A stretch of DNA of 64,000 nt, from positions 62,001 to 126,000 of the IMG/VR virus record IMGVR_UViG_3300032116_000013. The stretch is one strand, 5' to 3'. Shown here piece by piece: positions 1 to 64,000 of the stretch. Source of the stretch: a virus. Both the position numbers and the translations under genes were made by a program. Below the pieces are notes generated by a model, which worked only from the letters and a program-made list of their open reading frames with translations, had not been told where the DNA came from and ran no database searches. The first letter of the stretch is position 1. Every line of letters begins with the position of its first letter.

Positions 1-1
1 A

Positions 2-211
2 GACTACTGCAGGAAATATAATACACAGGGTGTTATTTGCGGACACGTTCACAAAGCAGCAATCAAGGAAATCAATGGTATTGAATACATGAACGATGGT
101 GACTGGGTTGAATCATGCACAGCATTGGTCGAGAATCATGATGGATCTTGGGAGATTGTGAATTATCTTCACAATATCGATAAGCGTAAAAAAATTGAAA
201 AATTTTTGTAA
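2..211 (+). CDS. Metallophosphoesterase, C-terminal part (LpxH-like)
   Basis: The gene enters from the left edge, so only the last 69 residues are visible. They contain GVICGHVHKA, the GHxH metal-binding motif that ends calcineurin-type metallophosphoesterase domains, followed by a YMNDGDWVESCTAL segment typical of UDP-2,3-diacylglucosamine pyrophosphatase-like proteins. In that family the enzyme cleaves a pyrophosphate bond with two metal ions. The substrate of the phage protein cannot be told from this fragment. It ends 25 bases before pstS and reads in the same direction. Confidence 0.75.
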   Translation, partial: DYCRKYNTQGVICGHVHKAAIKEINGIEYMNDGDWVESCTALVENHDGSWEIVNYLHNIDKRKKIEKFL

Positions 212-236
212 TATAATCTAAACGAAGGAGTCAGAA

Positions 237-1271
237 ATGAAAAAATTATTAGCAGTTATTGCATTGTCAACATTATCTGTTGCATCATATGCGCAAGGCA
301 GAGATCAAATCGCAGTAGTCGGATCATCAACAGTTTATCCATTTACAACAACAGTCGCTGAGCAGTTCGGTCGTGCTGGAAAGTTCAAGTCACCTAAAGT
401 TGAATCAACAGGCACAGGTGGTGGCATCAAGTTGTTCTGTAACGGTGTTGGTCCACAGTTTCCAGATGCTGTCAATGCATCACGCCGCATGAAGGCTGGT
501 GAATTTGTTACATGCTCACAGAATGGTGTGAAAGATATTATTGAGATCAAGATTGGTTTCGATGGTCTTACGATTTCAGAATCAAAGAAAGGCAAACTCA
601 GTGCGCTTACTCGCAAGGATGTTTACCTTGCTCTCGCAAAGCAGATTCCAAATCCATCAAATCCAACTGAATTGATTGCCAATCCAAACAAAACATGGAA
701 GGATGTAAATCCTGCACTTCCAGCAATGAAGATTGAAGTTCTTGGACCACCGCCAACTTCTGGCACACGCGATTCATTTGCTGAATTGTTTATGGAAGCA
801 GGATGCCAGCAATTCTCTTGGATCAAGTCACTCAAAGATATTGATGAAAAAAGATACAAGAGAGTTTGCCACACTATCCGCGAAGATGGTGCTTATATTG
901 AAGCAGGTGAAAATGATAATTTGATTGCGCAAAAACTTGCAACCAATTCAAACGCTGTTGGTATTTTCGGTTTCTCATTCTTGGAAGAGAACGCAGATAA
1001 ACTAAAGGGTTTGAAGATTGATGGGATTGAGCCTACTTTCGAAACAATCGCCTCCGCTAAATATCCTACATCTCGACCATTGTTCGTTTATGTCAAGAAA
1101 GCACACATCGGTGTGATTCCTGGTTTGAAAGAATTCATGGCTGAGTATGTGAGTGATAAGGCAATCGGTGAGGAAGGTTATCTAACTGACCGTGGTCTTG
1201 TTGCTCTTGAAAAGTCAGCACTTACGAAAGTGCGTGCTGATGTCAATAATATGAAAAACTTTAAGCCATAA
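237..1271 (+). CDS. pstS: PstS-like periplasmic phosphate-binding protein
   Basis: 344 aa with an AGGAG ribosome site 7 bases before the ATG. The N-terminus is a clear signal peptide (MKKLLAVIALSTLSVASYAQ), so the product is probably exported to the host periplasm. The phosphate-binding family motifs are present: GSSTVYPF near residue 30, GTGGGIKLF near 60 and PPTSGTRDSF near 180. It would feed captured phosphate to the host PstCAB transporter. pstS is a known auxiliary gene of aquatic T4-like phages, linked to phosphate stress. It is followed after 26 bases by a porin gene, which suggests an uptake pair. No PhoB box was identified upstream. Confidence 0.92.
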   Translation: MKKLLAVIALSTLSVASYAQGRDQIAVVGSSTVYPFTTTVAEQFGRAGKFKSPKVESTGTGGGIKLFCNGVGPQFPDAVNASRRMKAGEFVTCSQNGVKDIIEIKIGFDGLTISESKKGKLSALTRKDVYLALAKQIPNPSNPTELIANPNKTWKDVNPALPAMKIEVLGPPPTSGTRDSFAELFMEAGCQQFSWIKSLKDIDEKRYKRVCHTIREDGAYIEAGENDNLIAQKLATNSNAVGIFGFSFLEENADKLKGLKIDGIEPTFETIASAKYPTSRPLFVYVKKAHIGVIPGLKEFMAEYVSDKAIGEEGYLTDRGLVALEKSALTKVRADVNNMKNFKP

Positions 1272-1297
1272 TTTCGTGGCGCAACAAGGAGAAAGAT

Positions 1298-2479
1298 ATG
1301 CGTAAAGCAATTCAATCATTAGTTATTTTGGGATCATTACTCGTCGGAAGCGTGACACATGCTGCAGACTCTGCTGAAATTCAACAAGCAGTAGATGGTT
1401 TGTCAGATGCGTTCGCTAAAGACATTGCACTTCGCTGGAAGTGGAAAGGTGATTTTCGTGTAAGAAACGAGAACATCGATCAAGCACTTGCAGTTGAGCG
1501 CAATCGTAGTCGTGTTCGTGTTCGTCTTGGTTTTGATGCTGAAGTAAATCCAACTGTAAGAGCAGGTTTTCAATTTGCTACAACAGAAAATGGAGATGCT
1601 CGTTCAAGCAATCAAACACTTGGTGATGTCAATTCACGAAAGGCACTTGATCTCGATCTAGCATATGTTGAGTGGGCACCAAACGCAGTATCCAAGGTTA
1701 CACTTGGTAAGATGAAGCAACCTCTTGTTACAACGACATCTTATTTCGTTGACAAGGATATTAATCCAGAGGGTGCTGCTCTTGCGTTTAATCACGCACC
1801 AACAGGCGCATTTGTAAATGCTGCAATGTTTGATCTCGTTGAGCGTGGCTCAGCAGTTGATTCAACAGCAGTTGCAATGCAAGTTGGTCTACGTGGAAAA
1901 CTCAATGACGAAACTGCTTATGTTGTTGCCGTTGGTCAAACAAACCATCGCGCAGTGAAGAATCAAGCAGTTGTGCAGTCAGGTGCTGCAGGTGGTTTCT
2001 TTGGCAACACGACCAAAACAACTGGATGTGCTGCTGGAGTTGCTACATGCCTTGCTAATGAATTTGAAGTCCGCAATGCACTTGCTGAACTTTCAACAGT
2101 TGTTGCTGATTATCCAGTAACAGTATTTGTTGATTGGGCAGAAAATGCAAAAGCAGCCAAACTCAACAAGGCACTTGCATACGGAGTCACCCTCGGAAAA
2201 GCATCACTTCCAAATTCATGGGAAGTTGGTGTAGTTTCTCAGAAGGTAGAAAAGGATGCATTGTTTGGTCAATGGATTGACTCAGACTTCGCTGCTGGTA
2301 ACACAGATGGCGACGGATACGCACTTCGCGGCGTTTATCAGGTTGCTAAGAATTGGAAGTTGAACGCCACTTACATGGTGAATAAGACTAACAATGATGT
2401 GCCAGTTGTGATCAATGGAAAGAATGTTCTAGATCGCGATTATAAGCGACTACAACTTGATCTGAACTTTGCGTTCTAA
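1298..2479 (+). CDS. Putative outer-membrane beta-barrel porin
   Basis: 393 aa, preceded by AAGGAGAAAG. It has a signal peptide of about 22 residues (ends VTHAA), a short helical stretch, then alternating polar/apolar strands such as RVRNENI and RVRVRLGFDAEV. It ends in aromatic LDLNFAF, the C-terminal Phe typical of outer-membrane barrels recognised by the Bam machinery. It resembles the 'putative porin' family of proteobacteria. A 12-bp stem terminator follows, so pstS and porin probably form one transcript. A phage-borne porin would widen phosphate or solute entry into the periplasm, where PstS acts. The substrate is inferred from context only. Confidence 0.8.
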   Translation: MRKAIQSLVILGSLLVGSVTHAADSAEIQQAVDGLSDAFAKDIALRWKWKGDFRVRNENIDQALAVERNRSRVRVRLGFDAEVNPTVRAGFQFATTENGDARSSNQTLGDVNSRKALDLDLAYVEWAPNAVSKVTLGKMKQPLVTTTSYFVDKDINPEGAALAFNHAPTGAFVNAAMFDLVERGSAVDSTAVAMQVGLRGKLNDETAYVVAVGQTNHRAVKNQAVVQSGAAGGFFGNTTKTTGCAAGVATCLANEFEVRNALAELSTVVADYPVTVFVDWAENAKAAKLNKALAYGVTLGKASLPNSWEVGVVSQKVEKDALFGQWIDSDFAAGNTDGDGYALRGVYQVAKNWKLNATYMVNKTNNDVPVVINGKNVLDRDYKRLQLDLNFAF

Positions 2480-2500
2480 TCTAGTCTGCTACTAGAGATT

Positions 2501-2533
2501 GAAAAGAGGGACTTCGGTCCCTCTTTTCATTTC
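2501..2533 (+). terminator. Rho-independent terminator after porin
   Basis: A perfect 12-bp stem (GAAAAGAGGGAC with GTCCCTCTTTTC) closes a TTCG tetraloop. The T-run lies in the 3' arm of the stem. It closes the pstS-porin unit. Confidence 0.9.
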
Positions 2534-2537
2534 TGAC

Positions 2538-2626
2538 GTAAGTTATTGATTTTATTAGGGTTTTCGTAAGTTATTGATTTCATTAGAGTTTTTACTATTG
2601 CCTTTTTAGGCGAAAAGGCGCATAAT
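2538..2626 (+). promoter_or_regulatory. Early-type promoter with tandem upstream boxes
   Basis: Two GTAAGTTATTGATT boxes start at 2538 and 2566. The second lies exactly 32 bp before a -35 box TTGCCT (2598), followed by a 17-bp spacer and -10 CATAAT (2621-2626). Transcription should begin about 3-4 bases before the ATG at 2637. Confidence 0.85.
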
Positions 2627-2636
2627 ATCTGATACT

Positions 2637-2840
2637 ATGAAAATATATTACGAAGTTTACGAAAACGCGCGAGTCAACCACCCGATTACGGGGGAACGGG
2701 TCAACGGGAATAAAAAAATCCTGACGACCAAGAACCGTAAGAAGGCGCTCGACCTATACCGCGAGAAGGAAAAGACTCGGTGGGTCGAGGAAATTACAGA
2801 CTATGGGAGCGGCGGGAGCACCGATATCATAACTGAGTAA
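2637..2840 (+). CDS. Small hypothetical protein (67 aa)
   Basis: Not recognised. It is a charged 67-aa protein, Lys/Arg rich in the middle (KNRKKALDLYREKEKTR) with a glycine-rich C-terminus. There is no ribosome site. The ATG lies only 10 bases after the -10 box, so the mRNA is nearly leaderless. It is GC-richer than the structural genes of the window. It is the first of three short early-type units at 2538-4126, each with its own promoter of the same family. Confidence 0.7.
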   Translation: MKIYYEVYENARVNHPITGERVNGNKKILTTKNRKKALDLYREKEKTRWVEEITDYGSGGSTDIITE

Positions 2841-2892
2841 GGGTAAACCCTGCGCCTCCCCTCGGGCTTTTAATGCGGTTCTAGGGGATGGC

Positions 2893-2953
2893 GTAAGTTA
2901 TTGATTTCATTAGGGTTTTCACCCTTTACTTTTTCGGTAAAATCACGCATAAT
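2893..2953 (+). promoter_or_regulatory. Early-type promoter, leaderless
   Basis: GTAAGTTATTGATT at 2893, -35 TTTACT at 2925 (32 bp on), 17-bp spacer, -10 CATAAT at 2948-2953. The ATG at 2960 follows 6 bases later, at the expected transcription start. Confidence 0.85.
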
Positions 2954-2959
2954 ACTTCT

Positions 2960-3166
2960 ATGATAAACGAAAACACCGACGCGCAGGTTAAAGCGCAAAT
3001 TATCCAACGCATTAACGCACTCAAGCCCGACGCGATAGCGCACGGATTCGACTACCCGACGCAGGCACCCGAGACCGCAACGGTCGCCGAACTTTTAGAT
3101 TTTCTGGTAGAGATTTCAGCGTATATCGGCGCAGCCGCCAGCCAGCCGCCGACTGTAAGTCATTAA
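2960..3166 (+). CDS. Small hypothetical protein (68 aa)
   Basis: Not recognised. Acidic, Ala-rich and probably helical, without membrane segment or known motif. There is no ribosome site; the start codon sits where transcription should start. Its last codons and TAA stop (GTA AGT CAT TAA) form the start of the next promoter's upstream box, so coding and promoter sequence overlap. Confidence 0.7.
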   Translation: MINENTDAQVKAQIIQRINALKPDAIAHGFDYPTQAPETATVAELLDFLVEISAYIGAAASQPPTVSH

Positions 3167-3215
3167 TTTCATTAGGGTTTTTACTATTGCCTTTTTACAA
3201 GAAAAAGCGCATAAT
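3155..3215 (+). promoter_or_regulatory. Early-type promoter for the AAA ATPase
   Basis: Box GTAAGTCATTAATT at 3155 overlaps the end of the previous gene. -35 TTGCCT is at 3187, then a 17-bp spacer and -10 CATAAT at 3210-3215. The first ATG (3222) lies 6 bases further on and opens an 8-codon ORF, not the ATPase. Confidence 0.85.
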
Positions 3216-3221
3216 AGTTGT

Positions 3222-3248
3222 ATGATAAATGATAAGGTGAAAGTCTAA
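3222..3248 (+). CDS. Leaderless leader peptide MINDKVKV
   Basis: Eight codons starting at the predicted transcription start. The TAA stop overlaps the ATG of the ATPase gene (TAATG), an arrangement typical of translational coupling. The ATPase start has only a weak AAGG-type sequence upstream, so ribosomes ending here could restart on it. Inferred from layout only. Confidence 0.45.
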   Translation: MINDKVKV

Positions 3249-4126
3249 TGCCTCGTGGTGTACCTAAGAACGGTTTCCGTAACACTCGCAAGCGTCGTCT
3301 TGCTGGAATCAAGGTTTCTTCTTCTCCTGCCTTCGTTCAGCCTGTTCGGGTTGAGTCGGTGGTCGAGATCGAAGCCAAGTTGAAGGATCGATTCGAGGCT
3401 CTCGAAATTATGTCCGAAGCAACGGGCAAGGGCATCAACCGATCGCTGATCGTTTCTGGTCCCGCTGGTCTTGGTAAGTCCTTCACGGTCGAAGCCAAGA
3501 TGGCGGAACTCGAGTCCAAGGGTCATAACGTAGTATACATCAAGGGTTACGTTCGTCCTCTTGCGCTCTACAAGTTGCTGTACGAAACTCGGTTCTCGAA
3601 CAGCGTTCTTGTGTTCGATGACTCTGACTCCATCTTTCATGATGACGTCAGCATGAATCTTCTGAAGGGTGCTTGCGATTCTACGGATCGTCGCGTTCTT
3701 CACTGGTTGTCGCGTTCACTCGAGCGTGAGTCGGATGAAGATGGCGAAAATATTCCTGAGAAGTTTGAATTCGAGGGTTCGATCATCTTCATCACCAACT
3801 ACGACTTCGACTCGCTCATCGCTTCGGGTAACAAGTTGGCTCCGCACTTTGAGGCTCTTGTGTCTCGTTCGCACTATCTGGATCTTGCGATGAAGACCAA
3901 GATGGATTATCTTGTTCGCATCAAGCAAGTTGTGCGTGGCGGTATGCTGAAGTCGCGTGGTCTGAACACCATCGACGAAACGCTGATCATGCAGTTTATC
4001 GAAAACAACGTTGACCGTTTGCGTGAGTTGTCGCTGCGAATGGTTGTCAAGATCTCTGGTCTGTATAAGATGGACAAGAGCAACTGGCAAAAGTTGGCGA
4101 AGCAGACTTGCTTCCGCGCTGCTTAA
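3248..4126 (+). CDS. AAA-type P-loop ATPase
   Basis: 292 aa. A basic N-terminus is followed by Walker A GPAGLGKS (residues 71-78), Walker B VLVFDDSDSIF (about 120-130) and a sensor-like FITNYDF segment near residue 180. Single-domain ATPases of this type are common in large phages, and their partners are mostly unknown. The start is fixed by TAATG overlap with an 8-codon leader ORF. Its high expression context (own early-type promoter) suggests early action on DNA or host complexes, but no function is shown. Confidence 0.85.
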   Translation: MPRGVPKNGFRNTRKRRLAGIKVSSSPAFVQPVRVESVVEIEAKLKDRFEALEIMSEATGKGINRSLIVSGPAGLGKSFTVEAKMAELESKGHNVVYIKGYVRPLALYKLLYETRFSNSVLVFDDSDSIFHDDVSMNLLKGACDSTDRRVLHWLSRSLERESDEDGENIPEKFEFEGSIIFITNYDFDSLIASGNKLAPHFEALVSRSHYLDLAMKTKMDYLVRIKQVVRGGMLKSRGLNTIDETLIMQFIENNVDRLRELSLRMVVKISGLYKMDKSNWQKLAKQTCFRAA

Positions 4127-4138
4127 TTGGAAAACAAA

Positions 4139-4327
4139 ATGTTTAAATTGCGAAATTACAACGAATTCAAAAATCATATACGGTGGCACGACTACTTTGC
4201 CATCATGATCAATGAATTTGCTGTCGTTCAAGTCCGCCGTTACGAATGGTTTGACAAGGAACAGTATACCTTTGTCATTCAAGTATTTGGATTTACCGTG
4301 TTTCAGCGCACAGGAAATATGCGATGA
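4139..4327 (+). CDS. Small hypothetical protein (62 aa)
   Basis: Not recognised. Aromatic-rich and basic. ATG 4139 was chosen over an in-frame TTG at 4127 because GGA lies upstream of it. The stop overlaps the next start (ATGA), so it is probably cotranslated with the Ala-rich gene that follows. Confidence 0.6.
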   Translation: MFKLRNYNEFKNHIRWHDYFAIMINEFAVVQVRRYEWFDKEQYTFVIQVFGFTVFQRTGNMR

Positions 4328-4671
4328 CTGACATAAATCTTGAAGGATTATCAGACAAGCAACTACGACTATTCGCCGTCCGTTGTGCAAGGCGAGTACA
4401 GCATCTGATGACTGATCCACGGTCTATTGCTGCATTGGATGTTGCCGAGCGTTACGCCCATGGCGAAGCGACGGACGAGGAGTTGCGCGCAGCACAGGTT
4501 GCGGCAGGGGCTGCGGCGGATGCGGCGTGGACTGCGGCGGATGCGGCGTGGGTTGCGGCACGGAATGTGGCGTGGGCTGCGAAGGATGCGGCGTGGGTTG
4601 CGAAGGATGCGGCGCTGGCTGCCGAACTCGCCGAGCAACAAAAGATTTTGGATGAGATTCGACAGCAATAA
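4324..4671 (+). CDS. Ala/Trp-rich repeat protein, copy 1 (Imm5-like)
   Basis: 115 aa. The N-terminal domain ([18 protein letters not shown], then TDPRS..ALDVAERYA.G.ATDEEL) is followed by a run of about eight AADAAW / AKDAAW-type repeats, probably one long amphipathic helix. The layout resembles alanine-rich phage and plasmid proteins grouped with the Imm5 immunity-protein family. A second copy lies at 10268-10687, with the same N- and C-termini and a different repeat number. The repeat DNA (GATGCGGCGTGG units) is GC-rich compared with neighbours and prone to copy-number change. Function unknown. Confidence 0.75.
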   Translation: MTDINLEGLSDKQLRLFAVRCARRVQHLMTDPRSIAALDVAERYAHGEATDEELRAAQVAAGAAADAAWTAADAAWVAARNVAWAAKDAAWVAKDAALAAELAEQQKILDEIRQQ

Positions 4672-4679
4672 TTGTTGAG

Positions 4680-4708
4680 TTGACTTTTTAAAATTGTTAA
4701 GGTACAAT
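4680..4708 (+). promoter_or_regulatory. sigma70-like promoter
   Basis: -35 TTGACT (4680-4685), 17-bp spacer, -10 TACAAT (4703-4708). The ATG at 4718 follows 9 bases later without a ribosome site, so this transcript also looks nearly leaderless. It lacks the GTAAGT box. Confidence 0.8.
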
Positions 4709-4717
4709 ATATAAGTT

Positions 4718-5827
4718 ATGGCAAAATTTATTCCAAAGGTTGTTCCCGAGCCTACTTGGGATTCCAACGCAAAAAGTCCTTGCACACAGTTTGAATTGGT
4801 GCGAGCGTTTCAATGGTACAATCACAACAAGACTAACAAAGATGCAAGAAAGTATTTGTTAGAATATCTTGCAAAAGAACAGATGATCACTCCGCTGCAA
4901 ATACAAGCAGCGCAGTATCTCAACGACTCTTGGAATATTGTTGACGGTTGGCTTGCGCGATGTTTGGATCGCGGAGCACTTGTTCCTGATAATACTCTTA
5001 TCAATTTCGGCGATCGCATGAAAGAGTTTCTTGCGCGTCTTGATAAGATCGTACAAGAACGTGGTCTTGCAACTGTTGTTGTGGATACAAGCAACGTTGT
5101 TTCAATTCAAGAGCGTGTGACTGCCAAGACCGATTATTTCATCATGGAACTGGAAGCCAAGTTTGATGAGTTTTGGCATAAGAATTCTCCCGAGGACTTT
5201 GATCCATATACATGGATGATCGAGAACGAAGTCAAGCCAATGCATGCAGCGAAGATTGCTGAGTATTGTCGGCAGCGAGCCAAGGAATGGGTGAGTATTA
5301 TTGAAGGTCGCAAGACTGACGAATACATCAAGGAATCATATCCGCGTTCTCACAAGGAATATCTCCACGCTGCGAATCTCTTTTTGTTGTTTGCCACAGA
5401 TGCTGAGAAACTGGCATCTAACAAGAATGCTGCTCGTAAGCCGCGCAAGAAGAAGCCCATCTCCTTTGAGAAGAAGGTCAAGAATCTTAAATTTAAGAAG
5501 GAAGATACAGAGAACAAGTTGGTCTCAATCGACCCTGTTCGCATCATGGGTGCTGAAAAGTTATGGGTATATAACGTCAAGACTCGTAAACTTGGCGTCT
5601 ATGTAGCGGCTGATCAGGCTGGTCTTGGTGTCAAGGGTTCGGCGATCGAGAACTATAAATATGGTGAGTCCATCGGCAAAACTCTACGGAAGCCAAAAGA
5701 CGTTCTTCCGCGAGTTTTGGACGGAGGCAAGATTGTATTGCGTAAGGTCATGGGCGAGATTAATTCTAAGTCCAGCGAGTTGAATGGTCGAATCAACAAG
5801 GACACAATACTTCTAAGAGTGGAGTAG
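4718..5827 (+). CDS. Conserved phage protein of unknown function (369 aa)
   Basis: Not assigned. The first 230 residues look helical. Residues about 235-265 are strongly basic (ARKPRKKKP, then EKKVKNLKFKKED), and a C-terminal domain of mixed strands follows (VRIMGAEKLWVYNVKTRKLGVY). The basic linker suggests nucleic-acid contact. It has its own sigma70-like promoter and is followed after 9 bases by a metalloprotease-like gene. Large T4-like phages carry proteins of this general size here, but no motif identifies it. Confidence 0.75.
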   Translation: MAKFIPKVVPEPTWDSNAKSPCTQFELVRAFQWYNHNKTNKDARKYLLEYLAKEQMITPLQIQAAQYLNDSWNIVDGWLARCLDRGALVPDNTLINFGDRMKEFLARLDKIVQERGLATVVVDTSNVVSIQERVTAKTDYFIMELEAKFDEFWHKNSPEDFDPYTWMIENEVKPMHAAKIAEYCRQRAKEWVSIIEGRKTDEYIKESYPRSHKEYLHAANLFLLFATDAEKLASNKNAARKPRKKKPISFEKKVKNLKFKKEDTENKLVSIDPVRIMGAEKLWVYNVKTRKLGVYVAADQAGLGVKGSAIENYKYGESIGKTLRKPKDVLPRVLDGGKIVLRKVMGEINSKSSELNGRINKDTILLRVE

Positions 5828-5836
5828 AGTAATCAA

Positions 5837-6370
5837 ATGATCACAGTCACTAGCAATTATTTGAACGCTAAAGATCTTGCTATGGTGCGCAAATATTCTA
5901 GGTTTGTAATGGATCGCTTGGTGCGTCGTGGAGTGCAAAACAAGTCTCGTGTTTCGATCAAGATTCTTGGCGAGCAAGAAATCAAAGATGCTGCTGATCT
6001 TCTTGATCTGAAGAAATACAAAGCCTGGTGCACTTATGATGGAACTGATGCCGAAGGCAGAAAACTCTTCACTGTTGTTCTAGATCACAAACGTCTGAAT
6101 AAGAATGGTAAGAAGCCGATCACAAGACTCAAGAATGTGATGATTGATCTTGGTCACGAATTGGTTCACGTCAAGCAATATTTGTGCAATGAGATTTTTG
6201 ATTATAAGAATGGTGATGTAAGATATAAGGGTTTGATCTTTGATGCTTCGCATTACATGGATGAAGAAAAGTATTTCGACAGTCCTTGGGAAGTTGAAGC
6301 ATATGGCAGAGAGTACGGAATGTACAAGATCTTTTGTAATAAACTTAAAGAGGAGCGTTTGAGTAAATAA
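5837..6370 (+). CDS. HExxH zinc-metallopeptidase-like protein
   Basis: 177 aa. It carries GHELVH (His107, Glu108, His111), the zinc-binding and catalytic HExxH motif, with a later acidic WEVEAYGRE segment (Glu152/154) that can supply the third ligand. The arrangement recalls SprT-like or toxin-type minimal peptidases. There is no signal peptide, so it would act in the cytoplasm. It follows the 369-aa gene by 9 bases and precedes a 61-aa gene by 2, so all three are probably one operon. The target is unknown. Confidence 0.75.
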   Translation: MITVTSNYLNAKDLAMVRKYSRFVMDRLVRRGVQNKSRVSIKILGEQEIKDAADLLDLKKYKAWCTYDGTDAEGRKLFTVVLDHKRLNKNGKKPITRLKNVMIDLGHELVHVKQYLCNEIFDYKNGDVRYKGLIFDASHYMDEEKYFDSPWEVEAYGREYGMYKIFCNKLKEERLSK

Positions 6371-6372
6371 TT

Positions 6373-6558
6373 ATGTCTAGCAAGAAGAAGAATGAGTTCC
6401 GCGAAAAAGATTACAGTCGGAACAGCGAAGGATTGAAGCAGCGTCGTTTGAAGAATGAGTCGCGCTGGAAGTTTAATCCAAACTCAGATTACGTTGAAGA
6501 TGATTCGTTAACAGACGAAGAAGATTGGTTCCAAGACCCAGAGTACGATCAACGGTAA
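6373..6558 (+). CDS. Small charged protein (61 aa)
   Basis: Not recognised. Basic N-terminal half (KKKNEFREKDYSR) and acidic C-terminal half (VEDDSLTDEEDWFQDPEYD); probably disordered. It is 2 bases after the metallopeptidase-like gene and 3 before the bilin reductase. Confidence 0.6.
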   Translation: MSSKKKNEFREKDYSRNSEGLKQRRLKNESRWKFNPNSDYVEDDSLTDEEDWFQDPEYDQR

Positions 6559-6561
6559 TAT

Positions 6562-7215
6562 ATGAATTGTTTTGACATAGTAGAAAATTATGCAAAACAG
6601 TTTTCTGAAATTTTAGCGAAAGATTCAGAGCCTGTACAGTTTCCAGAATTCCCTTGGAAAAATCAGATCTGGCGATCAAATAAATTTCGAAGAGCACACG
6701 TTGAAGAATTTGTAAGTCCAGCGATATCCGTTCTTCACGTTACAGTATTCCCACACTTAGATGATCCATCGCCGATCTATGGATTTGATGTTGTAACGGG
6801 TGCCAAGAAACCAGCAGGTGGATATATTGATATGTCACCTTCAGTTGAAACTTGGAATAGGTGGAGAAGTTGGATTCCTTTTGATGTTCCACCGAATAAA
6901 GCAATTCCAGAATGGGGAACTTGTTTCTCTGATGAATTCGTAGCAATTCCATTACGTGACTCAGCGCATCTAGAAGAATTGCTGAAGTATGGAGTTTCCA
7001 TGCTGTCTGAATATTTAAATCGAATACAACAAAATAAAGTAGCGCAAGAACAAGTTGTAGAACGCCAACTCTACTATTGCCAACAACAGCGTAACAACCA
7101 GAAGACCATGCAGATATTAGAACGCATGATCGGCTTGGAGCGGGCAAATCTATTCATGAATGAAGTCCTTTTCCCAGACCCCATTGCAGCCCCATCCACC
7201 CTCAGGGTAGGGTAA
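6562..7215 (+). CDS. Ferredoxin-dependent bilin reductase (PcyA/PebS/PcyX family)
   Basis: 217 aa. Family hallmarks run in order: HVEEFVSP, VLHVTVFP with His59, PIYGFDVV with Asp76, then the DMSP segment, EWGTCFSDEFV, and the C-terminal signature YCQQQRNNQKT...LERM...FMNEVLF. His59 and Asp76 match the catalytic His/Asp pair of PcyA-type enzymes. These enzymes reduce biliverdin with electrons from ferredoxin, giving phycocyanobilin or phycoerythrobilin. Which product this one makes cannot be told; the protein is shorter at the N-terminus than many cyanobacterial PcyA. No heme oxygenase is in the window. It closes the 4718-7215 operon. Confidence 0.85.
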   Translation: MNCFDIVENYAKQFSEILAKDSEPVQFPEFPWKNQIWRSNKFRRAHVEEFVSPAISVLHVTVFPHLDDPSPIYGFDVVTGAKKPAGGYIDMSPSVETWNRWRSWIPFDVPPNKAIPEWGTCFSDEFVAIPLRDSAHLEELLKYGVSMLSEYLNRIQQNKVAQEQVVERQLYYCQQQRNNQKTMQILERMIGLERANLFMNEVLFPDPIAAPSTLRVG

Positions 7216-7265
7216 GGTATACCCCAAAACCGACCCGCTGCAATGGGTTTATAGGACGTTCTGGG
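7173..7265 (+). repeat. Structured repeat unit A, copy 1
   Basis: CCCATTGCAGC (7180-7190) pairs perfectly with GCTGCAATGGG (7237-7247), and CCCAGA (7173) can pair with TCTGGG (7260). The 3' part (TACCCCAAAACCGACCCGCT plus GCAATGGG, 7220-7247) recurs identically at 28851-28878. Both copies sit immediately upstream of a GTAAGT-box promoter. The left arm overlaps the end of the bilin reductase gene. It may act as a terminator or RNA-processing site between units. Confidence 0.6.
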
Positions 7266-7272
7266 GGCACTC

Positions 7273-7333
7273 GTAAGTCATTGATTCTATTAAGGTTTTT
7301 ATCGTTTACTTTTTCGACGAAAAAGCGCATAAT
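7273..7333 (+). promoter_or_regulatory. Early-type promoter, leaderless
   Basis: GTAAGTCATTGATT at 7273, -35 TTTACT at 7305 (32 bp on), 17-bp spacer, -10 CATAAT 7328-7333. ATG 7340 follows 6 bases later. It drives the small-gene operon 7340-11792. Confidence 0.85.
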
Positions 7334-7339
7334 ATATCT

Positions 7340-7711
7340 ATGAAATACGAAACTTACACCTTCGACGAAAACATCCTTTCCGACCTTCACAAGGACGCCT
7401 ACGGGTTCCGTCCCAGCGGAGATTTCTTCCGCGAGTGGGATTTGCTTGACAACGATGGCAAGCAAGATCTCTGGGAACAACTTATTGATGCCGTTCGCGA
7501 TTCGATTCTCGAGGAAGCACGTTACCACAATATGGCGATTGCTGAGTTTGAGGGTTGGGTGAAACAGACGATGAAGATCGTCGTTGATTCAACTCGCGAA
7601 GATTGCATTCGCATGATGCATGACGCGCACGAAACTCGTGGTGATGTCGAGTATCTCGAGCATTGCCTCGGTGTCCCGTATGGTTATCTCAGTGGCAAAA
7701 ATTGGGGTTGA
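7340..7711 (+). CDS. Hypothetical protein (123 aa)
   Basis: Not recognised. Acidic, probably alpha-helical, with no membrane segment. First gene of a tight operon of small genes, read from a leaderless start at the promoter. The ORF is well supported by its promoter and by 1-base spacing to the next gene. Confidence 0.7.
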   Translation: MKYETYTFDENILSDLHKDAYGFRPSGDFFREWDLLDNDGKQDLWEQLIDAVRDSILEEARYHNMAIAEFEGWVKQTMKIVVDSTREDCIRMMHDAHETRGDVEYLEHCLGVPYGYLSGKNWG

Positions 7712-7712
7712 T

Positions 7713-8027
7713 ATGTTATTTGAAAATTATGATTTTGACATGGCTCTTTACAAGTACGCGGATCATCTCGCAGCGAATTACAATTCCACTGGCTCTACTG
7801 GCGGATACTCTATCAGTTATGTGAAGGGTCGCAAGTTTCTAAAGGTTGTCAAAACTTCTTGGAATTCTCCTTCGGTGCATTCTTTTATCTGCATCAAGGA
7901 ACATGACCAGTGGAAGTATGGTGACATTCTGAAGGCTGCTTCTTGGGCGCAGCCCGCGAAGAATTTTGCTCGCGGGAATGTTCTGGATACTAATTCTTAC
8001 AAAAATATATCATGGACGGGTGCTTAA
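7713..8027 (+). CDS. Conserved phage hypothetical protein (104 aa)
   Basis: Matches a recurrent small phage family with a YSISYVKGRKFLKVV beta hairpin, an SVHSFICIKE strand and a GDILKAASW...PAKNFARGNV C-terminal motif. Its function is not known. ATG 7713 was chosen over in-frame starts further upstream because it is just past the previous stop and a GGGG stretch precedes it. The stop overlaps the next ATG (TAATG). Confidence 0.75.
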   Translation: MLFENYDFDMALYKYADHLAANYNSTGSTGGYSISYVKGRKFLKVVKTSWNSPSVHSFICIKEHDQWKYGDILKAASWAQPAKNFARGNVLDTNSYKNISWTGA

Positions 8028-8239
8028 TGAATAATTGGAATCTCGAAGGTTTGCATGTGACTGGCATGTACATGGGTGAATTCCCTGTTTCTGGTCGCGT
8101 TGAATCGAGTCGTGTAAAGTATGGTGGTGGCGTTCAGCATACTGTCGTTCTTGATCAGTCAATTGAAATTTATAGTCAAGTGCGTGATCGTTTGCTTTTG
8201 AATCATGAAAATGTTACTCGTGTTCGGAGTGCTGCATAA
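8027..8239 (+). CDS. Small hypothetical protein (70 aa)
   Basis: A beta-rich small protein (HVTGMYMGEFPVSGRV, then VQHTVVLDQSIEIY). It resembles other small phage proteins beginning with a short WNLEGL-type segment. TAATG overlaps on both sides show translational coupling. Function unknown. Confidence 0.65.
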   Translation: MNNWNLEGLHVTGMYMGEFPVSGRVESSRVKYGGGVQHTVVLDQSIEIYSQVRDRLLLNHENVTRVRSAA

Positions 8240-8418
8240 TGGTAAATCTTCACGTGGAACTCATCAAGACGTTGGACGTTCGTGTCAAGAATCTTGAAGA
8301 TGTATTGATGCGCCTTGTTGTTGCTGTTGAGCAAGGCAAGCACATCGACTATAGCGAAGACTTGCAAGAATTGGTTGATGAAGCAAAGTCTGTAATCGAA
8401 GGGGAGTTTGAGGAATAA
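8239..8418 (+). CDS. Small helical protein (59 aa)
   Basis: Starts in a TAATG overlap and ends in another. The sequence is a regular amphipathic helix (ELIKTLDVRVKNLEDVLMRL), possibly a coiled coil, with an acidic C-terminus. Supported by position, spacing and codon pattern rather than homology. Confidence 0.6.
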   Translation: MVNLHVELIKTLDVRVKNLEDVLMRLVVAVEQGKHIDYSEDLQELVDEAKSVIEGEFEE

Positions 8419-8564
8419 TGAGTAAGCAAGATGTTGCTGGTTTCGCTGCTTTGACGTTTATCGTTCTGGTTGTTGTAGGAACGATTTGGTTGAACGTTGA
8501 AGTTTGGGGTGAATGCCGTCAAACGAATTCTTTTTGGTATTGCGTAAAATTGGTGAGCAAATAA
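8418..8564 (+). CDS. Small single-pass membrane protein (48 aa)
   Basis: Starts in a TAATG overlap. One hydrophobic helix (residues about 7-25, FAALTFIVLVVVGTIWL) is followed by a short tail with two cysteines (WGECRQTNSFWYC). The tail may face the periplasm, where the pair could form a disulfide. Function unknown. Confidence 0.6.
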   Translation: MSKQDVAGFAALTFIVLVVVGTIWLNVEVWGECRQTNSFWYCVKLVSK

Positions 8565-8565
8565 T

Positions 8566-8970
8566 ATGGCAGTTGCAGTTCCCAAAGTTGGTTCGCGTGT
8601 TCGAGTGACTACGATGTACCCGAACACGTATGCGTATCGCAATGAGTATGACAATTATGTCACATACACTCGCGAGGGTGTTGTCGTTGAGTCAATCTTC
8701 CGCGATCCGTTCATGTTCGCTGTCAAGACTGGTGATCCTGATCATCCTGTCAGCGAGTACAACGCAAAATCTTTGCACGTTGTAAAGATCGAGTATGTTA
8801 CTGGATCAGCAACGCAAGTTGCGACTGACAAGAAAGCCTGGAAGGTCAAGAGCGGCAAGGGTGATGGGTTCTACATTGTTGAACGTGTCAATGGAAAGTT
8901 CTCTTGCACGTGTAAGGGTTTTGAGTTCCGCAAAGACTGTAAGCATGTGGGTGCTGTGAGTAAAAAGTAA
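8566..8970 (+). CDS. SWIM zinc-finger protein
   Basis: 134 aa. The C-terminus carries a SWIM finger, CxC followed by CxH (Cys114, Cys116, Cys125, His127 in FSCTCKGFEFRKDCKHV). SWIM fingers bind zinc and usually DNA or protein. The N-terminal 70 residues are beta-rich (VGSRVRVTTMYPNTYAYR, TREGVVVESI), perhaps an SH3-like fold. It lies in the small-gene operon, with a 1-base overlap to the next start. Confidence 0.8.
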   Translation: MAVAVPKVGSRVRVTTMYPNTYAYRNEYDNYVTYTREGVVVESIFRDPFMFAVKTGDPDHPVSEYNAKSLHVVKIEYVTGSATQVATDKKAWKVKSGKGDGFYIVERVNGKFSCTCKGFEFRKDCKHVGAVSKK

Positions 8971-9341
8971 TGAGTGTGAATGATTATCAACAATCATTAG
9001 TTGCTGCTGGTGCGCGAGTGATCGCGTTCCAGGAGTTTGGTGATTGGCAAGGATCATGGGTTGCTTTGGTCGAGTACCAAGGGCAACGTGGCTGGGTGCA
9101 GGGATCATATGGTTCTTGCGACCACTGCGATGCGTTTCAATCAGAGTTTTCTTGGGATTCTGATTTTGCATGTGAAGATGTACAAGATCGTTTTGCTCAG
9201 TTCGGTCGCACATACTTGGATGATATTTTAACAACTGAGCAAGTGTTGAGTCGGTATAATGCTGATGCAGAATGGGATTCAGAGTCGGCAGACGCTGCTG
9301 CGTGGGTTTACCATGCTCAGCGGCAATATGGAGTTGAGTGA
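8970..9341 (+). CDS. Hypothetical protein (123 aa)
   Basis: Acidic and Trp-rich, beginning with a beta sheet segment (VIAFQEFGDWQGSWVALVEY) and containing CDHCDAF, a possible metal site. It resembles small phage proteins of unknown role found near SWIM proteins. TAATG overlaps at its start; the stop overlaps a 13-codon ORF. Confidence 0.65.
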   Translation: MSVNDYQQSLVAAGARVIAFQEFGDWQGSWVALVEYQGQRGWVQGSYGSCDHCDAFQSEFSWDSDFACEDVQDRFAQFGRTYLDDILTTEQVLSRYNADAEWDSESADAAAWVYHAQRQYGVE

Positions 9342-9382
9342 TGAACGAACAAACTAAACGCTGGATTGATGAGGAATATTGA
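9341..9382 (+). other. 13-codon ORF MNEQTKRWIDEEY
   Basis: Begins in a TGATG overlap and stops 1 base before the next ATG. Its first codons resemble the start of the gene at 9689 (MNERIKE). It may be a coupling peptide or the remnant of a duplicated gene. Confidence 0.35.
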
Positions 9383-9383
9383 A

Positions 9384-9689
9384 ATGTCTGAAATGACTAA
9401 AATCGTATACAGTGCTTGCTATGGTGGTTTCGGTTTGTCTGAGAAGGCAATCAGCCGATACTGGGAACTCAAGGGCGAACCTTGCCCCAAAAATTGGTAC
9501 GATAGAGGAATTGACCGTACTGACCCGATTCTTGTTCAGGTCGTCGAGGAACTTGGCGAAGATGCAAATGGTCCCTATGCGAAGTTAAGAATCAAAGAAC
9601 TACCAAAGGGTACAATCTATCGCATCGATGAGTATGATGGTTTTGAGAGTGTGAAAACTCAAGATGATTATGATTGGAGTGTTGCTTGA
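9384..9689 (+). CDS. Conserved phage hypothetical protein (101 aa)
   Basis: Member of a widespread phage family with a YSACYGGFGLSEKAI opening, RTDPILVQVVEELG middle and GTIYRIDEYDGFESV end. No biochemical role is known. GAGGA 9 bases before ATG 9384 supports this start over an in-frame ATG at 9366. The stop overlaps the next start (TGATG). Confidence 0.8.
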   Translation: MSEMTKIVYSACYGGFGLSEKAISRYWELKGEPCPKNWYDRGIDRTDPILVQVVEELGEDANGPYAKLRIKELPKGTIYRIDEYDGFESVKTQDDYDWSVA

Positions 9690-9865
9690 TGAACGAACGA
9701 ATTAAAGAACTTGCTGAACAATGCGTTGGCGACAGACCATACAACAATTCATTTGATTATGAAAAGTTCGCCGAGTTGATTGTGGAAGATATTATGCAGG
9801 AATTGTTTATCAATGGATATGAAGATGCCTTTGATCACCTGAACAAGTATTTCGGAGTTGAGTGA
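9689..9865 (+). CDS. Small hypothetical protein (58 aa)
   Basis: Acidic and helical (FAELIVEDIMQELFINGYED). A recurrent small phage ORF type, without a known role. The start lies in a TGATG overlap; upstream in-frame codons would lie inside the preceding gene. Confidence 0.65.
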   Translation: MNERIKELAEQCVGDRPYNNSFDYEKFAELIVEDIMQELFINGYEDAFDHLNKYFGVE

Positions 9866-10254
9866 TGGGCACTAATTATTATGTTGTTGAGAATGTTTGC
9901 GAATGCTGTAAGCGATACGATGAAAAGTATCACATTGGCAAGAAGTCCTATGGTTGGGCATTCTCATTCCAAGGTTACAAGTATGATGGTCTGACCACTT
10001 GGCAAAAGTGGAAAGAGTATCTTGTTGACAAAATTATCTACGATGAATATGGCGAACAGATTTCATTTGATAAGTTTGTTGAATTGATAGAAATTTATGG
10101 CAGACCAGGTTATGTGTTTGTGAATGAGTATCATCCACAAGGTCGCAAGGTGAAGGTTCACAACGAAGAAGGTCGTAAGGAAGGCTGGTTCAATCCAGAG
10201 TGGGATTGGGATGACCCAGAAGGTTATTCGTTCTGCTCAAGAGAGTTTAGTTAG
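9865..10254 (+). CDS. Conserved phage protein with CxCC motif (129 aa)
   Basis: Belongs to a common phage family starting MGTNYY and carrying CECCKRYDEKYHIGKKSYGWAF, a likely zinc-ribbon knuckle with a nearby His. The rest is Trp/Tyr-rich and acidic (WFNPEWDWDDPEG). ATG 9865 was chosen over GTG 9862. Function unknown; such genes are usually early accessory genes. Confidence 0.75.
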   Translation: MGTNYYVVENVCECCKRYDEKYHIGKKSYGWAFSFQGYKYDGLTTWQKWKEYLVDKIIYDEYGEQISFDKFVELIEIYGRPGYVFVNEYHPQGRKVKVHNEEGRKEGWFNPEWDWDDPEGYSFCSREFS

Positions 10255-10267
10255 CAGGAGTTGAGTG

Positions 10268-10687
10268 ATGAATGACCTAAATCTTGAAGGATTATCAGAC
10301 AAGCAACTGAGAATTTTTGCTGTGCGGTGTGCAAGACGAGTACAGCATCTGATGACTGACCCGAGGAGCGTTGCGGCACTTGATGTTGCCGAGCGTCACG
10401 CGAACGGACAGGCGACGGATGAGGAATTGAAAGTGGCATGGGATGCGGCGAATGCGGCGTGGGCTGCGGCGAATGCGGCGTGGGATGCGGCGCGGACTGC
10501 GGTGAGGGCTGCGGCGTTGGATGCGGCTGGGGCGGCGGCATCTTCAGCGCGGGATGCGGCGTGGTATGCGGCGTGGGCTACGGCTCGCCCAGCGGATGCG
10601 GCGCGGGCTGCGGGGGCTGCGGCGAGGGATGTTGAACGTGTTGAACAACAAAAGATTTTGGACGAGATTCGACAAGAGCAAATGTGA
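10268..10687 (+). CDS. Ala/Trp-rich repeat protein, copy 2 (Imm5-like)
   Basis: 139 aa paralogue of the protein at 4324. The N-terminal block ([20 protein letters not shown]) and the end ([11 protein letters not shown]) are nearly identical, also at the DNA level. The alanine-rich repeat between them is longer and more varied ([30 protein letters not shown]). Likely one extended helix. The repeat DNA is strongly GC-rich. Its stop overlaps the next ATG (TGATG). The two copies probably arose by duplication with repeat slippage. Function unknown. Confidence 0.75.
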
Positions 10688-10941
10688 TGATCCGCGACGA
10701 CATTATCCGCATGGCGAGGGAGGCGGGCATCTGCACGGGAAACAGCATCCTGCTGCCTGCCCCTGACGGGCAAATCGAAGCACTTGAACGCTTCGCCGCC
10801 CTCGCTACGGCTGAGAAAAACAAAGAGATTGAGCGGCTACGGGAAGTGCTAAACAAACTTGAATACTTCTGCGATGGCACCATTAGGCGATATCCAGATG
10901 AACATGAAGTGGAAGTTGCACTGCGGAGAGAGGAGCAATGA
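10687..10941 (+). CDS. Conserved small phage protein (84 aa), 'RDDIIRMAREAG' family
   Basis: Begins with RDDIIRMAREAG and continues to LERFAALATAEKNKEIERLRE, the pattern of a small helical family common in proteobacterial phages. It is a paralogue of the next gene. Start in a TGATG overlap; its end overlaps the next start by 4 bases. No known role. Confidence 0.75.
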   Translation: MIRDDIIRMAREAGICTGNSILLPAPDGQIEALERFAALATAEKNKEIERLREVLNKLEYFCDGTIRRYPDEHEVEVALRREEQ

Positions 10942-11249
10942 CCCGCGACGACATTATCGGATGGATGCAAGAAGTTGGAGCGAAGAAAAGCGATCTGACC
11001 CCGCAAACCTATGATGGGTTTGTTGATATTTTTCAACGATTCGCTGCCCTTGCTGCCGAGCGAGAAAGAGAGGCTTGCGCTCAGTTGCTAGAGTCTCTAA
11101 CACTGGCATACCCTGATAGTGGTAAATTCACAATTGAACAATGTGTAAGAGCAATCAGATTGCGCAGCGTAAATCCAGAAAGTTTTGTGATGCTAAATGC
11201 ACCAACGCCCTATAAGAAAGGGTTTTGGGATCAACCAGAAATAAAGTAA
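10938..11249 (+). CDS. Conserved small phage protein (103 aa), paralogue
   Basis: Same family as the gene before it: TRDDIIGWMQEVG at the start and FQRFAALAAEREREACAQLLE in the middle, with a longer C-terminal tail. The tandem arrangement and shared motifs indicate duplication. Start overlaps the preceding stop (ATGA). No known function. Confidence 0.75.
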   Translation: MTRDDIIGWMQEVGAKKSDLTPQTYDGFVDIFQRFAALAAEREREACAQLLESLTLAYPDSGKFTIEQCVRAIRLRSVNPESFVMLNAPTPYKKGFWDQPEIK

Positions 11250-11261
11250 GAGGATCGAATT

Positions 11262-11462
11262 ATGTTATCAGATGATGAATTGGAGGCATACGAACATGAT
11301 CTTGTTATTCTTCTTAATGCTTTGCAGCGAATCAAGCATAACAATTTCGCTGAGCAATTTACAAACGATCTTTACGCAAATGATCGTGCGCTCTTCGAAG
11401 AGTTGAAAGTGTTGTTTAATAAGAGAGATTCATATATGAGGAAGAGCAATGCACCATTCTAA
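11262..11462 (+). CDS. Small helical protein (66 aa)
   Basis: Preceded by AAGAGGATCG. Acidic helix (DDELEAYEHDLVILLNALQRI). Overlaps the next gene by 14 bases. Not recognised. Confidence 0.6.
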   Translation: MLSDDELEAYEHDLVILLNALQRIKHNNFAEQFTNDLYANDRALFEELKVLFNKRDSYMRKSNAPF

Positions 11463-11643
11463 GCCACAATGCTTCACTGACTTTCAGTGGAAGATCTATC
11501 AGCAAGAATTGCAAGAAGTCAAGAACAGCAAGACACTTGACATTTGCTTCGATTGTACGGTAGAATATCAGAGTAAGATGCGCAAGGAAGGCAAGTGTGC
11601 TTTCCCGATGAAGCGTCTTGATAGAATTGCGGAGTATGCATGA
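11449..11643 (+). CDS. Cys-containing small phage protein (64 aa)
   Basis: Contains CFDCTVEYQSKMRKEGKC, the pattern (CxDCxxEYxxxMxxEGxC) of a widespread small phage protein that probably binds zinc. Preceded by AGGAAGAG. The stop overlaps the start of the following membrane protein. Role unknown. Confidence 0.75.
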   Translation: MHHSKPQCFTDFQWKIYQQELQEVKNSKTLDICFDCTVEYQSKMRKEGKCAFPMKRLDRIAEYA

Positions 11644-11792
11644 TCATTCTTCCATTGCTTGATCTTTTGTTTCTTGGCATTTCTATTTTTGGTGCCGTGT
11701 ACAATCGCGGAACAATTGTTGGTTGGATGTGCACGTTCTTGGTGTTCTGGCAAATTTGGATGTTGATAAAATTCTTCAGAGAACATCCTTGA
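11640..11792 (+). CDS. Small membrane protein (50 aa)
   Basis: Starts in an ATGA overlap with the previous stop. Two hydrophobic stretches (IILPLLDLLFLGISIFGAV and WMCTFLVFWQIWMLIKFF) suggest two membrane helices. Its stop codon lies in the -35 box of the next promoter. Last gene of the operon; function unknown. Confidence 0.6.
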   Translation: MIILPLLDLLFLGISIFGAVYNRGTIVGWMCTFLVFWQIWMLIKFFREHP

Positions 11793-11817
11793 TTTTTTTG
11801 GAATTGTACTATATAAT
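11789..11817 (+). promoter_or_regulatory. sigma70-like promoter
   Basis: -35 TTGATT (11789-11794), 17-bp spacer, -10 TATAAT (11812-11817). No ORF of note follows, so it would transcribe the structured non-coding stretch up to the tRNA-array promoter. Confidence 0.7.
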
Positions 11818-11823
11818 ATTTAC

Positions 11824-11940
11824 TGTAACAAATTTCCAAGCGTGATTCGCGACGCCCAAACATTCTTTTGGTAGGATGAAGCATCCCAAGGTGCCCTTAG
11901 TATTTTCCCTCCGCACCGAAAACAGCGACCTTTTTAGTGT
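11824..11940 (+). ncRNA. Candidate small structured RNA
   Basis: Lies between a strong TATAAT promoter and the tRNA-array promoter, without an ORF. Visible stems are GCGT/ACGC, GGATG-aag-CATCC and GGTGC/GCACC, followed by CTTTTTAG. This fits a small RNA of about 110 nt ending near a T-run. Not a tRNA and not matched to a known class. Confidence 0.35.
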
Positions 11941-11946
11941 AAGAAC

Positions 11947-12007
11947 GTAAGTTATTGATTCTATTAGGTTTTTTAGTCTTTACTTTTCGACGCTTGTAGG
12001 GCATAAT
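11947..12007 (+). promoter_or_regulatory. Early-type promoter of the tRNA array
   Basis: GTAAGTTATTGATT at 11947, -35 TTTACT at 11979 (32 bp on), 17-bp spacer, -10 CATAAT 12002-12007. It reads into the leader and the tRNA array. Confidence 0.85.
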
Positions 12008-12011
12008 AGTT

Positions 12012-12186
12012 CTATAGAGTTGAGTAAGGAAAGAAATATTGAGTAGTCGATAAAAGCGACTCACAGTGCTGATGCGGAACGAGACTGCGCGAGAGCACTA
12101 TAATATCTCGCAAATGGGCGGACAGGAAACATGAACGGGATGGCGAAAACTCCCATAGTAAGACTCCTGATGATATATGTAATTTT
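12012..12186 (+). ncRNA. Leader of the tRNA-array transcript
   Basis: About 175 nt without a supported ORF. It can form hairpins: GAGTAGTCG with CGACTC (12043-12064) and GTGCT with AGCAC enclosing TGCG pairs (12067-12099). Probably the processed 5' leader of the array; a separate function is not evident. Confidence 0.4.
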
Positions 12187-12261
12187 GCCTTCATAGCACA
12201 ACGGTAGTGCAACTGATTTGTAATCAGTAGGTTGGGAGTTCAAATCTCTCTGAAGGCACCA
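12187..12261 (+). tRNA. tRNA-Thr (TGT)
   Basis: Acceptor GCCTTCA/TGAAGGC, anticodon loop TTTGTAA, CCA encoded. The ACCA end is also part of an 11-bp inverted repeat with 12345-12355. Confidence 0.95.
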
Positions 12262-12355
12262 TATTGAAGCGCATTAGTATCTGGCTTGGAGAATGCCTAG
12301 AATTAAAAGAGAGTGGCTCCTTATTAAGACTCTGGCTAGTGTGTTTCAATATGGT
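12258..12355 (+). ncRNA. Structured spacer S1
   Basis: ACCATATTGAA (12258-12268) pairs perfectly over 11 bp with TTCAATATGGT (12345-12355). Inside lie CTAG/CTAG and AGAGT/ACTCT stems. The 5' arm includes the ACCA tail of tRNA-Thr. Not a tRNA; class unknown. Confidence 0.45.
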
Positions 12356-12442
12356 TATCCTGACTGCTACCAGAGGTTCGTAGTAGCGGAGACTGTCACC
12401 CCGAAGCATAGTGTGACGCTGGATTAGTAACCAGCATTTTTT
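12356..12442 (+). ncRNA. Structured spacer S2 with terminator-like hairpin
   Basis: Hairpins GCTAC/GTAG, GTCAC/GTGAC and GCTGG-ATTAGTA-CCAGC followed by six T (12437-12442). The last looks like an intrinsic terminator inside the array, perhaps an attenuator, because tRNA genes continue 3 bases later. Confidence 0.45.
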
Positions 12443-12444
12443 GC

Positions 12445-12519
12445 GGACCCATCGTCTAACGGTTAGGACACATCCCTTTCACGGATGGAATAGGGATTCG
12501 AATTCCCTTGGGTTCACCA
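12445..12519 (+). tRNA. tRNA-Glu (TTC)
   Basis: Acceptor GGACCCA/TGGGTTC, anticodon loop CTTTCAC, T-loop TTCGAAT, CCA encoded. Confidence 0.95.
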
Positions 12520-12525
12520 GATTTT

Positions 12526-12611
12526 GCGTAGTTGTGTGAGTGGTTAAAACAGACAGACTGTAAATCTGTTGCCTTCGGGCTACGGTGGTTCGAATCCATC
12601 ACTACGCACCA
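12526..12611 (+). tRNA. tRNA-Tyr (GTA)
   Basis: Acceptor GCGTAGT/ACTACGC, anticodon loop CTGTAAA, long variable arm (class II), CCA encoded. Confidence 0.95.
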
Positions 12612-12628
12612 ATTTTTGTTATGATTTT

Positions 12629-12702
12629 GGGACTGAAACATTAAAGTGATGTAACGGACTTTTAATCCGTAAAAGAGGGAGCGTTACCCTCCAGTCCTAC
12701 CA
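12629..12702 (+). tRNA. tRNA-Lys (TTT)
   Basis: Acceptor GGGACTG/CAGTCCT (first pair G-T), anticodon loop CTTTTAA, CCA encoded. D-loop lacks a clear GG pair. Confidence 0.9.
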
Positions 12703-12709
12703 TACGTTC

Positions 12710-12785
12710 GGGTCTATCGTATAACGGTGATTATATCTGGCTCTTAACCAGTTTGATGCAGGTTCGAATCCTGCTAGACCCACCA
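12710..12785 (+). tRNA. tRNA-Lys (CTT)
   Basis: Acceptor GGGTCTA/TAGACCC, anticodon loop CTCTTAA, T-loop TTCGAAT, CCA encoded. Confidence 0.93.
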
Positions 12786-12789
12786 ATTT

Positions 12790-12863
12790 ATCTCGATGGT
12801 GTAATGGTAGCATACGAGTCTCCAAAACTCTTGGTTGCGGTTCGAGTCCGTATCGGGATACCA
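12790..12863 (+). tRNA. tRNA-Trp (CCA)
   Basis: Acceptor ATCTCGA/TCGGGAT, anticodon loop CTCCAAA, CCA encoded. The hammerhead ribozyme begins 2 bases after its CCA end. Confidence 0.93.
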
Positions 12864-12865
12864 TT

Positions 12866-12914
12866 CTGTCTCTGATGAGTCCGTAGGGACGAAACGCTGT
12901 GAAGCGTCAGACAG
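12866..12914 (+). ncRNA. Type I hammerhead ribozyme
   Basis: All conserved parts are in place. Stem I is CTGTCT (12866-12871) with AGACAG (12909-12914). Core CTGATGA lies at 12872-12878. Stem II is GTCC/GGAC with a GTAG loop (12879-12890). Core GAA lies at 12891-12893. Stem III is ACGCT/AGCGT with a GTGA loop (12894-12907). The expected self-cleavage falls after C12908, as the GTC triplet requires. The open helix is stem I, so it is type I. It would cut the array transcript 45 nt after the tRNA-Trp CCA. Confidence 0.9.
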
Positions 12915-13286
12915 CAGCGCGACCTTGTGGTGTAGCGTGATGCAAAAAACACGTGGGGTAAAAAGTCCATCATTAAGTTGGGAAAATCCACCTCTGTTTA
13001 GGTGCTGAGATGTATCCGATAGAGCCTGTGCATGGGCTTGTGTAGGCATCCAAAGCAAAACCACACTTTTGAATTCAGATGCATAGGTTCCTCGCGACCT
13101 TAAAAGCGAGCGCGTAGCATGATAACGAACTCTCATGCAGGAGCGGTGGTTACTTACACCGCACGTATTTTAAAAAATTCGCGCACCCGAGAAAAAGTAA
13201 CCAATCTTCACTCGAGCCGATCGCAGGAATACTTGACCCATCCTTCACGCCAACCAATACTGCGTGTAAACAACGGTCTCTTTTTT
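12915..13286 (+). ncRNA. Structured 370-nt spacer S3 after the ribozyme
   Basis: No supported ORF. Short perfect hairpins follow one another: CACCT/AGGTG (12989/13000), CTCGC/GCGAG (13091/13106), GCATG/CATGC (13117/13134) and GCGGTG/CACCGC (13143/13157). It ends in a seven-T run just before tRNA-Asn. After ribozyme cleavage its RNA would carry a 5'-OH end. Class unknown. Confidence 0.4.
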
Positions 13287-13361
13287 TGGCGTGTAGATCA
13301 GCGGTAGATCAAGTGACTGTTAATCACTCTGTCGTAGGTTCGATCCCTACCACGCCAGCCA
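13287..13361 (+). tRNA. tRNA-Asn (GTT)
   Basis: Acceptor TGGCGTG/CACGCCA, anticodon loop CTGTTAA, discriminator G, CCA encoded. Confidence 0.95.
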
Positions 13362-13547
13362 ACTTGGTGACATGCAAGAGCAGAATAATCTGCCTAGTAC
13401 CGTGTTCATCCGAATGTGTGATGGCTTGTCTGTTTGGGTAACACATTCGATATGAGGTGGAACAGAATAGATCATGCTGTGTGGGGGTATGATTGAGAAT
13501 AATTTAGTAGTGGGGATTCCCGCGAACGATAGCCCACACCATATTTT
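13362..13547 (+). ncRNA. Structured spacer S4
   Basis: CGAATGTGT (13411) pairs with ACACATTCG (13441) over 9 bp, flanked by TGTTC/GAACA. A further GTGTGGG (13479)/CCCACAC (13533) stem ends beside a T-run before tRNA-Gln. No ORF. Class unknown. Confidence 0.4.
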
Positions 13548-13621
13548 TGAGGGATAGATTAATGGCAGATCATCTGGCTTTGAACCAGAGAGTCGTGGTT
13601 CGAGTCCACGTCCCTCAGCCA
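13548..13621 (+). tRNA. tRNA-Gln (TTG)
   Basis: Acceptor TGAGGGA/TCCCTCA, anticodon loop CTTTGAA, discriminator G, CCA encoded. Confidence 0.95.
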
Positions 13622-13633
13622 AAAACTAAAAAT

Positions 13634-13717
13634 GCGAGAGTGGCGGAACGGTATACGCGCTAGTCTTAGGAACTAGTACCGAAAGGTTTAAGAGTTCGAG
13701 TCTCTTCTCTCGCACCA
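13634..13717 (+). tRNA. tRNA-Leu (TAG)
   Basis: Acceptor GCGAGAG/CTCTCGC, anticodon loop CTTAGGA, long variable arm, CCA encoded. Confidence 0.95.
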
Positions 13718-13734
13718 TTTTTGGAAATTATTTC

Positions 13735-13808
13735 GGGGATGTAGTTAAATGGGATAACTTCTGGTTTGCATCCAGAAATTGAGAGTTCGATTCTCTCCGT
13801 CTCCACCA
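13735..13808 (+). tRNA. tRNA-Ala (TGC)
   Basis: Acceptor GGGGATG/CGTCTCC, anticodon loop TTTGCAT, CCA encoded. The third acceptor pair is G-T, so it keeps a wobble near the alanine identity region. Confidence 0.93.
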
Positions 13809-13813
13809 TTTTT

Positions 13814-13918
13814 GTTATTCGTAAGCCATGGGTGATCGCAAAGCCCGAGTAACTGCGCCAAAAGAAAACTTCAGTTCTAGACACCTGAAGGTGAGACGCA
13901 GCAGATAGTGCGAATGAC
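13814..13918 (+). ncRNA. Structured spacer S5
   Basis: GTTATTCG (13814-13821) pairs with CGAATGAC (13911-13918). Inside lie CTGCG/CGCAG (13853/13897) and CTTCAG/CTGAAG (13869/13885), giving a compact multi-helix RNA followed by six T. No ORF; class unknown. Confidence 0.45.
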
Positions 13919-13928
13919 AATCTTTTTT

Positions 13929-14058
13929 GTTCACGTGTGTATGGTAACCCATATGTGATTAGCAGAAAAACCAAGCATATGCTAATGTACCTGATGTCCA
14001 TAGCAGACTTATGTCGAATAAGTCCAGCGCACAACTTGGAAATTGTGTGACGGTGAAC
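13929..14058 (+). ncRNA. Structured spacer S6
   Basis: GTTCAC (13929) and GTGAAC (14053-14058) enclose four hairpins: TATGG/CCATA, TTAGCA/TGCTAA, GACTTAT/ATAAGTC (14006/14018) and CACAA/TTGTG (14030/14043). The outcome is a closed multibranch RNA of 130 nt. No ORF; class unknown. Confidence 0.45.
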
Positions 14059-14066
14059 AGCCTAAT

Positions 14067-14161
14067 TTGCGTCTAGTGTAATGGTAGCACAGGAAGTCCG
14101 AGACATCGCAAGATGGAGTAGGCATCAAAATGCCCAGACGTGGTTCGATTCCACGACGCAA
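14067..14161 (+). ncRNA. tRNA-like RNA without an anticodon arm
   Basis: Acceptor TTGCGTC/GACGCAA is perfect. The D-arm region (TAGTGTAATGGTAGCAC) and T-arm (CGTGG-TTCGATT-CCACG) are canonical. The anticodon arm is replaced by about 45 nt with two small hairpins, CATC-GCAA-GATG and GGCAT-CAAA-ATGCC. No 7-base anticodon loop is seen, and the 3' end reads TCTA rather than CCA. It is either a decayed tRNA or a tRNA mimic. Confidence 0.6.
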
Positions 14162-14167
14162 TCTAAT

Positions 14168-14414
14168 ATGCCCGAAGCCTCTGCAGCAATGTCGATCCAC
14201 TCTGTGTGGATCGCTGTACGCTTCGGCTATCTGACGTTCCGACTCATAATCGGATAGTGTGCGTCCGCACGATGAGAAGCGAGATCATGACTCGCAGGAC
14301 CTTACTCTTGGGTAGAGAAGAGCGTTGGCAATACGAAAATCTCCCTGTGGTGTGAAGCGGGTGGAAGGTGTAGAATTACACTACAATTACCGCCAGCAGG
14401 GGGAAGCAACTAAT
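14168..14414 (+). ncRNA. Structured spacer S7
   Basis: No ORF. Stems include GCC(C)GAAGC/GCTTCGGC around GATCCAC/GTGGATC (14194/14206), and CTCCCTG/CAGGGGG (14341/14397). Two arms look like anticodon arms with CAT in 7-base loops: TCCGA-CTCATAA-TCGGA (14238-14254) and GCGAG-ATCATGA-CTCGC (14279-14295). No matching D- and T-arms were found around them. Confidence 0.4.
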
Positions 14415-14418
14415 TTTT

Positions 14419-14507
14419 GGAAGTGTGGGTGAGTGGTTGTAAACCAACAGTCTTGAAAACTGTCTGTCCGCAAGGGCACGTAGGTTCGAATCCTACCACT
14501 TCCGCCA
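14419..14507 (+). tRNA. tRNA-Ser (TGA)
   Basis: Acceptor GGAAGTG/CACTTCC, anticodon loop CTTGAAA, long variable arm, discriminator G, CCA encoded. Confidence 0.95.
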
Positions 14508-14512
14508 AATTT

Positions 14513-14587
14513 GCGCGATTAACTCAGCGGTAGAGTAGCGCCTTTACACGGCGAATGTCGGGAGTTCAATCCTCTCATCGCGCACCA
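14513..14587 (+). tRNA. tRNA-Val (TAC)
   Basis: Acceptor GCGCGAT/ATCGCGC, anticodon loop TTTACAC, CCA encoded. The outermost anticodon-stem pair (27-43) is a G-A mismatch. Confidence 0.93.
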
Positions 14588-14591
14588 TCTT

Positions 14592-14665
14592 GCCCCTTTA
14601 GTTCAATAGTAGAACACTAAACTGATAATTTAGAAACGGTGGAGCGTAACCACCAAGGGGCACCA
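14592..14665 (+). tRNA. tRNA-Ile (GAT)
   Basis: Acceptor GCCCCTT/AAGGGGC, anticodon loop CTGATAA, CCA encoded. Confidence 0.95.
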
Positions 14666-14670
14666 ATTAC

Positions 14671-14746
14671 GGTGGCTGTCGTCAAGTGGTTAAGACCATG
14701 GGTTGTGATCCCATTATCGTGGGTTCGATCCCCACCAGTCACCCCA
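14671..14746 (+). tRNA. tRNA-His (GTG)
   Basis: Eight-pair acceptor with the histidine-specific extra G(-1):C73, anticodon loop TTGTGAT, CCA encoded. Confidence 0.95.
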
Positions 14747-14750
14747 TCTT

Positions 14751-14826
14751 GCGCTCGTAGTCTAGAGGATGAGGCATCTGCCTTCTAAGCAGATTAACGC
14801 AGGTTCGAGTCCTGCCGAGCGCGCCA
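14751..14826 (+). tRNA. tRNA-Arg (TCT)
   Basis: Acceptor GCGCTCG/CGAGCGC, anticodon loop CTTCTAA, discriminator G, CCA encoded. Confidence 0.95.
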
Positions 14827-14827
14827 A

Positions 14828-14901
14828 GCCTCTTTAGTTCAATAGCAGAACACATTCTTGGTAAGGATGAAACGATGGAGCGTAACCATCATGAGGCACC
14901 A
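14828..14901 (+). tRNA. tRNA-Thr (GGT)
   Basis: Acceptor GCCTCTT/ATGAGGC with one T-T mismatch, anticodon loop TTGGTAA, CCA encoded. Starts 1 base after tRNA-Arg. Confidence 0.92.
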
Positions 14902-14906
14902 ATTTC

Positions 14907-14986
14907 GGCTCTTGGGACTGCATGGTGTGGTCGCTCGCCTGTCACGCGAGATATTCAGATGGGATCGTTACCCATAAGAGTCGCCA
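14907..14986 (+). tRNA. tRNA-Asp (GTC)
   Basis: Acceptor GGCTCTT/AAGAGTC, anticodon loop CTGTCAC, discriminator G, CCA encoded. The D-arm is slightly long. Confidence 0.93.
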
Positions 14987-14991
14987 TATTT

Positions 14992-15079
14992 GGAAGGTTG
15001 GCAGAGCGGTGATTGCAAGAGTTTGCTAAACTCTCGTCCAGCAATGGGCGCATAGGTTCGAATCCTATACCTTCCGCCA
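14992..15079 (+). tRNA. tRNA-Ser (GCT)
   Basis: Acceptor GGAAGGT/ACCTTCC, anticodon loop TTGCTAA, long variable arm, discriminator G, CCA encoded. Confidence 0.95.
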
Positions 15080-15084
15080 TTTTT

Positions 15085-15160
15085 GGCAGTGTAGCATAGC
15101 GGCTAATGCGGCACCTTCATACGGTGAAGATCGTGTGTTCGAATCACACCACTGCTACCA
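15085..15160 (+). tRNA. tRNA-Met or Ile2 (CAT)
   Basis: Acceptor GGCAGTG/CACTGCT, anticodon loop TTCATAC, CCA encoded. Whether it reads AUG or, after C34 lysidine modification, AUA is not decided by the sequence. Confidence 0.92.
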
Positions 15161-15164
15161 ATTT

Positions 15165-15239
15165 GCTGCTTTAACTGAGATAGATTAGTGCGAGTCTGAA
15201 GAACTCGATAGGTTGGTGCGATACCAACAGGCAGCACCA
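15165..15239 (+). tRNA. tRNA-Phe (GAA)
   Basis: Acceptor GCTGCTT/AGGCAGC, anticodon loop CTGAAGA, CCA encoded. The D-loop (GAGATAGATT) lacks the usual GG. Confidence 0.92.
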
Positions 15240-15323
15240 ATCGCGACGACCCACTATCGTTAACAGTGGCGCTGCACCCAGAAGCGAGAGAAGAACCATG
15301 GTGGATCGACTGGGATTTGTTTT
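15240..15323 (+). ncRNA. Structured spacer S8
   Basis: 84 nt without an ORF, with a CCACT/AGTGG hairpin (15251/15265) and a longer CCCA/TGGG closure. Class unknown. Confidence 0.3.
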
Positions 15324-15398
15324 GCCCCTATAGTGAAATGGAGATCACGCGATGCTACGAACGTCGTATTCCAGGTTCGAGTCCTGGTAGGGGTGCCA
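15324..15398 (+). tRNA. tRNA-Arg (ACG)
   Basis: Acceptor GCCCCTA/TAGGGGT, anticodon loop CTACGAA, discriminator G, CCA encoded. A34 would need deamination to inosine by the host TadA enzyme. Confidence 0.95.
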
Positions 15399-15411
15399 AC
15401 TAAATATATGC

Positions 15412-15723
15412 ATGAACATGAATTTACAAAAAACACTACAAACATTTGCTGCGATTGCTGGAGCAATTTCCATCATCATCGTCGCATATGAATGGGTTGC
15501 CAGTAAACAATATGTTCAGCAAGCGACTGATCCAATTTCAAAAGATGTCAAACAAATTCTAGCGATTGGCATTGCGGATCAGATCAGCACACTTCACCGT
15601 TATAATTGCAACAATCCAGATGATGATCAGTTTGTGAGTCTAATGCGTGAAAAGAAATTGAAATTTGCAGAACTTACAGGGCGCGAATATATGGAAGTGC
15701 CTTGTGATAAGTTATCGAATTAA
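15412..15723 (+). CDS. Membrane-anchored small protein (103 aa)
   Basis: Lies between tRNA genes. One hydrophobic helix near the N-terminus (residues about 10-28, TFAAIAGAISIIIVAYEWV) is followed by a soluble tail of 75 residues with two cysteines. An alternative ATG is at 15418; neither has a good ribosome site. The topology suggests an inner-membrane anchor with a periplasmic domain. Not recognised. Confidence 0.65.
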   Translation: MNMNLQKTLQTFAAIAGAISIIIVAYEWVASKQYVQQATDPISKDVKQILAIGIADQISTLHRYNCNNPDDDQFVSLMREKKLKFAELTGREYMEVPCDKLSN

Positions 15724-15725
15724 TT

Positions 15726-15800
15726 GTTGCGGTGGCTGAGAAGTGAGGCGACAGTCTGCAAAACTGTTCTATGCAGGTGCGAGTCCTGTCCGCAACTCCA
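15726..15800 (+). tRNA. tRNA-Cys (GCA)
   Basis: Acceptor GTTGCGG/CCGCAAC, anticodon loop CTGCAAA, discriminator T as usual for Cys, CCA encoded. Confidence 0.95.
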
Positions 15801-15813
15801 TTTAGAGATCGTT

Positions 15814-16041
15814 ATGAAAAAATACATTCATGTGAATCAACATGTGATTCGATCAAACAAAAAGAACAACGAAAACAATCCTGTCTTGACTATCAAGGAA
15901 GGCAGGAAGAATACCTATTGTCATCGAGTCAAGATTCATGGACCCAGTGAGGTAGTTTATTCTGGCAATGAAAAATTATTGCTGCCTTGTGGCGCGAGAG
16001 TTGCCGTAGTCACTGAAAGTGAGATAGAAATTATAGAATGA
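15814..16041 (+). CDS. Conserved small phage protein (75 aa)
   Basis: Starts MKKYIHVNQHVIRSN and contains NPVLTIKEGRKNTYCHRV and GPSEVVYS, the pattern of a beta-rich protein widespread in phages and sometimes linked to translation-region loci. No role is known. ATG 15814 was chosen because upstream in-frame codons fall inside tRNA-Cys. It lies inside the tRNA array. Confidence 0.8.
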   Translation: MKKYIHVNQHVIRSNKKNNENNPVLTIKEGRKNTYCHRVKIHGPSEVVYSGNEKLLLPCGARVAVVTESEIEIIE

Positions 16042-16042
16042 C

Positions 16043-16133
16043 GCTCCTGTAGTGTAATGTAGCACGACGGGACTTATAATCCCGAACTCCAGATTAGAGG
16101 TTAGTCTTGGTTCAAGTCCAAGCAGGAGCACCA
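16043..16133 (+). tRNA. Class II tRNA with anticodon TAT (atypical)
   Basis: Acceptor GCTCCTG/CAGGAGC, anticodon stem CGGGA/TCCCG, loop CTTATAA, CCA encoded. It has a long variable arm (CTC/GAG stem) as in Leu, Ser or Tyr tRNAs, yet the anticodon TAT would read the Ile codon AUA. The D-loop is one base short of a normal GG. The charged amino acid is uncertain. Confidence 0.8.
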
Positions 16134-16139
16134 AGTTTT

Positions 16140-16216
16140 GCGCCTATAGCATAATTGGTTAATGCAGCAAACTCATAATTTGTTGATTCTAGGTTCAAGT
16201 CCTAGTGGGCGCACCA
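16140..16216 (+). tRNA. tRNA-Met or Ile2 (CAT)
   Basis: Acceptor GCGCCTA/TGGGCGC, anticodon loop CTCATAA, CCA encoded. Second of three CAT tRNAs in the window. Confidence 0.92.
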
Positions 16217-16217
16217 G

Positions 16218-16246
16218 TTGACTTTTGAGACTAGATATAGTAAGAT
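16218..16246 (+). promoter_or_regulatory. Internal sigma70-like promoter in the array
   Basis: -35 TTGACT (16218-16223), 17-bp spacer, -10 TAAGAT (16241-16246). It begins 1 base after a tRNA and would start transcripts at the tRNA-Pro gene. Confidence 0.65.
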
Positions 16247-16254
16247 ATAACAAT

Positions 16255-16331
16255 CGGACAGTAGCACAGCCTGGTAGTGCATCTGCTTTGGGAGCAGAGG
16301 GTCGGAGGTTCGAATCCTCTCTGTCCGACCA
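16255..16331 (+). tRNA. tRNA-Pro (TGG)
   Basis: Acceptor CGGACAG/CTGTCCG, anticodon loop TTTGGGA, CCA encoded. Confidence 0.95.
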
Positions 16332-16336
16332 TTTTT

Positions 16337-16420
16337 GCGATTGTGGTGGAATCGGTATACACAACAGACTTAAAATCTGTCGGCAATGCCATGTCGGTTC
16401 GAGTCCGACCAGTCGCACCA
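16337..16420 (+). tRNA. tRNA-Leu (TAA)
   Basis: Acceptor GCGATTG/CAGTCGC, anticodon loop CTTAAAA, long variable arm, CCA encoded. Confidence 0.95.
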
Positions 16421-16424
16421 GAAT

Positions 16425-16498
16425 GCGGGATTAGTTTAATGGTAAAACTAAAGTTTTCCAAACTTTCGTCATCAGTTCGATTCTGATATCCCGCTCCA
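16425..16498 (+). tRNA. tRNA-Gly (TCC)
   Basis: Acceptor GCGGGAT/ATCCCGC, anticodon loop TTTCCAA, discriminator T, CCA encoded. Confidence 0.95.
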
Positions 16499-16513
16499 CT
16501 TTAGAGTAAAGTT

Positions 16514-16999
16514 ATGTATGTATTTGACGGAGTCCTAGATCCAGATTTATTGCAAAAATTCAAAATAAAAATTGAAGACCATTTTATGCAAATGGTTTCT
16601 AAAAATTACAATAAATCAGATTTTTATCCTACAAGAAACATAATGATGAATTCTGATGATTTGGTTGTAAAATTAACTAAAGATTTTTTAGAATCAAAAT
16701 TAAAAATTAAATTAAACTGTTATCAATTTGAACTTCAGACTTGGCCAGTAGAAATTTTTTCATCACTGCATAAACATGATACTGGAATAAGATCGCGTGG
16801 AGATTATAATAGCATACTCTATCTAAATGATAATTTTGATGGTGGCGAATTTTATACTGAAAATGGAATTACTATAAAACCGAAAACTAATAGATTAATT
16901 TTATTTGATGGTAAAAATATAAACCATGGCGTTAAAACAGTAAGAAAAAATCACAGATACACAATGATTTTTTGGTGGGAAAACACACAATTCTATTAA
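16514..16999 (+). CDS. 2-oxoglutarate/Fe(II) oxygenase (prolyl hydroxylase-like)
   Basis: 161 aa. A double-stranded beta-helix core is visible: SSLHKHDTGIRSRGDYNSILYLND, FDGGEF, KPKTNRLILF, NHGVKTV and HRYTMIFWW. His86/His88-Asp89, His138 and Arg148 are the candidate iron and 2-oxoglutarate ligands. Such enzymes are frequent in aquatic T4-like phages, and their substrates are mostly unknown. The gene is AT-rich compared with the small early genes and sits with a methyltransferase inside the tRNA array. Confidence 0.8.
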   Translation: MYVFDGVLDPDLLQKFKIKIEDHFMQMVSKNYNKSDFYPTRNIMMNSDDLVVKLTKDFLESKLKIKLNCYQFELQTWPVEIFSSLHKHDTGIRSRGDYNSILYLNDNFDGGEFYTENGITIKPKTNRLILFDGKNINHGVKTVRKNHRYTMIFWWENTQFY

Positions 17000-17011
17000 A
17001 GGAATATCCAT

Positions 17012-17719
17012 ATGCATCCAAGTGCACTTTTAACAGGTGAAGATTTCTTTCTGACATATGCTGCAGAACTAAATGAACCAACTGTAGTTGAAATTGGTTC
17101 TCAAAATATCAACGGTTCACTTAGAGATGTTGCTACAAATAATGTCAAGAAGTATGTTGGTCTTGATTTTGCTGAAGGCGTCGGAGTCGATATAGTCTTG
17201 ACTGATGCATACAAATATCCTCTAGAAGATAATTCATTTGATATTCTTGTAACTTCCTCTTGCCTAGAACATTCTGAAATGTTTTGGCTGTCTTTTCTAG
17301 AAGGAATGAGAATTTTAAAGGACGACGGCATCATGTACATCAATGCTCCATCAGCATGGATGATGTATCATAGGTTTCCAGTTGACTGTTGGCGATTTTG
17401 GCCAGATGCTGGAAAGGCACTAGAAACTTGGGCTAGATATAATAAAATGAATTCAATGGTTCTAGAGTCTTATGTTTGCCCCCCAGGACCTGGAGAATAT
17501 GTAGCAGATTTTGTTTGTGTTATGCTGAAAAACGCAGATTATGTGAACAAATATCCAAATAGAATGATAGACTCTTTGGTTGAATCTCATCAATTTTTTA
17601 ATGGATTCAGATTCCCTAAGAATGAAAAATTCCCGCATGGATGGGATAAACCTACTGCAGAGCGTAAGCAGGATATTCTTTTGACTAATAATAATGGAAT
17701 AGGATTCAATATCAGATAA
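17012..17719 (+). CDS. SAM-dependent methyltransferase (class I)
   Basis: 235 aa. Motif I is VVEIGSQNINGS near residue 25, the acidic residue follows in KYVGLDFAEGVGVDIVLTD, and a Methyltransf_11-type SFDILVTSSCLEH block lies near residue 80. Preceded by AAGGAATATCC. Its companion is the 2OG oxygenase 12 bases upstream. Similar phage enzymes often modify sugars or small molecules; the substrate is unknown. Confidence 0.8.
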   Translation: MHPSALLTGEDFFLTYAAELNEPTVVEIGSQNINGSLRDVATNNVKKYVGLDFAEGVGVDIVLTDAYKYPLEDNSFDILVTSSCLEHSEMFWLSFLEGMRILKDDGIMYINAPSAWMMYHRFPVDCWRFWPDAGKALETWARYNKMNSMVLESYVCPPGPGEYVADFVCVMLKNADYVNKYPNRMIDSLVESHQFFNGFRFPKNEKFPHGWDKPTAERKQDILLTNNNGIGFNIR

Positions 17720-17726
17720 AATTTTC

Positions 17727-17801
17727 GCGGAAGTAGCACAGGGGTAGTGCTTTTGCTTGCCAAGCAAAAGGTCGTGGGTTCAAATCCCATCTTCCGCTCC
17801 A
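17727..17801 (+). tRNA. tRNA-Gly (GCC)
   Basis: Acceptor GCGGAAG/CTTCCGC, anticodon loop TTGCCAA, discriminator T, CCA encoded. Last tRNA of the array, followed by a terminator. Confidence 0.95.
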
Positions 17802-17809
17802 ACCCATGA

Positions 17810-17835
17810 AACCAGCCTTCGGGCTGGTTTTTTTT
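17810..17835 (+). terminator. Terminator at end of tRNA array
   Basis: AACCAGCC-TTCG-GGCTGGTT with a T-run, an 8-bp stem with a tetraloop. Ends the array transcript before the late fibre genes. Confidence 0.92.
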
Positions 17836-17861
17836 CACCTGCAATCCCAGCCATTAATTCT

Positions 17862-17869
17862 TATAAATA
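17862..17869 (+). promoter_or_regulatory. T4-late-type promoter
   Basis: TATAAATA, identical to the T4 late -10 consensus, 34 bases before the first fibre-region gene (17903) and just past a terminator. Confidence 0.75.
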
Positions 17870-17902
17870 CCTTGATACAGGACCTACTCAGGGATATCCT
17901 AA

Positions 17903-18286
17903 ATGCTTCAAAACAAATATAATATTTCAATCTGGCAAGGTTCCACGTTTAATTTGTCCATTACTGTGCAAGATAATGATGGCTCAAATTTAGACTTGAA
18001 CACCTTTTCTGCTAGAATGCAAATTCGACCAAGTTACGATTCAGGTTCAATAGCAGAATCGCTAACAAGCGCAAATGGTGAAATAACAATAACTGGTAAT
18101 CTAGGTAAACTTGATCTAGAACTTCCTGCAGAAAGAACTTCAAATATCTATGTTGATCTTTCATCTACAACAAAACCACCTAAAAATACATACGTCTATG
18201 ATCTAGAGTTAGTAGACAATTCAACAAATACAGTCACTAAACTTATGTTTGGCGATGCAGTCGTTTATGGTGAAGTCACGCGATGA
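17903..18286 (+). CDS. Fibre-associated beta-sandwich protein (127 aa)
   Basis: Beta-rich throughout (YNISIWQGSTFNLSITVQDNDG, ITGNLGKLDLELP, YVYDLELVDN) in the style of immunoglobulin-like or BppU-type baseplate and fibre modules. It overlaps the collagen-like fibre gene by 4 bases, so the two are probably translated together. Expected in the virion, linking the fibre to the tail. Assignment is by fold impression and context, not a specific motif. Confidence 0.6.
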   Translation: MLQNKYNISIWQGSTFNLSITVQDNDGSNLDLNTFSARMQIRPSYDSGSIAESLTSANGEITITGNLGKLDLELPAERTSNIYVDLSSTTKPPKNTYVYDLELVDNSTNTVTKLMFGDAVVYGEVTR

Positions 18287-20529
18287 CAATTCAAGTATCT
18301 TCTATAGTTGAAACTGGCAATACCATAACAGTTGTTGCTTCAACAACTGGTACCACAGTTACTGTCCAAGATTCAGGATATCGTGGACCTAAAGGCGCAC
18401 AAGGTACACAGGGTGTTCAAGGTACACAGGGTGAAACTGGTTCGCAAGGTACAGGTGGATCAGGTTTTACATGGAGAGGTCCATGGAACTCTTCAACAGT
18501 ATATTTAATTAATGATGCTGTAGAATATCAAAATTCGTCATATGTTGCTATTACAAATCACAGTAACGACGCGCCTCCTGGAACTAATTGGAATCTGATT
18601 GCCAAGGTTGGATCGCAAGGCACTCAGGGCGTATTTGGTGCACAAGGAACTCAAGGTCTAGATGGTCTCTTTGCTGGTCAAGGTGCTACTGGTACTCAAG
18701 GTGTACAAGGTAGAACTGGGGCGCAAGGTACTATTGGCGCCCAAGGAACAACTGGAACTCAAGGCTCAGTTGGAACTCAAGGCACATTCGGAACACAAGG
18801 AACAACTGGTTCGCAAGGCATTCAAGGAGTCCAAGGCACTACTGGAACACAAGGAACATTTGGTGTTCAAGGAACGCAAGGAACGCAAGGAACGCAAGGG
18901 TTTGATGGCATTCAAGGCGCACAAGGGTTTCAAGGAGAGCGTGGTGACTTCGGCGGCGCATCTTTCTATTATAAATTTTTAACCAAAACTGATTCCAATG
19001 ATCCTGGTCCAGGAAAGTTAAATCTAAATGCTATAAATTTTTCATCTGCCACAAATCTATCAATTGATGATATAGATAGAAACAGCACTGATATTTCTAA
19101 CTTCCTACAAACTGTTGACGATTCAACGAGTTCGATAAAAGGAACAATCAAACTTACAGAAGAAGCGAATACATTAAATTTCGTAATACTTCACATCGTT
19201 GGAACTCACACAGAGGATCAACATCACTTTGACATTCCCGTTGCATATGTCAATGGTACAACAACACCATATGCAAACAACTCTGATATTATTATATCTT
19301 TCGCCGTTACAGGCAACAAAGGTGATACTGGCGTTCAAGGAACTATAGGATCTCAAGGTCTTTCAGGAACGCAAGGATTTTTTGGAACTCAAGGATCTGT
19401 TGGCTCGCAGGGAACGCAAGGAGTCCAAGGAGAAATAGGTTCTCAAGGATTTACTGGTACTCAGGGCACTCAAGGATTGTTAGGTATTCAAGGAGTCCAA
19501 GGAGAAATAGGCTCTCAGGGTTTCACAGGAAGCCAAGGGTTTACTGGGTCTCAAGGTTTACTTGGCTCGCAGGGAACTCAGGGAACAACTGGATCTCAAG
19601 GAACAACAGGCTCTCAGGGTTTCACAGGAAGCCAAGGGTTTACTGGATCTCAAGGTCAGACTGGTTCGCAAGGAACTCAGGGTCTACTTGGTTCGCAGGG
19701 TTTAACTGGCTCACAGGGTTTAACTGGTTCAGGTTCTCAAGGTATTCAAGGTCCTTCTGGTACTGGTGGCGGATCAGCCATCACAGTGAAAGACGAAGGA
19801 ACAACGATCACGACTTCTTTGGCAAGTTTAGATTTTGTTGGGGTTGGAGTTCAAGCGACAAATGTTGGAAATGATGTTACTGTAACGATAACTGGTGGAT
19901 CAGGCTCTCAAGGCACAACAGGATCTCAAGGTGTTCAAGGTACAACAGGATCTCAAGGCTTTACTGGAAGCCAAGGGTTTACTGGGTCTCAAGGATTCAC
20001 TGGATCGCAAGGTCTAAATGGTTCTCAAGGTTTAACTGGATCACAAGGTTTAACTGGATCAGGCTCTCAAGGATTACAGGGTATTCAGGGACCATCTGGT
20101 GGTGGAGGTGGTGGAGGCGGTCTATCCACTTTCCCAGTGAGTGCAAACTCAGGATCAACTATAACTGCGAATGGTCTAAACTTCATAAATACTTCATCTA
20201 TTCTAGTTTCAGTAGGATCAGGTGAAACTGGAAATGCTAATGTATCATTTGTAGTATACAATAGCAACGTCAGTAGTAATGTTGAAAACTCATTTGAAAC
20301 AGTTAGTAAGAATCTAAGAGCATATGATGCAACACTAACTTATACTTCTGGATCATTAACCAGCATCGCATATACAGTTCCAGCCGTTGGAACAATAACA
20401 AAAACATTAAATTATACTAATGGTGTTCTGACGTCGATAGTTCTATCTGGAAGCACACCAGGTGGAATTGAATTGACTAAGACTTTGACTTATACTAATG
20501 GAATATTAACAGGGTTCAGTTACTCATAA
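18283..20529 (+). CDS. Collagen-like tail fibre protein (748 aa)
   Basis: Long runs of Gly-X-Gln and Gly-X-Y triplets (GTQGVQGTQGETGSQG style) fill residues about 33-60, 108-225, 345-490 and 545-615. Globular beta-rich inserts lie at about 60-108 (TWRGPWNSSTVYLINDAVEY, a carbohydrate-binding-like module) and 230-345. After a six-glycine stretch comes a C-terminal domain with repeated LTYT.G.LTSI strands. The triplets should form a trimeric collagen helix, a usual phage fibre shaft. The DNA repeats (GGNNCNCAAGG units) are recombination-prone. Likely receptor-binding fibre. Confidence 0.88.
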   Translation: MTIQVSSIVETGNTITVVASTTGTTVTVQDSGYRGPKGAQGTQGVQGTQGETGSQGTGGSGFTWRGPWNSSTVYLINDAVEYQNSSYVAITNHSNDAPPGTNWNLIAKVGSQGTQGVFGAQGTQGLDGLFAGQGATGTQGVQGRTGAQGTIGAQGTTGTQGSVGTQGTFGTQGTTGSQGIQGVQGTTGTQGTFGVQGTQGTQGTQGFDGIQGAQGFQGERGDFGGASFYYKFLTKTDSNDPGPGKLNLNAINFSSATNLSIDDIDRNSTDISNFLQTVDDSTSSIKGTIKLTEEANTLNFVILHIVGTHTEDQHHFDIPVAYVNGTTTPYANNSDIIISFAVTGNKGDTGVQGTIGSQGLSGTQGFFGTQGSVGSQGTQGVQGEIGSQGFTGTQGTQGLLGIQGVQGEIGSQGFTGSQGFTGSQGLLGSQGTQGTTGSQGTTGSQGFTGSQGFTGSQGQTGSQGTQGLLGSQGLTGSQGLTGSGSQGIQGPSGTGGGSAITVKDEGTTITTSLASLDFVGVGVQATNVGNDVTVTITGGSGSQGTTGSQGVQGTTGSQGFTGSQGFTGSQGFTGSQGLNGSQGLTGSQGLTGSGSQGLQGIQGPSGGGGGGGGLSTFPVSANSGSTITANGLNFINTSSILVSVGSGETGNANVSFVVYNSNVSSNVENSFETVSKNLRAYDATLTYTSGSLTSIAYTVPAVGTITKTLNYTNGVLTSIVLSGSTPGGIELTKTLTYTNGILTGFSYS

Positions 20530-20546
20530 TTAAAACTGTGATAACA

Positions 20547-20554
20547 TATAAATA
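20547..20554 (+). promoter_or_regulatory. T4-late-type promoter
   Basis: TATAAATA, 33 bases before ATG 20587, which has its own AGGAGT ribosome site. Confidence 0.75.
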
Positions 20555-20586
20555 ATCTAAAGAATTATTGATAGGAGTCTTCTAAC

Positions 20587-21027
20587 ATGTCAATGACAAA
20601 TGCTGCAGAACAGGCTTTCCTTGATCTGCTATTCTTAAACATCGATTGGGCAAACATTGGTGATGCCAGCGGGTTGCAAAACTCAGCCGCTGCTGGTTCA
20701 TTCTATATTTCTCTACACACTGCTGATCCTGGCGAGTCTGGCGATCAAACAACCAATGAAACAGCATATACATCATATGCTCGTGTGGCAGTAGCAAGAA
20801 CCGCTGGTGGTTGGACAAGAACAGCATCAACAATCAGCAATGCTGCCAAAATTACTTTCCCACAGTGCACTGGTGGTACATCTACCATTACTCACTTCGG
20901 AATTGGTACTGATTCGACATCAACAGGAAATCTTTTGATGAAAGGTACATTGACTGCAAGTTTGGCAGTATCGAATGGTATTCAGCCAGAGTTCGTTATC
21001 GGTGCTCTAACAGCGGCTGTTGACTAA
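20587..21027 (+). CDS. Virion tail/fibre-associated protein (146 aa)
   Basis: Resembles a phage structural family with SFYISLHTADPGESG near residue 40 and ETAYTSYARVAVAR near 60, seen in tail and fibre loci of many phages and prophages. ITHFGIGTD and LLMKGTLTASLAV continue the beta-sandwich. Preceded by AGGAGT and a TATAAATA late promoter. Probably in the virion; its exact place is unknown. Confidence 0.7.
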   Translation: MSMTNAAEQAFLDLLFLNIDWANIGDASGLQNSAAAGSFYISLHTADPGESGDQTTNETAYTSYARVAVARTAGGWTRTASTISNAAKITFPQCTGGTSTITHFGIGTDSTSTGNLLMKGTLTASLAVSNGIQPEFVIGALTAAVD

Positions 21028-21028
21028 T

Positions 21029-21169
21029 ATGATTGTTTATATTTGCATGCACTGCCGCAAAGAACTTTACAAAGAAGGTGAAGAAGAAGTTCTTTGCGAA
21101 GATCACCCTTGGGCTCCAGCAGCCTATGTAAATGTTGAAAATGATTCGTCAGAAGAGGCTCCACAATAA
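21029..21169 (+). CDS. Small zinc-ribbon-like protein (46 aa)
   Basis: ICMHCRKELY gives a CxxC knuckle, with a second CEDHP pair about 17 residues later, consistent with a small zinc site; the tail is acidic. It starts 1 base after a stop and ends in a TAATG overlap with the first adhesin paralogue, so translation is coupled. Confidence 0.6.
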   Translation: MIVYICMHCRKELYKEGEEEVLCEDHPWAPAAYVNVENDSSEEAPQ

Positions 21170-22056
21170 TGCCATTTAATAATGTTGCAGACTATGCTGA
21201 CTATAGAAGCGAAGGCGCATGGCAGCAGTCGCACTATTTCAAAACTGGTAATCCAGCAACAGGTGTTGTTGGTCGCTGGCTAGACTTGAGTATGGGCGCA
21301 GGTCACCCTGTTATTAATTTCTATGCTGCTGCGCCTCTATCTGCAACACCACTAACTAATGTCAATGGCAACAAAGGTGTTTATACAGGACCGAATCCAG
21401 GCACTGGTAAAACAAAACACTTGCACACATTGACAATTGACACAACTGCTGTCTCTGTACCATCATCGTATATTCTTGCAGATTATCTGATGTACTATCC
21501 ATTCATTGACACGGACTCTTCAGATCTCCAAATAATGGATAACACGGCAACTCTTCCAAGATACACAACAGGAGAGGGTGTTCAGTGTTTTGTTGTTAGC
21601 CAAGGTGGTATGTTGGGAGCAAACTTCAACAGTGTGTGTACAATGGAATATACAAACTCTGATGGAGTTACGGGAAGAACAACGACATTTGCACTAATAG
21701 GCACGCCAGTGACAGGAGTGTTGGTTTGCGCAGGTAGCAATGCAACTGCAGCGACAACAACTCAATGCAGCCCATTTGTTCCATTAGCGACTGGTGATAA
21801 AGGAATCAGATCAATTCAAAACGTAACTGTCACAACTCCAATTGGTGGCGTTTGTGCATTTGTGTTGTGCTACTCTTTGGCATCTATTCCGCAATTCACT
21901 AACGTCACTCAAGTAGAAAAAACATTCTTTAGCAGAACTGGCAGAGCACCAATGATATACGATGGAGCATTCCTTCACTTCTTGATGACTAATAGTGGAA
22001 CGGGCGGGGCTGCTCCTGGCGTGCTTAGATCATCACTGACATTTGTTTGGGGTTAA
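21169..22056 (+). CDS. Tandem virion paralogue 1 (295 aa)
   Basis: First and most divergent of five consecutive related proteins (21169-25619). Shared features include an N-terminal NVADYADYRSEGAW-type opening, a central TP..VNG-rich region and the C-terminal GDKGIRSIQNVTV plus DGAFLHFL blocks. Beta-rich, cysteine-containing, no signal peptide. Location in the late fibre region suggests an exposed virion protein, perhaps an adhesin or decoration protein. No database family could be named. Confidence 0.65.
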   Translation: MPFNNVADYADYRSEGAWQQSHYFKTGNPATGVVGRWLDLSMGAGHPVINFYAAAPLSATPLTNVNGNKGVYTGPNPGTGKTKHLHTLTIDTTAVSVPSSYILADYLMYYPFIDTDSSDLQIMDNTATLPRYTTGEGVQCFVVSQGGMLGANFNSVCTMEYTNSDGVTGRTTTFALIGTPVTGVLVCAGSNATAATTTQCSPFVPLATGDKGIRSIQNVTVTTPIGGVCAFVLCYSLASIPQFTNVTQVEKTFFSRTGRAPMIYDGAFLHFLMTNSGTGGAAPGVLRSSLTFVWG

Positions 22057-22057
22057 T

Positions 22058-22960
22058 ATGGCATTCACAGGCGTAGATGATTTAGTTTCTGAAATTTCTA
22101 ATGAAAAAATCTTTAGAGCGGATTGGCAGTACCACAATCAATTTGCACCCACTACAGTTAGTATCTCTGTCGGTTTAGATCTGGGATCGTCTCCTGGTCA
22201 GTACGGCGCACCAAATGCATTCCCAGGAACTGCGCTAAACTGGGTTACGTGTAATGAGTCTGCTGGCAATGGTACGCAAATATTTGGCATTCCACATGGC
22301 GGCAACGTTTCCCCCGATAAAAAACATTTAATTAGTGCAATTACTGTCCACCCTGCAGGACCTCCAGTCGTTGGTGGTAATCTCGTTCTAGTGGATTTAC
22401 AGGGTTATTGGCCAGGCATTTCTCACACAACTACAACAACACAAACACTTGTTGGCACACCATCATTGCGTTATGCAAATGGTGATGGATGTAGATTGTA
22501 CATGGTTACGACAACTGGACTTGGTGCAACTGCGCATAATATTCGTATAAATTATTACGATCAAGGCAATAACCTAGCAAATACAGGTCTTGTTGCTGCA
22601 AGAGTTTCTTCTGTTGTTGGTCAAATTAATAGTTGTTTACCAGGCGCTGCTCCATCTCTATATTTTCCACTAGTAGATGGTGATACTGGAGTTCAAAATG
22701 CTGCCAACGTGACTATGTCTGCAGCATCTACTGCTGGAGTTTCAGCCTTGTGTTTAGCAAGACCACTTATTCACATTCCATTAGTTACAGCGGCGCATGT
22801 TGCGAACGAAAAAGAATTCGTATACCAAACACCAAGCATGCCAGAAATTAAAGATGGAGCATGTTTGACATGGCTTTACTTTAGTGGTACTGGTGGTACT
22901 AGTTCGACGGTCGCGGCAGGTACAAACTTTTATGGTGAAATACAGGTTGCCTGGGGCTAG
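22058..22960 (+). CDS. Tandem virion paralogue 2 (300 aa)
   Basis: Carries the group motifs LVDLQGYWPGIS, LVGTPSLRYANG, GDTGVQNAANV and a C-terminal DGACLTWLYFSG. ATG 22058 was chosen over an in-frame codon inside the previous gene. Compared with copy 3, the blocks align with only small changes, the sign of recent duplication and divergence. Late and structural by context. Confidence 0.68.
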   Translation: MAFTGVDDLVSEISNEKIFRADWQYHNQFAPTTVSISVGLDLGSSPGQYGAPNAFPGTALNWVTCNESAGNGTQIFGIPHGGNVSPDKKHLISAITVHPAGPPVVGGNLVLVDLQGYWPGISHTTTTTQTLVGTPSLRYANGDGCRLYMVTTTGLGATAHNIRINYYDQGNNLANTGLVAARVSSVVGQINSCLPGAAPSLYFPLVDGDTGVQNAANVTMSAASTAGVSALCLARPLIHIPLVTAAHVANEKEFVYQTPSMPEIKDGACLTWLYFSGTGGTSSTVAAGTNFYGEIQVAWG

Positions 22961-22961
22961 T

Positions 22962-22969
22962 GATAAATA
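22962..22969 (+). promoter_or_regulatory. T4-late-type promoter variant
   Basis: GATAAATA, 32 bases before ATG 23001; a GGAGAAC ribosome site lies between. Late promoters of T4-like phages tolerate this first-base change. Confidence 0.55.
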
Positions 22970-23000
22970 ATTCAAATAAACAGTTTTTGGAGAACATAAC

Positions 23001-23882
23001 ATGAGTTTTTCCTCAATGGATGATCTAATTTCCGAGATGGCTAACGGAAAGACAAACAGATACGAATGGAACAAAGTTACTGGTGCTGCTGCATATACTG
23101 CAGGTCGTTGGTATGACTTTAGTTCTGTTGGTGGTTCACCAATCGCTAACGCATGGGCTGGCACAGCATTGAACTGGAAAACGTGCGATGAAAGCACTGG
23201 TAACGGTACTCAGATTTTTGGCATCCCGCATTTTGGCAACGTAAGCACAGATACAAAACACATTATCAACGTTATGGCAACCACTGCAGTTGCAACTGGT
23301 GTTCCTGGACAGTTGATGCTTGTCGATCTTCAAGGGTACTGGCCAGGTATTTCAACGAACTCTGCTTCGGCTCAAACTCTAGTGGGAACTCCATCATTAC
23401 GTTATGCTAACGGTGCTGGTTGTAGATTGTTTTTTGTAGCGACGGTTGCTTCTGGCGCCACTGCTCATAATATGTCGATATCATATACCAATCAAGCAGG
23501 AACAGGTTCAAGAGCATTTCCCTCAACAGTTGGTATGACCGCTTCAGCGATCGCTGGACACATTTCTCATTCAGGAACTGCAGCATTGAATTATGGTCCT
23601 TTCTTGCCTCTTGCTAATGGTGACACTGGCGTTCAAAACGTAGCGACCGTTACATTCTCAGCAGCATCGGGTGCTGGTACTGGCGCATTATGTTTGGCTC
23701 GTCCTCTGTTGACCATTCCATTGGTCACTGCTGCTGTTGCAAACGAAAGAGACCTACTGAATCAGTTGCCATCACTACCAAGAGTTCTCGATGGCGCATG
23801 TTTAGTTTGGTTGTACTATGCTGGTGCAGCAACTGCTGCAGCCACAAACTTCTATGGTTCTCTTGAATACGTGTGGGGCTAA
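23001..23882 (+). CDS. Tandem virion paralogue 3 (293 aa)
   Basis: Close relative of copies 2 and 5: ALNWKTCDESTGNGTQIFG, LVDLQGYWPGIS, LVGTPSLRYANGAGCRLFF, GDTGVQNVATVTFSAASGAG and DGACLVWLYYAG. Has a variant late promoter and GGAGAAC site, so the five-gene series may be transcribed from more than one point. Function not known. Confidence 0.68.
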   Translation: MSFSSMDDLISEMANGKTNRYEWNKVTGAAAYTAGRWYDFSSVGGSPIANAWAGTALNWKTCDESTGNGTQIFGIPHFGNVSTDTKHIINVMATTAVATGVPGQLMLVDLQGYWPGISTNSASAQTLVGTPSLRYANGAGCRLFFVATVASGATAHNMSISYTNQAGTGSRAFPSTVGMTASAIAGHISHSGTAALNYGPFLPLANGDTGVQNVATVTFSAASGAGTGALCLARPLLTIPLVTAAVANERDLLNQLPSLPRVLDGACLVWLYYAGAATAAATNFYGSLEYVWG

Positions 23883-23885
23883 TCA

Positions 23886-24740
23886 ATGCCAATTAATTCA
23901 CTAGACCATTTGATGAGAAAAACCACTGACGGCTCTTTGTTCAGTGCTGACTGGATGTTAACAACTAACATTGCTTTTGCTGCTGGTCGTTGGCAAGATA
24001 TGTCTAGAAATGGGATTTACCCATCACCAAATCTTTATCCTGGAACATCACTGACATGGGTAGATTGTAATTCTTCCACTGCATTCGCAATTCCAACAGG
24101 TCCTGATACCATCGCTGGATCTGGGATGACTAAACACTGCATTTTTGCAAGTGCTTTAACTGCTGCCCCAGCAGGTGTTCCAGGTATGTTTGTATTGGTT
24201 GATCTACAAGGTTATTGGCCAGGTATCAATACTGCCACTACGTTGCTACAAACATTATCTGGCACACCATCATTACGTTATACTAATGGCGAAGGGTTGA
24301 AATTATACCCCGTTGTGACAGCCACAACAAGCACTGGTACACCAAACATATCACTATCTTATACAAACCAAGCGGGAACTTCGGGGCGCGCATTGGGTCA
24401 AACTGTCACTTGCGTTGCATCTTCTCCAATCGGATCACTTTATGCTAATTTGTGGGCTCCATTTTTACCACTTGCTGGCGGTGATACTGGAGTTCAAAAC
24501 GTAGCAACGGTCCAGATGTCTGCAGCAACTACAGGAGCGATTGCTTTGTGTTTGGCGAAACCAATTTTAACTGTACCAGTTGCAACTGTCAGTAATATGG
24601 TTGAAAGAGATTTCGTAAATCAATTTACCAGTTTACCTAGAATTATGAACAACGCATGTTTAACTTGGTTGTTTTATCCTGGTGCTGCTACTGTTATTAA
24701 TAGTAATTTCTATGGCTCACTCGAATTTGTTTGGGGATAA
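23886..24740 (+). CDS. Tandem virion paralogue 4 (284 aa)
   Basis: Keeps VLVDLQGYWPGIN, LSGTPSLRYTNGEG, GDTGVQNVATVQMSAAT and ACLTWLFYPG but lacks the GNGTQIFG block of copies 2, 3 and 5. Three bases after copy 3. Function not known. Confidence 0.68.
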   Translation: MPINSLDHLMRKTTDGSLFSADWMLTTNIAFAAGRWQDMSRNGIYPSPNLYPGTSLTWVDCNSSTAFAIPTGPDTIAGSGMTKHCIFASALTAAPAGVPGMFVLVDLQGYWPGINTATTLLQTLSGTPSLRYTNGEGLKLYPVVTATTSTGTPNISLSYTNQAGTSGRALGQTVTCVASSPIGSLYANLWAPFLPLAGGDTGVQNVATVQMSAATTGAIALCLAKPILTVPVATVSNMVERDFVNQFTSLPRIMNNACLTWLFYPGAATVINSNFYGSLEFVWG

Positions 24741-24743
24741 GTA

Positions 24744-25619
24744 ATGGCATTTCAAGCACTTGATCATATGATTCAAAAAGTTTCTGGCGGTAACTTTTAT
24801 CGCTGGGATTGGTCTGCTGTTATCCCTGCTACACTTACCGCATCTAGATGGTACGATCTAAGTTCTACAATGCGTAGCCAACCAGCCAATGCTTGGGCGG
24901 GTACTTCCTTGGCATGGCGCACGTGCGATGAGTCTACTGGAAATGGAACTCAGATTTTTGGAATGCCTCATGGTGGCAACGTAAGCACTGCAACAAAGCA
25001 TGTGATAACTGCTACAGGGGGGAGTGGCACCTCGACGGCATTGGGTGTGCTGCAACTAATAGACATGCAAGGTTATTGGCCAGGCATTTCAACTGCTTCT
25101 GCATCAGCACAAACATTAACAGGCACACCATCATTACGTTACACAAATGGCGCTGGTTGCAGATTGTATTGGGTGCAAACTGTTGCTGCTGGTGCCACTC
25201 CACACAACATTGCTTTGTCGTATACAAATACTGCAGGAACTCCAGGACAAGCACTCGGTAGAACAGTGTCGATGACTGCATCTGCAATCGTCAATCACAT
25301 CTCACATTCAGGAACTGCAGCAGGTAATATTGGTCCATTTCTTCCGCTGGCTGCTGGCGACACTGGTGTTCAAAATGTTGCATCAGTTACATTCTCAGCC
25401 TCTTCTGGTGCTGGTTCTGGTGCGCTAGTGTTAGCAAAACCGTTATTGACAATACCTCTCACAACAGGATTTTTGTTGACTGAGAGAGACTGTATCAGCA
25501 TGCTACCAAGTTTACCAGAAATCAAAGATGGTGCATGTTTGACGTGGATGTTTTATACACATGCAGCAACTGCTGCTAGTTCTAATATGCACGGCAATTT
25601 AGATCTCGGATGGGCATAA
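24744..25619 (+). CDS. Tandem virion paralogue 5 (291 aa)
   Basis: Closest to copy 3: SLAWRTCDESTGNGTQIFG, LIDMQGYWPGIS, LTGTPSLRYTNGAGCRLYW, GDTGVQNVASVTFSASSGAG and DGACLTWMFYTH. Three bases after copy 4 and 1 before the next gene. Function not known. Confidence 0.68.
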   Translation: MAFQALDHMIQKVSGGNFYRWDWSAVIPATLTASRWYDLSSTMRSQPANAWAGTSLAWRTCDESTGNGTQIFGMPHGGNVSTATKHVITATGGSGTSTALGVLQLIDMQGYWPGISTASASAQTLTGTPSLRYTNGAGCRLYWVQTVAAGATPHNIALSYTNTAGTPGQALGRTVSMTASAIVNHISHSGTAAGNIGPFLPLAAGDTGVQNVASVTFSASSGAGSGALVLAKPLLTIPLTTGFLLTERDCISMLPSLPEIKDGACLTWMFYTHAATAASSNMHGNLDLGWA

Positions 25620-25620
25620 A

Positions 25621-26106
25621 ATGTTAAGATATAATTTCAACAATGCCACTGGTCTTTGTGCAAGACAGTTTGGAACTACTTACGGACTGCAAAGATATTT
25701 TTACAGCAGAACCGAACTCCGTAACATGTATGCGGGAGACGGATTAGAAAACAATAAGGCAGGTATCCCAAACGGTCATACTGAACCCAGTTCTTGGGTT
25801 ATCCCTCAATCGACTGGTTCTATTTCTGCTTACGAAGAAACCAGAACAGTAATGAGTTTGTCATTGGCTGTTGGCTCTCCTCTAGCAGGAAATGGAAATA
25901 CCACATTTGCAGTTACAACTTCTGGTACACTCGCAGGTATTGGTAATATAATTGGCGCCGTTACACCGTTCACTGAATTGAGTCCAAAGAATCTTGCTGA
26001 TGCTGTTTGGACTGCTGAGTCAAACCAATACACAACAGCAGGAACGATGGGCAAGAACGCAAATGATGTCAAGACTAATAGCGGTTTGATTCCTGCACTA
26101 GTTTAA
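25621..26106 (+). CDS. Virion-associated hypothetical protein (161 aa)
   Basis: Follows the five-paralogue series by 1 base. Basic, aromatic N-terminus, then a Gly/Thr-rich beta segment (SLAVGSPLAGNGNTTFAV) and a helical end (ADAVWTAESNQYTTAGTMG) found in some tail proteins. Probably structural by context. Not identified. Confidence 0.55.
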   Translation: MLRYNFNNATGLCARQFGTTYGLQRYFYSRTELRNMYAGDGLENNKAGIPNGHTEPSSWVIPQSTGSISAYEETRTVMSLSLAVGSPLAGNGNTTFAVTTSGTLAGIGNIIGAVTPFTELSPKNLADAVWTAESNQYTTAGTMGKNANDVKTNSGLIPALV

Positions 26107-26121
26107 GGTATAATTTTCGTT

Positions 26122-26448
26122 ATGAAGAAATTTACATTTGATGATCTACAGCCACACGTGGATATGCTCTGCGATGCATTAGAAAATCGCGGAGCATCTT
26201 CCTCTGGCATTCCCAACGAAGCAGTCTATCCGCAAGCGAAAGCGTATCGCAATCTTTTGTCTAAGGTAAGATCAAAGTCCATTACAGGATATGATCTTGA
26301 GATGATGCTTCATACTCTTGCGAACGAAACCCTTGATCTTGCTAAAAACAATCAATCGCATAGAATTGGTAAGATTGTATCAGCCCTTGACTTTTATGTC
26401 CGAAAAGAGTACAATAGTATCTGTTCGACAAATTATAGCAATAGGTGA
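26122..26448 (+). CDS. Hypothetical protein (108 aa)
   Basis: Helical, no motif. A TATAAT-like sequence (GTATAATTTT) lies 9-16 bases before the ATG, suggesting another short-leader promoter, although its -35 box is unclear. Not recognised. Confidence 0.6.
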   Translation: MKKFTFDDLQPHVDMLCDALENRGASSSGIPNEAVYPQAKAYRNLLSKVRSKSITGYDLEMMLHTLANETLDLAKNNQSHRIGKIVSALDFYVRKEYNSICSTNYSNR

Positions 26449-26453
26449 ATAAA

Positions 26454-26567
26454 ATGGAATTTATCGCAGCAAATTTAATCGGTGCATTCGCAATTACAAT
26501 TGCGGTTCTTAGTTGCATCGTTCCGCAACTTTGGGATCGTATTCGGGGAAATGATTCTAATGATTGA
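26454..26567 (+). CDS. Tiny membrane protein (37 aa)
   Basis: One hydrophobic helix (FIAANLIGAFAITIAVLSCIV) with a short charged tail. Six bases after the previous stop and overlapping the next gene's start. Small inner-membrane proteins of this type are frequent in phage accessory operons. Confidence 0.45.
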   Translation: MEFIAANLIGAFAITIAVLSCIVPQLWDRIRGNDSND

Positions 26568-26790
26568 TATGCATTTTACAAATGTTCTGAATCTTGTTGA
26601 TTCGATTGATAATGTTCATCTTTCTGATGCATATGTGTCTATCGAAAAAGAAAGAGTAGACGAGTTAGTTCAATTTCTTAAAGAGCATGATATTCAATCA
26701 GCAGTTGTGAATTGGAATCATCCAGAAAGTTTGTATGTTGGTGAGGATAAAACTAAAAAAGATCTAGTGGTTCTTGCAATACATTGGTGA
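26560..26790 (+). CDS. Hypothetical protein (76 aa)
   Basis: Mixed alpha/beta small protein (VHLSDAYVSIEKERVDELVQFLKEHDI). Three ATGs (26551, 26560, 26569) compete; 26560 has the best spacing to GGGGA. Not recognised. Confidence 0.55.
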   Translation: MIDMHFTNVLNLVDSIDNVHLSDAYVSIEKERVDELVQFLKEHDIQSAVVNWNHPESLYVGEDKTKKDLVVLAIHW

Positions 26791-26834
26791 TTCTCTAATA
26801 AATATTTTATTATGCGTAGAGTGATGAGGAAGAT

Positions 26835-27407
26835 ATGTCTCTCGTACTGATTGTTGATAAGGGTGGTACACCTAAAGATTGGGCAAATCATGAAATCGCA
26901 GCATGTTACTATGCTCGCGAGAAAGTGCTATGGGAACTTGGAACAAAGATCAAGACCATGCTCGGCGGACACAATCAATACGGCGAGCAATCAAGAATTG
27001 AAATTTCATCAATCATCGGCGTATCAGGTCCGATCCTTGGTGACAAATTCTACAACACTCAAACAGTATTTGCGGATCGCATGACGCTGTACGCTCGCGA
27101 TCAACATATTTGCGCTTACTGTGGCGATGAGTTTTCAACCAGTTCTTTGACGATCGATCACGTGCACCCAAAGTCGCGTGGTGGCACAAACCACTGGACA
27201 AATTGCGTAACTGCGTGTCGTCCTTGCAATCATCGTAAGGGTTGGAAAACTCCAGAAGAAGCAAAGATGCATTTGCTATACGTTCCTTATGCGCCAACAG
27301 TGCACGAAAGAATTCTATTGAAGAATCGTAAGGTATTAGCGGATCAAATGGAGTTCTTGAAGGCAAGCATTCCAAAACATTCTAGAGTGTGGAGAAAATT
27401 ATCATGA
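26835..27407 (+). CDS. HNH endonuclease
   Basis: 190 aa. A zinc-finger HNH core is complete: CAYC (93, 96), LTIDHVHPKSRGG with His109, N-containing HWTNCVTAC, then CRPCNHRKG (Cys128, Cys131, Asn132, His133). The N-terminal 80 residues carry a domain that may set the DNA target. Free-standing HNH enzymes in phages are often homing endonucleases, while a few act in packaging. There is no terminase here, so homing or DNA processing is more likely. Preceded by GAGGAAG. Confidence 0.88.
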   Translation: MSLVLIVDKGGTPKDWANHEIAACYYAREKVLWELGTKIKTMLGGHNQYGEQSRIEISSIIGVSGPILGDKFYNTQTVFADRMTLYARDQHICAYCGDEFSTSSLTIDHVHPKSRGGTNHWTNCVTACRPCNHRKGWKTPEEAKMHLLYVPYAPTVHERILLKNRKVLADQMEFLKASIPKHSRVWRKLS

Positions 27408-27592
27408 GCGAATATCTAGTTGATAAGGTTCGCAATATCGGATTTGATATGCGAGACAATTATATGGATGGTTACACTCAGTTTCACGCAAAGAAAAAGT
27501 TGTACAAACTTTTGTGGGAAATTGAAAAGCAACTCAAGGATGCGCCAACTTTCGTCGGCGAAGAAGAGTGGCTAAAGGAATATGGTAAGTAA
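27404..27592 (+). CDS. Small hypothetical protein (62 aa)
   Basis: Start overlaps the HNH stop (ATGA), with GGAGAA upstream. Helical and charged (FHAKKKLYKLLWEIEKQLKD). Not recognised. Confidence 0.6.
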   Translation: MSEYLVDKVRNIGFDMRDNYMDGYTQFHAKKKLYKLLWEIEKQLKDAPTFVGEEEWLKEYGK

Positions 27593-27594
27593 TA

Positions 27595-27699
27595 ATGGCA
27601 GGGAAAGGAAGCAAGCCTAGACCACTGAGTGTTCCGCGAAAACAGTTTGATGATAACTGGGAACGCATTTTTGGAAAAAAGAAACAACCTAAAAAGTGA
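27595..27699 (+). CDS. Tiny conserved phage protein (34 aa)
   Basis: MAGKGSKPRPLSVPRKQFDDNWERIFGKK pattern belongs to a recurrent very small phage protein (GKGSKxRP...FxDNWxxIF). Role unknown. It starts 2 bases after the previous stop. Confidence 0.7.
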   Translation: MAGKGSKPRPLSVPRKQFDDNWERIFGKKKQPKK

Positions 27700-27705
27700 G
27701 AGTAT

Positions 27706-28020
27706 ATGAAATATTTTGAGTTTAGTGGAAAGGTACAGCGATCAGAGTTCTGGGCTACTAGCATTATTCTTTTCGTTCTGTTTTTTATCTGCATTGTGTC
27801 AGCAACAGCCATAACAGCATTTAATATGTTTATTGGAATCATTGCTGTCCTTGCTACGATCGTTGCTTCTGCTTGGGCGCAGATGGCAGTGATTGCGAAG
27901 CGTTGCCGTGATGCAGGAATCAATCCTTGGTGGACTGCAGCGTGTTACATTCCCTATCTTGGATTTATCATTTGGATCGTTATCGGATGTCTTTCAACAG
28001 ACAAGGAAGTGCAAGCATGA
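27706..28020 (+). CDS. DUF805-type membrane protein (104 aa)
   Basis: F-E-F-SGKVQRSEFW at the start and AKRCRDAGINPWW in the middle are DUF805 signatures. Three hydrophobic helices are visible. DUF805 proteins are inner-membrane proteins of unclear function, common in bacteria, so host acquisition is plausible. Stop overlaps the start of the EF-hand gene. Confidence 0.82.
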   Translation: MKYFEFSGKVQRSEFWATSIILFVLFFICIVSATAITAFNMFIGIIAVLATIVASAWAQMAVIAKRCRDAGINPWWTAACYIPYLGFIIWIVIGCLSTDKEVQA

Positions 28021-28256
28021 AGAAGTTAGCAGTATTGTTTATTGGTTTGTTCTCAGTTTCAGTCAACGCACAGGATCGCGTTGCCAAGTTTGATACTGAT
28101 GGCGACGCAAAGGTTTCTTTCGAAGAACTCATCGCTCAGTGTCCAAACACAATGAAGGCATTGTTCAGTTTGGCTGATAAGGACAACGATGGCTTTTTGA
28201 CGAATGTCGAAATGCGAACAGCGAAAGAGTATTTGTTCAAGAAGTGTAAGAATTAA
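28017..28256 (+). CDS. Exported EF-hand calcium-binding protein (79 aa)
   Basis: Signal peptide (KKLAVLFIGLFSVSVNAQ) then two EF-hand loops: DTDGDAKVSFEE (residues 26-37) and DKDNDGFLTNVE (54-65), with Asp at positions 1, 3 and 5 and Glu at 12. Two cysteines, at residues 42 and 77, flank the second loop and could form a disulfide. It should bind calcium in the periplasm. Translationally coupled to the DUF805 membrane protein. Unusual cargo for a phage. Confidence 0.82.
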   Translation: MKKLAVLFIGLFSVSVNAQDRVAKFDTDGDAKVSFEELIAQCPNTMKALFSLADKDNDGFLTNVEMRTAKEYLFKKCKN

Positions 28257-28268
28257 TATATAAGATAT

Positions 28269-28343
28269 TGCGGGTTAGTTCAGTAGCAGAACGGTGGACT
28301 CATAATCCACAGGTCGGGCGTGCAATTCGCCCACCCGCTACCA
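28269..28343 (+). tRNA. tRNA-Met (CAT), U1-U72 mismatch
   Basis: Acceptor TGCGGGT/ACCCGCT leaves the first pair as T-T, anticodon loop CTCATAA, CCA encoded. An unpaired 1-72 position is the hallmark of bacterial initiator tRNAs, but the 11-24 pair (T-A) and the GTGGA anticodon stem are elongator-like. Lies alone, 10 kb from the main array. Confidence 0.9.
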
Positions 28344-28359
28344 TCTTGAAGGAAACATT

Positions 28360-28593
28360 ATGAAAGCAATTGTTTGGTCTAAAGTCAACTGTCCTTATTG
28401 CGTGAGTGCTGGTGTACTTCTGCGCGGAAAGGGTTACGAAGTTGAAGAGCGCAAAATCGGCAACGGTTGGACGAAAGAGCAACTTCTTGAGTCAGTGCCA
28501 ATGGCAAGAACTGTTCCACAGATTTTTGTCGATGGTGAGTACATTGGCAACTATGATGATCTTGTTCGACATTTCAATTCTAACAACGATTGA
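28360..28593 (+). CDS. Glutaredoxin
   Basis: 77 aa with the redox motif CPYC (residues 11-14), the TVPQIFVDG cis-proline segment (51-59) and the following GNYDDL glutathione-site pattern. It reduces disulfides with glutathione. T4-like phages use such proteins as electron donors for ribonucleotide reductase; no reductase is in this window. Preceded by GAAGGAAAC, 16 bases after the tRNA. Confidence 0.92.
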   Translation: MKAIVWSKVNCPYCVSAGVLLRGKGYEVEERKIGNGWTKEQLLESVPMARTVPQIFVDGEYIGNYDDLVRHFNSNND

Positions 28594-28600
28594 GAAATTT

Positions 28601-28813
28601 ATGAAGCAACTAGATTTATTCGCTGAGGCTGGAATCTGTCGCGCTGCTCCTGATGGTGTACACATCGTTGTTGATTCTCCGAAAATCTACGAAAGTCCAG
28701 ATAAAGGCAAAACGGTCTACCAGCGCGAGTTTGGTGAGTCAGAAAGAACGCTGGTTAAGACCGCCGTTCAGCAGCAATGGAACATCACCTTCGGATCTCC
28801 GAACGGAGCGTGA
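28601..28813 (+). CDS. Small hypothetical protein (70 aa)
   Basis: Eight bases after the glutaredoxin. Begins KQLDLFAEAGICRAAPDGV and has a short beta stretch (VHIVVDSPKIYES). ATG 28601 was chosen over upstream in-frame codons inside glutaredoxin. Not recognised. Confidence 0.5.
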   Translation: MKQLDLFAEAGICRAAPDGVHIVVDSPKIYESPDKGKTVYQREFGESERTLVKTAVQQQWNITFGSPNGA

Positions 28814-28850
28814 GTTTCAGCCGTTTTTGGCTCTATCCCTACCCTATCCC

Positions 28851-28890
28851 TACCCCAAAACCGACCCGCTGCAATGGGCTTGCAGGAGGT
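28851..28890 (+). repeat. Structured repeat unit A, copy 2
   Basis: Identical to 7220-7247 over 28 bases, then CTGCAA-TGGGC-TTGCAG can fold. Preceded by CCCTA-type direct repeats (CCCTACCCTATCCCTACCCC). Like copy 1 it stands directly before GTAAGT-box promoters. Confidence 0.65.
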
Positions 28891-28904
28891 TTTGCAGACC
28901 TTGT

Positions 28905-29039
28905 GCAAGTCATTGATTCTATTAGGGATTCCCCATCTGGGTAAATTCTTGTAAGTTATTGATTTTACAAGGGTTTTCGTAAGTTATTGATTCTATTAGG
29001 TTTTTTACTATTGCCATTTTGACCCATTTTAGGCATAAT
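28905..29039 (+). promoter_or_regulatory. Early-type promoter with three upstream boxes
   Basis: Boxes at 28905 (GCAAGTCATTGATT, degenerate), 28951 and 28979. The last is 32 bp before -35 TTGCCA (29011), 17-bp spacer, -10 CATAAT (29034-29039). Unlike the others it has a normal leader; the 29095 gene has AGGAAGG upstream. Confidence 0.82.
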
Positions 29040-29094
29040 ATGTCTATAGGGTTGGGAAACGGGTTCCCCCCAGATAGTAGGAAGGAATAGAATT

Positions 29095-29370
29095 ATGGGT
29101 TTCACTTTAAAGCAGCGTCGCGAAATGATTCAGGTCGAGCGTGACGTTATCAAGGGTCTCCGCGAGGATCTTTTTCGGATTCGTCGTGCGCTGAACCAGT
29201 CGCGTCTGAATATCAAAATGCACCAGGAAGTCCTCGCGGAAGAGCGCAAGTTGAAGCGCATCGTGATGGAAGATAATCGCGCCCTGCGCGCTCAGAAGCG
29301 AGCCGAAAAGCGAGCCGCTCAGATCGCGAAGATGGAAGCGAAGATCGCCGCTCTGAAGGCGGCTGCGTAA
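29095..29370 (+). CDS. Coiled-coil protein 1 (91 aa)
   Basis: Almost entirely helical, with heptad-like charge pattern and a basic/alanine-rich end (RAQKRAEKRAAQIAKMEAKI). Shares that end with the next gene (RAQKRLERIAKIEARLEAM). Possibly dimeric. A new promoter follows its stop at once. Function unknown. Confidence 0.7.
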   Translation: MGFTLKQRREMIQVERDVIKGLREDLFRIRRALNQSRLNIKMHQEVLAEERKLKRIVMEDNRALRAQKRAEKRAAQIAKMEAKIAALKAAA

Positions 29371-29378
29371 GGGACTGC

Positions 29379-29439
29379 GTAAGTTATTGATTCTTAACGG
29401 TTTTTTACTATTGCCTTTTTTCTCCTAATATAGGATAAT
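29379..29439 (+). promoter_or_regulatory. Early-type promoter, leaderless
   Basis: GTAAGTTATTGATT at 29379, -35 TTGCCT at 29411 (32 bp on), 17-bp spacer, -10 GATAAT 29434-29439, ATG 29447 seven bases later. Confidence 0.82.
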
Positions 29440-29446
29440 AGATAAT

Positions 29447-29779
29447 ATGAAGTCGATGACACAAACCCAAGTCGCGCTGGTTAATGCGCGTCAGGAACTC
29501 AAGAATACTCTTGAGCGTGCGAAGGAACTCCGCGCCATGGTCAAGGTGCTGAGTGTTGACGCTGCGGCTGAGCGTGCGTATCAGAAGTCTACGCGCCAGA
29601 TGCTACGGGCGCAGAAGCGTCTTGAGCGTATCGCGAAGATCGAGGCTCGGCTTGAGGCGATGCGTCTGAAGGCTTCGGCTCCGAAGCAGATTCGTAAGAA
29701 TTATCGGAAGCCGAGCGATGTGACGGTTTACTCGCCTGAGCAGATTGCTGCTCTTAACGCTGCGAACGGTGTTGCCTAA
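29447..29779 (+). CDS. Coiled-coil protein 2 (110 aa)
   Basis: Helical, with a long heptad-type region, sharing the C-terminal RAQKR..RIAKIEARLEAM block with the gene before it, then a short tail. No ribosome site; start at the promoter. Stop overlaps the next ATG (TAATG). Duplicate of coiled-coil protein 1 is likely. Function unknown. Confidence 0.7.
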   Translation: MKSMTQTQVALVNARQELKNTLERAKELRAMVKVLSVDAAAERAYQKSTRQMLRAQKRLERIAKIEARLEAMRLKASAPKQIRKNYRKPSDVTVYSPEQIAALNAANGVA

Positions 29780-29970
29780 TGAAGATCGGTGCGATGATTA
29801 AGATTCTCGAGAAGATTCGCGAGAAACATGGAAATATCGATTTGCTGGTTTGCGACGACGACGGTCGAATCACTTCTCCGAGGTCGACGCAAGTTGTTGT
29901 TTCAGAGGGCGAGTACCCTGATCACTGGGATATGCCCGAAGGTTTCAAGTTTGTACAGGTAAACGCATAA
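29779..29970 (+). CDS. Small hypothetical protein (63 aa)
   Basis: Start in a TAATG overlap. A helix (IKILEKIREKHGNIDLLVCDDDGRI) precedes a short beta part. Resembles small phage proteins of unknown role. Stop overlaps the next ATG. Confidence 0.65.
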   Translation: MKIGAMIKILEKIREKHGNIDLLVCDDDGRITSPRSTQVVVSEGEYPDHWDMPEGFKFVQVNA

Positions 29971-30173
29971 TGACTACTGCTAATCCCCTTGCGCTGGCGA
30001 GCGTCAGCGATATCAAGACTCTGGTTTCTACTGGCGTGGCGACTCATGCTGATGCGCTCGTCCGTGTGGATGCGGTTCTGGCTCGCAAGAGTCTGACCGA
30101 TGGCAAGAAGGCTCGATGGACTCGGCTGCGTGAGTGGCTGGTTCGAGAGCAGGCTCAGGCTCAGGTTGTCTAA
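29970..30173 (+). CDS. Small hypothetical protein (67 aa)
   Basis: Start in a TAATG overlap. Ala/Leu-rich helices (VSDIKTLVSTGVATHADALVRV). Last gene of the unit begun at 29379. Not recognised. Confidence 0.6.
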   Translation: MTTANPLALASVSDIKTLVSTGVATHADALVRVDAVLARKSLTDGKKARWTRLREWLVREQAQAQVV

Positions 30174-30183
30174 TTCTTGCTGG

Positions 30184-30212
30184 TTGACTTTTGCTTTTGG
30201 TTATAGTAGAAT
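30184..30212 (+). promoter_or_regulatory. sigma70-like promoter, repeat copy 1
   Basis: -35 TTGACT (30184-30189), 17-bp spacer, -10 TAGAAT (30207-30212). The whole stretch from TAATTCTTG to the -10 box is nearly the same as at 31002-31043. Confidence 0.82.
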
Positions 30213-30242
30213 TTTTATTGTTAATTTTCTGGAAGTAATCAT

Positions 30243-31004
30243 ATGTTGAAGTTGCACCATTTCAGTACATTCGGAAATCTACAATCACACAATCAAGAAA
30301 TGATTGAAGAAATTGTATATGAAGGAGTGTATGAGAAGTTCTTCAATGTACAAGAAGGCGACGTAGTTGTTGACATCGGTGCTAATGTCGGTTTCTTTCC
30401 TTTCACTCTACAAGGTAGAGGGATCAAAAAAATTTATTGTATAGAACCTTCGTTGGCTATTTGTCATGCATTAGATTATAATCTACAAAGGATGGATTTC
30501 GATTATTCGCTTTTAGCATGTGGTGTTGCTGACAAGAATGGAATGATCCCAACTAATAACAGCGAAAGCGAACATCGAGTTTATGGTTATGGTCTAGACT
30601 GCATTTTTGGAATGACTTGGCAAACTATTCTGAGAGGTTGGCAAATTCCTTACATAAATTTTATGAAAATTGACTGTGAAGGTGGGGAATATGATGTTTT
30701 CACTGATGACAATTATGAGTTCTTGACTAAGAAAGTAAAATACATTGTTGGTGAATGGCATATTCATAAAGCCGATGATCCCCTAGCCAAGTGGAGGAAA
30801 TTCTATAGGAAATATTTGTTAAATCATCCTAACCATAGAGTATTTGAACCTATGGGCGGCTATGCAAATTGGAAAGATGTCACTCTAGAATTGCTAGAGA
30901 ATAATGACTCTGATAAAAGGTACACTGATTGGTATTATTCGCATAACAACTTCTATCCAAATTATTATGTGTATATGAATAATGAGCATACTTTTGAACC
31001 CTAA
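30243..31004 (+). CDS. FkbM-type SAM methyltransferase (253 aa)
   Basis: VVVDIGANVGFF (residues 42-53) is the SAM-binding motif I, followed by IYCIEPS and the family-typical FMKIDCEGGEYDVF near residue 150. FkbM enzymes methylate hydroxyl groups of sugars and small molecules. AT-rich coding, unlike the small genes before it, so probably an acquired cassette with its own promoter. Likely partner of the glycan genes at 38-42 kb, which is inference. Confidence 0.85.
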   Translation: MLKLHHFSTFGNLQSHNQEMIEEIVYEGVYEKFFNVQEGDVVVDIGANVGFFPFTLQGRGIKKIYCIEPSLAICHALDYNLQRMDFDYSLLACGVADKNGMIPTNNSESEHRVYGYGLDCIFGMTWQTILRGWQIPYINFMKIDCEGGEYDVFTDDNYEFLTKKVKYIVGEWHIHKADDPLAKWRKFYRKYLLNHPNHRVFEPMGGYANWKDVTLELLENNDSDKRYTDWYYSHNNFYPNYYVYMNNEHTFEP

Positions 31005-31014
31005 TTCTTGGTAG

Positions 31015-31043
31015 TTGACTTTTGCTTTTGGTTGTAGTACAAT
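31015..31043 (+). promoter_or_regulatory. sigma70-like promoter, repeat copy 2
   Basis: -35 TTGACT (31015-31020), 17-bp spacer, -10 TACAAT (31038-31043). Duplicate of the promoter at 30184; together the two copies bracket the methyltransferase gene. Confidence 0.82.
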
Positions 31044-31082
31044 TGTTTTTGTCCGTTGTTAATTTAATTGAGGTAATTTGTT

Positions 31083-31490
31083 ATGAAGAAAGTTGAAGTG
31101 TTGTTTACGTTGATGCAGAATGGTAAGCCTGTGCAGGTCGAGAGTATGCTAAAGACTCTCCAGGTCAAGCAGGGTTCTATCATGTGTTTGATCTCGGCTC
31201 TCCGAAATGATTTCGGTGCAGAGATTGAGACTGTGCGCGATGGTCGTAAGGTTCTTTCCTATCAGTTGATGAACGCTGATAAGGTTAAGATTCCGACCAA
31301 GGCTGCGAAGGTCGCAAAGCCGAAGGCAGCGAAGGTGAGTGTTTCTAAGACCAAGACCACTATTGCTCGCAAGAGCAAGCCTGTCGTTGCTGACGAAACT
31401 CCCACTCTTGTGGTTGAGGAGATTGACAGCGATGCAGAACTTGCTTCGTTGAAGGCTGAGTTGGGTCTTTCGGGTTCTTATTCGGAGTAA
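31083..31490 (+). CDS. Winged-helix-like N-domain with Lys/Ala-rich tail (135 aa)
   Basis: Residues 1-60 look like a small winged helix (VESMLKTLQVKQGSIMCLISALRNDFGAEIETVRDGRK). The rest is a basic, low-complexity tail (AKVAKPKAAKVSVSKTK) ending in an acidic segment. The layout suggests a DNA-binding or nucleoid-type protein. Followed at once by a strong terminator, so it is a single-gene unit. GAGGTAA precedes the ATG. Specific role unknown. Confidence 0.65.
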   Translation: MKKVEVLFTLMQNGKPVQVESMLKTLQVKQGSIMCLISALRNDFGAEIETVRDGRKVLSYQLMNADKVKIPTKAAKVAKPKAAKVSVSKTKTTIARKSKPVVADETPTLVVEEIDSDAELASLKAELGLSGSYSE

Positions 31491-31503
31491 GATCCCTGCT
31501 GTA

Positions 31504-31530
31504 GAGGGGAGGTAACACTCCCCTCTTTTA
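31504..31530 (+). terminator. Rho-independent terminator
   Basis: GAGGGGAG-GTAACA-CTCCCCTC followed by TTTT; perfect 8-bp stem. Confidence 0.9.
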
Positions 31531-31587
31531 CTTGTCTCCATTGTGAGACGCAAATATGTGTCACCATTGTGTGACCGAGGAGAAAAT

Positions 31588-32928
31588 ATGAAAGTTGTAT
31601 ATACGCAGAAGTCTGCTTTTGAGATTATTCAGTTGGCTATCACAGGAAAGTTAAATCCTGATCCGATCGGTCAACGTCCGCCAACTTCGCAGGGTCATGC
31701 GAAGTACGAAGAAATCGTCAAGTCTTTGCTCTCTGGTGTTGGTATCGGCATGATCACATTGCGCGATATCTCTCAAGATGAAGAAATGCAAAAGATTTAT
31801 CCTGGCGTGCACTATCTTGTCATTGACGGTGGTCACCGTATTCGTGCGCTAGTGAAGTTCTATCAGAACAAGTTTGCTGTAAACAAGAAGAAGTTGAAGG
31901 ATCTAGATATTGATCTGAATGACTTTCAGATTGCTCTAGACATTACAACTTGCACTTCACAAGAAGCAATTGAGAAGTTTCGTAATCTGAATCAAACCAC
32001 GCCAGTAAATCCGATGGAGATGCTGATGTGCGATGACCAGTCAGAGATCTGTCGTGCTGTTCGTTCGCTCACTCGCTACTATGCTGAGTACAAGAACGAT
32101 TCGCATGAGTTGTTCGAGACTGCGTTTGATAAACATGGTGTTGAGAAGTCCAAGTTCTTTGACATGGCACCGAACCATCGTCGTAAGTGGGACGAATATG
32201 TTTTCCTTGCGTTGATCAAGTCTCATGGCAACGGCAACGTCGATGCTGGTATTCCAATTTTCTACGATGCTGTTGATCAAGAGTACAAGGGAAACAACAT
32301 TGCCACGAAAACAGTTCTAAAGAACGTTGAGCGTTTCCTCGACGACGTTCTTGGCTTTGCTTATGAGCGTAAGCCATACAAGTTGAACACCGATGTGTTC
32401 GCTGCTCTTCAGTTAGTTTGGTTTGCTCTGTATGAGAAGAACAAGAACTTCAAGATCGATGACTATCAGAAGTTCTATGAGTCATTCTTGGCTGGTTATT
32501 CTATCTTGACAGGAACTGCCGATACGAGTTATAATAACAAAACAATCAAGTATGATGGAGAAGTTTATTTGATCAAGGAATTCGTTCGCAAAAATATTAC
32601 TAACTTCTCGAACGGACCAGTACAAAAGAAGTGCGCAGAACTAATTCTTGAAGAAATGGGAGATGACATTGGTGTGATCTTCCGTGATGCCAAGAGAAGC
32701 CTGACGACTTCTGAGCGCGATCAGAAACTTGCGCTTCAGGGCTTCAAGTGTGCTATCGACGGTGAGCCGCTGCGTCTTGAGGACTCTGTATGGGGTCACG
32801 ATACTGCTTGGGCTCACGGTGGTGAGTTGATGGATGGTGCTGTGATACGCAAGACTCACAACCGCGATATGGGTACGACAACTCTTGACGAGTATCGTAT
32901 GATTCTGAATCTGAGGAAGAACAAATGA
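31588..32928 (+). CDS. DUF262/HNH-type nuclease-like protein (446 aa)
   Basis: The N-terminal domain has the DUF262 (ParB-fold) pattern: RPPTSQGHAKYEEIVKSLLSG, then LVIDGGHRIRALVKFY near residue 90. The last 70 residues hold an HNH-like module, CAIDGEPLRLEDSVWGHDTAWAHGG...RKTHNRDMG. This two-domain order is that of GmrSD-type DNA modification-dependent nucleases. ATG 31588 has GAGGAGAA 5 bases upstream and is preferred to an in-frame start at 31543. It may attack host or rival DNA; the catalytic state is untested. Confidence 0.8.
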   Translation: MKVVYTQKSAFEIIQLAITGKLNPDPIGQRPPTSQGHAKYEEIVKSLLSGVGIGMITLRDISQDEEMQKIYPGVHYLVIDGGHRIRALVKFYQNKFAVNKKKLKDLDIDLNDFQIALDITTCTSQEAIEKFRNLNQTTPVNPMEMLMCDDQSEICRAVRSLTRYYAEYKNDSHELFETAFDKHGVEKSKFFDMAPNHRRKWDEYVFLALIKSHGNGNVDAGIPIFYDAVDQEYKGNNIATKTVLKNVERFLDDVLGFAYERKPYKLNTDVFAALQLVWFALYEKNKNFKIDDYQKFYESFLAGYSILTGTADTSYNNKTIKYDGEVYLIKEFVRKNITNFSNGPVQKKCAELILEEMGDDIGVIFRDAKRSLTTSERDQKLALQGFKCAIDGEPLRLEDSVWGHDTAWAHGGELMDGAVIRKTHNRDMGTTTLDEYRMILNLRKNK

Positions 32929-33158
32929 ATGACGATGTAAAGGAATTGCCGATTTCTGATATCTACAAGTTCTCAACAGAGATGGTAGAAAAAGGATATT
33001 CGCCGTATGCTATTGCCGCTATGTTCACTCTGGTGGCTTTGCAAATCTATAAGACTTCAATGTCAACAGAAGAATACAATCTCATGGTTGATATGATTTC
33101 TAACAATCGAGATCGTGTTCAGACTCTTCCTGCTGACGCTGTTGGGTCATTGCACTGA
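32925..33158 (+). CDS. Small hypothetical protein (77 aa)
   Basis: Start overlaps the nuclease stop (ATGA). Helical (DIYKFSTEMVEKGYSPYAIAAMFTLVALQIYKTSM); similar short proteins occur in aquatic T4-like phages. Stop overlaps the next ATG. Role unknown. Confidence 0.65.
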   Translation: MNDDVKELPISDIYKFSTEMVEKGYSPYAIAAMFTLVALQIYKTSMSTEEYNLMVDMISNNRDRVQTLPADAVGSLH

Positions 33159-33421
33159 TGACACGTGAATGGCGAGATATTGATAAAGGCACACAATACT
33201 ACTATCAAGTACACAATGGTTTGATCATAGGGCAAGTGTATAGCATGGCTTACACTTCTATCTGGGGCGCAAAGATTCCAGTGTCATCTACCGAAGAACT
33301 AATCCTTGGTCAGTATATCTCGCTGGAGTTTGCTAAAGCAGCAGTTGTTGAATACTGGGACGAAAAGGATAGAACATTCGACGTACACCATGAACATCTT
33401 TTATCTGCACCAAGATCCTAA
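33158..33421 (+). CDS. Small hypothetical protein (87 aa)
   Basis: Start in a TGATG overlap. Beta-rich (YYYQVHNGLIIGQVY). It overlaps the next gene by 32 bases. Not recognised. Confidence 0.6.
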   Translation: MTREWRDIDKGTQYYYQVHNGLIIGQVYSMAYTSIWGAKIPVSSTEELILGQYISLEFAKAAVVEYWDEKDRTFDVHHEHLLSAPRS

Positions 33422-33938
33422 AATTGCCGCTGAGTATCATGTCGACAAACACGTCGTCAAGATGATCATCGAGTATGCTCAGTTGATGTCAACTGCGCAT
33501 CGGTTGTTAGATGGGAATATGTATTTCGATTTGACTGCGAATGGTCATAAAATTAAGCGATGGAAGTTAGATGACTATCGCGAACCCATTCTATACAAAG
33601 CCAGTCATATCAATCACCCATCGGCGATCTGGGTTCGGCAAGATCTTTCTCACTATCAGTGGCTTTGGAATCTTGCCTCTGAACTTTGTCAAGAGTATCG
33701 GCATCGGTACGGTGGTGCAACAGATAAGCAACACAAGACTTCTATTGTGATTCAGAATCTCAGTTTCGCTCCGAACAATATCCCGCGAAATGGAATATTC
33801 CAGGAGCCACCCCAAGCCATGCCCGATACCGTAAAGGTTCCTGGGGATAGTATTCAAGCCTATCGCAACTACTATAAAGTCCATAAGGCAGCGTTTGCTA
33901 ACTGGAAGAATCGGAGTGCACCTGACTGGTATAAATAA
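33390..33938 (+). CDS. Conserved T4-like phage protein (182 aa)
   Basis: Starts MNIFYLHQDPKIAAEYHVDKHVVKM, a pattern widely conserved in T4-like and other phages, with YKASHINHPSAIWVRQ, ELCQEYRHRYG and QAMPDTVKV...YRNYY blocks. Several His/Asp/Lys positions are invariant in the family, hinting at an enzyme, but the activity is not known to me. Its last codons (TGG TAT AAA TAA) contain a TATAAATA late promoter for the next gene. Confidence 0.78.
   Translation: MNIFYLHQDPKIAAEYHVDKHVVKMIIEYAQLMSTAHRLLDGNMYFDLTANGHKIKRWKLDDYREPILYKASHINHPSAIWVRQDLSHYQWLWNLASELCQEYRHRYGGATDKQHKTSIVIQNLSFAPNNIPRNGIFQEPPQAMPDTVKVPGDSIQAYRNYYKVHKAAFANWKNRSAPDWYK
33930..33937 (+). promoter_or_regulatory. T4-late-type promoter inside a gene end
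   Basis: TATAAATA overlaps the last codons of the 33390 gene; ATG 33943 is 5 bases after it, so a transcript from here would be nearly leaderless, unless the AAGGA just before the ATG lies in an upstream transcript. Confidence 0.6.
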
Positions 33939-33942
33939 AGGA

Positions 33943-34542
33943 ATGAAGAAGTTCCTAGACTTTATAACAGAATCAGCCTCTCAGCATCTGCACTTTTTCG
34001 ATGTAGATGATACTCTGTTTCACACAACAGCCAGAGTCAGGGTGATGAAAGGGAAGAAGGAAGTCGCCTCTCTTTCCAACTCAGAATACAATACACATAC
34101 TCTGCCTCCTGGTCACCACTATGACTTCTCAGAGTTCAGAGACGCTGAGAAGTTTGCAAGTGAATCAAAACCAATTCAGAGAATCATGACGAAGATGAAA
34201 AGCCTCCACGGTAAAGGTGGCAACGTCATGATCAATACTGCAAGAGCAGACTTCGATAACAAAGAGCGTTTTCTAAATGCCTTCAGAAATCATGGCGTGG
34301 ATATTGATAACATTCACGTCCATAGAGCAGGAAACATAGAAGGACCAGAGAGCGTTGCTGAAAAGAAAGCGTCAATCATACGCAACCAACTAAATAAAGG
34401 TGCATACAGAAACGTATCTTTGTATGACGATAGCGAACAGAATTTGAATCATTTTCTACAGTTGAAGAAAGAATTCCCGCATATTAATTTTAATGCACAT
34501 CATGTGAAGCCAGACGGAAAGGCAAAACGATATAGAGGATAA
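33943..34542 (+). CDS. HAD-superfamily phosphatase-like protein (199 aa)
   Basis: FFDVDDTLFHT (residues about 18-28) is the HAD DxDxT motif with its nucleophile Asp. MINTARAD near residue 98 matches motif II, and SLYDDSEQNL near 165 matches motif IV. T4-like phages carry such domains in polynucleotide kinase-phosphatase and as free proteins. AAGGA precedes ATG 33943. Substrate unknown; a nucleic-acid end phosphatase is one option. Confidence 0.8.
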   Translation: MKKFLDFITESASQHLHFFDVDDTLFHTTARVRVMKGKKEVASLSNSEYNTHTLPPGHHYDFSEFRDAEKFASESKPIQRIMTKMKSLHGKGGNVMINTARADFDNKERFLNAFRNHGVDIDNIHVHRAGNIEGPESVAEKKASIIRNQLNKGAYRNVSLYDDSEQNLNHFLQLKKEFPHINFNAHHVKPDGKAKRYRG

Positions 34543-34546
34543 ACTT

Positions 34547-34864
34547 GTGCCAACATATGAATTTGTGAATACGAAAACTAAGAAGATCGAAGAACATGTT
34601 ATGTCTATCAATGCCTATGATCAATTCAAGGCAGACAATCCTCACCTAGAAAGATATTACAGCGACGCGCCAGCACTCAGTTATTCAGGAACTGGAGACT
34701 TCAGTGGTAAGAAAACCGATGGCGGCTGGAAAGAAATGATGCATAAGATCGCTGAGCAAAATCCAAGAAGCCCACTTGCAGATAAAGTCTTGAGAAAAGA
34801 TACAAAGCGTGTCAAGACTGATCAAGTTTTAGAAAAACACATCAAGAAGAAAGCCGCCAAATAG
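34547..34864 (+). CDS. FmdB-like N-terminal protein without Cys (105 aa)
   Basis: GTG start. MPTYEFVNTKTKKIEEH recalls the MPTYEF...C beginning of the FmdB zinc-ribbon family, but no cysteines are present, so no zinc site. FmdB-type small proteins are common in T4-like aquatic phages. The C-terminus is basic (KKAAK). Function unknown. Confidence 0.65.
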   Translation: MPTYEFVNTKTKKIEEHVMSINAYDQFKADNPHLERYYSDAPALSYSGTGDFSGKKTDGGWKEMMHKIAEQNPRSPLADKVLRKDTKRVKTDQVLEKHIKKKAAK

Positions 34865-34881
34865 GTGGAAGAGAGGCACTT

Positions 34882-35634
34882 TTGAGCAAGAAAAAAGGTT
34901 CTAACACTGTAATAGAATTTACAGAAACTACAGAAAAGAAACCTGCTCGAATCAAGGCAGCAGAACTAAAGAAGTTTGATCCTCTAACAGAGAATCAATC
35001 TAAATTTTTCGAAGCCTACAAACGTGGTGACTATTTCGTAATGCTTTGCGGTTCAGCGGGAACTGGTAAGTCATTCATTGCAACATACAAAGCACTAGAA
35101 GAAGTTCTAGATAAATCATCATCCTTTCACAGAGTTGTCATTGTACGCTCCGCAGTGCAGTCAAGAGATCTTGGCTTCACACCTGGATCGGTTGAAGAAA
35201 AGATGAGTCTCTATGAACAACCATACATGCAAATTTGTCACACGCTATTCGGTCGTCGTGACGCCTATGAAGCACTGAAAGAATGCGGTCGTATTGAATT
35301 CATTTCTACAAGTTTCATTCGCGGTATGAGTTTCGACGATGCCGTTATTATTGTAGACGAATGTCAAAACATGACGTTCGAAGAATTGTCTACAATTATG
35401 ACAAGAGTTGGCTATCGTTCCAAGATTATTTTCTGTGGTGATTACAAGCAAACGGATCTATACAGAAATAACAAGGATAAGAGTGGACTCAAAAAGTTCC
35501 ATGAAATTGCTAAAATGATGCAGTCGTTCACCAATATTGAGTTTACAACGGATGATATTGTGCGCTCAAGTATTGTAAAAGACTTCTTGATTGCGGTTGA
35601 GAGATACGAAAAATTGTCAGAAAATAATACTTGA
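34882..35634 (+). CDS. phoH: PhoH-like P-loop ATPase
   Basis: 250 aa with a TTG start and GGTGGAAGAGAGG upstream. Walker A GSAGTGKS (57-64), RSAVQSRDLGF...GSVEEKM near 95-110, and Walker B AVIIVDECQNM near 155 define the PhoH family, followed by FCGDYKQTDL (sensor-type). PhoH proteins are linked to phosphate starvation in E. coli, and phoH is a marker gene of aquatic phages. The phage role is not settled; RNA or helicase-type activity is discussed. Its stop lies inside the next -35 box. Confidence 0.93.
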   Translation: MSKKKGSNTVIEFTETTEKKPARIKAAELKKFDPLTENQSKFFEAYKRGDYFVMLCGSAGTGKSFIATYKALEEVLDKSSSFHRVVIVRSAVQSRDLGFTPGSVEEKMSLYEQPYMQICHTLFGRRDAYEALKECGRIEFISTSFIRGMSFDDAVIIVDECQNMTFEELSTIMTRVGYRSKIIFCGDYKQTDLYRNNKDKSGLKKFHEIAKMMQSFTNIEFTTDDIVRSSIVKDFLIAVERYEKLSENNT

Positions 35635-35659
35635 CTTTTGCTTGACAATACGTTATAAT
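35631..35659 (+). promoter_or_regulatory. sigma70-like promoter
   Basis: -35 TTGACT (35631-35636, overlapping the phoH stop), 17-bp spacer, -10 TATAAT (35654-35659). Strong match, 18 bases before ATG 35677. Confidence 0.85.
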
Positions 35660-35676
35660 AACTATGTGCCTTTGTA

Positions 35677-36369
35677 ATGAGTAATTCTATGTTTAATCAT
35701 ATACACCATGACTTCCCGAAACTGATTCAAGAAAACTTGGATGGTACTCGAGTTTATGTTACACCGACTGGAGAAAAGTATCCGTCAGTGACTACTGTTC
35801 TTGCTGAACATGGCAAGGAAGCAATTCTTGAATGGCGCAAGAGAGTTGGTGAAGAGAATGCCAATAAGATTTCTCGTCAGGCTACCACTCGCGGCACTGG
35901 TGTTCACAAAGCCATTGAGACTTATCTAAAGAACGAAGATATCTCTCAACTTGAAATGATGCCCAATGTCAAGTCTCTATTCTATCGTATGAAGAAAGAA
36001 CTTGATGGTAGAGTTAACAATATTCACTGCTTGGAAGAGAAATTGTTTTCTCACAATCTAAAACTTGCTGGAACGGTTGACTGTGTGGCTGAACATGACG
36101 GCGTTCTTTCAGTCATTGACTTCAAGACTTCCATTCGTCTCAAGAAGAAAGAGAACATCGGTGGATACTTTATGCAGGGTGTTGCTTACGCAAAGATGTT
36201 TAGTGAAATGACAGATCTAGAGATCAATAAAATTGTCATTCTCATCGGCGTTGATATGGCAGACTTTTGCCAAACGCTGGTGATCAAGAAAGAAGACTTT
36301 GGGCATCACGAAGAATTGCTACAGAGTTACATTGATAAATATCACAAGAATAACTTGTCTTTGGTTTGA
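35677..36369 (+). CDS. PD-(D/E)XK exonuclease (RecB/MGME1-like)
   Basis: 230 aa. YPSVTTVLAEHGK and TRGTGVHKAIETYL fit the RecB-like entry helix, and LAGTVDCVAEHDGVLSVIDFKTS is the PD-(D/E)XK core (D..ExK form, D and K of IDFKTS), followed by YFMQGVAYAKM. This is the exonuclease class seen in many T4-like aquatic phages and related to the mitochondrial MGME1 nuclease. It would trim DNA ends in replication or recombination. An alternative ATG lies at 35692. Confidence 0.85.
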   Translation: MSNSMFNHIHHDFPKLIQENLDGTRVYVTPTGEKYPSVTTVLAEHGKEAILEWRKRVGEENANKISRQATTRGTGVHKAIETYLKNEDISQLEMMPNVKSLFYRMKKELDGRVNNIHCLEEKLFSHNLKLAGTVDCVAEHDGVLSVIDFKTSIRLKKKENIGGYFMQGVAYAKMFSEMTDLEINKIVILIGVDMADFCQTLVIKKEDFGHHEELLQSYIDKYHKNNLSLV

Positions 36370-36383
36370 TAGGAGAGTATAAT

Positions 36384-36551
36384 ATGGATCTGCCAATTAA
36401 TGTTGATGAACTTCGTGAAGTGGTTGTCGCTCTAGAGGTCAAGGGTGATAATCTTGAACTTGCTGATCGTTTGAAACTTGTGTGTCGCTTGGCTGAAGAA
36501 GGAAAGCCATACAAGAGAATCCTTCGTGAAGAATATGGGATTGTAGCCTAA
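36384..36551 (+). CDS. Small hypothetical protein (55 aa)
   Basis: AGGAG lies 8 bases before ATG 36384, so this start is preferred to a TTG at 36366. Acidic helical protein (DELREVVVALEVKGDNLELADRL). Stop overlaps the next ATG (TAATG). Not recognised. Confidence 0.6.
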   Translation: MDLPINVDELREVVVALEVKGDNLELADRLKLVCRLAEEGKPYKRILREEYGIVA

Positions 36552-37105
36552 TGAAAGGGACTCTAATTTTTATTGGTGTATGCATTATTGCATTCTTTCT
36601 AGGAATCTATAATGTATATGTGAACAACAAGGAACGTTATGGCTCTTATTCTGCAGCAGTTGAAGAAACATTTTCAACTAGCAAAAAGATAGCAACAGAT
36701 GAAATCAATCCCATTGATGACTTTAAGGAAGCCAATCAAAAGTATAACAGCGAAGTTGGCGATATGCAGGAAACTCACTGCAACGACAATAAAGTTGTGA
36801 GTATTATCGTTGATCCATTGACTGAGGACTTTAAGGCTGAAGTTGCTCCTCTCGGTTTTATGGAATATGATAGAACAATGACACAATTAGGACGTGTTTT
36901 GAGTAAGCACTCGAACACTAAAGGCGCAGATAACATCACAAAATGTCGAATGGAAGTTTCTTTTGTATTTGTAGACAGCAGAGATTTCAGTAATTATGCA
37001 TATCGTGTGACCATTGAATATGATGTTCATAACTATTGGGAAACTGTATACCCAGAGAAAACTACGCTGACTGGATTTAACATTAATTCTATAGATACCT
37101 TTTAA
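36551..37105 (+). CDS. Membrane-anchored protein (184 aa)
   Basis: N-terminal hydrophobic helix (LIFIGVCIIAFFLGIYNVYV, residues about 4-24) followed by a soluble domain with two Cys (CNDNK, CRMEV) and alternating strands. A signal anchor or uncleaved signal peptide is likely, with the domain facing the periplasm. Not recognised. The 52-aa gene follows after 10 bases. Confidence 0.65.
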   Translation: MKGTLIFIGVCIIAFFLGIYNVYVNNKERYGSYSAAVEETFSTSKKIATDEINPIDDFKEANQKYNSEVGDMQETHCNDNKVVSIIVDPLTEDFKAEVAPLGFMEYDRTMTQLGRVLSKHSNTKGADNITKCRMEVSFVFVDSRDFSNYAYRVTIEYDVHNYWETVYPEKTTLTGFNINSIDTF

Positions 37106-37115
37106 GGAGAACAAA

Positions 37116-37274
37116 ATGTCACAAACAAATCAAGCACAATGTCGCTGCGGTCGCAGTCCAACAGGCACCTGTAATGGAATGCACTCAATGACGAATGAAC
37201 AATATCAGAAGTATCTTCAAGAACAAATGAAGAGTTTGAATGAGCAAACAAAGCCACAGTTTTTGGTTGATTGA
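37116..37274 (+). CDS. CDGSH-like Cys/His small protein (52 aa)
   Basis: AAGGAGAAC precedes the ATG. CRCGRSPTGTCNGMH gives a CxC-x(7)-C-x(3)-H pattern like the CDGSH-type iron-sulfur or zinc motif of small phage proteins, followed by a charged helix. Function unknown. Confidence 0.7.
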   Translation: MSQTNQAQCRCGRSPTGTCNGMHSMTNEQYQKYLQEQMKSLNEQTKPQFLVD

Positions 37275-37291
37275 TAAAGGAGTTTTATTAT

Positions 37292-37861
37292 ATGGATTAT
37301 TTTGATATGGATGATGTAGCGTTACCGACAGTTCTCCCAGCAGTTGTGTTCAAGACACGAGTGCGCGATGAGTCTGTTGGCGGACCGAACCCATACCGAT
37401 GGCAGGATGTATCATCGTATGACTATTTCGGTGGCAAGCGTGTTGTAATTTTTTCACTTCCTGGTGCATTCACACCGACTTGTTCGACAATGCAACTTCC
37501 TGGCTTTGAAGAAAAGTATGACGTGTTTCGTATGTTTGGAATTGATGAAATCTACTGCGTGTCAGTGAACGATGCATTTGTGATGAATGCTTGGGCGAAG
37601 GCTCAGAACATTCAGAACGTAAAGGTCATTCCTGACGGTAGTGAGAAATTCACACGTGCGATGCGCATGCTTGTTGATAAGGACAACCTTGGGTTTGGAT
37701 TCCGTTCATGGCGTTATGCGGTTGTTGCCAACAACGGCACCATTGAGAAGTGGTTCGTTGAGCCAGGCAAGGAGCATAACTGTGCGACTGATCCGTATGG
37801 TGAGACTTCGCCTGAGAATATTTTGACTTATTTGAGGTCAGAACATTTGAAGACACTTTGA
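37292..37861 (+). CDS. Peroxiredoxin (Prx5-type)
   Basis: 189 aa. VIFSLPGAFTPTCST holds the PxxxTxxC active site with peroxidatic Cys64. The Prx5/AhpE-like pattern continues with LPGFEEKYD, YCVSVNDAFVMNAWA and KDNLGFGFRSWRYAVV. It reduces peroxides with thiol donors, and a glutaredoxin at 28360 could be its partner. AAAGG-AG lies 8 bases before ATG 37292, preferred over a TTG at 37271. The stop TGA is followed by ATAAATAA, a late-promoter-like string before the tmRNA. Confidence 0.9.
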   Translation: MDYFDMDDVALPTVLPAVVFKTRVRDESVGGPNPYRWQDVSSYDYFGGKRVVIFSLPGAFTPTCSTMQLPGFEEKYDVFRMFGIDEIYCVSVNDAFVMNAWAKAQNIQNVKVIPDGSEKFTRAMRMLVDKDNLGFGFRSWRYAVVANNGTIEKWFVEPGKEHNCATDPYGETSPENILTYLRSEHLKTL

Positions 37862-37884
37862 ATAAATAAGAACTAATGGTTGTA

Positions 37885-38196
37885 AACTGACGACTAAAGG
37901 TGTTTCGGACGTGGGTTCGACTCCCACCTTCTCCACCAAAAGCATACTCGCCATCCCTCTACGATGGTCTCGCAAAGTCTTCCTAGGAGATGAGATAGTT
38001 GCAAGTAGTATGCTCCTGATGGGGAAGAAATGGCTTCGACGGGGCAAGTAATAAACCGACAGCAACCAGTGAGGCGACTGACTTAATCAGCGCAAAACTA
38101 GTAAACGCAAACGATGATGTTTACGACATGGCTCTTGCTGCTTAATAGCAGTATAAGAATACCAGAGTTGACCACTTGGTAACAGAAAGGTCAGGA
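37885..38196 (+). ncRNA. ssrA: Circularly permuted two-piece tmRNA
   Basis: Acceptor piece first: GTTTCGGACG, then T-arm GTGGG-TTCGACT-CCCAC, CTTCTCC, A and CCA (ends 37938). Coding piece second: GGGGAAG (38021-38027), ATGGCTTCGACGGGG, the resume codon GCA at 38107, and a tag ORF giving ANDDVYDMALAA with TAA TAG stops (38107-38148). GGGGAAG pairs with CTTCTCC over 7 bp, joining the two pieces as one acceptor stem. The 82-nt intervening loop is closed by AGCATACT/AGTATGCT. tmRNA tags stalled ribosomes and targets the products for proteolysis. The piece ends are estimates. Confidence 0.93.
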
Positions 38197-38223
38197 GGGT
38201 GGGGTAACACCCACCCTTTTTTT
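38197..38223 (+). terminator. Terminator of the tmRNA
   Basis: GGGTGG-GGTAACA-CCACCC followed by seven T. Confidence 0.9.
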
Positions 38224-38236
38224 GGAGAATAAATTT

Positions 38237-38929
38237 ATGAAGATTAATTTTGCTATAGCGACAAATAAAAAATTTGAGAATTTAACCGTCCCAGTGATTT
38301 TGACTTCACTTATTAATAATGGCATTGAATCAGATTTAATCCATGTATTTTCTGCTGGCTATGAGCAGTATGAATACATTAGCACAAAATATTGTCATTA
38401 TCACAAACTAGATCATAACTCTTTCGAGTACAGTCCACTTATTACAATTGTTGAAAGACAATTAGAATCAGAATATTGGTTTCTTATACATGATACTTGC
38501 CAAGTAGGTCCTAGATTTAAATCTATTGTATATTCAATACCAGAAAGTAAACCTGAAAAACTTGCTCTAACTGTAACTCCATCTATGTCTATAGGATCGT
38601 ATAGATATGATTATTTGATGACTGATGAAGTTAAAAACAAACTTTTGGCTATAAAGAATACAGACTATTCTGAAAAATCTATGACTGACTGGAAATTCTG
38701 GGGAGTTGATGCAGAGGATTACATTCTGCATAAAACTGCCCCGCCAGCGCAGTACTATAGTCCAGAACTATTGCGACCGCATGGTCAAGACTTCGTAGTT
38801 GTAGACTATAATAATTGGTATGGAACTAACGTCACCAGAAGAACTGAATATTTCAGATCTATGGATCTTTATAAAAATAAATCTAACTGGGTCCTTAAAA
38901 AACCAGAAGAGTATATTCGCGATCTTTAA
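38237..38929 (+). CDS. Glycan-cluster protein, glycosyltransferase-like (230 aa)
   Basis: First of six AT-rich genes forming a sugar-type cluster. The fold looks like a GT-A transferase (FAIATNKKFENLTVPVILTSL and WFLIHDTCQVGP with a DxxxxGP end where a DXD would stand) but no clear DXD motif is seen. GGAGAAT precedes ATG 38237. Assigned by context. Confidence 0.55.
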   Translation: MKINFAIATNKKFENLTVPVILTSLINNGIESDLIHVFSAGYEQYEYISTKYCHYHKLDHNSFEYSPLITIVERQLESEYWFLIHDTCQVGPRFKSIVYSIPESKPEKLALTVTPSMSIGSYRYDYLMTDEVKNKLLAIKNTDYSEKSMTDWKFWGVDAEDYILHKTAPPAQYYSPELLRPHGQDFVVVDYNNWYGTNVTRRTEYFRSMDLYKNKSNWVLKKPEEYIRDL

Positions 38930-38931
38930 AA

Positions 38932-39891
38932 ATGAAAATTGCAATTATAGGCGGAGGTTGGATTGGTTGTCACCTAGCATCTAAATTGATGTCCAATCAC
39001 AGCGTAAAAATTTTTGAGCAAAAAGATAAACTGTTTACTCAGACTTCATATAACAATCAAAATAGATTACATCTAGGTTATCACTATCCTAGAAATTTTA
39101 AAACTAGACAGTTGTGTAAAGAAACATATGATAAGTTTCTGAGGGACTATGGGCAATTTACCAATCACATTGATAGAAATTATTATTGTGTTCCAGAAAA
39201 TTCTAACATAGACTTTGAGACGTATCTGCAAATTTTTGATCATGATGTTTACATTGTCAATAGTGGTTTGTTAAATATTGAAGGCGCCATAAACACAAAA
39301 GAAAGGCATATTGATTTTTATGCAATTCACCAGCATTTCAATAAAACCTTAAAAGACATATTCGTCCAAGAAAACATAGACAATTCTAGCGATTTGTCTA
39401 ACAGTTTTGATTTAGTTTTGAATTGTACCAATAATTTTTTGAGTCCATCTAAAAATAGTTATTATGAGTTGACTCTCACTTTGATATACGATAGAATAAA
39501 GTCGTCAACTTTTGATTCTATAACTTTAGTTGATGGAGACTTTTTCTCAATCTACCCTTATCAAAAAAACAAATATACCTTAACTGATGTAGAACATACA
39601 CCCTTAAAAGTTTTCAGTTCAATTGAAGAATTGCATTCGTTTGAATTTACAACAGAAATGTTAGACGAAAAGAAAAATCTAATGGAATCCAAGGTAAAAT
39701 ATTATTATCCAGAATTTAATAGTCATTTTAGATACCATGGATTTTTTCTATCAACTAAGTCTAAAACTGTTAATAGTTCAGCTAACAGATATCCTGTGAT
39801 TCAACAAAACGAAAATGTTATTTCGTGTTTTACTGGAAAAATACAAGGAATCTATCCTATAGAAAATTTTATAACTAGAATTATATCATGA
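38932..39891 (+). CDS. FAD-dependent oxidoreductase-like protein (319 aa)
   Basis: KIAIIGGGWIGCHLASKL (residues 2-19) is a GxGxxG dinucleotide-binding motif, followed by VKIFEQKDKL with the ribose-binding Glu. NNQNRLHLGYHYPRN near residue 45 fits D-amino-acid-oxidase-type flavoproteins (DAO fold). It lies within the sugar cluster, where such enzymes may oxidise sugar or amino compounds. Substrate unknown. End overlaps the next gene by 4 bases. Confidence 0.7.
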   Translation: MKIAIIGGGWIGCHLASKLMSNHSVKIFEQKDKLFTQTSYNNQNRLHLGYHYPRNFKTRQLCKETYDKFLRDYGQFTNHIDRNYYCVPENSNIDFETYLQIFDHDVYIVNSGLLNIEGAINTKERHIDFYAIHQHFNKTLKDIFVQENIDNSSDLSNSFDLVLNCTNNFLSPSKNSYYELTLTLIYDRIKSSTFDSITLVDGDFFSIYPYQKNKYTLTDVEHTPLKVFSSIEELHSFEFTTEMLDEKKNLMESKVKYYYPEFNSHFRYHGFFLSTKSKTVNSSANRYPVIQQNENVISCFTGKIQGIYPIENFITRIIS

Positions 39892-40940
39892 ACGAAGAAA
39901 CCTTAAAAAAAATATTTTTACAATATTTACGCAGAGAACCAGAAGAGAACGAATACGTTTATCATTTGAATAGAAATATTCGGGTGGAAGATTTTATTGA
40001 GGAAATAAAAAATTGTTCCGAGAGAACACTTCTTTTGGATAAACATAAACATGGAGACGGTCGTCCGTTTTCTATTGCTATTCTTTTATCTGGTCATGTC
40101 AGAAATTTAAATATAGTAAATGGTATTCTGCGCAAAATAGTAGAGGCGCATGACGTTGATATTTTTGTGTTTGCTTGGGATCAGATTGGGATGAAAGGAA
40201 CAGAAAAAGATGTCAGTAAGAATACTCAAAGAAAACTAATAGAACTTAAATTGCAAGAAATACCTAATTTGACTGCATACAAAATAGAGAACAATGCAGA
40301 TTTTGTTGAGAATAATTACAGCGAAAAAATTACATATTTTAATCATTCTTCCCCAGAAGTATTCATTAAATCTCAGTTGTATGCTATTCAACAGTCATAT
40401 AAACTGATGGAAGAACATGCTAAAAAAGAAAATAAACAATATGACCTAGTCATTAAGGCTAGAATGGATTTAAAGTTTTCTTCTTTTATAGTTGATTTAG
40501 AATTATTAGAAGATATAAAAAAGAAAATAATTTTTGTCCCAAACTCAGACATTTCGCACACTCACCCAGATCATGGAACTAGTTGCTGGGCTTGTGATAA
40601 AATGTATTACAAACATAAATTTAAATATCCGCACGTTTTTGACCACACTAATGTTGTATGTGATCTATTTGCTTATGGTAGCATGAGTTCTATGAAAGAA
40701 TATTGTTCTATGTTCGAGCACTACGATAGAATTAATCAAGAATATTCTGAAAAAAATCTAAAGATTTTAAAAGAAAACGATGATCTAAAAACTGTATTCA
40801 GAAATAATGTTTACATGGTGACCGATCACGTACAAGCATTATACTATGTAAACTGTTCATTCCCAGAAAGAATATTAACAACTTTACTCAAAGATTACAT
40901 GCTACCAGAATCTAGAAAAGTTCAAATGTACATGGAATAA
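39888..40940 (+). CDS. Glycosyltransferase-like protein (350 aa)
   Basis: An N-terminal segment of about 45 residues (FLQYLRREPEENEYVYHLN) resembles the DUF4214-type domain often found near glycosyltransferases. Then comes FSIAILLSGHVRNL with DVDIFVFAWDQ and YDLVIKARMDLKF, the pattern of capsule- and LPS-associated glycosyltransferase-like proteins. Acts probably on surface or nucleotide sugars. The start overlaps the previous stop. Specificity unknown. Confidence 0.65.
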   Translation: MNEETLKKIFLQYLRREPEENEYVYHLNRNIRVEDFIEEIKNCSERTLLLDKHKHGDGRPFSIAILLSGHVRNLNIVNGILRKIVEAHDVDIFVFAWDQIGMKGTEKDVSKNTQRKLIELKLQEIPNLTAYKIENNADFVENNYSEKITYFNHSSPEVFIKSQLYAIQQSYKLMEEHAKKENKQYDLVIKARMDLKFSSFIVDLELLEDIKKKIIFVPNSDISHTHPDHGTSCWACDKMYYKHKFKYPHVFDHTNVVCDLFAYGSMSSMKEYCSMFEHYDRINQEYSEKNLKILKENDDLKTVFRNNVYMVTDHVQALYYVNCSFPERILTTLLKDYMLPESRKVQMYME

Positions 40941-40941
40941 T

Positions 40942-41697
40942 ATGAAAATTTTAGTAGGAAACACTGGATTAATTGGAAAAACATTAGTCAATTCTATAGA
41001 CTTCGACTTATGTTTTAATAGTTCTAATATCCATGAGTTCGAATCAAAAGTTCAGAATAATTCAGAGATTTATCTATCCTGTTTACCTGCAACTAAATGG
41101 CTTATCAATCAAAATCTTCGAAAAGATATCGAGAATATTAATAAAATTATTCAAATAATCGCTACTAAAAACTATTCTAAGGTCACATTGTTTTCAACCA
41201 TAGACGTATACAATAGTTCTCCTCTTAGAGTAAATGAGGAATATAGCCCTAACATAAAAAAATTAAGTTATGGCGAAAATAGATACTTTTTTGAATTGTT
41301 AATTACTGAATTTATAAAAACCGACAGATTATGCATTTTTAGATTACCCGCATTATTTAATAGATTCATCAAAAAAAATATACTGTTCGATCTATTAAAT
41401 AATAACAATGTTGAACAAATAAATATCAACTCTGCATATCAATGGTACAACCTAAATAATCTACACAAAGATATTGACTTTTTTAGCAATGGGTATAATT
41501 ATCGTACTGTGTTCAATCTATTCCCAGAACCAGTCGAGACTGCAGAAATAATTAAATTATTTCCAGAGTATAGTAAATTTACTAACTCTAAAAGAGTTGA
41601 ATACGATTATACCACTGTGTTTAACACGTATCTTCATTCTAAAGAAGAATCATTAAATCAAATTAAGGATTTTATAAGTGAATCTCGCAGTAAGTAG
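40942..41697 (+). CDS. NAD(P)-dependent sugar epimerase-like protein (251 aa)
   Basis: KILVGNTGLIGKTL (residues 2-15) is a GxxGxxG Rossmann motif of extended short-chain dehydrogenases. Later blocks LFSTIDVYNSS (S..Y-type) and YGENRYFFE give the candidate catalytic Ser/Tyr-Lys region, although the lysine is replaced by Arg in the YxxxK position. It is shorter than typical epimerases. Sugar nucleotide modification is likely. Overlaps the next gene by 20 bases. Confidence 0.65.
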   Translation: MKILVGNTGLIGKTLVNSIDFDLCFNSSNIHEFESKVQNNSEIYLSCLPATKWLINQNLRKDIENINKIIQIIATKNYSKVTLFSTIDVYNSSPLRVNEEYSPNIKKLSYGENRYFFELLITEFIKTDRLCIFRLPALFNRFIKKNILFDLLNNNNVEQININSAYQWYNLNNLHKDIDFFSNGYNYRTVFNLFPEPVETAEIIKLFPEYSKFTNSKRVEYDYTTVFNTYLHSKEESLNQIKDFISESRSK

Positions 41698-42466
41698 TCT
41701 GGCGTGGGATCAATCTAACGAAAGGCAAATGTTTGATTTCTTTGAAAAATCAAATATATCCCAAGTAGAGATAGTATTTAATAAAATAAAACCATGGGAT
41801 AGTTTAACTGAAGAAGACGTTTTGAGGTATAGACAAAAATTAGACTATCATGGATTAAAGGCTATATCAGCGCAATCTATATTTTTTGGAACTAATATAG
41901 AATTAACTGATAAAGAACAAATAAAAAACCACTTTGACAAACTGATAAATTATTCTAAAATTATCGGATTAGATTATTTGGTTTTCGGTTCACCTAAAAT
42001 GAGAAAAGGCGCGTCAGAGGATGTCAGAGAAACTCTTAATGCAATAGATTCATTGTTGGATGGAACAAGAATAAAGTTACTCTTAGAACCTAATGCCAGA
42101 AATTATGGTGGCAATTATTGGTTCAATGTTAAAGAAATTGTACAATTTTTAGGCGACAAGTATTGCAATATTAGCACAATGCTTGACTTACACAATGTTT
42201 TATTAGAGAATAGAAACGAGCACGAAGATTTTATCGAATACATGGACAAAATTGATCATATCCATGTATCTGAAGTTAATTTAGGTTTACTAACCAATTT
42301 TGATAGACACGAGAAGTTTGCAGAGACTCTTAGAAAATTTCATTATCAAAAAACTATATCATATGAAGTTTTAAAGGCTGATGGAATGATTGAAAGTATC
42401 AATAATTTTTCAAGGATATATAAAAATGAGCAACCTAAATCTAGTAAACACTCTAAATCGCATTGA
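41678..42466 (+). CDS. Sugar phosphate isomerase/epimerase-like TIM barrel (262 aa)
   Basis: GTG start inside the preceding gene. LAVSSLAWD, VEIVFNK, GLDYLVFGSPKMRKG, LLLEPNARNYGG, MLDLHNVL and IDHIHVSEVN give the order of metal-binding Glu/Asp/His residues in the AP-endonuclease-2/xylose-isomerase family. A sugar isomerase fits the cluster. Its last 41 bases overlap the SleB-type gene. Confidence 0.75.
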   Translation: MNLAVSSLAWDQSNERQMFDFFEKSNISQVEIVFNKIKPWDSLTEEDVLRYRQKLDYHGLKAISAQSIFFGTNIELTDKEQIKNHFDKLINYSKIIGLDYLVFGSPKMRKGASEDVRETLNAIDSLLDGTRIKLLLEPNARNYGGNYWFNVKEIVQFLGDKYCNISTMLDLHNVLLENRNEHEDFIEYMDKIDHIHVSEVNLGLLTNFDRHEKFAETLRKFHYQKTISYEVLKADGMIESINNFSRIYKNEQPKSSKHSKSH

Positions 42467-43061
42467 GAACTACTTTGATCGCAATCATAATTTGTTTTTG
42501 AAATTTGGTTTTTTATTTTCGGTATTCTTTTTTGGATTGTTTGTTCCACATCAAATGATCACAAAATTGTCTGCGGAGATTAGAGCACAGGAACAAGCAA
42601 ACAGTATTCTAACTTCGCAAGTCCGTGACATGAGTACACAGGTAGAGTTTCTCAATCTATCCTATGAAAAGCAAAAGCGAGTTCGCACTGAAGTCGAATG
42701 TCTAGCAAAGAACATTTACTTCGAGGCAGGATCAGAACCACGCGCAGGTAAAATTGCTGTTGCTGAAGTGACGATGAATCGCGTTCGCAGTAAGCAATTC
42801 CCGAAGACTGTTTGCGGTGTAGTGTATCAGCGTCATGGTAAGACTTGCCAGTTCTCTTGGGTCTGTCAGAATAAAATGGCAATTCGATCCAATCACACTT
42901 GGAATGAATCATACAAGATTGCTGAAAATATTTTGATTTTGAAGAAGCGATACGGTATAATTGGATCTGCTAAGTATTTCCACGCAGACTACGTTGAACC
43001 GACTTGGGCTGCTGAAAAGCAAATCGTGATGCAAATTGGTCAGCATATCTTTTATCATTGA
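42426..43061 (+). CDS. SleB-type cell-wall hydrolase with signal anchor (211 aa)
   Basis: A hydrophobic segment (FLFSVFFFGLFVPHQMI, residues about 22-40) is followed by a coiled region and a Hydrolase_2/SleB domain: CLAKNIYFEAGSEPRAGKIAVAEVTMNRV with the catalytic-type Glu, VCGVVYQ, CQFSWVCQN and KYFHADYV. SleB enzymes cut the peptidoglycan glycan chain. The anchor suits a signal-arrest-release endolysin or a membrane-tethered one. ATG 42426 is preferred to upstream codons in the isomerase gene. Likely lysis function. Confidence 0.83.
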   Translation: MSNLNLVNTLNRIENYFDRNHNLFLKFGFLFSVFFFGLFVPHQMITKLSAEIRAQEQANSILTSQVRDMSTQVEFLNLSYEKQKRVRTEVECLAKNIYFEAGSEPRAGKIAVAEVTMNRVRSKQFPKTVCGVVYQRHGKTCQFSWVCQNKMAIRSNHTWNESYKIAENILILKKRYGIIGSAKYFHADYVEPTWAAEKQIVMQIGQHIFYH

Positions 43062-43067
43062 GGCTTT

Positions 43068-44111
43068 ATGCGAATAGAATATGACGTGAAGTTGGATTAC
43101 AAAGATGTTTTGATTGTTCCTAAACGGTCAACTCTTTCTTCTCGAAGCCAAGTAAAGTTAGATAGAGCATTTGTATTTCGTAGCAGTAACAGTTGGTCAG
43201 GCGTACCAATTATTGCTGCTAATATGGATGGAGTCGGAACTCTTGAGATGGATCAGCAGTTCAGTGAACATAATTGTTTAGTTGCTGTCACTAAGCATTA
43301 CGACAGCGAAGTGTTGGGCGAGCACTTCAAGAAAAAGATGTCTAGCAGCATTTATTCTTTGGGCATTTCTGATACTGATTTGCAAAAGTTTCAGTTCGTT
43401 TATAGCGTTGCGCAGAATCCATACATGAGAGTTTGCGTTGACGTTGCCAATGGATACACGCAAAGTTTTGTTGATTTTATCAAACGATTTCGCGACAAGT
43501 ATCCGAATATTGTATTGATGGCTGGTAATGTTGTCACGCCAGAAATGACAGAAGAACTTATTCTTGCTGGTGTTGATATTGTGAAAGTCGGTATTGGTCC
43601 TGGTTCAGTTTGCACTACACGCAAGATGACAGGCATCGGCTACCCGCAGTTGAGTGCAGTTATAGAATGCGCTGACGCTGCTCATGGTCTCAAGGGTCAT
43701 ATTATAGCGGATGGAGGGTGTTCCGTTCCTGGAGACGTCGTGAAAGCATTTGCTGCGGGTGCCGATTTTGTGATGATCGGAGGTATGCTTGCTGGGCATA
43801 AAGAAGGATTGCCATCTGAATATAAAGATACTACTGAGGGCAAGTCACTAGTTGATTTCTATGGTATGAGTTCAAAGTCAGCGATGGATCTTCACAGTGG
43901 CGGAGTTGCCAATTATCGCGCCAGCGAAGGCAAACATGTAAAGATTCCATATCGTGGTGAGGTGAGCAGAACACTACAAGATATTCTTGGTGGTCTGCGT
44001 TCGGCATGTACTTATGTTGGAGCAAGTGAGTTGAAGGAATTGAGTAAGCGTGCAACATTTGTTCGCGTCACTCAGCAACTGAATAATTCCTTGAGTAATT
44101 ATGAGATCTAA
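43068..44111 (+). CDS. guaC: GMP reductase
   Basis: 347 aa. The IMPDH/GMPR barrel is complete: [45 protein letters not shown], and [21 protein letters not shown] with catalytic Cys182. [31 protein letters not shown] follows and is the GMPR version (no CBS domains, short). It converts GMP to IMP with NADPH and so recycles guanine nucleotides. A purine auxiliary gene fits nucleotide supply for replication. Six bases after the hydrolase gene. Confidence 0.93.
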
Positions 44112-44112
44112 T

Positions 44113-44334
44113 ATGGCAACTCGCGAAGAAAAAAATAACTTCTCCATGATGATCATGAATATGGCAATTGAAGAAAAGATTGATCATATGGATGCAATCA
44201 CTTCATACTGCGAACGTAACAATCTTGAGATTGAGGTTGCAGCAAGTTTGATCAATGACTCGCTGAAGAGCATCATTGAAGGCGAAGCAATGGAGTTGCG
44301 TTATTTGCCAAGAGGAAGCAGACTTCCGATATGA
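44113..44334 (+). CDS. 33: T4 gp33-like late transcription co-activator (73 aa)
   Basis: A small acidic helical protein with a C-terminal ELRYLPRGSRLPI tail, as in gp33 of T4-like aquatic phages. gp33 binds RNA polymerase and links the sliding clamp to late promoters read with sigma gp55. The location directly before gp59 and gp32 matches T4 order. TATAAATA boxes in this window are its expected targets. The start overlaps upstream codons only loosely; ATG 44113 was taken. Confidence 0.75.
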   Translation: MATREEKNNFSMMIMNMAIEEKIDHMDAITSYCERNNLEIEVAASLINDSLKSIIEGEAMELRYLPRGSRLPI

Positions 44335-44954
44335 ATGGTTACGATTTGTACGGTCTCTATCAAGCCATCAAATTACATTTCACTTCTGACAAATATAACT
44401 TCTTTCAATATGATGGCAAGACAAGAGTATCAATAGATGCATTCCAAAAAAGAAAAGACAAGTTTCTATTCCACCGTCTCGCGCGCAAGTACAGCGACGC
44501 TGACATGGTGCCATTTTTGGTTGCTAATTTTGTATACAGTGACAATCATTGGACCAAAAGTCTACTTGAAGAAGATGCTGATCAAGTATACAGGGATTGG
44601 AGAAGAACCACGGATTCGATGAGTAAGATCTATGAAGAAGATCTAACTCGCGTTTGCCCTGATTCAAAAGAATTCAATAAGTTATTTGAAGTTGAAGATG
44701 GACAGCATCCAAAACTGTTAGTTGCTTTTCTCCAAAAAGAAGTAACGATTGAGACTCTTGTGATTCTCAATAACATCTTCGACTTCATTCGTATCTGGGA
44801 CAAGAAGATTTCTGATGACATCGTTTATCCCAAGATTTCAAGAAAGGTTCGCAAATATGGTGCGTTTTTAAATGTAAACGTCGACAAGTACAAACTCTTG
44901 ACAAAAAAGATTTTACTTGGAGATGAGATTAATGTGTCGCAACATTCTAACTAA
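44331..44954 (+). CDS. 59: T4 gp59-like helicase loader (207 aa)
   Basis: MNGYDLYGLYQAIKLHFTSDKYNFFQYDGKTRVS is the gp59 opening, followed by FQKRKDKFLFHRLARKY and MVPFLVANFV. gp59 loads the gp41 helicase onto gp32-coated forks and controls origin and recombination-dependent starts. All-helical, about the T4 length (217 aa). Start overlaps the gp33 stop. It has the expected partner gp32 downstream. Confidence 0.88.
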   Translation: MNGYDLYGLYQAIKLHFTSDKYNFFQYDGKTRVSIDAFQKRKDKFLFHRLARKYSDADMVPFLVANFVYSDNHWTKSLLEEDADQVYRDWRRTTDSMSKIYEEDLTRVCPDSKEFNKLFEVEDGQHPKLLVAFLQKEVTIETLVILNNIFDFIRIWDKKISDDIVYPKISRKVRKYGAFLNVNVDKYKLLTKKILLGDEINVSQHSN

Positions 44955-44969
44955 ACCATAACAATTATT

Positions 44970-45566
44970 ATGCCATATTCTGCAAATACTTTTGATCATA
45001 TTCTACAAGAACATGTAATGCGTTTAAAGCCTATATCAATATTAGATGTTGGCGCTGGTGCAGGCAAAAACGGTAAACTTGTGCGTCAAACTGGTTATGA
45101 TTACCAACTAGATTGCTTAGAGCCAACTAACAATTATATATCTGAATACAATTTAACATCTATCTATAATACAGTCTATCCCTACAACATATCGCAATTT
45201 ATTGATAGCCTTTACAAATTTAATTATGATCTAGTTATATTTGGAGACGTGCTAGAACATTTATTTCGCAGTCAAGTGATTGATTATATCGACTATATTT
45301 TATACAAATGTAAGTGGGTAATAGTTATATGGCCAAATAATATGCCTCAAGATGACTATGGCAATAATCCTTATGAAATTCACAGGAGTAATTTTACTAT
45401 ACACGATCTTACTTCAAAATTTGATGTTCAATTTTACTTAAAAGATTTCGTGTATTATAATAATAACGATAGTAACTTATTAGAATCTTATATGAATTAT
45501 ACCTTGATCAAGGGTTACTTGACTCCGAAAAATGCATCAATATACAACTTTAGCACAGTAAGTTGA
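44970..45566 (+). CDS. Methyltransferase inserted between genes 59 and 32 (198 aa)
   Basis: SILDVGAGAGKNGKLVRQTG (residues about 20-39) is SAM motif I, with DCLEPTN, DLVIFGDVLEHLF and VIVIWPNNM following. It is strongly AT-rich compared with the genes on both sides and interrupts the T4 59-32 order, so it looks like an inserted cassette. Sugar or small-molecule methylation is possible. Substrate unknown. Confidence 0.78.
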   Translation: MPYSANTFDHILQEHVMRLKPISILDVGAGAGKNGKLVRQTGYDYQLDCLEPTNNYISEYNLTSIYNTVYPYNISQFIDSLYKFNYDLVIFGDVLEHLFRSQVIDYIDYILYKCKWVIVIWPNNMPQDDYGNNPYEIHRSNFTIHDLTSKFDVQFYLKDFVYYNNNDSNLLESYMNYTLIKGYLTPKNASIYNFSTVS

Positions 45567-45602
45567 ATTGAATACAAAAAAATAAAATTGACATAAAAAT
45601 AC

Positions 45603-45631
45603 TTTACTTGGTGGCGAAAATACTATATAAT
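45603..45631 (+). promoter_or_regulatory. Promoter of gene 32
   Basis: -35 TTTACT (45603), 17-bp spacer, -10 TATAAT (45626-45631). A leader of about 60 nt with GGAG before the ATG follows; in T4 this leader region is where gp32 represses its own translation. Confidence 0.75.
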
Positions 45632-45699
45632 AATATGGTAATGCAAAAAGTGGACAAGTCGTTTATACAATTTATACATCGCAATACGGAGATATACAT

Positions 45700-46599
45700 A
45701 TGAGTCTAGCAAGTCTAAAGAAGGGTTCATCCCTTGATAAGTTGAAGAAGGCAGTCGAGCAGTCTTCATCAGGTGGCAATAATAAGTCAAGCGCAGATGA
45801 TCGCTTTTGGTCCCCAGAAGTTGATGCGTCTGGCAATGGATACGCAGTTATCCGTTTCCTCGATACCCCAGCAGTTGATGGTGAAGATGGTCTTCCTTGG
45901 ATCCAGATTTGGAATCATGGTTTCCAGGGACCAGGCGGTTGGTACATCGAGAATTCTTTGACCACCATCGGTAAGAACGATCCAGTGTCTGAGTACAATT
46001 CAGTTCTTTGGAATAGTGGCATTGAAGCCAACAAGGAAATCGCTCGCAAGCAGAAACGTCGATTGTCCTACATCAGCAACATTCTTGTTGTCTCTGATCC
46101 GAAGCGTCCGCAAAACGAAGGTAAGGTTTTCCTCTTCAAGTTTGGAAAGAAGATCTTCGAGAAACTCAAGGCGCAACTCGAACCAGAGTTTCAGGATGAG
46201 ACACCGATGAATCCGTTCGATTTCTGGAAGGGTGCAAACTTCAAGTTGAAGATTCGCAACTACGAAGGTTATCGTAACTATGATAAGTCGGAGTTTGAGG
46301 CTCCTTCTGCTTTGTTCAACGGTGACGACGCTCAGATCGAAAAGGTCTGGAAGTCTGCCTTTTCACTCAAGGAATTTTTGAAGCCTGAGAACTTCAAGTC
46401 TTATGATGAACTCAAGGCGAAGTTGGATAAGGTTCTTGGTGCTGGCGGAAGTGCCGCTGCAAGCGCAAAGCGAATTGACGATGAACAGGTTGCTGCTCCT
46501 GTCGTTCGTTCTGCTCCTGCCAAGAAGGTCACTGCTGAAGAAGTCAGCGTCTCTGATGATGACGATATGGCTTTCTTTGAGAAGTTGGCTGCAGAGTAA
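45700..46599 (+). CDS. 32: gp32-like single-strand DNA-binding protein (299 aa)
   Basis: The gp32 layout is clear: basic N-terminal cooperativity segment (LASLKKGSSLDKLKKA), core OB fold (RFWSPEVDASGNGYAVIRFLD, WIQIWNHGFQGPGGWYIENSLTT, RKQKRRLSYISNILVVSDP, KVFLFKFGKKIFEKL) and an acidic C-terminus (DDDDMAFFEKLAAE) used to bind partner proteins. T4 gp32 holds zinc with one His and three Cys. This protein has no cysteine at all, so the zinc site is missing. It coats replication forks with gp59. Followed by a strong terminator. Confidence 0.95.
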   Translation: MSLASLKKGSSLDKLKKAVEQSSSGGNNKSSADDRFWSPEVDASGNGYAVIRFLDTPAVDGEDGLPWIQIWNHGFQGPGGWYIENSLTTIGKNDPVSEYNSVLWNSGIEANKEIARKQKRRLSYISNILVVSDPKRPQNEGKVFLFKFGKKIFEKLKAQLEPEFQDETPMNPFDFWKGANFKLKIRNYEGYRNYDKSEFEAPSALFNGDDAQIEKVWKSAFSLKEFLKPENFKSYDELKAKLDKVLGAGGSAAASAKRIDDEQVAAPVVRSAPAKKVTAEEVSVSDDDDMAFFEKLAAE

Positions 46600-46626
46600 T
46601 TCGATTCAGAAAACTAAATTGTTTTC

Positions 46627-46651
46627 GGGGGGACTTCGGTCCCCCTTTTTT
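46627..46651. terminator. Bidirectional terminator between gene 32 and minus-strand cluster
   Basis: GGGGGAC-TTCG-GTCCCCC with TTTTTT after it. It lies between convergent genes and can stop both. Confidence 0.88.
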
Positions 46652-49401
46652 CATCCATATGCTAAAGTTGGATCTGACGCAGAAGGTTTTTCTATTTGAT
46701 TAATTTGATTTTCTCTTAACTCTATAACTTGTCTAGTTAAAAAGTTAACTCTTTTATCAATATTTTGACCAACCATCAAAGCAGCCAATGCTGTTTTTTG
46801 AGCATTATCAACATTTAATTGAGAAACGCTGTCTTCACCTAGTGCAATAGATTCTTCTTGTTTAGACATTACTGTAGATTCTCTAGGTAAAGTTGACATA
46901 ACTCCTAAAGCCTTTTCAATATATGATCTATTAAAATCTGCTGTTTGACCGAATGCATCAGCAAACATAGAAGGTTGCACTTTTACATCATTTGCTCTTG
47001 CTGCTAGTTCATCTACTGTTATGTTTCCATCCCCATCTAAATCTAATTTATCATTTAATTCATAAGCCTTAGTTCCTGAGGATATTAGAACATTGGAACC
47101 TTTTTGAGCAGCCGCAGGCTGTAAAACATATGCGTAGATAGTTCCTAAATCTGATCCCACTGGAAGACCCCATTTATCAAAATACTTTTCAACCCATTTC
47201 ATTTGCTCTGCTGCAGATAAACTGCCTAAAACTCCAGTTGAACCGCCTTTATCTTTTGGTTTTCCTATTGCTCCAGGAACACCTAAATCTGCTGCAGTAA
47301 TTGGCATAAACTGAATCAATCCAGTAGCACCAGTGACATTATTTTCTGCTTTAGGATCAATTGCGCTTTCTTTGTACATAACCTTTAATAAATCAGCAGG
47401 ATCAATCATGAATTTCTCAGAAACTCGCATAACTTCACTAGCAAAAGCAGAATCTTCACCTAGAACCTTGTTCACCCTTTCTTTATCGGTTGTTCTAGCA
47501 CTAATAGTGGCTATTTGCTCTTTTGTTAGATTATAATTTGTTGCAAATGGGTCAAATTCTTTCGACAATTCTTCTTGGGTTGGTTCTGGTGGTAATACAA
47601 TCCCACTCATCCATCCGAATATTTTTTCAGATACAGCCATGGATTCATCGTTTAAAAATAAACTTGCTATAGTACCGCCGCCAAGTCCAGCAAAAAATCC
47701 AGCAGGACCACCAAACACACCACCTACGGCTGCAGCCAACCCACTAACTCCTATTGTTTGAACGAAAGTGTTTATTCCACTTATCATTGTTTCTTTGTAT
47801 TGAGTAGGGCTAATTACACCATTTTTGTATTGTTCGATTGCAGTGCTCATGCTGATTATGGCAGGAACTAAAAGCAATCCGCCAACTGCAGCCGTTTTAG
47901 TATATCCCATAAATCGATTTCTTTTTACAAATAGTTCTAATTGTATTAATGCCTTAGTAACTTTCAAAGGCACAACTCTTTGAGTGAATTTGTAAGTAGA
48001 ACCAGTTGTTGTTGCTTTAGGCGCAGCGCCAATAGGGGTTTGCCCTTTGGGCGACTTTACAAACTTTCCGCTTATCGGATCTTTGAATCTTTGGGAAATA
48101 GGATCAAAAACTGGAGTTATCCACATTTTTCTTTTAGCGTCCCAAACTCTACCGCCGATTATAGTACCACTTAAAGTAGCATTATTAGCAATACCAGTCA
48201 TTGATGCACCAGGCGCTGCAGCGGCTGGTACTGCCTCTGGGCGAACTGCAGTTGCTGCTAAAGGTGGAAGTCTTACTTGAGATGCAAGAGCACCACCACC
48301 AGGAATAGAACCCAATACTTTAGGTAACAATTTTCTGAGATATCTATTTCTCCCAGCAAAAACGGCAAATTTTCCAGCACTAGAAATAGCAGTGTATGCT
48401 ACCAATCCTGCCAATACTTCATCTATTTCTTTGAGTGGAGTTTCAATCAGATAATTTACTGACTTTTTAAATTCTATTTGCTGCTGTCTTAAATAGTATT
48501 CCTGCGTGCCAACGATTTCTTTATTTTTATATTGATCTTTGTCTTCTAATTCAAATCCTACCCCGCCCTCCATTCTTCTACCAATTCTTCCAGCCAACGA
48601 TTTTGCAGGTTCTATTAATAGACCTACGGTAAACGCTTTTCCTAGAATAGGAATTGCAGACTTTATAACTTTTCTAGTTACTTCAGCAGAAATCGCGCCA
48701 GCGGCAGTTGCTGCTGCACCACCAGCAGCTAACAGTTTGTTTCCGCCCATCACTCCTGCGCCTACGGCAGTCAAACCTGCTCCAGCTAACGAAACTGCAA
48801 CTATGGATTTAACCATTTTTTTGAGTTTTTCGTTTTCTTTTTCTCTTCTTTCTTTGGCTTCTTTTATTCTTGGGTCAACATAATATGGATCTGCAGGAGC
48901 CTTCATAGATTTGAGCATTTCAATTTCTTTGTTTATTGCTTCAATTCTACCTTTGACTGATCTTGATGATAGAGGTGCTCTAGGGGCTGTTATTTTTCCG
49001 CTTTGAGTTAATACATTGAACTTTCTTTGCCCTTTGAAATATCCAAGATCGCTCATAATTGTATTAATCAGGGCTGTATTTTTTTCTGAAACAGCAGTTA
49101 AAATTGTTACTTGATTAGACAATGTTTTAATAGAGCCAGTGACGTAACTTTTGAATTTCTCATTTTGAGCCTCAATAGCCATGTCACTTTTCATCTGTCT
49201 TTCTTGATCAACTTTATTTGCATATCTCATCAAGGCTATTTGCTTTAGCGTCTGAGATCGAGTTAAAGTTGCAGCCATGCCCAAAACAGAAAATCTTGCC
49301 ATGACATTCTGTTTGACTGATTCTCTCATCAATCTGGTGATTGATGCACCGCGCATAGACTGCATCATCATCAAATTAACTGCTACGTCTCTTAAAGCCA
49401 T
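46651..49401 (-). CDS. Large virion protein with lytic transglycosylase domain (916 aa)
   Basis: Long helical N-terminus (LMMMQSMRGASITRLMRESVKQ), hydrophobic Gly/Ala segments near residues 195-250 and 500-570, an SLT domain at about 655-775 (LLKVMYKESAIDPKAENN with catalytic-type Glu678, GATGLIQFMP, AYVLQP) and a DLDGDGNITVDEL calcium-loop motif near 790. It directly follows gp51- and gp26-like chaperone-type genes, as tape-measure proteins often do. It may act as tape measure and as the virion murein hydrolase, because the gp5 homologue lacks a lysozyme domain. Confidence 0.75.
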   Translation of the reverse strand: MALRDVAVNLMMMQSMRGASITRLMRESVKQNVMARFSVLGMAATLTRSQTLKQIALMRYANKVDQERQMKSDMAIEAQNEKFKSYVTGSIKTLSNQVTILTAVSEKNTALINTIMSDLGYFKGQRKFNVLTQSGKITAPRAPLSSRSVKGRIEAINKEIEMLKSMKAPADPYYVDPRIKEAKERREKENEKLKKMVKSIVAVSLAGAGLTAVGAGVMGGNKLLAAGGAAATAAGAISAEVTRKVIKSAIPILGKAFTVGLLIEPAKSLAGRIGRRMEGGVGFELEDKDQYKNKEIVGTQEYYLRQQQIEFKKSVNYLIETPLKEIDEVLAGLVAYTAISSAGKFAVFAGRNRYLRKLLPKVLGSIPGGGALASQVRLPPLAATAVRPEAVPAAAAPGASMTGIANNATLSGTIIGGRVWDAKRKMWITPVFDPISQRFKDPISGKFVKSPKGQTPIGAAPKATTTGSTYKFTQRVVPLKVTKALIQLELFVKRNRFMGYTKTAAVGGLLLVPAIISMSTAIEQYKNGVISPTQYKETMISGINTFVQTIGVSGLAAAVGGVFGGPAGFFAGLGGGTIASLFLNDESMAVSEKIFGWMSGIVLPPEPTQEELSKEFDPFATNYNLTKEQIATISARTTDKERVNKVLGEDSAFASEVMRVSEKFMIDPADLLKVMYKESAIDPKAENNVTGATGLIQFMPITAADLGVPGAIGKPKDKGGSTGVLGSLSAAEQMKWVEKYFDKWGLPVGSDLGTIYAYVLQPAAAQKGSNVLISSGTKAYELNDKLDLDGDGNITVDELAARANDVKVQPSMFADAFGQTADFNRSYIEKALGVMSTLPRESTVMSKQEESIALGEDSVSQLNVDNAQKTALAALMVGQNIDKRVNFLTRQVIELRENQINQIEKPSASDPTLAYG

Positions 49402-49599
49402 TTATCTTTTTCTTTTAGTTTTGGTTTTAGAAATTAGGGCATTCATTTTAGATTCTTGTTCCATTCGCTTCTGTTTAACTTTCTCAGACTCTTCTTTAAC
49501 CCAACTGTTCACCATTCCAATGTACGTATCTCGTTCCCATGGAATCATATTTTCTAATTCAGTCAATGTGTATTTGTACTGATGAACTAGAGTAAACAT
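49402..49599 (-). CDS. gp51-like baseplate hub assembly protein (65 aa)
   Basis: YTLTELENMIPWERDTYIGMV matches the short gp51-type (tail-assembly-chaperone-like) pattern; the C-terminus is basic. It follows the gp26-like gene by 38 bases and precedes the 916-aa gene with no gap. In T4, gp51 helps hub assembly and is not in the virion. Confidence 0.68.
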   Translation of the reverse strand: MFTLVHQYKYTLTELENMIPWERDTYIGMVNSWVKEESEKVKQKRMEQESKMNALISKTKTKRKR

Positions 49600-49637
49600 G
49601 TTTCCGTAATAATTCTTTAAAGAACCATCACGGAAGG

Positions 49638-50393
49638 TTAGGTAAAAAAATCGTTGAGTCCCTCCAGATGCAATTGATGTTTAAATCCGCATTTCTGACA
49701 ATCATGTTCTTTGTCATATGATATAGTTGGAAGGCTCTCAAAAAATTCTGTGATCTTTAAAAATTGTTCTTGAGTTAAACTTTCAAAGAACGTATAGAAT
49801 TCTTCAACAGGCGTTTCGTTTTTATAATACACTTCTTTAGCATCAAAAATATATTCAGTGCAATCATAAATGAGGTCAAAAACTTCCTTATTGCCGTCTG
49901 ATAAAATCATGCTTTCGATAGATTTATAATTGGATAGATTTGGGAATTTTAGTTGAATTCCTATGTCTTTAGTTAGATAAATTCTGGTTGGTAGATTTTC
50001 AATGGCTGGTTTGATTTCCAGAAGATTTACGCTGACTGGCATCATGTGCATACAGTAGTCATCTTCTTCAACGCCTTCCTCGTTAGTCTTTTTTCCAACT
50101 ACGTTTCTGCAAACAAAGTATGTTTCTACTTTTTCGCCTATAGATCTTGCTCTTATGTTTAAAAACAAATACTCAATATCGAAGATTGGAATCTTATCAA
50201 TATCCATCTCGTCGATAATACAATTATTGACTACTTGTTTGATTGTTTTTAAAATATCTTCTTCTTTACCAGACTGTAGTGCCATCAAAAGAAGTTTTTC
50301 TTCTTTGACGAGAAATGGTCTGAATTTAATAGGAGTTTCGTGGGAAACAAGTTTCAATTCAAATATAGGTAAATCAATTTTAGGTAATGGCAT
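49638..50393 (-). CDS. gp26-like baseplate hub protein (251 aa)
   Basis: Opens with LPIFELKLVSHETPIKFRPFLVKEEKLLLMALQ, the T4 baseplate gp26-type pattern, and has a zinc-ribbon end (CQKCGFKH at about residues 232-239) plus an internal HMMPVSVNL region. T4 gp26 is a hub component needed early in hub assembly. GAGG lies before its ATG. Minus-strand, with the late cluster. Confidence 0.82.
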   Translation of the reverse strand: MPLPKIDLPIFELKLVSHETPIKFRPFLVKEEKLLLMALQSGKEEDILKTIKQVVNNCIIDEMDIDKIPIFDIEYLFLNIRARSIGEKVETYFVCRNVVGKKTNEEGVEEDDYCMHMMPVSVNLLEIKPAIENLPTRIYLTKDIGIQLKFPNLSNYKSIESMILSDGNKEVFDLIYDCTEYIFDAKEVYYKNETPVEEFYTFFESLTQEQFLKITEFFESLPTISYDKEHDCQKCGFKHQLHLEGLNDFFT

Positions 50394-50407
50394 ATAATAA
50401 CCTCAAG

Positions 50408-51196
50408 TTATCCCAATCCAGCAGTGTTATTCCAAATCATATCTATTATCGACTCAGTAGATTCATCAACTGCAGATCTAGAAGGAGCAGTAGTATATCT
50501 ACCATCATTAATTTTAAAATGTTCATAAGCCCAAACAACTGTAACTCTATGGAATCCATCATCACTCCAGTTTGATTGCATAGAAGTAACATTTACTGGA
50601 TATGCATTTTCTAGTTTTACCGAATAGTAAACATTTCGTTTTTCATTTGTATTGGCTAAAGAATTAACTCTGTTGACAAAAGTTTGTCCTAAGTCTACTG
50701 CTTTGAATACTTTAGAAGATTCAAACAGTTTAGCATTAATTTTGTCAACACTATTTAAAAATGCAGATAGTCCGCCGAAAATTTTATTTCTTCCGTATGG
50801 AATATCTGAAAATTGTAGCAATTCTATATCAGCAACAGTCTCGTCAAAGTACCAGTTTCTTGTAGTTGGAAGTCCTGCAGAACCTCCACCAAAACACGTT
50901 TCTACCCAAGAATTAAAAAAGTCATAGACTGGGATATTAGTATTATGGACAAATGTTGTGGTTATTTCATTATCTTCTCTGGAATAACCAACTCTGATTT
51001 TATTTCTGCCTGGTATTTTATAGTCTACCGTCTGTACTGTTTTTCCAGGAAACTCTACAGATTCGCATAGAGTCATAAACTCTCTCATATCAAAAGTTCC
51101 TTGCTCGATAAATGGAACGACTGGTATTCTCACTAAAAATTGCGAAGACTTCAAGAAGTCCTGCGACATAAACTTTTGCAGTGAAGGTGTTTCCAT
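50408..51196 (-). CDS. Tail tube-fold protein (gp54/gp19-like, 262 aa)
   Basis: QFLVRIPVVPF, EFMTLCESVEFPGKTVQTVDYKIPGRN and ITTTFVHNTNIPVYDFF are the tail-tube fold pattern used by T4 gp19, gp48 and gp54. Position near other hub genes favours the tube initiator gp54. The C-terminus (YSVKLENAYPVNVTSM then VTVVWAYEHF) is also tube-like. A CGGAGATTC site precedes it, and a TAAATA-type string lies further upstream. Confidence 0.72.
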   Translation of the reverse strand: METPSLQKFMSQDFLKSSQFLVRIPVVPFIEQGTFDMREFMTLCESVEFPGKTVQTVDYKIPGRNKIRVGYSREDNEITTTFVHNTNIPVYDFFNSWVETCFGGGSAGLPTTRNWYFDETVADIELLQFSDIPYGRNKIFGGLSAFLNSVDKINAKLFESSKVFKAVDLGQTFVNRVNSLANTNEKRNVYYSVKLENAYPVNVTSMQSNWSDDGFHRVTVVWAYEHFKINDGRYTTAPSRSAVDESTESIIDMIWNNTAGLG

Positions 51197-51235
51197 TTAA
51201 CTTGAATCTCCGAAGGCTAATCTATATTTATTGAG

Positions 51236-51781
51236 TTAATTATAGATAAACTTTTCTGTTGGAAGGAATATGGCTGACTCCCATTGGTCTGGTTCAACGT
51301 AGATAATTGAAGACCTGATGTGCTGGAATAAGTATCTTTTTGTACACTGTTCTATCATATTGTATCTTCTGGACTTCGACAAAAGGTCATAGGATAGATT
51401 AAACTTGGTTGTATCGTCGTATTTGGTATTGTTTATGAAGTCATGGAGCCTGTCCAGCAAAACCAATCTGGTGTATGGATCCAAATAATGGAGATTCAGA
51501 CCTAGAAATCCATTGTCATAGGTGTTGACTGGTATGACTAGCGGGAATTTATCCCAAACTGGTAGAGTTTCTTTGTATTTTGGGTCATAGTGGTAGAAAT
51601 ACATTCTACCGATAAACATCTTAGACGTAACTCTCTTGGCGTCATTTAGGACGTTCGATCTATTGGATGGCATTTTAAGACTATAGAGTTTCTCTCCTAG
51701 CCAATTTCTAGCGGCTTGGGTTCTTGGGCGAATCCCAGCGGCTGTCATTTCTTTACTCAATTTATCAAATAGAGATGGCAT
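51236..51781 (-). CDS. Conserved T4-like structural-region protein (181 aa)
   Basis: MYFYHYDPKYKETLPVWDKFPLVIPVN, GFLGLNLHYLDPYTRLVLLDRL and KRYLFQHIRSSIIYVEPDQWESAIFLPTEKF are conserved blocks of an aquatic T4-like family lying next to gene 4. Its start overlaps the gp4 stop (TAATG). Function not known to me; head completion or tail assembly is possible. Confidence 0.72.
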   Translation of the reverse strand: MPSLFDKLSKEMTAAGIRPRTQAARNWLGEKLYSLKMPSNRSNVLNDAKRVTSKMFIGRMYFYHYDPKYKETLPVWDKFPLVIPVNTYDNGFLGLNLHYLDPYTRLVLLDRLHDFINNTKYDDTTKFNLSYDLLSKSRRYNMIEQCTKRYLFQHIRSSIIYVEPDQWESAIFLPTEKFIYN

Positions 51782-52215
51782 TAGATACCTAATTCCTTTT
51801 CAGTTACAAGTTTAAATGTCCAATTTCGGTCTTTACAGTACTCGTCAGCGGCTTTCCATTTAGCCTCATTTATACCATAAGTTGCGACTTCTTTGATATA
51901 TTGTCTGGTTACTCGTTTTTTAGTTTGAGGTGCAACTGTTTGTTTGGAGGGTTTAATCTCTATAATTATGGTTTCGACCACTCCAGCCCTGTTTTTAACC
52001 TTCACTAGAAAATCTGGGAAATAACGATGCCAACGATTGTCAACTGGGGATAAATATGGTATGATTATTTCTTCACTAGACCAATGTAACACGTTTTGGT
52101 CACAGTCCAGATGCACCATGACTCGACGCTCCCACAAACTTCTATACCATATGTTCGTAGGGTCGCCTAAATATTTATTAGGGTTTTTAGGACTAAATTT
52201 TCCGCTGTACGCCAT
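51781..52215 (-). CDS. 4: gp4-like head completion protein (144 aa)
   Basis: MAYSGKFSPKNPNKYLGDPTNIWYRS plus WERRVMVHLD, RYFPDFLVKV and IIEIKPSKQT form the gp4 pattern, a PD-(D/E)XK-like nuclease fold. In T4, gp4 completes heads after packaging, so tails can join. ATG 52215 is preferred to a TTG at 52218. The minus-strand TATAAATA ends 5 bases before it, so this transcript should be nearly leaderless. Confidence 0.85.
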   Translation of the reverse strand: MAYSGKFSPKNPNKYLGDPTNIWYRSLWERRVMVHLDCDQNVLHWSSEEIIIPYLSPVDNRWHRYFPDFLVKVKNRAGVVETIIIEIKPSKQTVAPQTKKRVTRQYIKEVATYGINEAKWKAADEYCKDRNWTFKLVTEKELGI

Positions 52216-52219
52216 CAAC

Positions 52220-52227
52220 TATTTATA
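52220..52227 (-). promoter_or_regulatory. T4-late-type promoter for the minus-strand cluster
   Basis: TATAAATA on the minus strand, directly before gene 4. It lies between divergent late gene sets. Confidence 0.75.
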
Positions 52228-52239
52228 GAGAAATCATAG

Positions 52240-53451
52240 ATGAAGATAACCTTAGATGAGAAGCCTGTATCCTATGAAGTTCTTCCAGAGTTTATTGAGG
52301 GCGGCGGTACTATAGGCGAAGACGGGGTCCCAGAAGTAGGCGTATCTTCTACTAAACAAACGCAAGAAAAATTAAGAGAGGCTATCAGATACAAAAAAAG
52401 TCAATTAAATGTTTTGACTTTTCCTCTAGATTTAAACCAAAAAGATATGCCTCATGTTCTGTTTAAGATTTTTCCAACAGTAACAGGAGAAGTTGAGTCT
52501 CAAAATCAAAATCCTACGCAAACCAGTATCGGGGCTGGGATAGGAGTAGTTGGGGAAAAATTCTCAGAAGTAGCAAATAAGGCTGCCGAGTTAGGTCGAC
52601 AGGGGTTAAATGCCGTTGAATCTAGCGGATCTTTAGGCGCTGCTGCAGTTAATGCTGCGACATATGGTGTAGATAAACTTAAAAGCGGCGTGACAGGTCT
52701 GGTGCAAAAAGGCGGAGAATCTATTATAGGCAGCGAAGATATAGTTGCAGACGTTAAGAAAAGTTTTAGCAACTTCTCTTTGAATAGAAATGCTGACCAA
52801 TTGGCTGCAGCCATTGCGCTTTTTATGCCAGATGGAATATCAACAAACTATAGCCATTCATATGATGAATTGAGTCTAACTTCAACCTTGGGTGGGGCAG
52901 GATTGTTCCTTCAGGCTTTAGGTTCTAAGACTGGTAGTGCAGCCACTAGAGACGCATTTATAGTTGAAGGGGCAGCATCTTTGGCAGGAAACGTCTTGCA
53001 AGTTTCGCCAGAACTGACCAATGCGTTAGTATTTGCTACAACTGGCAAGGCTATAAATCCTCAACTTGAGATGCTATACAAATCTCCTAACCTTAGAACT
53101 TTTACCTTCGACTTTAGACTCGTTCCTAGAAACCAATCAGAGGCTGCGACTATAGTTGGAATTATTAATCTGCTAAAACATCATTCTTCACCTGAGATTC
53201 CATCAGGAACGACTGGAAGATACTTTATTCCTCCATCTCGGTTTGAGATAGAATTCTATAATGATAAAACAGACTCCTCAAATCCATATTTGTTTAAAAC
53301 TAAGAAATGCGTTTTAACCGATATATCTGTCGACTATTCTCCAAATGGATATGCATCTTTTTATGATGGTGCTCCAGTTGAAACTAGATTGCAACTACAG
53401 TTTAAGGAAACAGTCATTCTGGATAAATTTGACGTATTAGCAGGATACTAA
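52240..53451 (+). CDS. 48: gp48-like baseplate tube cap protein (403 aa)
   Basis: The core carries the tail-tube fold: LNVLTFPLDLNQKDMPHVLFKIFP at residues 55-80, LPD..ISTNYSHSYDE around 195, and LRTFTFDFRLVPRN, YFIPPSRFEIEFYN, VLTDISVDYSPNG and TRLQLQFKETVILD at the end. Between them lies a variable Gly/Ala helix-rich region. T4 gp48 caps the baseplate for tube start with gp54. Divergent from gene 4. Confidence 0.83.
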   Translation: MKITLDEKPVSYEVLPEFIEGGGTIGEDGVPEVGVSSTKQTQEKLREAIRYKKSQLNVLTFPLDLNQKDMPHVLFKIFPTVTGEVESQNQNPTQTSIGAGIGVVGEKFSEVANKAAELGRQGLNAVESSGSLGAAAVNAATYGVDKLKSGVTGLVQKGGESIIGSEDIVADVKKSFSNFSLNRNADQLAAAIALFMPDGISTNYSHSYDELSLTSTLGGAGLFLQALGSKTGSAATRDAFIVEGAASLAGNVLQVSPELTNALVFATTGKAINPQLEMLYKSPNLRTFTFDFRLVPRNQSEAATIVGIINLLKHHSSPEIPSGTTGRYFIPPSRFEIEFYNDKTDSSNPYLFKTKKCVLTDISVDYSPNGYASFYDGAPVETRLQLQFKETVILDKFDVLAGY

Positions 53452-53452
53452 G

Positions 53453-54142
53453 ATGCAATTCTTTCGATCAATACCTAAAACACTGTACTCATTTGATTTT
53501 AAAAATCAAAGCCCTAAAGTCATAACAAACATTTTTTCAAGGTTTAAAGTTAAGAGTTCAGTCTTAACTAATGCTTTTGCATTTAACAAGTATCAAATAG
53601 AAGATGGCGATACTCCAGAGATAGTGGCTTACAAACATTATGGCGACCCAAAGTTACACTGGATAATTTGCTTGACTAATGATCTGATAGATCCACAGTT
53701 TGATTTTCCTCTATCAGCACAATCTTTAGAAAACTATATCCTAAAAAAATACAATTTAAATACTATAGAAGAATCGTTTTCTATAAATCCGCCGCACCAT
53801 CACGTTTTAAAAATTGAAAAGACTCTTTCTGAAGTAAACGGTATAACATCAACAACTACAGAAGAATGCATAGTGACACTAGAACAATACAATCATATTT
53901 CGAATTCACTAGTCAATAAAATAACAAATTCACCAACCACAGAAACAATTGTGTTTAGACAGAATAACTCAGACCCTAATTCACCTATATCCTCAACTCT
54001 ATCAATAAAATCAACATACATACCAGTTTCTATTTTTGATTATGAAACTGAAGTTAATGAGTCTAAAAGACAAATTAAAATATTGAAACCCGAATATGCG
54101 CAAGCAATGAGTATGGAACTGGAAAATATTTTAAATGGCTGA
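53453..54142 (+). CDS. 53: gp53-like baseplate wedge protein (229 aa)
   Basis: KYQIEDGDTPEIVAYKHYGDPKLHWIICLTNDLIDPQFDFPLS (about residues 47-88) is the LysM-like opening block of gp53. The tail end (TEVNESKRQIKILKPEYAQ) is the usual C-terminal motif. gp53 completes baseplate wedges. Two bases after gp48 and overlapping the gp27-like gene by 8. Confidence 0.87.
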   Translation: MQFFRSIPKTLYSFDFKNQSPKVITNIFSRFKVKSSVLTNAFAFNKYQIEDGDTPEIVAYKHYGDPKLHWIICLTNDLIDPQFDFPLSAQSLENYILKKYNLNTIEESFSINPPHHHVLKIEKTLSEVNGITSTTTEECIVTLEQYNHISNSLVNKITNSPTTETIVFRQNNSDPNSPISSTLSIKSTYIPVSIFDYETEVNESKRQIKILKPEYAQAMSMELENILNG

Positions 54143-55517
54143 AGTTAATAGCGAAAAATCTGCTCTTACTTCGCAGAACAATACTTCGACTCGAGATGTT
54201 ATAGTTAATACTATCTCGATTATCACAGCACGCGGAGAAGTCATAGATATCTCCAGCCCACCGATTTATAACGTATTGAACATATATGAAGATATCTTTA
54301 AGAGTTGCATAACTGGAACAATACAAATATTTGACGGAATAAATTTAATCTCTAAGTTACAATTTAGAGGAAATGAGTTCATTAGAATCAGTTTTCAGCG
54401 CCCAAGAGAACCTGTAGATTCAATTAAATTTGATAAAATCTACAGAATCTACAAAGTTTCAAATCGACAACCTACTAAATCTCAAGATCAGACTTACGTT
54501 TTGCATTTTTGTTCTGAAGAGCAAATCTTCTCAAATCAAATAAACATATCAAAGGCATACACAGGAAAAACTGTAACTGATTATATCTTGAGTATTTGTA
54601 GAGAAAACTTAAAAATTCAAGAAAATAAACTTGGAGAATTTGAGCCATCCAGCGGAATTCAAAAAGTAATCGTTCCTAGAATATCTCCATTCGATGCAAT
54701 AAAATTGATGGAGAAAAAAGCATACAATGATACTGAATCGCCATATCTATTTTTTGAAAATAAAGACGGATATAATTTTGCCTCTCTGAGCAGATTATTT
54801 GCTAGAGGTGCTGTAACAAAACTAACTTATGATGGCGCTAAAATGGCAGTGGAGAAAAATTCTCCATATGTTAATTCAACAACCATATTAGATTTCAATA
54901 TTAAGAAGTCTATAGACCTTTGGGAAACAACTAAAAAATTAACATATTCTGGTAAATTGTCAACATTAGATTTAGTCAGACAAAAATATACAGAATATGA
55001 GTATACTGCTGCCAATTTAAATAAAAACAACTTTATAGACAAAGCAAATTTACCTGTTGGGAATTCTAAAAACAGAGATAATAAAAGTGTGTATGATGTT
55101 TATGACTCTAACTACTATTTTTCTTTGACAAACAAAGATCACTCACAAATAAACTATAGAAACACAGTCTATAGAGAAACAGATACAAACGTAGAAAGAG
55201 TATTGCTACAACGCGAAAGTCAGTTAAATCTATTAAATAACATTTTTATCGACTCTTGTACGGTGCCAGGTAACATGGCATTCTCAGTTGGGTATGTTGT
55301 CGAGTTAGATTTACCAGGATTTACAGTAAACTCTCAGTCAAATAGAGAACTTGACCCATATCTGTCAGGCAACTATCTAATAACAAACGTCAGACATGTA
55401 ATAGTTCCTTCTGGAGGACACCAAACAATTCTTTCTTTAGCCAAGAACTCGCTAAAAACTTCTGTCGGGTTCAGCGATTCTTCTTCTGAAAATTTCATAA
55501 AGGCTAGAAGTCTATGA
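54135..55517 (+). CDS. 27: gp27-like baseplate hub protein (460 aa)
   Basis: VIVNTISIITARGEVIDISSPPIYNVLNIYEDIFKSCITGTIQIFDG and a following LQFRGNEFIRISF are the tube-like first domain of gp27. SEEQIFSNQINISKAYTGKTVTDYI and ISPFDAIKLMEKKAY continue it. The gp27 trimer joins the tail tube to the gp5 spike. The overlap with gp5 (4 bases) fits a hub operon. Confidence 0.8.
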   Translation: MAEVNSEKSALTSQNNTSTRDVIVNTISIITARGEVIDISSPPIYNVLNIYEDIFKSCITGTIQIFDGINLISKLQFRGNEFIRISFQRPREPVDSIKFDKIYRIYKVSNRQPTKSQDQTYVLHFCSEEQIFSNQINISKAYTGKTVTDYILSICRENLKIQENKLGEFEPSSGIQKVIVPRISPFDAIKLMEKKAYNDTESPYLFFENKDGYNFASLSRLFARGAVTKLTYDGAKMAVEKNSPYVNSTTILDFNIKKSIDLWETTKKLTYSGKLSTLDLVRQKYTEYEYTAANLNKNNFIDKANLPVGNSKNRDNKSVYDVYDSNYYFSLTNKDHSQINYRNTVYRETDTNVERVLLQRESQLNLLNNIFIDSCTVPGNMAFSVGYVVELDLPGFTVNSQSNRELDPYLSGNYLITNVRHVIVPSGGHQTILSLAKNSLKTSVGFSDSSSENFIKARSL

Positions 55518-56887
55518 GTGATATTGAAAATTCTTACATGGGTATGGGTAGTTTCGTTTGGTGGTTCGGTGTAGTCGAAAGCCGAGATGATCCATTGCAT
55601 TTGGGCAGATGTAAGATTCGTTTCTTCGGCGCACACTCAGCAAATAAAAATGAGATTGCTACGGAAGATTTAGAATGGGCTCACCCAGTTGTTCCATTTG
55701 GATCTAACACAGTAAAGCCACCAGCAGAAGGCGAACACGTTTTTGGTTTCATGGCTGATGGTAAAAATGGCAAGTTTCCCATACTTCTAGGAACTGTTCC
55801 AGGAATACCTGAAGAATTTGAAGAATCAAATACTGGATTCTCCGATCCATACACTGAAGAACAAAAAGCCGAAGCAGGATTCCCTCGCGCTGTTGCTAAT
55901 TCTAGAATTACAACCAATGCATCTGGACCTAATGTAACAACTAAAACTCCAGCCAGATACCCGACTAAACACTTAAATGAGCCAACCACTCACAGACTTG
56001 CCAGACCGAGCCGAGCAGATGAAGGCGAGAATTATTTGGGTATTAGAGCAAGTTCTATTGAAGAAACTCCGATTAGTTTTCAGAGAAAAAACAGAGTCTC
56101 TGGTATTAAAACCTCAAATGGAACTTTCTGGAATGAGCCATTCCCTAGTTACAATGCAAAGTATCCATACAATTATGTGATCTATGGAGAATCTGGTCAT
56201 ACCATAGAAATAGACGATACTGCTGGATTCGAAAGAGTGCAAATTTCCCATAGAACTGGCTCAACGCTAGAATTTCTTCCAACAGGTTCAGTCAAGCAGA
56301 AAACATTTAATCACAAATATGACGTAACCATGGGTAACAGTAAAGAATACGTCAATGGTGATAAAAGTGAAACTGTGCAAGGCGATTCTTACATACGAGT
56401 CAATGGTAAACTAGTAATCGAAGCAGATTCCATTGAATTTATTTCTACTTCAGATTTAAAGTTGAAGGGCAAGAATATAAATGCAACCTCGCTACAGGAT
56501 ATAAATCTGCATGCTGATAACAATATCAGAGGAACTGCAATTAAACAAATGGACTTGAGAGGTGAAACTAAATTTGGCGCATTTGGCGGTTTGGGTGGCG
56601 CTGCTCTTTCAAGTTCTACCAGAGCAGTTGTACAGGCAACAGAAAGTGTTAAAATTTCAGCAGCAACAGTATTTACTGTAGGCTTGACTAGTATGATTGA
56701 TACTGTAATCACCAATGTTCTTCCTCCTGTGGTTGTATTGCCAAATTCACCTGAGGCTGCGCAACCAGCATCACGCTATAATAGAGCAGTGGCTAATAAT
56801 CTTGTAAAAACAACCTCATCTAATCGTAAAGAGTTTACTGATGTTTTCGCTAATGCTAATACGTCAGTTGCTCTTACCTCGGGCTAA
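55514..56887 (+). CDS. 5: gp5-like spike protein without lysozyme domain (457 aa)
   Basis: The N-terminal OB fold (SFVWWFGVVESRDDPLHLGRCKIRFFGAHS...EDLEWAHPVVPF, GEHVFGFMADG) is followed by linkers and a beta-helix region with repeats such as KYDVTMGNSKEYVNGDKSETVQGDSYIRVNGKLVIEAD, near residues 270-310. The T4 gp5 has a lysozyme domain between these parts; none is seen here. The spike therefore cannot itself cut murein. The 916-aa SLT protein may replace that step. Confidence 0.88.
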   Translation: MSDIENSYMGMGSFVWWFGVVESRDDPLHLGRCKIRFFGAHSANKNEIATEDLEWAHPVVPFGSNTVKPPAEGEHVFGFMADGKNGKFPILLGTVPGIPEEFEESNTGFSDPYTEEQKAEAGFPRAVANSRITTNASGPNVTTKTPARYPTKHLNEPTTHRLARPSRADEGENYLGIRASSIEETPISFQRKNRVSGIKTSNGTFWNEPFPSYNAKYPYNYVIYGESGHTIEIDDTAGFERVQISHRTGSTLEFLPTGSVKQKTFNHKYDVTMGNSKEYVNGDKSETVQGDSYIRVNGKLVIEADSIEFISTSDLKLKGKNINATSLQDINLHADNNIRGTAIKQMDLRGETKFGAFGGLGGAALSSSTRAVVQATESVKISAATVFTVGLTSMIDTVITNVLPPVVVLPNSPEAAQPASRYNRAVANNLVKTTSSNRKEFTDVFANANTSVALTSG

Positions 56888-56894
56888 TAAATAA

Positions 56895-57053
56895 ATGTGT
56901 TGTTCAGCGCAAGATGTAAATAAGTTTCGTCCAATTTTTGAAAAAATTGTCAAAAATATCCCAATTACCAAAGAAGAATATGATTTTTGTCTCTCTTTGG
57001 ATTATCCTGTAGAAAAATTAAAGGTTAAGACCGAGGAGAACGTGCTTTCTTAA
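56895..57053 (+). CDS. Small hypothetical protein (52 aa)
   Basis: Between gp5 and the large 57 kb gene. Starts MCCSAQDVNKFRP and is otherwise a charged helix (FEKIVKNIPITKEEYDFC). No ribosome site, with AATAAATAA just before. Not recognised. Confidence 0.5.
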   Translation: MCCSAQDVNKFRPIFEKIVKNIPITKEEYDFCLSLDYPVEKLKVKTEENVLS

Positions 57054-57072
57054 GTTTAAGTAAAGTCATAAA

Positions 57073-59008
57073 ATGGATTTTATGTCTGATTGGCGGAATT
57101 CCGCTTCTGCAGACGCTTTCCATCACCTTCACGGGATCGCCTATCCCATTCGGAAAGACTAATTTTCCTCCAAAGGGCTTACAGGATCTAATAAAAACTA
57201 TTAAAGAAAATATTAAGGCTGGTAAAAGTTGGGTAAATGCTCAAAAAGACCATTTCAAAAACCCTATAACTCCTGCGCTAGATGATTTAAGTGCTAGTTT
57301 GCGTAAATGGACTGATAATGGGTTTGAAGGATTTAAAAATTCTCTGCCAGCCCTCTTCACAAATAATAGTTCTATAGTTTCTCAGGCTAGAACTAAATTG
57401 ATGGAAAAAATTGGTAATGCTCAAGGCGCAGCAAACCAAAAATTCCTAGGTTTTTCAATGTCTGAACTGAGTGTTCTAGGCGACACGCTATATGACTCAG
57501 TTCAATCGTTTAAAAATCACACCGATCAACTATCTGGTGTTGCTCCAGAAGATAAAACATTCGTAACAGTTCCAATTTATGGCAATGTTGCGATTTCAGG
57601 GGCTACTGTAAATGTTTCCAGCAGACTCATATTACCGAATACATCCAAAGAAGTGTATCCGTCTGTAGGTGTTGGCGATGTTTTGGTTGTTGGATGGAAA
57701 GAAGCAACTGTTATAGGCAAATTATACAATACTATTTCCACCGGAACGGTCAGCGTAGACGTCTCAGCCAACTCTGTAAAGGTCTTGAGCGACTCAGTTT
57801 CTACTCTAAACCTATCCAATCTATCCATTTATCCTGGTATGCACATTAGAGTTAATGGCGAGCCAAAAAGAGTATCTGAAATTGACCCTGCTGGACAGTT
57901 TTTAGTAGTCGAGACGCCATTCAGATCTTCTGCTCAGTCAGTTGAATTGGGTAAAGAGTATGCCATCTTAACTAATACTCAGTTCCCATCAACGCTTGAG
58001 GCTCAAAAAGATTTAACTGTAAACGTCAAATCAGAATTTATTGCAAGTAGTCTCTGTTTGGATACCTTTATATCTGGAATCGGCGTAGATTTTACGGGTG
58101 TGCTGGCTGTTAATGATAAGGTTTTGTATGACGAGAAAGAATTTTACGTTGTTTCAGTCCAACAAGATAAAATTGAAGTTGATGCGCCGTTAACATTACT
58201 CAATAACAAACCAATTAAAAAGATTATGTCTGAGTCATCCTTCATTAGACTTAACGAAGGAATGAACGTTGATGACATTTTAAGTACATTTGATGCCCTA
58301 GACCAACTTACAGGGAATATGGGTGGAAATTTAACTGAGGATTTGAGTACAAGATATCTTGCTCCAACTGGAGAGGTCAGAGTTGTACAAGCCAGAAACC
58401 CATCAGACGTTACTAAATCGTTGACACAGAGCAAACTTATCAGTAATGTGAATAAACTTGTTAAAGATCTAGTGGAAGATCTACAAGACGACGCAATTAG
58501 ATCATTTACGGATAGTCAACTCGCTGTATATCTAGACGAAAAGACCACTTTGGTTGATGATACTATAAAACAGGTAAACACGATCATAGAAGATGACCTC
58601 AAAGCATTTAATGCCGTTAAGGGTCTATTGAATGGTCTATTGAAAATGTTCAATATCTCTTGCTCTAAGAAGAAATCCTCGACTGGAAATACAACCTCAG
58701 ACGACTATCTAGACCTCATATTGGCTCCAGATCCAAAAACACACCCAGATGGTTGCGCCGCCACAAAGAGCAATTTAATCCAGACTTTTGACCAGATAGA
58801 TGCCGATTTTAAGACTCCAGATATTCCAGATCGCGAGTTTGAGCCATTCGTAGACGATGGCGGTGGAAGAACAGTCGAAAATGACGATCCATACCCAGAC
58901 TTTGAAGAAGAACAAGAAAGATCAACTGGAAATGATGGCGATATTATTATCGGTCCAGAGCCAACTGATCCTCCTGAAGTCGTTGATCCTTGCGCGAAAC
59001 CTTGCTAA
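57073..59008 (+). CDS. Baseplate-region structural protein, start in another frame (+1 shift near 57120)
   Basis: The long frame (open from about 57026; TTG 57299 is the first standard start) clearly codes before that codon: TGSPIPFGKTNFPPKGLQDLIK at 57146-57210. No ATG, GTG or TTG precedes it in frame. ATG 57073 in the frame one base back gives MDFMSDWRNSASADAF and then meets it if one base (C57121) is skipped, giving ADAF-ITFTGSPIPFG. The joined protein of about 645 aa has a helical N-terminus, a middle beta domain and an acidic, proline-rich end (EPTDPPEVVDP). Function unknown; it lies between gp5 and gp25. Confidence 0.7.
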
Positions 59009-59032
59009 ATACTACGAAAATGGGAATATTAA

Positions 59033-59425
59033 ATGTCGTTAGAAGTTAGAGAGTATAAAGACCTAAATTTGAACTTCCAGGCTCACCCAGTCACAAAAGA
59101 TTTGGTGAAAAGAACTGGCAATTCAGCCATTATAGGTGCAATTAGAAACCTTCTACTCACTAATAGATTTGAAAAACCGTTCCAGCCTAACTATGGGTCA
59201 AGGGTTAGAAGTTTATTATTCGAAGATGTTTCATTTATTATTGCAAATGTACTTAGAACCGAAATAGAAAATACAATAACTAATTATGAACCTCGTGTTA
59301 CCATACAGTCATTAAAAGTTGAGGCTCAGCCTGAAGAAAACAGATATGTTGTTTCTTTGAGTTTCTACACTAATAATTTAGAAGCACCCGTAACTATTAA
59401 TCTATTCCTAGAAAAGGTCCGCTGA
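59033..59425 (+). CDS. 25: gp25-like baseplate wedge protein (130 aa)
   Basis: The lysozyme-like gp25 fold is clear: RTGNSAIIGAIRNLLLTNRFEKPFQPNYGSRVRSLLFED, then EIENTITNYEPRVTIQSLKVEAQPEENRYVVSLSFYTN. gp25 links wedge to sheath and primes sheath contraction in contractile systems. Stop overlaps the gp6 start (TGATG). Confidence 0.93.
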   Translation: MSLEVREYKDLNLNFQAHPVTKDLVKRTGNSAIIGAIRNLLLTNRFEKPFQPNYGSRVRSLLFEDVSFIIANVLRTEIENTITNYEPRVTIQSLKVEAQPEENRYVVSLSFYTNNLEAPVTINLFLEKVR

Positions 59426-61494
59426 TGGCAAATACAGACCAAAAACTGGTTATAACAGAGTTAGACTTCTCTGATATTAAGAATAATCTCAAGAACTTTT
59501 TGCGCGATCAGTCAGAATTTACTGACTTTGACTTCGAGGCTGCTGGCATAAATGTGCTATTGGATATTCTAGCATATAATACTCACTACATGTCATATTA
59601 CAACAATATGATTGCTAATGAAATGTTTTTGGATACAGCGGTTCTAAGAGATTCAGTTGTTTCTCACGCTAAACTATTAGGCTATACGCCAGTCTCTAGC
59701 ACAGCAGCCAGAGCAAAAATTGATCTACAGATCACCAGACCAATTAATAATTCAGAAATCTCGCTAACTCTGCCTAAATTCACCAAATTCCAATCTTCTC
59801 CTATTGACTCAATTTCATATACTTTTGTCAATACAGAAGCAACTGTAGGTAAATATGATCCTGCCTGTGGAAGATTTTGTTTCGATGATCTCTACATCAA
59901 ACAAGGTCAGCCACTATCTTATACGTTTGCATTTAATGCAACTAATAATCCTGCTCAAACATTTGAACTTCCTGATACTGGAATAGATACTAGCACTCTA
60001 GAAGTTGTAGTTCAAGAATCTGCAACAAGTTTAAAGTCAGAAAAGTTTACACTGTCAACTGATGCAACTACCGTCACAACTACTTCCCCTGTTTTTTACA
60101 TAGACGAAAGCAGAAATGGAAAGTACAAAATCTATTTCGGCGATAATGTGATAGGTAAAGGATTAACTAATGGAAATTTAGTTACTGCAACTTATCTAAA
60201 GACCAATGGCGCTTCTGCAAACAAAGCCAATGCATTTACTTTGATTGAAAGCGTAAATGGTCTAAGTACGCACATCATTTATCCTTTGGAGGCAGCCAGT
60301 GGTGGTGCATCTCAAGAATCAGTCGATAGAGTTAGAACTATTGCACCAAAAGTTTTCGTATCAGGTAATCGTGGCGTAACTACTGGCGATATTATTTCTC
60401 TCATTAATGCAAAATATCCATATTTTGAATCAGTAAATGTTTGGGGTGGAGAACAAAATGATCCGCCAGTTTATGGTAAAGTATTTGTCGCTGCTAAACC
60501 AACTATTGGATATGAAATAACTGAATCAGAAAAATTAAATGTTATCAACAACATCATTAAACCTCTCTGTGTGGCAACTGTAATTCCAGAGTTTGCTGAT
60601 GTTGACTATAATTTCTTAAATGTTTTCGCAACAGTATACTACGATCCAACAAAAACAACAAGATCTGAAGATGCTATAAAAACTTTAGTTAGAAATGCAA
60701 TTATAACATACAGAAATAATGAATTGAATGATTTTAATAGTAAATTTAAAATCTCAAAGTTACTAAGAAATATTGATGACTGCGAAATTTCTATCGGATA
60801 TAGCGATGCACAATGCACCATTCAAAAGAGAATAGTTCCTCAATTAAATACAGAAAGAAACTACACCTTCAATTTCGGCGTTCCTATTTCAAGAGAAGAT
60901 CCAAAATATAGAATTTTCTCATCTCCAGGATACACTCAATATGATGCACAAGGTGTTCTAAGAACTTGTTTTATTGAAGAAACTCCTGGATCATCTTCTG
61001 GAATTGAAAAAATTTCAATTCTATCATCTACTAAAATTTATGAGTCTAGTCCTTCCATAGTAATATCTGGAGATGGCGTAGGAGCAAATGCTTATCCAGT
61101 ATTAGTAAACGGAAAACTTACATCAGTTGTTGTAGATAATCCTGGAATTAACTATAAATCAGCAACGGCATATTTGTACTATCAAGATGAATTACAAACT
61201 TCTGCAACGTTCTCTGTTTCAGTTCAAGGCAGATATGGTATTTTAAGAAGTTACTATTTTGATGAGAATAATATTAAAACCATATTTAATCCTAAAGTAG
61301 GAACAGTTGATTATTTTGATGGCAAGATAACTTTGTCGCAATTAAATCCAGTTGATGTTTTGGATACATCAAAGGCTTTAACAGTTACTGCTAAACCAGC
61401 AACTAATTATTTTAGTTCATCTAGAAATAGAATTCTAACAATAGATGATACAGATACAGTTTCTATTAACATCGAAGTTCAAGCAATCGAATAA
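59425..61494 (+). CDS. 6: gp6-like baseplate wedge protein (689 aa)
   Basis: FTDFDFEAAGINVLLDILAYNTHYMSYYNNMIANEMFLDTA (about residues 32-72) is the hallmark of gp6/J-type wedge proteins, followed by SVVSHAKLLGYTP and a VRTIAPKVFVSGNRGVTTGDI block near residue 300. It forms the dimeric wedge core that ties baseplate parts together. Stop overlaps the next ATG (TAATG). Confidence 0.92.
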   Translation: MANTDQKLVITELDFSDIKNNLKNFLRDQSEFTDFDFEAAGINVLLDILAYNTHYMSYYNNMIANEMFLDTAVLRDSVVSHAKLLGYTPVSSTAARAKIDLQITRPINNSEISLTLPKFTKFQSSPIDSISYTFVNTEATVGKYDPACGRFCFDDLYIKQGQPLSYTFAFNATNNPAQTFELPDTGIDTSTLEVVVQESATSLKSEKFTLSTDATTVTTTSPVFYIDESRNGKYKIYFGDNVIGKGLTNGNLVTATYLKTNGASANKANAFTLIESVNGLSTHIIYPLEAASGGASQESVDRVRTIAPKVFVSGNRGVTTGDIISLINAKYPYFESVNVWGGEQNDPPVYGKVFVAAKPTIGYEITESEKLNVINNIIKPLCVATVIPEFADVDYNFLNVFATVYYDPTKTTRSEDAIKTLVRNAIITYRNNELNDFNSKFKISKLLRNIDDCEISIGYSDAQCTIQKRIVPQLNTERNYTFNFGVPISREDPKYRIFSSPGYTQYDAQGVLRTCFIEETPGSSSGIEKISILSSTKIYESSPSIVISGDGVGANAYPVLVNGKLTSVVVDNPGINYKSATAYLYYQDELQTSATFSVSVQGRYGILRSYYFDENNIKTIFNPKVGTVDYFDGKITLSQLNPVDVLDTSKALTVTAKPATNYFSSSRNRILTIDDTDTVSINIEVQAIE

Positions 61495-64000
61495 TGTTTG
61501 CAAATAATAATATTACAGCAATTGTTGAGGCTCAACTGCCTGATTTTATCAGAGCAGATCACCCTGAATTCGTGACATTTATAAAGAAATATTATGAGTA
61601 TCTAGAACAGGAAGATAAAGCAGTATATACAAATAGAAATTTGTATGATTATGCTGACTTAGATACTACTAGAGCAGATCTACTAACATATTTTAAACAA
61701 AAAATAATACCAGATTTTCCAGAAAAATCCGAATTATCTAAAGAAAAGATAATTAAATCAGCAAGAGAATTTTATGCTAAAAAAGGAACTGCTGATTCTT
61801 TTAAATTTCTCTTTAGAGTTTTGTATGGTGAGGATATTGATGTCTATTTTCCTAAAGAAGATATTTTAAGAGCCTCAGATGGTAAGTGGAAATTGCCACA
61901 GGCTCTTAGAATTGCACTAACTGATAAAATTACTCTAATCCCTTCTGCGAATGTAAACGTATTTGTATCAACAGCAAATACGGTAAGAGCAAATGGATTT
62001 AATTTAATTAGTTCTGGTGTGGTTGCCAATTCATATATTAGAATTGGCGGTCAAAAGAGAAAAGTTTTGACTGTAAACAGCCTTGGAGATTTCGCTAACA
62101 CTGAAGTCCCATTTATTAACGCTAACTCAGAACCAACTCAAATATTTAATTCTTTTAGTATCTATAAAGTAGAATTAAATGAATATGATTCTTTAGACTT
62201 TAATCTATTAGAAAGAAGATTAGGTGTAGGCGAAACCTCTAAAACCACATGCGTCATAGAAAATGCAGTTAAGACTGTAGATAAAGATACTGGTAGAGAA
62301 TTCGTAGAATTATATGTCTCGAATGTTAAGAAACCATTTACCACAAACGAAAATATTATTGTAAAGTATGTCGACAATGGGACTGAGAAAACATTTAAAT
62401 CTAAAATTGTTTCTCTAATTTCTAACTTGACTCTATCTAGAAATAGATTTGGTCAAGTTCAATCAGGAAAGAGTTATAATATTGGAGACCCAGTTGTTTT
62501 CTATAAGGGATTGAATGAAGATTCTCCTGATGCCGTTTCAGCAGTTGCTACTGTAAAAGAAGTGAGTATCGGTGATATTGAATATGTTACCTTAGTTAAG
62601 GGTGGTTATCTTTTCAGAGATTCTCCTAATTCAATTGTAAACGTAAGTTCAACAACAGGTATTGGCGCTAATGTTTTAATTGATGCTATTTGGGAAACTA
62701 CTGGCAATTCTGAGTTGTTTACATTTAATACTGATGCCTTGTTTTATAAACGCAATACTTTACTGAATGATTCCATTAGCGGATATTCATTCGAAAATGT
62801 TGCAACTGATATTAATTTTACAACTGGTTCTGGACATACTGTAAGTACAGTAAATCTATACAGCACAACATATAATCCAAGTTCTATAGATAATTACTAT
62901 CAGTCATTTGTACTAAAGGTTATTGGTGGTACAGGTGCTGCTGCATCTCCTAATTCTGCAGTAATTTCTAGTTATAATGGAACTACTAAAATAGCAACAT
63001 TAGAATCTCCATTGGGAGTAACACCATCAGGAACTAGTCAACTTAGATTATTTGCTAACGCCAACACTCAAATCGGTAGAGCATTATCATTCGAGACTAT
63101 GAGGCTTGGAACTATCCGTTTTATCACTCTTCCAGAAAGAGGATCATTTTTTAATTCTCCTCCTACATTTGATGCAATATCAGTATATGAGTCAGACTAT
63201 TCTATAGATTCTGGTTTCTTTACTATTCCTTCTGGACAATTTTTAGAATACAACAAAACAAATAAAACTATAAAGTTGAATCCTAATAATCCAAGTTACA
63301 GCACACAAAGCGGATATTATACTGGTGCAAGATTATTCGTTGACGTAGGTAAGACTGCACATTATGCTAATATTATTGATTATGTGGTTCAAGATCCAAA
63401 CTTACCAACTATGACTAAAACATTGTATTTGGACAGACTATTTGACAGTAACATAGACGCAGCGACAATTTTAAACATGACTCTGTTGATAGATTTTAGA
63501 CCAGATGTTAGAGGTACTGGTAAAATTGGCGCAGTTGAAGTTTTGAATCAAGGTTCTAACTATTCATCAACAGATAAAATTCAATTTATCGGAACTGGTT
63601 ATGGTGGAACTGCAACTCCAGTTATACAAAACGGAAAAATAACTGCGGTCAATATAACTAACCGAGGCGAAGGTTATTTTAAACCACCATCAATAACAAT
63701 CACTAATTCTACTGGCGGTCAATCTACTGGATCTGGAGCCACTTTTAATATTTACACGTTGAGCGACGGAGAACTATTTACAGCAACTGTAAACGATATT
63801 GGCGCAATCCAATCTTTCGATATTAAAAATAGAGGATTTGATTATGAATCTAACCCTCAAGTATCATTAAAGATTATTGATATAGCAGTCCAAGGACTAC
63901 TTCCTGACGCAACTATTATGAGCGGAGATAGCGTCTGGCAAGGTCCAGGTTCAACTAATGCTGATGCTATATTCAGTGGAGTAGTTGATGGCGCACACAG
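61494..64000 (+). CDS. gp7/gp8-like baseplate wedge protein, partial
   Basis: Open from ATG 61494 to the right edge (835 codons). LPDFIRADHPEFVTFIKKYYEYLEQ, DLDTTRADLLTYFKQKIIPDFP and FYAKKGTADSFKFLFRVLYGEDIDVYFP form the N-terminal pattern of the large wedge protein that follows gp6 in aquatic T4-like phages. It is usually called gp7 or gp8; the sequence alone does not decide. Later repeats of beta strands (GQVQSGKSYNIGDPVVFY, GGYLF) suggest a string of domains. Confidence 0.8.
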   Translation, partial: MFANNNITAIVEAQLPDFIRADHPEFVTFIKKYYEYLEQEDKAVYTNRNLYDYADLDTTRADLLTYFKQKIIPDFPEKSELSKEKIIKSAREFYAKKGTADSFKFLFRVLYGEDIDVYFPKEDILRASDGKWKLPQALRIALTDKITLIPSANVNVFVSTANTVRANGFNLISSGVVANSYIRIGGQKRKVLTVNSLGDFANTEVPFINANSEPTQIFNSFSIYKVELNEYDSLDFNLLERRLGVGETSKTTCVIENAVKTVDKDTGREFVELYVSNVKKPFTTNENIIVKYVDNGTEKTFKSKIVSLISNLTLSRNRFGQVQSGKSYNIGDPVVFYKGLNEDSPDAVSAVATVKEVSIGDIEYVTLVKGGYLFRDSPNSIVNVSSTTGIGANVLIDAIWETTGNSELFTFNTDALFYKRNTLLNDSISGYSFENVATDINFTTGSGHTVSTVNLYSTTYNPSSIDNYYQSFVLKVIGGTGAAASPNSAVISSYNGTTKIATLESPLGVTPSGTSQLRLFANANTQIGRALSFETMRLGTIRFITLPERGSFFNSPPTFDAISVYESDYSIDSGFFTIPSGQFLEYNKTNKTIKLNPNNPSYSTQSGYYTGARLFVDVGKTAHYANIIDYVVQDPNLPTMTKTLYLDRLFDSNIDAATILNMTLLIDFRPDVRGTGKIGAVEVLNQGSNYSSTDKIQFIGTGYGGTATPVIQNGKITAVNITNRGEGYFKPPSITITNSTGGQSTGSGATFNIYTLSDGELFTATVNDIGAIQSFDIKNRGFDYESNPQVSLKIIDIAVQGLLPDATIMSGDSVWQGPGSTNADAIFSGVVDGAH

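Follow-up and report, generated by a model that had tools for sequence, protein, structure and literature searches.

The window analysed here, a stretch of 64,000 nucleotides, is DNA of a T4-like (Kyanoviridae-like) phage and forms part of a linear phage record of 197,424 bases that may be incomplete. Its T4-like gene set comprises PhoH, a PDDEXK-type exonuclease, a gp59-like helicase loader, a gp32-like SSB, and T4-type baseplate proteins; for the baseplate wedge protein, the nearest named records among the matches listed come from cyanophages and from phage Melnitz (~29–38% identity). A permuted tmRNA gene (ssrA) lies on the forward strand at ~37878–38220, with the PDDEXK nuclease upstream and the gp59 helicase loader/SSB downstream, the same site as in Melnitz; it is the only locus in the whole virus record matched by the Rfam tmRNA_permuted model. 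Annotated phage records queried with the tmRNA, and with the 24 kb around it, returned no match.

Anatomy of the permuted tmRNA gene

ARAGORN called a permuted tmRNA at 37846–38236 with the tag ANDDVYDMALAA. A covariance-model check had been set beforehand, and the locus passed it with two models, each aligned over its full length: tmRNA_permuted (RF04321; 145.9 bits, E 8.8e-29, cut-off 47) and beta_tmRNA (RF01850; 129.9 bits, E 2.6e-39, cut-off 84; 37833–38220). These E-values exclude chance; the permuted tmRNA gene is confirmed as real and, judged by its sequence, looks intact.

The 3' (acceptor) piece, delimited by ARAGORN, the alignments to both Rfam models and the sequence itself, occupies 37878–37938 and includes one strand of the long helix, the T-arm (37911–37927), the acceptor strand CTTCTCC (37928–37934), and the discriminator A followed by CCA (37935–37938). 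An intervening segment of exactly 82 nt (37939–38020), seen as the gap between the pieces in the Rfam alignments, separates it from the 5' (tag) piece; by homology, this segment would be absent from the mature RNA. Its last four bases are TGAT, in a register common to related loci. The 5' piece (38021–38193), supported by the RF01850 alignment and an alignment of nine relatives, opens with the acceptor strand GGGGAAG (38021–38027) and carries a D-like region, a PK1 region, the tag frame and a 3' hairpin (38169–38193). The tag frame ANDDVYDMALAA at 38107–38145, found by ARAGORN and paralleled in relatives, is followed by the stops TAA TAG (frame to 38148) and possesses both the resume codon and a hydrophobic Ala-Ala end.

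The two acceptor strands form a stem of 7 bp between the pieces that includes G3-U70, evident in both sequence and fold; G3-U70 is a mark for alanine charging. Within the intervening segment, AGCATACT (37941–37948) pairs with AGTATGCT (38007–38014), and the minimum free energy (MFE) fold of the window places this helix and the acceptor helix at the positions described. Downstream of the tag piece, a hairpin followed by a T run (~38194–38220) constitutes an intrinsic terminator, and the hairpin is present with changed sequence in the related loci L119, L010, L084, L046, L032, and L007. No good sigma-70 promoter was found immediately upstream of the tmRNA; we assume transcription from a promoter further upstream. 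We rejected a candidate 3'-end pseudoknot between UACCA (38160–38164) and UGGUA (38177–38181), since one of its strands is not conserved in L032, L007, and L087.

The preliminary description of this locus is borne out in its permuted order, on which sequence, ARAGORN and Rfam agree, in an acceptor stem of seven pairs that forms only between the pieces, in an 82-nt loop closed by an 8-bp repeat, in the tag frame with its stops, and in a terminator-like hairpin behind the gene. Its extent, given as 37885–38223, needs a small correction at the start, which lies a few bases further upstream, at ~37878.

The surroundings of the gene hold further features. A peroxiredoxin gene (37271–37861) lies upstream of the tmRNA, as in seven related loci, and an IMP dehydrogenase/GMP reductase-like gene (43068–44111) flanks the tmRNA region on the other side. 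Directly behind the terminator, positions 38224–42464 make up a ~4.2-kb cassette with a GC content of 29.9%, against ~38–42% around it, that encodes an FAD-oxidoreductase-like gene, a sugar-epimerase-like gene and three unknowns. The cassette is present in the window and in L101 and missing from the close relatives L119, L010, L084, L032, and L007, in which the gene starting near 42426 in the window follows at most ~60 bases after the tmRNA. Elsewhere in the window, ARAGORN and Rfam delineate a tRNA array (12187–17801 and 28269–28343) of ~29 genes, including ones called by Rfam only, that amounts to a near-complete decoding set.

Relatives, gene order and known permuted tmRNAs

We scanned IMG/VR for the permuted signature in three ranges of intervening-segment length, yielding at least 119 stretches at 60–90 nt, 69 at 30–59 nt and 89 at 91–120 nt. 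Counting the window's own, at least 277 loci bear the signature, nearly all of them IMG/VR contigs, with 195 distinct intervening segments. Among the matches listed, the 276 other loci received 258 permuted calls from ARAGORN, and 206 tags end in LAA. An Rfam scan of 15 loci placed all 15 above the cut-off for tmRNA_permuted and 14 above that for beta_tmRNA. The acceptor stem has 7/7 pairs in 194 of the 195 distinct sequences, four of those pairs being fixed by the search pattern itself. The direct relatives (L101, L119, L010, L084, L046, L032, L007, and L087) possess tmRNAs 72–99.8% identical to that of the window, or 72–96% with L101 set aside, and their tags differ slightly (ANDDVYEMALAA, ANDDYYEMALAA, ANDSNYDLPLAA). 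Even where the intervening segment has diverged, the tRNA-like domain and resume region are retained, as is an LAA-ending tag. Permuted phage tmRNAs at L031, L036, L039, L056, and L099 carry an unusual 22-residue tag, AKASKFEYMTVDFSLEAADMVA, that is not of the short AND...LAA kind.

The gene order around the tmRNA is likewise conserved. Among the matches listed, the PDDEXK nuclease lies upstream in 105 of the 110 loci with neighbour data, gp59 follows the gene in the same orientation in 114 of 115, and at least one of PhoH, PDDEXK, gp59 and SSB is among the neighbours in 162 of the 276 loci. Melnitz, a Methylophilales phage (MZ577097) that is also T4-like, has a permuted two-piece gene in the order PhoH, PDDEXK, ssrA, gp59, SSB. 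Conservation of this order in the relatives and in Melnitz makes ssrA an established resident of the phage lineage. At the level of sequence, these comparisons establish anatomy, family membership, conservation and gene order.

The preliminary description was right to see a permuted two-piece tmRNA in a phage, and its claim of novelty, that such a copy is little or not described, does not hold: the permuted ssrA of Melnitz was described in 2022 (PMC9004378), and such genes occur on many IMG/VR phage contigs. The Melnitz study counted 53 two-piece tmRNAs among 18,146 public phage genomes; marine or aquatic samples were the source of 50 (PMC9004378). Phage permuted tmRNA genes are common in aquatic phages, and the window's gene is a further, beta-type example of a kind known since 2022. 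The Melnitz copy resembles it in a tag ending in ALAA and in an intervening helix with TGAT between it and GGGG. It differs in its tag sequence, in an intervening segment of 142 nt rather than 82, in its placement with alphaproteobacteria by the authors, where the window's gene matches the beta model, and in the glutamine riboswitch that they report in the 3' domain (PMC9004378), whereas Rfam called none in the window. Cultured Stenotrophomonas phages carry permuted tmRNAs as well, annotated as tmRNA in some records. The genes of Stenotrophomonas Menderavirus phages (e.g. Marzo, MZ326868) share with the window's the permuted arrangement, the intervening helix and TGAT before GGGG; they differ in lying inside a tRNA cluster, in a tag ending in RIAA and in the phage genus.

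Comparison with bacterial genes, which rests on two Cupriavidus plasmid copies, revealed higher beta_tmRNA scores (231.7 and 289.4 bits vs. 129.9 for the window) and intervening segments of 32 nt rather than 82. A scan of bacterial genomes for permuted genes with a 60–90 nt intervening segment found none, with a pattern that would miss both Cupriavidus copies too, given their 32-nt segments and other departures. The tag sequence, scanned in bacterial genomes (GTDB), likewise had no match.

A paired helix in the intervening segment

The helix formed by AGCATACT and AGTATGCT is maintained by compensatory changes in relatives, namely AACATACT/AGTATGTT in L084, AATACACT/AGTGTATT in L032, and AGCATTCT/AGAATGCT in L087. 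In L046, L032, L007, and L087 the intervening segment has been replaced relative to the window, and the helix pairing largely persists. Across the distinct segments, a covarying helix running from the first base after CCA to exactly four bases before the 5' GGGG is present in 180 of 195. In that register, at least 7 of 9 pairs form in 83–98% of segments in every length class, against ~2–3% in shuffles; other registers lie near background, except for a weaker signal two bases to either side. Pairing the 5' arm of one segment with the 3' arm of another lowered the mean from 8.17 to 5.52 of 9 pairs (1000 swaps, maximum 5.77). As these controls leave the relatedness between sequences in, the figures describe pairing and do not count independent events. 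The four bases before GGGG are TGAT in 144 of the 195 segments, and stand opposite ACCA as A-U, C·A, C-G, A-U, exactly so in the window's MFE fold.

On sequence grounds, the helix itself is well supported. It is found in Melnitz and Marzo and also in a Cupriavidus plasmid tmRNA (L283); a phage-specific helix was therefore rejected. The Rfam beta_tmRNA and tmRNA_permuted models, as shown in these alignments, leave the intervening segment unpaired. The helix probably shapes the precursor for processing. It is possible, if somewhat doubtful, that a processing element not yet described is common to permuted tmRNA precursors: a helix of 9–12 bp, extending from just after CCA to a point exactly four bases, mostly UGAU, short of the 5' end, that would hold CCA in a nearly continuous helix until it is cut, with phages keeping the helix and swapping the loop freely.

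Proposed working and alternative explanations

We consider it very likely that the T4-like (Kyanoviridae-like) phage carries an intact permuted ssrA that is processed by the host, served by host AlaRS and SmpB, and used to tag for host proteases, and that it is likely kept for ribosome recycling. In studied permuted tmRNAs, the intervening segment is excised by tRNA-processing enzymes, leaving two RNAs that stay paired (PMC11915505, PMC3978253); by analogy with these, we infer that the phage RNA is processed, charged and active in tagging, and that it benefits the phage. A single transcript would fold with the 7-bp acceptor stem bridging the intervening segment, whereupon host RNase P would cleave before G38021 and host 3' processing would free the CCA at 37938. 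Host AlaRS would charge the RNA via G3-U70. No SmpB gene was found in the 197,424-base phage record, which is possibly incomplete, or in 36 records carrying a permuted tmRNA; from its absence in the phage record it follows that host SmpB would be required, bringing the phage tmRNA to stalled ribosomes, where it would add ANDDVYDMALAA for host proteases. By analogy, the likeliest benefit to the phage is that ribosomes stalled during infection, e.g. on mRNAs cut by nucleases or defences, would be recycled and kept in use. The authors of the Melnitz study proposed a further use, in which a phage could direct host proteins to degradation by tagging them (PMC9004378).

Alternatively, the locus might express a tmRNA-derived RNA that inhibits host trans-translation, or acts as its decoy, instead of working as a tmRNA. 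There is precedent in the tag-less tmRNA-like RNA of phage DS6A, which inhibits endogenous tmRNA in E. coli (PMC11915505), and the lack of an SmpB gene in the phage records searched also fits a decoy. A decoy would need no tag, however, and both the tag frame and the LAA end are kept across the relatives; moreover, every part needed for function is present. We regard this explanation as very unlikely.

It is highly improbable that the gene is a non-functional ssrA recently acquired from a host and left, for instance, by imprecise excision of an integrated element. Although mobile elements often integrate at ssrA (PMC11915505) and the 4.2-kb low-GC cassette sits just downstream, the syntenic relatives largely refute such an origin: many T4-like contigs, and Melnitz too, share the gene order. 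By beta-model score, the gene stands well apart from both bacterial beta genes compared, and the GTDB scan found no match to its tag. Misassembly of a host-genome fragment into a viral contig, a concern given that IMG/VR is metagenomic, is barely credible here: L101, from another sample, is 99.99% identical to the window over 7.7 kb through the tmRNA locus, L119 and L010 are ~95–96% identical across it, and phage genes lie on both sides of the tmRNA.

With a working, host-served tmRNA as the preferred reading, the window adds a beta-type example to the two-piece tmRNAs of phages. The fixed helix in the intervening segment offers a concrete target for how permuted precursors get cut and could sharpen the Rfam models. 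The many relatives show ssrA to be settled at a single site across a broad T4-like lineage rather than picked up by chance, and the question of why phages keep a ribosome-rescue RNA therefore becomes testable.
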